Assembly (NCBI GenBank): GCA_000310025.1
Contig: FN649739.1
Span: 3,216,751 to 3,236,855, forward strand
Source of the DNA: Ectocarpus siliculosus
Taxonomy: Eukaryota; Sar; Phaeophyceae; Ectocarpales; Ectocarpaceae
Direction of reading: 5' to 3'
Length of the DNA: 20,105 nt
Shown: positions 1 through 20,105 of the stretch, piece by piece
How the letters are laid out: every line of letters starts with the position of its first letter
How positions within the stretch are numbered: the first letter of the stretch is position 1
Made by a program: the position numbers and the translations under genes
The notes under the pieces: model-generated
Database searches by the model: none
Seen by the model: only the letters and a program-made list of their open reading frames with translations
What the model was told of the DNA's origin: nothing

Positions 1-470
1 GGCATTGGAAAGAAATTTTTTTGGAACCCCCCTTTGGTTTTTTTTTCGGGGGGGGACACCTTTCCCTTTTGGGAAAGGGGGGGGGCAATTTTCCCGGCCA
101 CCCCATGGGGAAAAAACCCAAATTTCCGCCCGGACCTTTTAAAATTTTTTTTTTTTTTCGGGGGCCCCCTGATTTAGTAATAGGGCCCATTTTCCCGGGC
201 CCCGTTCCGGTTTTCCCTTTTGGTAAAGGCCCATTTTTGTTTCAATTTTTTCAGTCCCCCAACCACCCGAAAAAAATTGTTGGGGGGGGGGGGCCCCAAA
301 ATACCCTTGGGGAAAGGGGGGGCCCCCCCCGGTCCCCCCGTTTTTTTTTGGAGGAGGGGGTTACCAGGCTTTCGGATCCCGTTCCCGTGGGTGGGAGACC
401 CGGACCCTTTCCCCCCCCCCCCCCCCCCCTCCAATCCAATTATCTAAATCCCCCCACATACGCACAAGGA
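1..470. other. Low-quality contig end with inflated homopolymers
   Basis: This stretch is built from abnormally long runs of single bases (T, G, C and A runs of 6 to 18) with little ordinary sequence between them. Composition becomes normal near 470. The same texture returns at the other end of the window. This is typical of untrimmed low-quality base calls. Open frames here are Gly/Pro/Phe-rich translations of the runs and should not be annotated as genes. Confidence 0.85.
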
Positions 471-1153
471 TAGTAACCAGCCTGTCGTTCATCCTCGTCA
501 AACCTAGCCTGGGCTGGCAACCCCCCGGCTTATCACTCCGTCGCGGGATTGCAGGGATGCGAGCTCAATGACCTACCAACATATTCCTTTATATGAGTAC
601 ACCCCCGCACCCACATTAATTGTGACCCCCCCCCCCCCCCTGTGTTTTCGTCGCTTGACAGCGATGTTGTAAAACAAGCCGATCACTTCGTGAGCTCGGC
701 AACCAGGTTACCGTTTTTTTTTTGCCTTTAGTTTTCTTGTTTTTGCGGTAGCCATAAATGGTGGTCGAGTAGATGGTGTTGTGCGGGGTCGAGAACCGGC
801 ACTCCGCGCAACGGGGATAATCGCACCACGTTGTGTAAAAATGGCCAAGCACCCTCGAGGCAGTTACACAGTGCTTACAACTGTCTCTGGAAGTGAAAGC
901 ACCAGAAAATAAATTAAGTCATACGCAGTTGTCATCCGTACGCAAGGAAGTAAGCACAAGATGCCGAACACCCTTAGCAGGATGCAGCGCACCCTTCATG
1001 CGACTCGCCGAATACCTCACGGCGCTTCGCGCTTGGTGATGTGAGAGCCTGGTCCGGTGAGAACCCGGCGTGCTCCGTCCCGGCTTCGTAGGGATGCGAA
1101 GTCAATGGTCTAACGACTACGGCATGCACGACCGCCCTGTGTTTTCTCGGCAG
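471..1153. other. No supported gene
   Basis: Normal-complexity sequence apart from a 13-base C run near 628-641. Open frames are short, overlap on both strands and lack coding-like codon use or convincing splice sites. I see no RNA gene or recognisable repeat. Confidence 0.5.
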
Positions 1154-1251
1154 TTGGACCCCTCCGAGGCAGACGAGTTTATCCACGACGCGTGCTCCTT
1201 CCTGCTGGCATGTTTCCGAGAGACCGACGTGAGGATCGCGAACCAGCAGAG
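1154..1251 (+). CDS. Possible internal exon, unrecognised protein
   Basis: A pyrimidine-rich tract followed by CAG ends at 1153. The next 32 or so codons read LDPSEADEFIHDACSFLLAC followed by FRETDVRIANQQRG, with mostly G/C-ending codons (GAC, GAG, ATC, CTG, AAG), unlike the surrounding frames. A donor-like GTGTCG follows the AGGG near 1251. The frame stays open to 1363, and another frame (1254-1442) also looks mildly coding. The two are separated by a run of nine Gs (about 1285-1293), so a base-calling error there could split one longer exon. I recognise no domain and find no partner exon, so this may be a gene fragment. Confidence 0.3.
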
Positions 1252-1589
1252 GGGTGTCGGTGGCGGGAAAAAGCGAAAGGAGCAGGGGGGGGGCGGGGGC
1301 GGGCCTGTCACGAGTCCCCGCCGCCGATCCAGAAGAAACCCCGCCGAGGGAAGAAGTAGCTGATGATGCGTTGATCATGTACCACAGCGAAATATGTGTG
1401 GGCCGGCGACGCCGAATTGGATGGGATCGAGCACACGCATAACATTGTAGAATCATGCTGTTTCCCTTGACGAGTATATTTTATCACTGCTTTCGTGACG
1501 TGTTTGGTTGAGTTTTTAATTGGTTGCCTTGAGCTCGTTTTTTTGGCTTTTTGTGGTATGTCATTTTTTTCAGAGTAATCCTGGGGAAT

Positions 1590-1890
1590 TTTCCCGGGTT
1601 TTTTTCCCGGGGTTGGTAGGCGGATCCGGTACTCGCCGGCGTTCCCGTCATAATTCGCTGAACCGGGTACCGCCGAAGGCGGTCCCGGCAAAAAATCAAG
1701 AACCGTTTCCCGCCCAAAAAGTACCGGCATATCGTGTTACGGCCTAAAAGGTACCGGCGAAAAACCAAGAACCGTTTCCCGCCTAAAAAGTACCGGCATA
1801 TTACAGTACCGCCTAAACAGTACCGGCATATCGGGGTACCGGCAAAAAGCTACCGGCAAATCCTAGTACCGCTCAAATGGTACCGCGGAT
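1590..1890. repeat. GTACCGGC/GGTACC repeat array, cluster A
   Basis: A degenerate array of GTACCGGC, GGTACC and CCGCC(C/T)AAAA motifs. The segment starting AAGAACCGTTTCCCGCC occurs at 1698 and again at 1767, a spacing of 69 bp. Near 1667-1686 there is an almost perfect hairpin with arms GGTACCGCC and GGCGGTCCC around GAA. The motifs and period match cluster B at 2420-2690, so both are probably parts of one repeat family. Open frames through it translate the repeat and are unlikely to be genes. Confidence 0.75.
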
Positions 1891-2419
1891 GGGCACTAGT
1901 CTAATCATAATAATAAAACATGTCCACTTAGAAGAACTGAGGTTCAAACTTCACCGACGACTTCTTTTTTTTACTTGCTTTTGTTTTTACTTTTTTTACT
2001 TCCTATTTGTGTGTGCGTGTGTGTGGTTCTGGGCTGGTGTTTTGGTTCCTTTTCGGTAGAACCCCGCGACGGTCAATGCGTGATGCGTGGTGCGTGGCTG
2101 GTTGCACGCAGACACGCACCCGTGCCCACAGCGCAGCTCGTGTGGTCCAGCATAACAATGAGCAGATAAGACACGAGTCTCAGTGATACTCCTCGTAGTG
2201 TAGGAGCTGCGTGTGCTGATTCTGCTGGTTTGGGGGCGCCTGCTTCGGGCAATTCGGTCGGTGCCAACGATCCGGTTTCATTCAGTGAAGCGCATTTATT
2301 TTTCTTTTTTTGACGGGAGAGAGGTTTGCCGTTTGTCCGGAAGCCAAAGAAAAAGTGCCTGCGCTAGGGAACCGCCGAATCGTACTACCGCCTGTCGTTT
2401 ACCGCCATTTGGGGTGTAC
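1891..2419. other. Spacer between two repeat clusters
   Basis: Contains a T-rich tract near 1965-2000 and a short GT-rich stretch near 2010-2030. I see no gene, RNA or clear repeat here. Traces of the flanking repeat motif appear again from about 2365 (AACCGCCGAATCG). Confidence 0.45.
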
Positions 2420-2690
2420 CAGGAACCGCCGAAGGCGGAACCGGCATATTGCGAACCGGCGGCGGCGTTCCCGTAAAAAATTGCAAAACCGAGTACCGCC
2501 GAAGGCGGTACCGGCATATTGCGAACCGGCGGCGGAGTTCCCGTCAAAAATTGCAAAACCGGGTACCGCCGAAGGCGGTACCGTCAAAAAATACAGAACC
2601 GGCGTACCGTTAAACTGTTCCCGTCAGATCGAGGTACCGCCCAAACTGTTCCCGGCAAAAAAACCGTTCCCGAGGAGTACCCTGCTTTTC
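2420..2690. repeat. 70-bp tandem repeat with GGTACC hairpins, cluster B
   Basis: Three successive units have the core CCGCC-GAA-GGCGG, with the GAA centred at 2431, 2501 and 2571, exactly 70 bp apart. The best copy (2562-2582) is a perfect hairpin with 9-bp arms GGTACCGCC and GGCGGTACC around GAA. Between cores each unit carries CCGGCATATTGCGAACCGGC and then GTTCCCGTMAAAAATTGC. The array decays after 2583 into scattered GTACCG and TTCCCG motifs to about 2690. The function is unknown. It could be a minisatellite or part of a non-autonomous element. Confidence 0.8.
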
Positions 2691-3418
2691 CCGCTTGGAA
2701 ACATTTCCATGGACTTGCCATCGGAATTGTGTACCAGTGCGTCCTATCGTTTCTGGATGTCGAATATGAAGAGGCATGCTTGTCAGGGATGGGAGTGAGG
2801 AGACTATTTTGTCTGGCCAGCTCAATGCTGGACCATTGTTTGAATTTTTCTTGGAGGCATTTTTCATAGCCCATGATGATGGAAGTGTACAAGGCTCGAC
2901 AACAATGTACTAAATATTGTAGCATTGTTTGGTATTTTTGTTTTCTGCGTAAAGGCTCTATTCAACGATTGAATGAAACCGCCCCTTCAGAACGGGGAGC
3001 AAAAGCCTTCGCAGTTTTTGTCGATGAAGTTAACGTGTTGAATAAAGGGTGCAATGGGGAATGTCATGCTTACGGTGTACGGTCTGCGTACCTCCATCCC
3101 TGTAATATTCCCTCAAAAACTCATTAGTCTCGCGAAGAACGCGGTCCATGGGGAGAGGGGGGGCTATCGATAATGGAGAGGAATGCACAAGGTGTTTTTC
3201 ATTCTTCTCGACGTGTGTATCCCTTGGGATTGCTATATGCCAGGTGCCTGGTAGGTGGTTCAAGAGACCGGTGGTCCTTCGTTGACGGGCGCTTAGAATT
3301 CCGTCAGCAGGTGGCCTATCTTTGTAGCTGGGAAATCGGCGTAAGATGTTGTCAGGAACAGAAACGTTTCAGCTTTAGCTATTTTTTTGCGTGGACCATC
3401 CGCGCCACATACTTGCAG
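2691..3418. other. No firmly supported gene; weak coding-like traces
   Basis: Two short open frames have mildly coding-like codons: plus strand about 2700-2866 and minus strand 3263-3030 (containing MDRVLRETNEFLREYYRDGG). Neither has a domain I recognise or clear splice sites. They may be remnants of genes or transposons, or chance. Confidence 0.3.
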
Positions 3419-3516
3419 GAATCTGGGAATGTTCGATCCACCAGTGCAGCATGCCCAGTCGAGTCTACAAGTGCGACTATGTTCCCCGCTTCCTTAAAAT
3501 GGCGTGGTATATTTCA
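3419..3516 (+). CDS. Possible exon, Cys/His-containing, unrecognised
   Basis: An acceptor (ACTTGCAG, ending 3418) is followed by a frame reading IWECSIHQCSMPSRVYKCDY and then VPRFLKMAWYIS, ending at an excellent donor GTGAGT (3517). The codons mostly end in C or G. The segment has three closely spaced Cys plus a His (C-x4-C, then a further Cys nine residues on), which could bind metal, but I recognise no family. The frame also stays open past the donor to a TGA at 3652, so it could instead be a short uninterrupted ORF. No neighbouring exon was found. Confidence 0.33.
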
Positions 3517-3730
3517 GTGAGTTTCGGTAAGGGGCACTATATAGAAGCCGAAATCAAACCGAAATCGCACACACATGCTCTGATGGATCTTGGTGGGGTG
3601 TATACCGGTATGACACGCTGGTACATTGCAGCACATTGTGGCAGCAGAGGCTGACGCCCACCGACGCTAGTCCCGTACTATTTTGGCTCAGAGAGCTTGT
3701 TGCCGCAGAAACAAGTGCAGCAGCATAGAG

Positions 3731-3943
3731 TCAGCAGTGAGTGGTAGCCGTTGTCCTCGAACCCGGCGGAAGAACAAAATTTATGATGCTGTACTGAAAC
3801 ACGGCGCTTGCGACCATCGAGCTAAAGACCATTCGCCAGTATCCACGAGATGGCAAGGATAGCAGAGATGCCCAGACCACCCCTTGCAACACAAAGAGTC
3901 CACCAAGAGCTAGGTCGACCACAGAAATACGAGACCTATACAC
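3731..3943 (-). CDS. Small hydrophobic ORF, doubtful
   Basis: A 70-residue frame with two hydrophobic stretches, roughly residues 9-30 (VDLALGGLFVLQGVVWASLL) and 38-54, separated by SLPSRGYWR. This could be a two-helix membrane fragment or an exon of a larger membrane protein. There is no recognisable family, promoter or splice evidence, and an ORF this size is expected by chance. Listed only because of the paired hydrophobic segments. Confidence 0.15.
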   Translation of the reverse strand: MYRSRISVVDLALGGLFVLQGVVWASLLSLPSRGYWRMVFSSMVASAVFQYSIINFVLPPGSRTTATTHC

Positions 3944-4018
3944 CGCAGCAATTCCTCCGCATATCAGCCTCGGTTACACTTGATAGTAACTCTTTAGGAC
4001 TAACCGATGTTGAACGTA

Positions 4019-4056
4019 GCAAGGCTAGGTTCTTCACGCGAGCAAGGCTAGGTTGC
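4019..4056 (+). repeat. Short direct repeat next to telomere-like tract
   Basis: The motif GCAAGGCTAGGTT occurs twice (near 4019 and 4042), directly before the CCCTAA tract. Confidence 0.6.
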
Positions 4057-4070
4057 TCACCCCACATCTA

Positions 4071-4109
4071 CCCTAACCCTAACCCTAACCCTAACCCTCA
4101 CCCTCACCC
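4071..4109 (+). repeat. Interstitial telomere-like repeat (CCCTAA)n
   Basis: Four perfect CCCTAA units (4071-4094) are followed by two CCCTCA variants and a final CCC. On the minus strand this is the TTAGGG type. It lies well inside the window between ordinary sequences, so it is not the end of this contig. It could mark an old chromosome end, a healed break, or a simple repeat. Confidence 0.85.
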
Positions 4110-4146
4110 ACGGCCAAAGCACGGCCTAGCGGCCGCGAACTAGGCG

Positions 4147-4167
4147 GCACGCGGCTGCGCCGCGTGC
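4147..4167. repeat. Perfect GC-rich hairpin
   Basis: A 9-bp perfect inverted repeat (arms GCACGCGGC and GCCGCGTGC, loop TGC) lies 38 bp after the telomere-like tract. Not followed by a T run. Significance unknown. Confidence 0.6.
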
Positions 4168-4527
4168 TCGGAATGCGGAACGGGGAGAGGGCGCTGGAGA
4201 GGAATCGGCCGCCAGAACCTACGCCGAACAACGCCCGACCAATCAGAACGCGTTAGTCTTAAAAGATCTACTCTCAATGTGTAAACACTGCTCCCGCGTA
4301 TGGATACATTACAACCAAACGACACGACTACAGACGTACGTTCACACAATCCTTCATGCGCAGCTATACTAACAGTACTGAACATTACGACAGCACTGCT
4401 ATGGTGCAGGACTGCTGTATACGTGGGAGGGAAACGTATCATGGAGTACAATCACTCCTACTGTGTGCGTCGCGGCTGGAAAAACAACACCACAACGTCA
4501 AACGAGCACATTGGTTTCTTCTCTCGC

Positions 4528-5076
4528 TCATCTCTCAGAGCGAATCTGCAACCGTTGGCGTGACGGGTGGCGCGCGCACAAGTGTCCGCGCAGGCACGAG
4601 AGCGGGTAGAGGGGCGTGCCCATGTTGCAATTCCGGGAATTGTCAAAGGGCGCCCACCAAGGCCGATCGACGTTGCTCCTTTCCTTCTTCTTCTTCTGTC
4701 GAACCTTCTTCTCCACCTCTGCTATTCGACCCTTCGCACACTCGTCCGCGATCTCCTTCTTGAGGCGAATCCAAGCTTCGCGTCCGGCTCCTCCTTCCGA
4801 TATGTGCCTATCTTTGAGCATGGCGAGTTCCTTTGAGGAGAAGCACGCGCTCAAGTATGGAGCACGCATCAAGTACCAACGCTTTTTCAAGGTAGCTCCA
4901 CGACCTGAGTTGGACGGTGACCGACGTTTGGTTGCAAATCCAGACATTTTGAACGAGCAGCACATCATCCGTGGTGTTCTCCAATTTCGCCTCGCGTTGA
5001 CCGGCTGACTGAAGAAAATGCGTTCGGTATGCGCGTCCATGTTCTTGCAGGTACATACCACAATCGATGCACGCAA
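4528..5076 (-). CDS. Doubtful ORF or exon, charged helical C-terminal half
   Basis: A 182-codon open frame. The part from about 4820 down to 4640 has strongly coding-like codons (CTC AAG AAG GAG ATC GCG GAC GAG) and encodes a charged, probably helical segment beginning GREAWIRLKKEIADECAKGR and ending in a Lys-rich tract. Two acceptor-like AGs after a T-rich run (near 5009 and 5005) could begin an exon. The evidence conflicts: over 4808-5008 a second minus frame and the plus frame are also open and look equally coding. I recognise no family. It may be an exon of the minus-strand gene whose other exons lie at 7320-7783, beyond the foldback element, or a decayed transposon gene. Confidence 0.28.
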   Translation of the reverse strand: MRASIVVCTCKNMDAHTERIFFSQPVNARRNWRTPRMMCCSFKMSGFATKRRSPSNSGRGATLKKRWYLMRAPYLSACFSSKELAMLKDRHISEGGAGREAWIRLKKEIADECAKGRIAEVEKKVRQKKKKERSNVDRPWWAPFDNSRNCNMGTPLYPLSCLRGHLCARHPSRQRLQIRSER

Positions 5077-5336
5077 ACTCTAACGCTCACAAAATGAGAG
5101 TACTGTACAGTAGTATGGAGAACGTAGACAACGGGAAAAAAAGGTGGTTGCGTCGAGCTACAGCAAACATTTGCTGCCGTTACATCTTCCCCCGTGCTTT
5201 GGGGGTCAGGTTTGTTGCAGCATGCGTCGGTCAGGTTTAGCACGATTGAGAACTGACCAACATGTAAGTATTCTTAACTAGAGCCGAGTCACGATTCAGC
5301 ACGGTACTCCCCCAGCACAAGGCGACCCTGTTCTTA

Positions 5337-6220
5337 CGGCGTGTCTAAATCCCCCCCCGAGGGGGGATTCTCGTAAATCCCCCCCCGGGGGGGATTAGTG
5401 TCTAAATACCCCCCCCGTCTGTATCTCTGCCCACAAGGCACCAATCGAGCCAGGACATGCACCGCTGTATTGCTGTGATGTGGGGCTATCGCGAGATACC
5501 TCGTACAGCGGAAACGGTGCAGGTTTGGTGCAGCCATGCTGATGGGCAAAATATATCTGTTGCCCCAACCTGCCCCCTGGGGGGGGATTGTTGTAATGTC
5601 TAAACACCCCCCCGTCTGTATCTCCGCCCACAAGGCACCAACCGAGCCGGACATGCACGGCTGTGTTGCTGTGATGTGGGGCTACCGCGAGATACATCGT
5701 ACAGCGGAAACGGTTCAGGTTTGGTGCAGCCATGGCTGATGGGCAAAATATATCTGTTGCCCCAACCTCCCCCCCGGGGGAGGATTAGTGTCTAACCACC
5801 CTCCCGTCTGTATCTCCGCCCACAAGGCACCAATCGAGCCAGGACATGCACGGCTGTGTTGCTGTGTTGTGGGGCTATCGCGAGATACCTCGTACAGCGG
5901 AAACGGTGCAGGTTTGGTGCAGCCATGGCTGATGGGCAAAATATATCTGTTGCCCCAACCTCCCCCCCGGGAGGGGATTAGTGTCTAAACACCCCCCCGT
6001 CTGTACCTCCGCCCACAAGGCACCAATCGAGCCAGGACATGGACGGCTGTGTTGTTATGTTGTGGGGCTACCGCGAGATACATCGTACAGCGGAAACGGT
6101 TCAGGTTTGGTGCAGCCATGGCTGATGGGCGAAATATATCTGTTGCCCCAACCTCCCCCCCGGGCCGGGAATAGTGTCTAAACACCCCCCCGTCTGTATC
6201 TCCGCCCACAAGGCACCAAT
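5337..6220 (+). repeat. Tandem repeat of about 193 bp, left arm
   Basis: The landmark AAGGCACCAA recurs at 5435, 5632, 5824, 6017 and 6210, spacings of 197, 192, 193 and 193 bp. Each unit runs GTCTAAACACCCCCCC, then GTCTGTATCTCCGCCCACAA, then a TGGGGCTA(C/T)CGCGAGATAC block, GCGGAAACGG, AAATATATCTGTTGCCCCAA, and closes with a C-run/G-run palindrome and GATTAGT. Open frames across it, on either strand, repeat the same peptide and end in the C/G tracts. I judge them non-coding. Confidence 0.85.
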
Positions 6221-6562
6221 CGACTGACAAACACCGGTAGAAGTGAGAGAAAACATGCACGTTCAGCGCACAGCAGCGGGCAGCAGGTGAGGCCATCGGA
6301 GCCTTGTACAGAGGTGCGAGGTCCATGGTGGGGTATTAGACATATCCCCCCCCCCCGCAGGAGCACATCCGTAGTTTACCCCACCGGCGGTGTTACCACC
6401 TGAACGGCACCCTTCGGGCTACGCCGTTCGGGCTAACGATGGGTCATACGGTAGCCCTACAGCGAATCAACACAGTTGAGCATGTCCTGTGTCGACTGAA
6501 GTCTTGTGTGACGACATACCCCTGGTGGGGGTGAGCAAGGCTTTTGTACCCCACCAGTGAGA

Positions 6563-6925
6563 CGGCGGTGTTCGCTTCCCACTGGGTGTGTGTAAAGCTG
6601 TGGGTAGGAATACTTGATGTGCTGGTCGCCTCACCTCGTGCCCGCTGCTGCGTGCTGTGCGTGCACGTTCCACACACTTTTACAGTCGATTGGTGCCTTG
6701 AAGCGCTACATACATGTACGGCAGTGGAATTCTTTCTCGTAAAGCTGAAATAAGTCTGCCTCAAGAAGAAGAGAAGAAGTGTTCGGTTCCCATTGGGTGT
6801 GTGTAAAGCTGTGGGCAGGAATACTTGATATGCTGGTCGCCTCACCTGCTGCTCGCTGCTGTGCGCTGAACGTGCATGTTTTCACACACTTCTACCGGTG
6901 TTTGTCAGTCGATTGGTGCCTTGTG
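6563..6925 (+). repeat. Diverged direct duplication in the foldback loop and right arm
   Basis: A segment of about 140 bp containing GGGTGTGTGTAAAGCTGTGG, AGGAATACTTGAT and CTGGTCGCCTCACCT starts near 6570 and again near 6782 (offset about 211 bp). Both end at CAGTCGATTGGTGCCTTG. The second copy forms the inner part of the right arm, so the first may be a duplicated arm end. Confidence 0.7.
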
Positions 6926-7186
6926 GGCGGAGGTACAGACGGGGGGGTGTTTAGACACTAATCCTCCCCGGGGGGCAGGCAGGTTGGGGCAACAGATATA
7001 TTTCGCCCATCAGCCATGTCTGCACCAAACCTGAACCGTTTCCGCTGTACGATGTATCTCGCGGTAGCCCCACAACATAACAACACAGCCGTCCATGTCC
7101 TGGCTCGATTGGTGCCTTGTGGGAGATACAGACGGGGGGGTGTTTAGACACTAATCCCCCCCGGGGGGGGGGATTTAGACACGCCG
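6838..7186 (-). repeat. Right inverted arm of the foldback element
   Basis: Reverse complement of the left-arm unit. GGTGCCTT occurs at 6915 and 7111 (196 bp apart), so about one full and two partial units are present. It ends with a long C-run/G-run palindrome and ATTTAGACACGCCG, mirroring the left end. Confidence 0.8.
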
Positions 7187-7319
7187 CTTTTCTTATCAAG
7201 CACCACAGTAGTCTACTCCGAGTGCTCGTTTGTCAAGCAACGGTATTGTAGGCCGTTGTTCGCGAAGAGAGGGGGGGCGACGACAAGAACCACCCACACT
7301 CGACACCTGATTCTCGTAC

Positions 7320-7501
7320 CTCGATTTTATTGCAGAACCGGACTTTGCTGTTAGATGTGCTGAGCTTGACCCAGTCCTCCTCGCTGACGGGCTCACCTCG
7401 GGGCACCATCTGGTTCCCGACCAAGACGTATCTTCTGTCAGCGTTGGGGTTGCCGCAAGCGTCGAACATGCCGCTCCAGGCCTGGCCGACGCTGATCAGC
7501 G
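7320..7501 (-). CDS. Internal exon of an unrecognised minus-strand gene
   Basis: On the minus strand an acceptor (AATTTTCAG, ending at 7502) is followed by an open frame that runs 60 codons to a donor GTACGAG at 7319-7313. It includes GQAWSGMFDACGNPNADRRY and later MVPRGEPVSEEDWVKLSTSN, ending FCNKIE. Codons are strongly biased to C or G endings (TTC GAC GCT TGC GGC AAC CCC AAC), much stronger than in other frames here, so I believe this is real coding sequence. It enters in phase 2 with two leading bases and ends in phase 0. Another acceptor AG at 7494-7493 is also possible. I recognise no domain. Its downstream intron would contain the foldback element, or the gene may be broken by it. Confidence 0.5.
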
Positions 7502-7725
7502 CTGAAAATTGCCCTCTAGCCAGCCGGAGGCGGGGTTATTTCCTCTCGAGGAAGGGGGGCATCTAGTACTACTGCAATAGTCACTGTCAGGAGACATAGA
7601 CGTTGAAGAAGCTGGACACTTGGCCATGGTAGCAGCGGCTGGCGTACGAAGCAGCAGTTCAGAACCTGCTAGTGTTGACGTCCGCGCGATGACTGTGATG
7701 ACGCGCTCGCGGTAGTATTCTTGAC

Positions 7726-7783
7726 GGGTCGGGGATGTAGTTGATGTTTTCGGACCAGGGGTAGCCGACAGTGCGGTGGTGTC
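7726..7783 (-). CDS. Possible upstream exon of the same unrecognised gene
   Basis: On the minus strand, AACAG at 7784 is followed by two bases and 18 codons encoding HHRTVGYPWSENINYIPD, with almost every codon ending in C (CAC CGC ACT GTC GGC TAC CCC TGG). It is followed by a weak donor GTCAAG. If joined to the next exon through the alternative acceptor at 7493, phase is kept (Pro split CC|C, then VGQAWSG). The frame is open further on both sides (7934-7659), so the exon borders are uncertain. Function unknown. Confidence 0.35.
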
Positions 7784-7929
7784 CTGTTGATTTCAAGAGC
7801 TTTGCGCAAAGAGCGCGAGCGGGCGACGGCCATGTGGCACTCTCAGTGTTCTTGACTACTCCGGCTGGTTGTGTCCAAGGTCGGGTGGAAAACATATTGG
7901 AGAAGCTTCTAGCGGATGCGAGATGATAT

Positions 7930-10410
7930 TGCAAGACTAATAAATGGAGGGTACCCCATCGAGACCCCCTTCATAAACGAACACAAACCTACAGTCTGCA
8001 GGTTATTTTCCGTCAAGTAGGCTGTGGACAGTACTACATAACGTAGACAACGTGCTCGGACATCCCGATGATCGAACAAAAGGGCACCAACACTATTGTA
8101 GCCTGCGTCGCTCTCACAAGCAACGTGCATCTGCGCTCATCAACGTTGCTGCTGCTATTATAGCCCGATTTCATGACTCGGCCCATCTCGGTTCTTGTAT
8201 ACCGACTGATCGTTGGTGCTGACTTACTTGCAACATGGCAGTAGTTATTATGCGTTACCACTACTGTAGTCTACCAACGGGCGTAACTCAGCGTCACCTG
8301 TAGAAGTCGAAGCGGTCTTTCGAATGCGCGTGTAGGAGAGATCTCGATCACCCTGTTGCAAGAAACCTCTGTAGCTCGAACCGAGTGTTTTTGGCCGACG
8401 TATGCGTGTGTGAAGTGTGAGAGAGTAGGAGGAGGTGGCACAAGAGACGCGCCGAACCGTTACTTTCTTTTGGTCTTCTGTGACTATATCGATGAAGACT
8501 TGTATTTTCTTCGGCGAGGGGTCTTGGCTCACTTTTCACAACGCGCCCGCTCTGCCACACAACACGCAAGCACTCGCAACTTTGGATAAATAACAGCGAT
8601 CGAGAATCAAGGCACGACAACAAACTACATGCCCACACGGCGCCTGAACCGAAGCATCCGCTCTGGCGCACCCTCCCGTTTAGCGTATCTCAGCATCATC
8701 CCAAAACTGATCGTCGAAGAAACTTTTGTTGAGTCGGAGACAAACATGATCCAGGCAACCCACTCGACCGAAGCAGAGCCGATCACGACCATGGACAGCA
8801 GCAGCACACCTCCTCGGTGGGCGTGGGCAAACGACAAACACTCTTCAGGTGGGCCGTCTTCTCCACCTGCACCCGAAGGGTGGGTGTGAGACCATCTCCT
8901 TGTCGCGGCGATTCCAGCCGAGCCAGGCGGTGTAACTATGTAACTATGTACAGGGAGGATCGTTTTTCTGCTGTATTGTACAGTACCACGTTTTGTTCTT
9001 CTCGCGTTGTGCCAGTTGCTTCGGCTGTTGCTCATGAAAACAGCGGATGGAAGCACAACAACGAGGGTGTGTGGGTGCCCGACCCCGTCGGCAGGTGGTG
9101 TAGCTAACGCTGACCTGCTAGGTCCGTCGCGCCCTTCAGCTGAACTGCAACGCACAGGAAACATCAACTCCTCGCTTAAACCCGGTGTACGAATTTCGGT
9201 TCTTCTATGATGTACATCACATGTACCTGCTCGCGCGTTTGCATACGTGTCTCGCTCGTCGCACGCCCGCGGCACGTGCCCATCGCCAAACATGCATCGG
9301 AGCACAGCTACAGCATGAACGAGACGAAGCACCCCGACAGCGAAACGGTTTCCTATCCTATCGTACCAAAGTAGCCCCAGAGCCCCGTCGATTTTGAACA
9401 CCACGCACGGCCGTCGTGTTTTCTACCGCATGTAGGCCATGTCTTGATCCGTCGTTGCTTTCTCATCGTCTCTAAATATGCATAGGAGAAATAAAAAAAT
9501 GGAACGGAACTGGCAAAGACACTAGCGCCGGAGGCGGTTGTCGCTTCACCGGCACCATCCTGTTTTGCTCTCCGCACGTGTTTAAACAGCAGTCAGTCCC
9601 TCAGCCAACGTAGTCTGGAACCCTCTTGTCGCCGCACAGCACTGGTTTCCTGATACCTACTACAATATGGAGATGCTTCACCTCTCTCTTTGGTCTGTCC
9701 CCTGCAGAACGAGAGGCTTTTCGATGTCTATGGCTTGCGAGGACAAAAACGATCCTATACGTCAAACAAATCAAACTTTATCATACAATCGAACACGGAG
9801 ACGAGCCCTGATGATAGAACCGAGAGGAGGCGGGAAGGGAAGGGGAGTGATTAAGCAGCGTCGTCCACAGTCTAGCACGCCGGGTGGCAGTATTTTAGAA
9901 TCGGGCACAAGGATTTTTTCGCTGTTCGAGAAACTTTCTCAGCGGTGGGAGCTATTTTTTGGGCTGAGTATCGTATTACGTGTTTTAAGGTCTGCATGAC
10001 AGAGATAATTTACGCACGAGGTGTGTTGTTGCCCTTATTGTGAGGATTGAGGGACGTCTGTTGCTAGATGCAGGTCTTAGTACTTTGAGTCCGTTTAATA
10101 CTACCCATGACACGAAAAGGTTTGCCCATGGTATTGTATGAGATGAGCCCCGGTGGTGTTGCGGTGTCGAGATCGAAGCGCGTTCGAAAATATGAGCGGA
10201 AAACATCCAACGCAAGCCTGCATCAACTGGCGGTTAACCCCGCGATGTCGCGAGATGTTTTTCAGTCTGTTCACGTTGTTCCCAAAGTGTGGCATTGTGG
10301 ACGTTGAATTTCTACGAAATCGGAGTGTTCCAAACCACTCTCAACCATGTCTGCGGTACCATAAAAAAAGCTCGGCTTGTTTCATCCTACCCTGCGTAAA
10401 TTAGGTCAAA
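7930..10410. other. Long stretch without a supported gene
   Basis: Several open frames exist, including a minus-strand frame of 259 codons (9404-8625) and minus-strand segments near 8248-8532 (SQDPSPKKIQVFIDIVTEDQ) that look weakly coding. None has a recognised domain, consistent codon bias over its length, or a phase-consistent splice chain. Short local duplications occur (TGTAACTA twice near 8931). It may contain 5' exons of the minus-strand gene at 7320-7783, but I cannot define them. Confidence 0.4.
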
Positions 10411-10463
10411 GCTAAAGGTGGACCGATGCACGCCAAATCGTCTTGACGAACTTACGCATCCCT

Positions 10464-10937
10464 ATGCCCGCCCCCCGCCGACTTCGTTCATCTGCCGATT
10501 TTCTCGTCCAATCAGGGCCCGGGGACAGAACGTACGTGGTCATGAAACCGACTACACTCCACCCTCCCGGCTCCACCCCGACGGTATTTCCCGGCCTCAC
10601 CACCACCGACGGCGGCCGCGGCGGTGGCGGCGCCTCCCCCTTGGCGATGTCGCTCGGCTTTCGGCTGCGAAATCACCCTCACCTCCGCCGATTCCATGGC
10701 GACGGGTCCGGCGGCGGCGAGGCCACCAACTCCTTCCTCGATAACGTCAGGGAGGCGATCGTGGACAAGGCGCGGGAAGTCCGCGACGCCATCGGCACGA
10801 AGAAGTACGACGAGCTCACGCTTTTCAAGAGGAAGGGGCAGCCCACGGTTCACGTGCCCACCGGCCGCGTTGTTGCCGAGAGGGCGTGGGCCGAGCTCGA
10901 CGCCCGCCGGACCGTGCGGTTCAGCCCGAGGATAGGG
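10464..10937 (+). CDS. Exon 1 of the hypothetical coiled-coil gene
   Basis: 158 codons ending after PRIG, directly before a GTAAGC donor. Third positions are dominated by C and G from 10542 onward. Two CCAAT-like or GC-rich tracts (CCAATCAG at 10509 and GGCGGCCGCGGCGG near 10611) lie inside it, which leaves room for a later true start at 10647. Confidence 0.6.
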
Positions 10938-12073
10938 GTAAGCCGGCTTGAATTTGTTGCTGCCGCCTTTCCAATACCGAAAAGGGTTCCGTTCTTTGCT
11001 CAGTGTATTTTAAAACCGGCGGCGCCGCTCCTACTGACGAGGACTCCTTCCGTGGTCACAGGTCGACCACAGGCCAAACGTAACGCAGCATCAGATGAAG
11101 CATGAAACCCTTCGTACAACCTAGAAAGGGCCCAGAGAATAGTCACGATAAATAATAGTTCGAGTTAGTAATTTGTTGTTCATGCTCATTCTCAGCAAGT
11201 GCATGTGTTTGGGGTTTCCCCCGATGGATCTTTAGAGGCGTTTCGCTCATGGCGTCCCGACTCGGAGATAATTTGAAAATCGCAGCTGCATCGTTCGTGG
11301 CTGAGGCATGTGGCCCTCCCAAACAGAAAAGTAGTATCCCCAGGTGATAGATACACTTCTAGATGCCAAATAAAAACATCACGTAGGCCAAGTGGCGAAA
11401 TAGCGTTTCATAATATATTTCGGGAAGGCGTACGTAGAAGCCAGCTTGTAAGCACCTGACAAAAAATCACATACAGCGTCTGTCGCACAGCAAACGAACG
11501 ACACTCCGGTGTCTTCAGGCGAAGGGTTGATGCTCGTCTAAACAAGGAACCAATCCTGACCTGCCCAAGCTTCACTCTCTCTTGCCACCTGTCCTGCTCT
11601 CTTCCGCCGCCCAGGCGGTCCTGGTGCCAACCCGGAAGGAAACCTTCCCCAAGCCCGCCGACGTGGCGGCTAGCTTCGTCACGGCCGAGGAACGTGCCGG
11701 GGCAGAGAAAGAAATTTCACCGACAGGATCAGGTAGATCGGAGTGGCAAGCGCTCTTGTTGGAGACTCGCCACGAGGCCAGGGAGAGGCAAGAAACACAG
11801 GCTCAGCTTCAGCGAGAGCGGGACCAAGAAGAGGAGCAGCGGCACGAATGCCAGCAACCGAGAAAGCTTGCACAGAAAGAACGCCCCCGCAACGTGTTCG
11901 AGGCGCTCTTCCTTCAACGGCGAAACACGGCCAACAGCAACGACGAGGTCGACGGGCCGAGACATGGGGGCTTTGGCGTGAGGCGGCCGTTGGGGGAAGG
12001 TAGAAAGAAAGTCCACCATGTATCCGACCCCTCCCTCGTCGGCTCCAACGCAGAAGGGAGGACTGCCGGGTAA
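10464..12073 (+). CDS. Two-exon hypothetical gene, coiled-coil protein
   Basis: Exon 1 is 10464-10937 and exon 2 is 11615-12073 (TAA). The intron (10938-11614) has a GTAAGC donor and a pyrimidine-rich acceptor ending CAG, and the junction is phase 0. The product is 310 aa. The start is the first ATG after an in-frame stop at 10413. ATGs at 10542 and 10647 are alternatives, and the last gives a basic, presequence-like N-terminus (MSLGFRLRNHPHLRRF). Residues 62-92 are basic and Gly-rich, then comes a helical segment FLDNVREAIVDKAREVRDAI. RTVRFSPRIGAVLVPTRKE straddles the junction, and RTVRF fits the RVxF protein phosphatase 1 docking pattern (weak evidence). Residues about 201-247 are Glu/Gln/Arg-rich and probably coiled coil, and the C-terminus is Gly/Arg-rich. 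Codons are strongly G/C-ending, which supports real coding. I recognise no family or function. Confidence 0.65.
11615..12073 (+). CDS. Exon 2 of the hypothetical coiled-coil gene
   Basis: 152 codons plus TAA, starting AVLVPTRKETFPKPADVA and containing the coiled-coil-like EWQALLLETRHEARERQETQ region. It follows a tract of CT-rich sequence ending CCCAG. The A/T-rich sequence after the stop (to about 12165) is likely 3' UTR. Confidence 0.65.
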   Translation, partial: AVLVPTRKETFPKPADVAASFVTAEERAGAEKEISPTGSGRSEWQALLLETRHEARERQETQAQLQRERDQEEEQRHECQQPRKLAQKERPRNVFEALFLQRRNTANSNDEVDGPRHGGFGVRRPLGEGRKKVHHVSDPSLVGSNAEGRTAG

Positions 12074-12659
12074 CGTGTTTGGAGCGCCAAGGGAGCGCCT
12101 TGCCATGTACTACAGTACTAGTATTTATTGTGCTTCGTGCCTAAATAAGTAAATATTTTTCTTGGTGGACATGGCGCGTGTTCGCCCGGTAAAACGTACG
12201 AAAGGAAGAATTGCGGCAGTGCCTCGCCGGATTCTCTCTGATCTCACAGGAACAGCTATAAAAGTTGTTTGTTCGTCTCACGTTTCGGGGGATATGTAGG
12301 TCACACAGGAGTTTTTTCTACATCGCCCGTTTCCTCTGGCTGTTTCGGCTTTTATCGTTTCAGTATTTTTTTTGGAGTAGCTTCGCTTCGGGCATAACTA
12401 CTTCGCTTCGCTGCATGTTCATTGGTTTAAGTTCTTGTGAGTTTCCAGATTTCCATCATCCAAAGCCACACGTGTCTGAACGGTAGTATGTACTACTGTA
12501 CAGTAGAGCGACAGTTTTGGCCATCGTCGCGCAAACCTCTGTGGCGGAGATGTTTGTAATTTGTAGAGTTGCTCATTGTACGGAAACGCTATGTGTCACT
12601 TGCTGTTGAAATGGTGTGTTGCACCAGAGGCTATGTTGGCGCTCTACTTCTGTTGAACT
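12074..12659. other. Intergenic, no supported feature
   Basis: A/T-richer sequence, probably the 3' flank of the upstream gene. It contains the 12-bp palindrome TACTGTACAGTA at 12494, also seen at 5101. No coding or RNA gene is evident. Confidence 0.5.
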
Positions 12660-13345
12660 CGCGATTTTCTGCGGATGAAACAACCGCTGAGATCATGATG
12701 CCGTATCCAGCGCAGGCGCAACGTGTTTTGCGGTAGTTGCATCATCTACCTAAATAGTAGATTCCAGTCTCACCGAGCAACCTGTAGCCGTCGTTGTCTT
12801 GAACGGCGTAGATGTGCATTGCGAGGGAAACCGAGGACCCTGTTACCGTATAATGATGAAGCCATTCACCTCAAGGGGAATTCTTCTGTAAAACTCCGGA
12901 TCGCAGCTCTTCAGTTCAGTGGGGGTTCTCTTCTTCAATCGTTTTCCCGGAGTTATCCGTCCCGAGTCTGCATGACTTCGATGTAAATGTTGATCTCTGC
13001 TGTGAGTTTTTTTCCAAGGAATATTCTTTGTTATACACGCGTTTTGAATCATGTCTGGACCCGCGTGTTTCTCCCGATGAAGCACCGCGGATATCATGAT
13101 GGCATATCCCGGGCAGACGCCATCTTTTATTTTTATGCGGCTTGGGCAGGCGGTGTTTTACTTCGTGGCGCATCGTACAACGGATTCCAGTCTCAACGAG
13201 CAGTCTAGCCGCCAACCCGCCGCCTTCAAGAGGTGCATCGCGAGGGACTTAGGGGTCCCTACCATTGTAAAAGCATGAAGCAATTTGCCTCAAGGGAAAT
13301 TCTATGAAAAACTCTCTAGATCGGAGCTCTTCAGTTCAAACTTCA
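12660..13345 (+). repeat. Old direct duplication of about 0.3 kb
   Basis: Copy 1 spans about 12672-12925 and copy 2 about 13074-13345. Shared landmarks in the same order are GATGAAxCA followed by ATCATGATG, GATTCCAGTCTCA(C/A)CGAGCA, GTGCAT(T/C)GCGAGGGA, GCCTCAAG(G)GGAAATTCT-like, and GGATCG(C/G)AGCTCTTCAGTTCA. Copies differ by many substitutions and indels. No gene is evident in either. Copy 2 ends just before the 5' region of the plastid-protein gene. Confidence 0.65.
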
Positions 13346-13733
13346 AACAGGGAGTCGTCCTTAGAAGCACGCGCCCTGCTCCTGCGAAGCACGCGCCCTC
13401 TCCCCGTCGACGAACACCTCAACATCTCCCACTGTCCACGCCAAACTCTTCGCCGTTGACCGACACACAGCGTTGACCTGCGCGAACGAGCGATCGCTTT
13501 CAGGTCTCCTTCGTAATCCTTGCTGTCGACCTGTCGGCGCATAGTGCGTAACGCGTAACGTTCGACGGAGGAAACGTCTCGAGAACCATTGGAAACCCCG
13601 TTCCCGGTGTCCCAGTCTGCAGTCCCCCTGGCTCTGGTCGCCAAAACCTGGAGTCAAACAGCAGTAGCAGCAGCCAAACGCACGCCAGACGCCGAAGCTC
13701 GGAATAGCTTTGCTCTATTCACCGTGGCTAGAA

Positions 13734-13834
13734 ATGCCTACCAGCGGGCGGATATTAGCCCTTCTGTCGATGGTGGTGGTGTTGGTGCCGCTGGTGGATG
13801 CTTTTGCCTTGGGCTCTTCGGCGGGGTGGCACAC
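13734..13834 (+). CDS. Exon 1: signal peptide and ASAFAP-like cleavage motif
   Basis: Encodes MPTSGRILALLSMVVVLVPL followed by VDA|FALGSSAGWH. A short N-region with one Arg, a 16-residue hydrophobic core, and a cleavage site with Phe at +1 form the signal typical of proteins imported into four-membrane red-type plastids. It ends with two bases of a Thr codon before a perfect GTGAGT donor. Confidence 0.85.
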
Positions 13835-16800
13835 GTGAGTATTCTCCTTGATGTACTTTTTGAAGGAAATGATGACACCGATGATGTCAATCTGAATCGA
13901 ACGAACGTGCGCAGCTACAACACTACTGTTGTGAATTCTGTGAAGCGCACTGTGATGCACGATGTAAAATCGGGATGACGAACAATAGGTAGACGTTGTT
14001 GCAGCCGTAGTAGAAGGCCACGCGATGCAATCCGCAGAGTAGATGAAGTACGGACTCCGAAAACATGTGTCATACGTGTACAACAATCTGACATCTGACA
14101 CGATCTGACGCAGTAGATATGTCATCCGCTAAACAGCCAAACCGCCGTCGAGCCAACCGTCACACCAACCGTATTCCCCCCAGAGAGTCTCTTTGTGGGC
14201 CCTGTGCTTGCTTTCCACAAGCTTGCATTGTTTGTTGTGTGACAACAGATATGCGTCGTGTACGGCAGCAGCAGTAGTCTCTCCGCTTACTGACAGCTCA
14301 TGCTGCCCTCGCAGCCCTGGTCGAGCGAGGCAAACTGTTGTTGCCTTGAGGTACAGCAGTATATACAAGCGTCGCGGCACCAGCAGACGATCTGTTCCAG
14401 CTGGAAGGAGCCCACCTTGGTTTGTCTAGCAGTCGGGTTGTCGGGTTTTGTCCATCTTTTCTGCTCGCGCTCCCGTGTTCTCTCCCACTGTTGTACTTGT
14501 ATGCATACAGGAGTGTACAGCCACAGCTACAACAGCAGCGCACACACAACATAACCGTGTAGGTGACATAAGATATCACAACCCCTGGGCCGATTTTCAA
14601 AGGTCGACTTCTCTACAACAGAAAGAGTGGAGGCGACGAAAATGGTGGTGTTCAAGCCGTCTCGTCGAGAGCTGTCTGAAGACATGTCATGTCATTTATG
14701 TATCCTCTTCGTCGTGGACTAATCGAGCTTTGAAGATCAGTCCAGGGGGTGTGGTATCTTGTGTCACGTACGGTAGACAGTTGGGCCCCAGCCCCCCAGC
14801 CCCCCACACCGAATTAATATTCTGCGGTTTGCATGCCTCAACTCGGTGGCAAGAGGGCTGTGACCTTGTCGCGCATCCCCTTCCGTACCATGCGAACATT
14901 GTTAATAGGCCAGTTGTCATGAACGAGCGCTTTCTCCGAAGTTCTCGTCCTAGTTTTTCGTCCCATTTAATATTGTCGCCGCATACAGTATGCAACCTCT
15001 CGATATTTGATTGACGAACCTGCTGGGGTTACACCGGCGAAAGTTCTAACTCTAGATTATTTTTGGTGTTTTCGACATATCTCGCTTCAACTTTTAACGC
15101 TAGAAGCGCACCGCAGTCCTATCGTCCTGTCGTTACTTTGTTGGTTTGCTCACGACCACACGCTCTCCACCTCAGTTATTGACTGCGATCACCACATACA
15201 GAGAGATTCGAACCCGAATCCAGAGAGCGAAGAAGGTCATGCTTACCAACTGACCCAATCACAGGGCGACCATATCGAGTAAGTACGACGTACCCAGCAG
15301 CCTGCTGTTCAGCCCTCGTATGGTGAGGTGTAACCGTTTCATGTGCAACAACTTTGGGGGAAACAACTTCGACGGGATTTTTGTCCGACGCTCGGTTGTT
15401 CAACCAGGGGGGCGAACGCCTGACGACCCAGCTTCATTGAAATGAACAGTCGATGGTTATTACCCCAGCGCCGCTGTGTTCGATGCTGGCACGTTTGGTT
15501 CCTCGTATTGCTCCGTATGGAGCATTGAAAATCGGTGGGGGTGAATCAGAACTAGGACACGAATTACGTTTGTTTTTCAAGCTGAACAGGATCTGTTAGA
15601 GTTCCGTGCGTGGAACCAGTTCTGACAGTGACCAACGGACAACTTTATCATTTGTTTTTTCAGGATGGCACTTGAAACACCAAAATCAACGATGTCCATG
15701 CGCAAGCAGGAGAAGAACAAGTATGAATGATTCTTGTATTTTCGTTTGTTCGGCGTGTTCACGACAACTGCTGCATTTCACCGAACACATCCACAACCGG
15801 TCGTGGTGATCAAGCAGGCACGCAGTTGCAAGACCAGCGACCAGATCTACGAGATCTCTGACGACGATGATGATGGCGAAAAAGAACCGGAGAGAACGAC
15901 GATACGCCGAGGCGAAGAACAAGAAGTCCTCGGGTTCCAAGCAACAACCGTCGGGGGCAACGTCTAACGCGAAGTGGCTGCAGGTGCTGCCTTATTCTGT
16001 CTTTTTTGCTTGCTTGTTGTTTGTTTGTTGTTGTTGTTGTTGTTGTTGTTGATCTGTTGGTTGCCGCCGCTTCTGCAATTAGGGTTGTGGTGGTGGTGGT
16101 GGTAGTGGTTGTTGTCGTTTTTTTTGTGCATGCTGTACCCACGATGCCTTTGCTGCACCAGCCAAGCCTTGTTGGACGTAGGTGCTTCCTGTGAAGTAGG
16201 CAGACCATTTCACCACCACGACCACGACCATCATCATCACCGGGTCAACACATACCCTGGATGAGAAGGAGCCAATAAGCATTCATACCTACAGCAAACA
16301 ACGAACAGACACAATGGCGCCAAGTTCGTTTTTTCTCGGTGGTATTGTCAGCCCGACGCGTGATGCTGCTGCCTTTGGGTCTACCTTCGTCTTTTTTGTC
16401 GTGCAGGTTCTCGACAGCACCTCCGAGCTGGAGCCCGGCAGTGTGAAGGTAAGGGGCAAGCGGTGATGTGCGTGCTCCCCCCGGCAAATCACTTGGGCGG
16501 GAATCGCGCGAACCTCTTGACACCATCGTCCTCTGTGCGTACATGATGTCTTTTGTGGGACGCTTGGGCGCTACCAGGTAGCAGGAGAGAGAAGAGGGGT
16601 GACGTCGTGTTGAAGAAAGAATGGTTTGAGACGCAACGGATTATTCTCTGTTATTCGGCGTCCCATGTCGATTCCTCTCGCACCTGCCCACCGTTCTTCA
16701 ACTTCTCTCGCTCGGTTTTCGTCCGGGAGGTGAACCGGAATGAAACTCCCTACCAAGCGCCGGCCGCTCGCCACCTCTCATGACCGGGTGACCGACGAAT

Positions 16801-19800
16801 CAACCGACGTGCCGCCTTGTACCGCCCCCCCCCAAAAAAAAAAGAAATATCGCACGCGGACAGGCGCTCTAGCTGACGGCCGATTTCTGTTACCTCGTGG
16901 GTCTTCGTTCTGCAATGACTTGTCATTGAGGAAAACAGGTTGTGTCAGGAAAATACAAGGGCGAGGACAGAGTGTTCACCCTTGCCGCCTACGGCGGGAC
17001 GTACTACGCGGTCAGCGAAGCCTGCGGGCGCTGCAAGTTTCCGTTGGTGAGCAGGAGATCGCCTGAGAGGTTTATTGACGGAGCCATGAGAAGTCGCATG
17101 GCACCCGTGTTTCTTTCTATTGGAAGTTTGAAAATCTGATATCTATATTCATAATTCGCACAGCAGTGGCACACCCGTGCTTCAGTGTGTTGGAAGTTCA
17201 AAATCAAATTCGTTTTGCGGAAGAAGATGGTATGTTTTCAGCGCGTTCCAATGTTTCTTTCCGCTGCGCCCATGGGACCATCTCTGCCGTCGTCGCTGTG
17301 CTGCTCCTCACTGAGGTGGCGGACGACGAGCACAGAGACACAGGATCTCTCACACATGAATCCTTTTCTTCCGTCACCCAAGAAGAAGACATTTTCACGT
17401 ATTCGCTCCGCTTTTTTTCTGGAGGAAAGCTGCGGGAGGAAAGCCCGTGGCAATGCCGCAATACGCCAACCCCCCCCCACGGCTGTCAAAAGGACCAGCT
17501 TGACATGTTTGGTGTGGGCAATGAAAGAACGTAGCCGCCCATCACTTGGGTGAAAAAAATGGGTAGAGCTGTTGTACCTGGTTGAAAACAAATTTGGATC
17601 ACTATCGGAACGCAACAGATGTGATAATGAACACTCAATAGCAATAGAAAAATTGGCAGCGGTGGAATCAGCGAGGCCAGCCCACGTGCCGCGTGAAATT
17701 CCTCCAATTTCTCCCCAAAACAAACGGGCAAGTCGAAACTTGAGCTCGTTGGTGTGGGTCGTGATGCACCGAAACCTCTGCCGCTTTGCCATGTTGCGTT
17801 TGATCTGTCTTGATCGAGCTTGCATAGGTTTGGATAGCCATTACAATCACAGCTCTTGCGAAACTACGCCATCCCTATGAGATATCCTGAAGGGATGGGC
17901 TTCCATGATTTCTTCGTCGATCAGTGTTAGGAGTTTAGATTGCGCCGCATTTGTCTGTTGGCCGGGTACACGAAACCCAAATTTTGCAACGCCTGACAGT
18001 TTTCCATCAAATGTCTGGAGTTTACAACGGCGGACACCCTTGCGCGGAAAGAGATCGGGCACCTCGCCACAGAGCAGAGTCAACCACGGACGAGACTTGA
18101 CAGCTGCTACTTATTGGTGATACCAAAGCATGTCATCCACTTGGGGGGTCGCGATTCGACAATCCCCAACAGAGATCGGTGTCGTCAAATATGATAAAAG
18201 AAAATGAAGCAAGTGAGATTCTGCGTAGAACGCAGGAGCAACAGGAAGTTCAAATATCCCGCCGCCACGCGACACCGCAACAGGCCCACAACTCTCTGGG
18301 TTAGATAAAACCCGCGATGGGCAAATCTCTGAGTACTCCATCCGCAGACCTCCATCTAGAGTTATGGCCGGTGCCGTAGAAATCCCACATCCTTGGCTTA
18401 TTGTATCACCCGCAGTTCTCAGTCCAAAGAAATTTCCCCAGCACGGCCACGCCGTCAAGTGCACAGGTTTTTCGATAAGGTTGGACCGGTTGAAGCTCTG
18501 GGCAGGTCGGCCGTCGGGGCGCTATAATACACCCGCACCGACAAAGGACGACGTGAAATCACCTCTAATACCACTGCTGTGTACGTACAGGCACGCGTCG
18601 TGCTTTTTCGATTGCGATGTTGGGCTGTGTGGGCTGCAGAGACGCGTTGTGGAAGGTCTGCCCTGACCCATGACTGTGGGGGGGGGGGGGTTGCGTAGGA
18701 GGTATCCCCGCTATAGAGGGACGCCTTGTTCTCTCTTTTCGCATCATGCTAAATACATATCTCAACACAACTACACTTTTGGACCAAAGAAGTCGCACGC
18801 AGCCAGCACCCACATGTTCTTCACACCAAACGATAGCTGAGCACCATAGCTGCTCGTCCCTGCATTCACTACTCCAAACGGTGGCCTACAGCGTTCGCGA
18901 GATCGATACCCAGTGCAAAAAAAAAACGCGGCGCAATCTAAACTCCTAACACTGTGAGGACTTGTTCTGGAGGTTAGAACACAGGTGAAAGAAGATTGAA
19001 TCCAACGCATGTACACTAGCGCGCTCGTCGCCATGAGAATGGTATAGCTGGCATTGACATTTTGGCCCAATGATGCATACGTGGCGTTGCAATTGCTTGC
19101 TACGGCTGTCGCTGCTTCCGCTCGTCCCTGGGCAGATCAACGGCAAGGTGAAGCTGTTGACGGGGGGGGGGAAGGCGGAGGACGTGAAGCCGGGGGTGGA
19201 GCAGGACCCAGAGGCGGAAATTGCGATCGCGTGCCCCCTGTGCGGAGCGATGTTCAACTTGAGAACAGGTGACCCGCTTGTCGGAGATGGTGCTATTTAC
19301 TACTGGAGAGTTTCTCTTTTTGTTCGTTTCGTCCCTTCTACCATCGCGCCCAGTCTGTTCACCTTTCAGTCTCTACGTGGTTGGCGTGCTAGTCTGGGTT
19401 GCACAGGATGAAGGTCACACATGGAGAGGTTTTTCTGTTCTTCTGCCCCACCGTCCTTGTGCGGTGCCTTTGTTTCGATAGCGATGGTAAGGCATTGTGT
19501 AGCGCGGCCTACCAGTCGCGTGTGAGCATGGCAAGGCATGGATGACGCGGCTCGTGGAATGATGGATGGTTTTTCCCTTCTGGTTGGTTACGTAGTAGAG
19601 CAGACGTAGCAGAAAACTTACACATCACGTCTCCGAAAACTGCAAATGTGATGAAAAGATAACGACGGAAACACACCACCGTAACTGAACAGCACCTGAT
19701 TGTAGCCGGACCACGCCGCATAATGCAGAGCACCGCAGTATTCTAGTAGAGCACACGGCGAAGCTGCCATTCTACCAGATTTATTTTGTGTTGTGTTGAT

Positions 19801-19850
19801 TCGAGTCCTTACCCACAGGCGAAATACTTTCAGTTCGGGGGTGTTGGGTT
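13734..19850 (+). CDS. Plastid-targeted Rieske-fold protein with two CxxC pairs (3' end incomplete)
   Basis: Exons are 13734-13834, 15664-15720, 15818-15983, 16407-16448, 16939-17046, 19136-19268 and 19819 to about 19850. All six introns are GT...CAG and every junction keeps the reading frame. The product is at least 207 residues: signal peptide 1-23, a Ser/Thr/Arg/Lys-rich transit peptide and linker 24-105, then a Rieske-like domain from about 109. In the domain, ACGRCKFPL stands where a Rieske protein has C-x-H and CPLCGAMFNLRTGEIL where it has C-x2-H. The four possible ligands are therefore C151, C154, C191 and C194, with no His. Known Rieske domains bind a [2Fe-2S] cluster with two Cys and two His, so this one may bind an all-Cys cluster, zinc, or nothing. 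I infer a thylakoid or stromal role, possibly PSB33/TEF5-like. The C-terminus is lost in poor sequence. The first ATG after an in-frame TAG at 13665 is taken as start. Confidence 0.85.
14545..14795. repeat. Inverted repeat in intron 1, MITE- or foldback-like
   Basis: The segment beginning GTGACATAAGATATCACAAC at about 14563 and continuing through CCCTGGGCCGATTTTCAAAG to about 14605 reappears reverse-complemented at about 14725-14777, with about 80% identity over at least 45 bp and weaker similarity on both sides. The arms are separated by about 120 bp. No ORF or target-site duplication is evident. Confidence 0.6.
15195..15275 (-). repeat. tRNA-like segment (possible SINE head or tRNA pseudogene)
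   Basis: On the minus strand there is a box A-like TGGGTCAGTTGGTAAGC (15257-15241), followed 25 bases later by a box B-like GGGTTCGAATC (15215-15205). This is the order and spacing of an internal RNA polymerase III promoter in a tRNA. I could not fold a good acceptor stem, D stem or T stem (only three of five T-stem pairs form), so it is not a normal tRNA gene. A tRNA-derived SINE or a decayed tRNA is more likely. It lies antisense in intron 1 of the Rieske-like gene. Confidence 0.45.
15664..15720 (+). CDS. Exon 2: transit peptide part
   Basis: Follows TTTTTTCAG. It completes the Thr codon and adds MALETPKSTMSMRKQEKN plus two bases of a Lys codon, before a GTATGA donor. Basic, Ser/Thr-containing and without a hydrophobic stretch, as expected for a transit peptide. 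Confidence 0.75.
15818..15983 (+). CDS. Exon 3: basic transit peptide and linker
   Basis: Completes Lys53 and adds 55 codons: HAVARPATRSTRSLTTMMMA, then KKNRRERRYAEAKNKK and a Ser/Gly/Gln-rich linker to KWLQ. Another frame is open over much of the exon (an Asp-rich reading), but only this frame fits both neighbouring junctions. The GTGCTG donor is weak. Confidence 0.75.
16019..16125 (+). repeat. TTG and GGT microsatellites in intron 3
   Basis: A (TTG)n run (about 16019-16051) is followed, after ATTAGGG, by a (GGT)n run (about 16087-16106) and a T8 tract. A further CAC/GAC/ATC triplet-rich stretch lies at 16211-16241. Open frames here are poly-Cys, poly-Val, poly-Asn or poly-His translations of the triplets and are not genes. 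Confidence 0.85.
16407..16448 (+). CDS. Exon 4: start of Rieske-like domain
   Basis: A 14-codon exon, VLDSTSELEPGSVK, between TCGTGCAG and a GTAAGG donor, phase 0 on both sides. The L-x-P-G-S-V-K pattern is the usual first strand region of Rieske domains. Confidence 0.75.
16939..17046 (+). CDS. Exon 5: first CxxC half-site
   Basis: 36 codons, phase 0 at both ends, from VVSGKYKGEDRVFTLAAYGG through TYYAVSEACGRCKFPL to a GTGAGC donor. The Tyr-Ala-Val-x-x-x-Cys strand matches the Rieske strand before the first ligand loop. The usual C-P-H-R-G-A-P-L is replaced by C-G-R-C-K-F-P-L, moving the second ligand by one position and changing it to Cys. Confidence 0.85.
17100..17205 (+). repeat. Small diverged tandem duplication in intron 5
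   Basis: CACCCGTGTTTCTTTCTATTGGAAGTTTGAAAATC-like sequence (from about 17102) recurs about 69 bp later from 17169 with substitutions. Only the shared words CACCCGTG and TTGGAAGTT are exact. Confidence 0.45.
17922..18954. mobile_element. 1.03-kb element with 27-bp terminal inverted repeats in intron 5
   Basis: The left end starts CAGTGTTAGGAGTTTAGATT, followed by GCGCCGC (17922-17948). The exact 27-bp reverse complement ends at 18954. Weaker similarity continues inward for about 20 bp to TACCC. The CAGTG terminus resembles hAT-type DNA transposons, but no 8-bp target duplication is visible at the borders. Inside, minus-strand frames at 18464-18111 (ending TPQVDDMLWYHQ) and 18083-17847 (FPRKGVRRCKLQTFDGKLSG) look weakly coding, yet the second runs out through the repeat. 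No transposase motif is recognised, so it is probably non-autonomous. Confidence 0.7.
19136..19268 (+). CDS. Exon 6: second CxxC half-site
   Basis: Follows CTGGGCAG and reads INGKVKLLTGGGKAEDVKPG, then VEQDPEAEIAIACPLCGAMF and NLRT plus one base of Gly203. CPLCGAMFNLRTG matches the second Rieske ligand loop, with Cys in place of His. A run of ten Gs encodes TGGG. It is in frame as read but is error-prone. The donor is GTGACC. Confidence 0.85.
19819..19850 (+). CDS. Exon 7, truncated by poor sequence
   Basis: After CCCACAG the bases GC complete Gly203 and the frame continues GEILSVRG. The joined LRTGEILS is exactly the usual Rieske continuation, which supports this acceptor. From about 19850 the homopolymer-inflated end makes the frame unreadable, so the remaining strands and any C-terminal membrane segment cannot be seen. 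Confidence 0.6.
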
Positions 19851-20105
19851 ATCCCCGCTCCCCCCCCCCCCCGGGACCCCCCCCCCCCCCCCTTTTTCCC
19901 ACCGGGGTTGGGTTTTCGGCCCTTGGGGCCCTTTTTTTTTAAAAACCCACACCTTTTTGGGGCCCCGAACCCGGGTTTTCCCTTTTTTTTTTCCCCTTTT
20001 TCTTTGGGGGGGAACCCAAAAGGGGGGGGAGATTTTTAATTTGTGGGGGGGCCAAAACCCCCCCCCCCCCCACCAGGGAAAAATTCCCCCCCTTTTGGAA
20101 AAATA
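19851..20105. other. Low-quality contig end with inflated homopolymers
   Basis: From about 19850 the sequence turns into long single-base runs (C14 and C18, T and G runs), like the opposite end of the window. It cuts off the last exon of the Rieske-like gene. Nothing here can be translated reliably. Confidence 0.85.

Follow-up and report, generated by a model that had tools for sequence, protein, structure and literature searches.

A four-cysteine Rieske-type protein appears to be encoded in the brown alga Ectocarpus siliculosus

The window, the whole stretch of 20,105 nt that was analysed (Ectocarpus siliculosus, GCA_000310025.1, FN649739.1:3,216,751-3,236,855, forward strand), contains six in-phase exons on the plus strand which, together with a final exon on the far side of an assembly gap, are predicted from splice signals and phase to encode a 248-residue protein. 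Exon 1 (13734..13834) supplies the start methionine, a signal peptide (hydrophobicity peaks over residues 7-25 with a mean of 2.56) and an ASAFAP-like site (..LVPLVDAFALGS..). Exon 2 (15664..15720), with GT/AG borders and a fitting phase, encodes a basic linker or presumed transit peptide, and exon 3 (15818..15983) a basic, low-complexity linker with KWLQ at its end. The Rieske domain starts in exon 4 (16407..16448; VLDSTSELEPGSVK), followed by the first metal loop, YYAVSEAC(151)GRC(154)KFPL, in exon 5 (16939..17046) and the second, C(191)PLC(194)GAMFNLRTG, in exon 6 (19136..19268). Exons 4 to 6 have GT/AG borders and phase-compatible joins, giving the product ...GGTYYAVSEACGRCKFPL / INGKVKLL...AIACPLCGAMFNLRTG. 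The basis for exons 1-3 is mainly splice signals and phase: no homologue confirmed exons 1-2, and the junction of exons 3 and 4 is supported because the tryptophan of exon 3 aligns with the tryptophan that opens the canonical Rieske profile. The frames are open, the splice signals are intact, and third-position GC is 0.76 compared with an intron GC of 0.46-0.56.

The initial annotation had spliced exons 4-7 within the window. Exons 4-6 stood, while exon 7 (19819..19850, plus strand) is doubtful, and reading on from 19819 runs into homopolymer-rich sequence and then a run of N. We rejected this exon because of the low-quality gap edge and because the similarity of its continuation to canonical C-termini was no better than that of shuffles, 2161 and 2764 of 5000 of which were equal or better in the two comparisons. 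An exon past the gap that fits in phase and ends in an in-frame stop (L004:2054-2193, window-equivalent 21903-22042) was preferred and was weakly better, with 994 of 5000 shuffles equal or better against the paralogue L005 and 85 of 5000 against the structure 8jng, both discussed below. The Rieske profile barely separates the two (32.4 bits with the post-gap exon, 29.3 with the window exon), and the choice leaves the four cysteine ligands unaffected. An alternative start at an in-frame ATG upstream of exon 4 (16314, MAPSSFFLGG..) was disfavoured, since the spliced model accords better with the polypyrimidine-AG that precedes 16407 and with the tryptophan match across exons 3 and 4. Intron 5 also holds a transposon-like element with 39-bp inverted ends (17922..18954, no strand assigned), which lies outside the protein.

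C151, C154, C191 and C194 are the only cysteines in the 248-residue model, and all fall within the two Rieske ligand loops; the positions given by the initial annotation are exact, with codons at 17023-17025, 17032-17034, 19232-19234 and 19241-19243. The loops read C-G-R-C and C-P-L-C, as opposed to the canonical C-x-H and C-x2-H, and both histidine ligands are gone. In the alignment C151 and C191 take the places of the ligand cysteines, the first histidine becomes Arg153, the residue after it Cys154 and the second histidine Cys194; this correspondence is complete for 14 of the 21 canonical rows, and the remaining seven either align over one loop only or are gapped or shifted at the first loop. 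The chance that two extra cysteines land at these places was roughly estimated as 1.3e-4. Splicing that would restore histidine was also considered. Arg153 is not removable by a GT-AG intron because no GT or AG lies between the C151 and C154 codons, and a single GT (19240) lies between those of C191 and C194. A scan for C-x-H-x3-6-L, and for C-x2-H with G, S, K or N as the next residue, covered introns 4-5 and also the sequence leading to the gap; its single match was a C-x-H in a stretch of intron 4 interrupted by stops.

Judged from its sequence, the protein is homologous to the Rieske family well above chance. A profile built from 10 canonical Rieske domains, with the protein itself excluded, scored it at 32.4 bits, compared with at most 9.7 for the best shuffle (20,000 made, 16,546 scored), and a version with every cysteine changed to serine still reached 21.0 bits. 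The similarity spans both halves of the domain, taking in W..V, PG, G-x-YYAV and PL..G.V as well as the second loop. In the comparison with PF00355 that the initial annotation had proposed, the Pfam Rieske family matched a fragment at 15.7, below its cut-off of 20.3, PF00355 was not reported for the full-length model, and none of the 17 matches in an exon-by-exon PF00355 search of the genome was this gene. Pfam Rieske_2 matched with an E of 4.3e-05 (score 23.8, curated cut-off 27), the weak NCBIfam matches (E 0.001 to 0.088) were mostly to Rieske ferredoxins or NirD, and in a PDB search the unrelated protein 9ibp (E 0.023) came ahead of 8jng (E 0.051). The profile comparison, the pairwise alignments and the shuffles all support a putative Rieske-like domain with two CxxC pairs and no histidine ligands, as initially proposed, and we infer that the C-terminal ~145 residues take the Rieske fold.

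The N-terminal region suggests a plastid location. Besides the signal peptide and the ASAFAP-like DAF, there is a basic stretch rich in serine and threonine (19 K+R, 4 D+E in residues 25-105). No membrane helix was found after the signal peptide, the best 19-residue mean past residue 40 being 1.14 in the model with its last exon beyond the gap. The protein shares with PSB33/LIL8/TEF5 a Rieske-like domain with altered ligands and may share a plastid location. However, the literature on PSB33/TEF5 describes one or two C-terminal membrane helices with ligand residues missing (PMC12164590) and the second-motif cysteine as the only conserved ligand (PMC8003979), whereas here no helix is seen and there are four cysteines; to the contrary, an earlier review states that the Chlamydomonas orthologue retains the binding residues (PMC6006212). 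The PSB33/TEF5 membership put forward in the initial annotation is not supported, because no membrane helix is seen in the protein, its similarity is to Rieske proteins in general, and a canonical PSB33-like paralogue, L005, lies elsewhere in the genome.

This paralogue probably belongs to the soluble PSB33-like kind, with C-x-H and C-x2-H, that is described for Chlamydomonas Cre02.g093650 in PMC8003979, with 8jng_A as a solved relative. The Rieske domain of our protein can be aligned with this kind along its whole length, and no membrane helix is seen in our protein; both histidine ligands are kept in the soluble kind. L005 and 8jng also have GDWCPFPP after the second loop, where our protein has GEIAGEQPKGLAQ instead, a criterion drawn from these two sequences and not from any published definition. 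L005 matched 8jng with an E of 1.5e-36 compared with 0.051 for our protein. In pairwise alignment, ordinary bacterial Rieske ferredoxins, whose rows had been found with this protein, were at least equal to the PSB33-like paralogue. The three top pairwise Z-scores (14.6-17.6) belonged to bacterial Rieske ferredoxins likewise found with it (L057, L059 and L083), which have a similarly long stretch between the loops but canonical C-x-H and C-x2-H ligands.

Relatives with four cysteines were sought more widely. The eukaryotic search covered the E. siliculosus genome alone, in which this locus was the only match. The pattern CPxCGxxFxxxTGE, otherwise a zinc-ribbon pattern, had 33 exact matches in the genome contigs, and none of these stretches, as read, had Rieske landmarks; 31 were readable on both sides, the frame of L028 being broken by a stop and L033 starting at the motif. 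Prokaryote protein searches (sets of 301, 282, 398 and 294 genomes) gave 27 matches at E <= 0.01. Of the 22 read as loci, 14 had a Rieske domain, all with canonical C-x-H and C-x2-H, and eight had no Rieske profile match. The latter included L055, which had the best E of one search (1.2e-4) and has SE-x-CGxC...CPLCG in common with our protein, yet is non-Rieske; cysteine motifs alone can therefore mislead. The viral contigs searched contained no relative. A literature search by titles and abstract openings found no natural all-cysteine Rieske protein, which is no proof of absence.

A close analogue of the altered site exists as a laboratory construct. According to PMC2946596, the Sulfolobus Rieske-type ferredoxin ARF carrying H44I/K45C/H64C (Iwasaki et al. 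2005) bound mononuclear Fe(Cys)4, cluster assembly largely failed in the double mutant H44C/H64C, and Rieske loops are likened to rubredoxin and zinc-ribbon knuckles, from which they stand few changes apart. In both the triple mutant and the algal protein the first histidine is replaced by a non-ligand, the next residue is cysteine and the second histidine is cysteine, giving C-x2-C and C-x2-C; the algal gene, in contrast, is natural and eukaryotic and has arginine at the first histidine. We consider the chances about even that this nuclear gene yields a soluble, probably plastid-targeted Rieske-fold protein whose loops, having acquired the knuckle geometry of rubredoxins and zinc ribbons, would coordinate a single metal ion tetrahedrally through the four cysteines in place of a Rieske [2Fe-2S] cluster. 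The initial suggestion of an altered site, with zinc or a different iron chemistry, is reasonable and is sharpened by the engineered analogue. Zinc seems somewhat likelier than iron, and the protein would most likely serve as a binding module that the metal stabilises, perhaps close to the photosynthetic membrane.

We weighed this against other readings of the same cysteines. The two CxxC pairs, a common kind of thiol switch, could form redox-switchable disulphides (for example with plastid thioredoxin) on a metal-free Rieske scaffold, as proposed for PSB33/TEF5. These proteins indicate that plastid Rieske-like domains can work without cluster ligands (PMC12164590, PMC8003979). A clusterless domain, however, has no evident reason to retain or acquire exactly four cysteines in knuckle geometry, and each loop is also similar to the knuckles of zinc sites and rubredoxin; we regard disulphides as unlikely. 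An all-cysteine [2Fe-2S] cluster in the Rieske fold, serving as an electron carrier with a potential below that of the Rieske cluster, is less probable still. The first loop (CGRCKFPLINGKV) is similar to the one with CGxC in plant-type ferredoxin domains, its CGRCK is also found in L081, and PDB chain 7c3a aligns with cysteine at all four places (Z 8.9), although its database-search E is only 0.44. The signature of plant-type [2Fe-2S] ferredoxins is C-x4-C-x2-C ... C, but its first cysteine is Ala146 here and no Fer2 family match was reported. A mononuclear zinc or iron site was favoured over such a cluster because, in the work described in PMC2946596, the C-x2-C version of ARF was mononuclear while H44C/H64C largely failed to assemble.

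It is very unlikely that the Rieske resemblance is superficial and that the protein is a zinc ribbon or another cysteine-motif metal protein. The second loop (CPLCGAMFNLRTGE) does fit CPxCGxxFxxxTGE, Pfam zinc-ribbon families match the protein weakly (E 0.0032 to 0.36), and the strongest match of one prokaryote search was the non-Rieske L055, with CGKC and CPLCG. Even with the knuckles present, however, the best zinc-ribbon score was 17.6 against a cut-off of 29.3, similarity to Rieske domains extends over both halves, and no scored shuffle came near the Rieske profile score, even when the cysteines were masked. The least probable reading is a decaying or mis-assembled gene with drifted ligands. 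The locus is the sole match in its genome, is divergent, is interrupted by an assembly gap and has a transposon-like element in intron 5; against this stand the open frames, intact splice signals, GC contrast between third codon positions and introns and in-frame stop in the last exon, and drift is unlikely to put the protein's only cysteines into the knuckles.

Should the single metal ion held by the four cysteines be iron, the protein might act as a rubredoxin-like one-electron carrier. That it is a natural, conserved Fe(Cys)4 redox centre of brown-algal plastids derived from a Rieske site, a counterpart of the ARF mutant and a new soluble electron carrier, is a doubtful but conceivable extension of this reading. 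If a natural protein bears these changes, evolution would have taken the path mimicked by the laboratory triple mutant, and the switch from cluster to single metal would be testable in a natural pair from one genome, this protein and its canonical paralogue L005. Rubredoxin likewise has two CxxC knuckles, and the second, CPLCG, is identical to that of PDB rubredoxin 1bfy from C. pasteurianum. The first differs in having glycine there and lysine here, so that the turn may differ, and the rubredoxin family PF00301 gave no reported match to our protein at E up to 1. A separate rubredoxin match, L078, lies elsewhere in the same genome.

The study gene was reconstructed directly from the DNA sequence. 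Six exons lie in the window (13734-13834, 15664-15720, 15818-15983, 16407-16448, 16939-17046 and 19136-19268), with GT/AG borders and matching phases, and the last lies in a stretch running past the window end (L004:2054-2193, window-equivalent 21903-22042), where it is preceded by an AG acceptor, continues in frame from exon 6 and ends on a stop codon. Joining the exons gave a study protein of 248 residues. Third-position GC was 0.76 (0.81 in the last exon), and overall GC in the introns was 0.46-0.56. The gene is interrupted by an assembly gap (window 19850-20105 and L004:1-1876), where homopolymer-rich sequence of low quality leads into a run of N of about 1.6 kb. The rebuilt protein reproduced the cysteines that the initial annotation had placed at positions 151, 154, 191 and 194, and these are its only cysteines. 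Exactly four, all within knuckles, are unlikely to have arisen by drift (rough figure 1.3e-4), and neither a GT nor an AG lies between the C151 and C154 codons to allow a splice form restoring C-x-H at the first loop.

We compared the study protein with a profile of ten canonical Rieske domains, comprising L005 (a canonical paralogue in the same genome), the part of PDB chain 8jng covered by the match, and eight genes carried on plasmids (ferredoxin, NirD or unannotated) from 21 plasmid records found with L005 rather than with the study protein. It scored 32.4 bits, against a top score of 9.7 bits among 20,000 shuffles (16,546 given a score), and 21.0 bits remained when every Cys was replaced by Ser. 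Smith-Waterman alignments to L005 and to 8jng each exceeded 2000 of 2000 shuffles. The Rieske case is weakened by a Pfam Rieske_2 match under its curated cut-off (E 4.3e-05), a PF00355 match confined to a fragment (E 0.015), the absence of the study gene from the 17 matches of an exon-by-exon PF00355 search of the genome, and a PDB search in which an unrelated protein (E 0.023) preceded 8jng (E 0.051). We nevertheless regard homology to Rieske domains as well supported, and take the study protein to be divergent.

In 14 of 21 canonical rows of the alignment, C-H-(L/Q/K/E/A)-C-H occupies the five decisive positions at which the study protein has C151, R153, C154, C191 and C194; the other seven rows have a single loop aligned, or the first loop gapped or shifted. 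Arg thus stands in place of the first His with Cys at the adjoining residue, and the second His is replaced by Cys. This Cys4 observation is real and well located on the Rieske domain. Searches of four prokaryote genome sets (301, 282, 398 and 294) with the study protein gave 27 matches at E <= 0.01; 14 of the 22 read were Rieske domains, all with canonical ligands, and eight had no match to the Rieske profile. The top pairwise Z-scores fell to bacterial Rieske ferredoxins in which a long stretch separates the two loops; 8jng ranked fourth and L005 further down. This ranking is biased because the bacterial rows had been retrieved with the study protein itself.

The four cysteines may together hold one metal ion, which we regard as the most likely state and give about an even chance. 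This single-ion site is favoured because the ligand pattern is that of an engineered archaeal Rieske ferredoxin (the Sulfolobus H44I/K45C/H64C mutant), natural in the alga and with Arg in place of Ile; because the second knuckle, CPLCG, is identical to that of a PDB rubredoxin; and because the second loop shares CPxCGxxFxxxTGE with zinc ribbons. Strings of this form occur in archaeal zinc-ribbon-like proteins (L018, L027 and L049, and also Thermococcus/Desulfurococcales loci). Two rivals come next in likelihood, a thiol switch without metal and an all-Cys [2Fe-2S] cluster; the latter would agree with a first loop that looks like those of plant-type ferredoxins (7c3a, E 0.44). In the archaeal protein, replacement of both His by Cys largely impaired cluster assembly, whereas the H44I/K45C/H64C mutant bound mononuclear Fe(Cys)4, according to a review by the authors of that work, one figure legend of which names a mononuclear (Fe/Zn) centre (PMC2946596). 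For a single-ion site, zinc seems somewhat ahead of iron.

The initial annotation was right about the Rieske domain; its placement with PSB33/TEF5 is not supported, since those are membrane proteins described as lacking the ligands (PMC8003979, PMC12164590). The Chlamydomonas case is described differently in another source, with binding residues kept (PMC6006212). The N-terminus of the study protein has a hydrophobic signal, then DAF, then a basic Ser/Thr-rich stretch, and fits a bipartite plastid presequence of what we take to be the ASAFAP type; beyond this signal no membrane helix was seen.

The E. siliculosus genome searched comprised 189 Mb in 492 contigs. L005 (G000:C27:389041-389277) carries a canonical Rieske domain and a GDWCPFPP stretch, and matches 8jng, named as a methanesulfonate monooxygenase ferredoxin subunit, at E 1.5e-36; we presume it to belong with the soluble PSB33-like kind. 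From motifs, we assume L012 to be a cytochrome b6f-type Rieske protein, L015 a NirD-like domain and L008-L011 oxygenase-like Rieske exons. In the 12 of 17 genomic PF00355 matches that were read, Rieske loops in the matched exons were all C-x-H or C-x2-H. One rubredoxin match was found (L078). EsV-1-7 repeats were many: of 880 candidates 150 were scored, and each of these counted as a match. Expansion of this family in brown algae has been described (PMC7457493).

Elsewhere in the window, two long open stretches on the + strand (about 10416-12073) resemble exons of another gene and gave zero Pfam matches at E up to 1. Intron 5 holds an element of about 1.03 kb (17922-18954) with 39-bp inverted ends that are 90% complementary. 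Its 27-bp end has 14 genome copies at <=2 mismatches (reversed control, 0), 12 of which pair up facing each other; in four of the six pairs the ends are about 1 kb apart, and in the other two 1.6 kb (C51) and 5.6 kb (C323). The element is probably a member of a terminal-inverted-repeat DNA transposon family.
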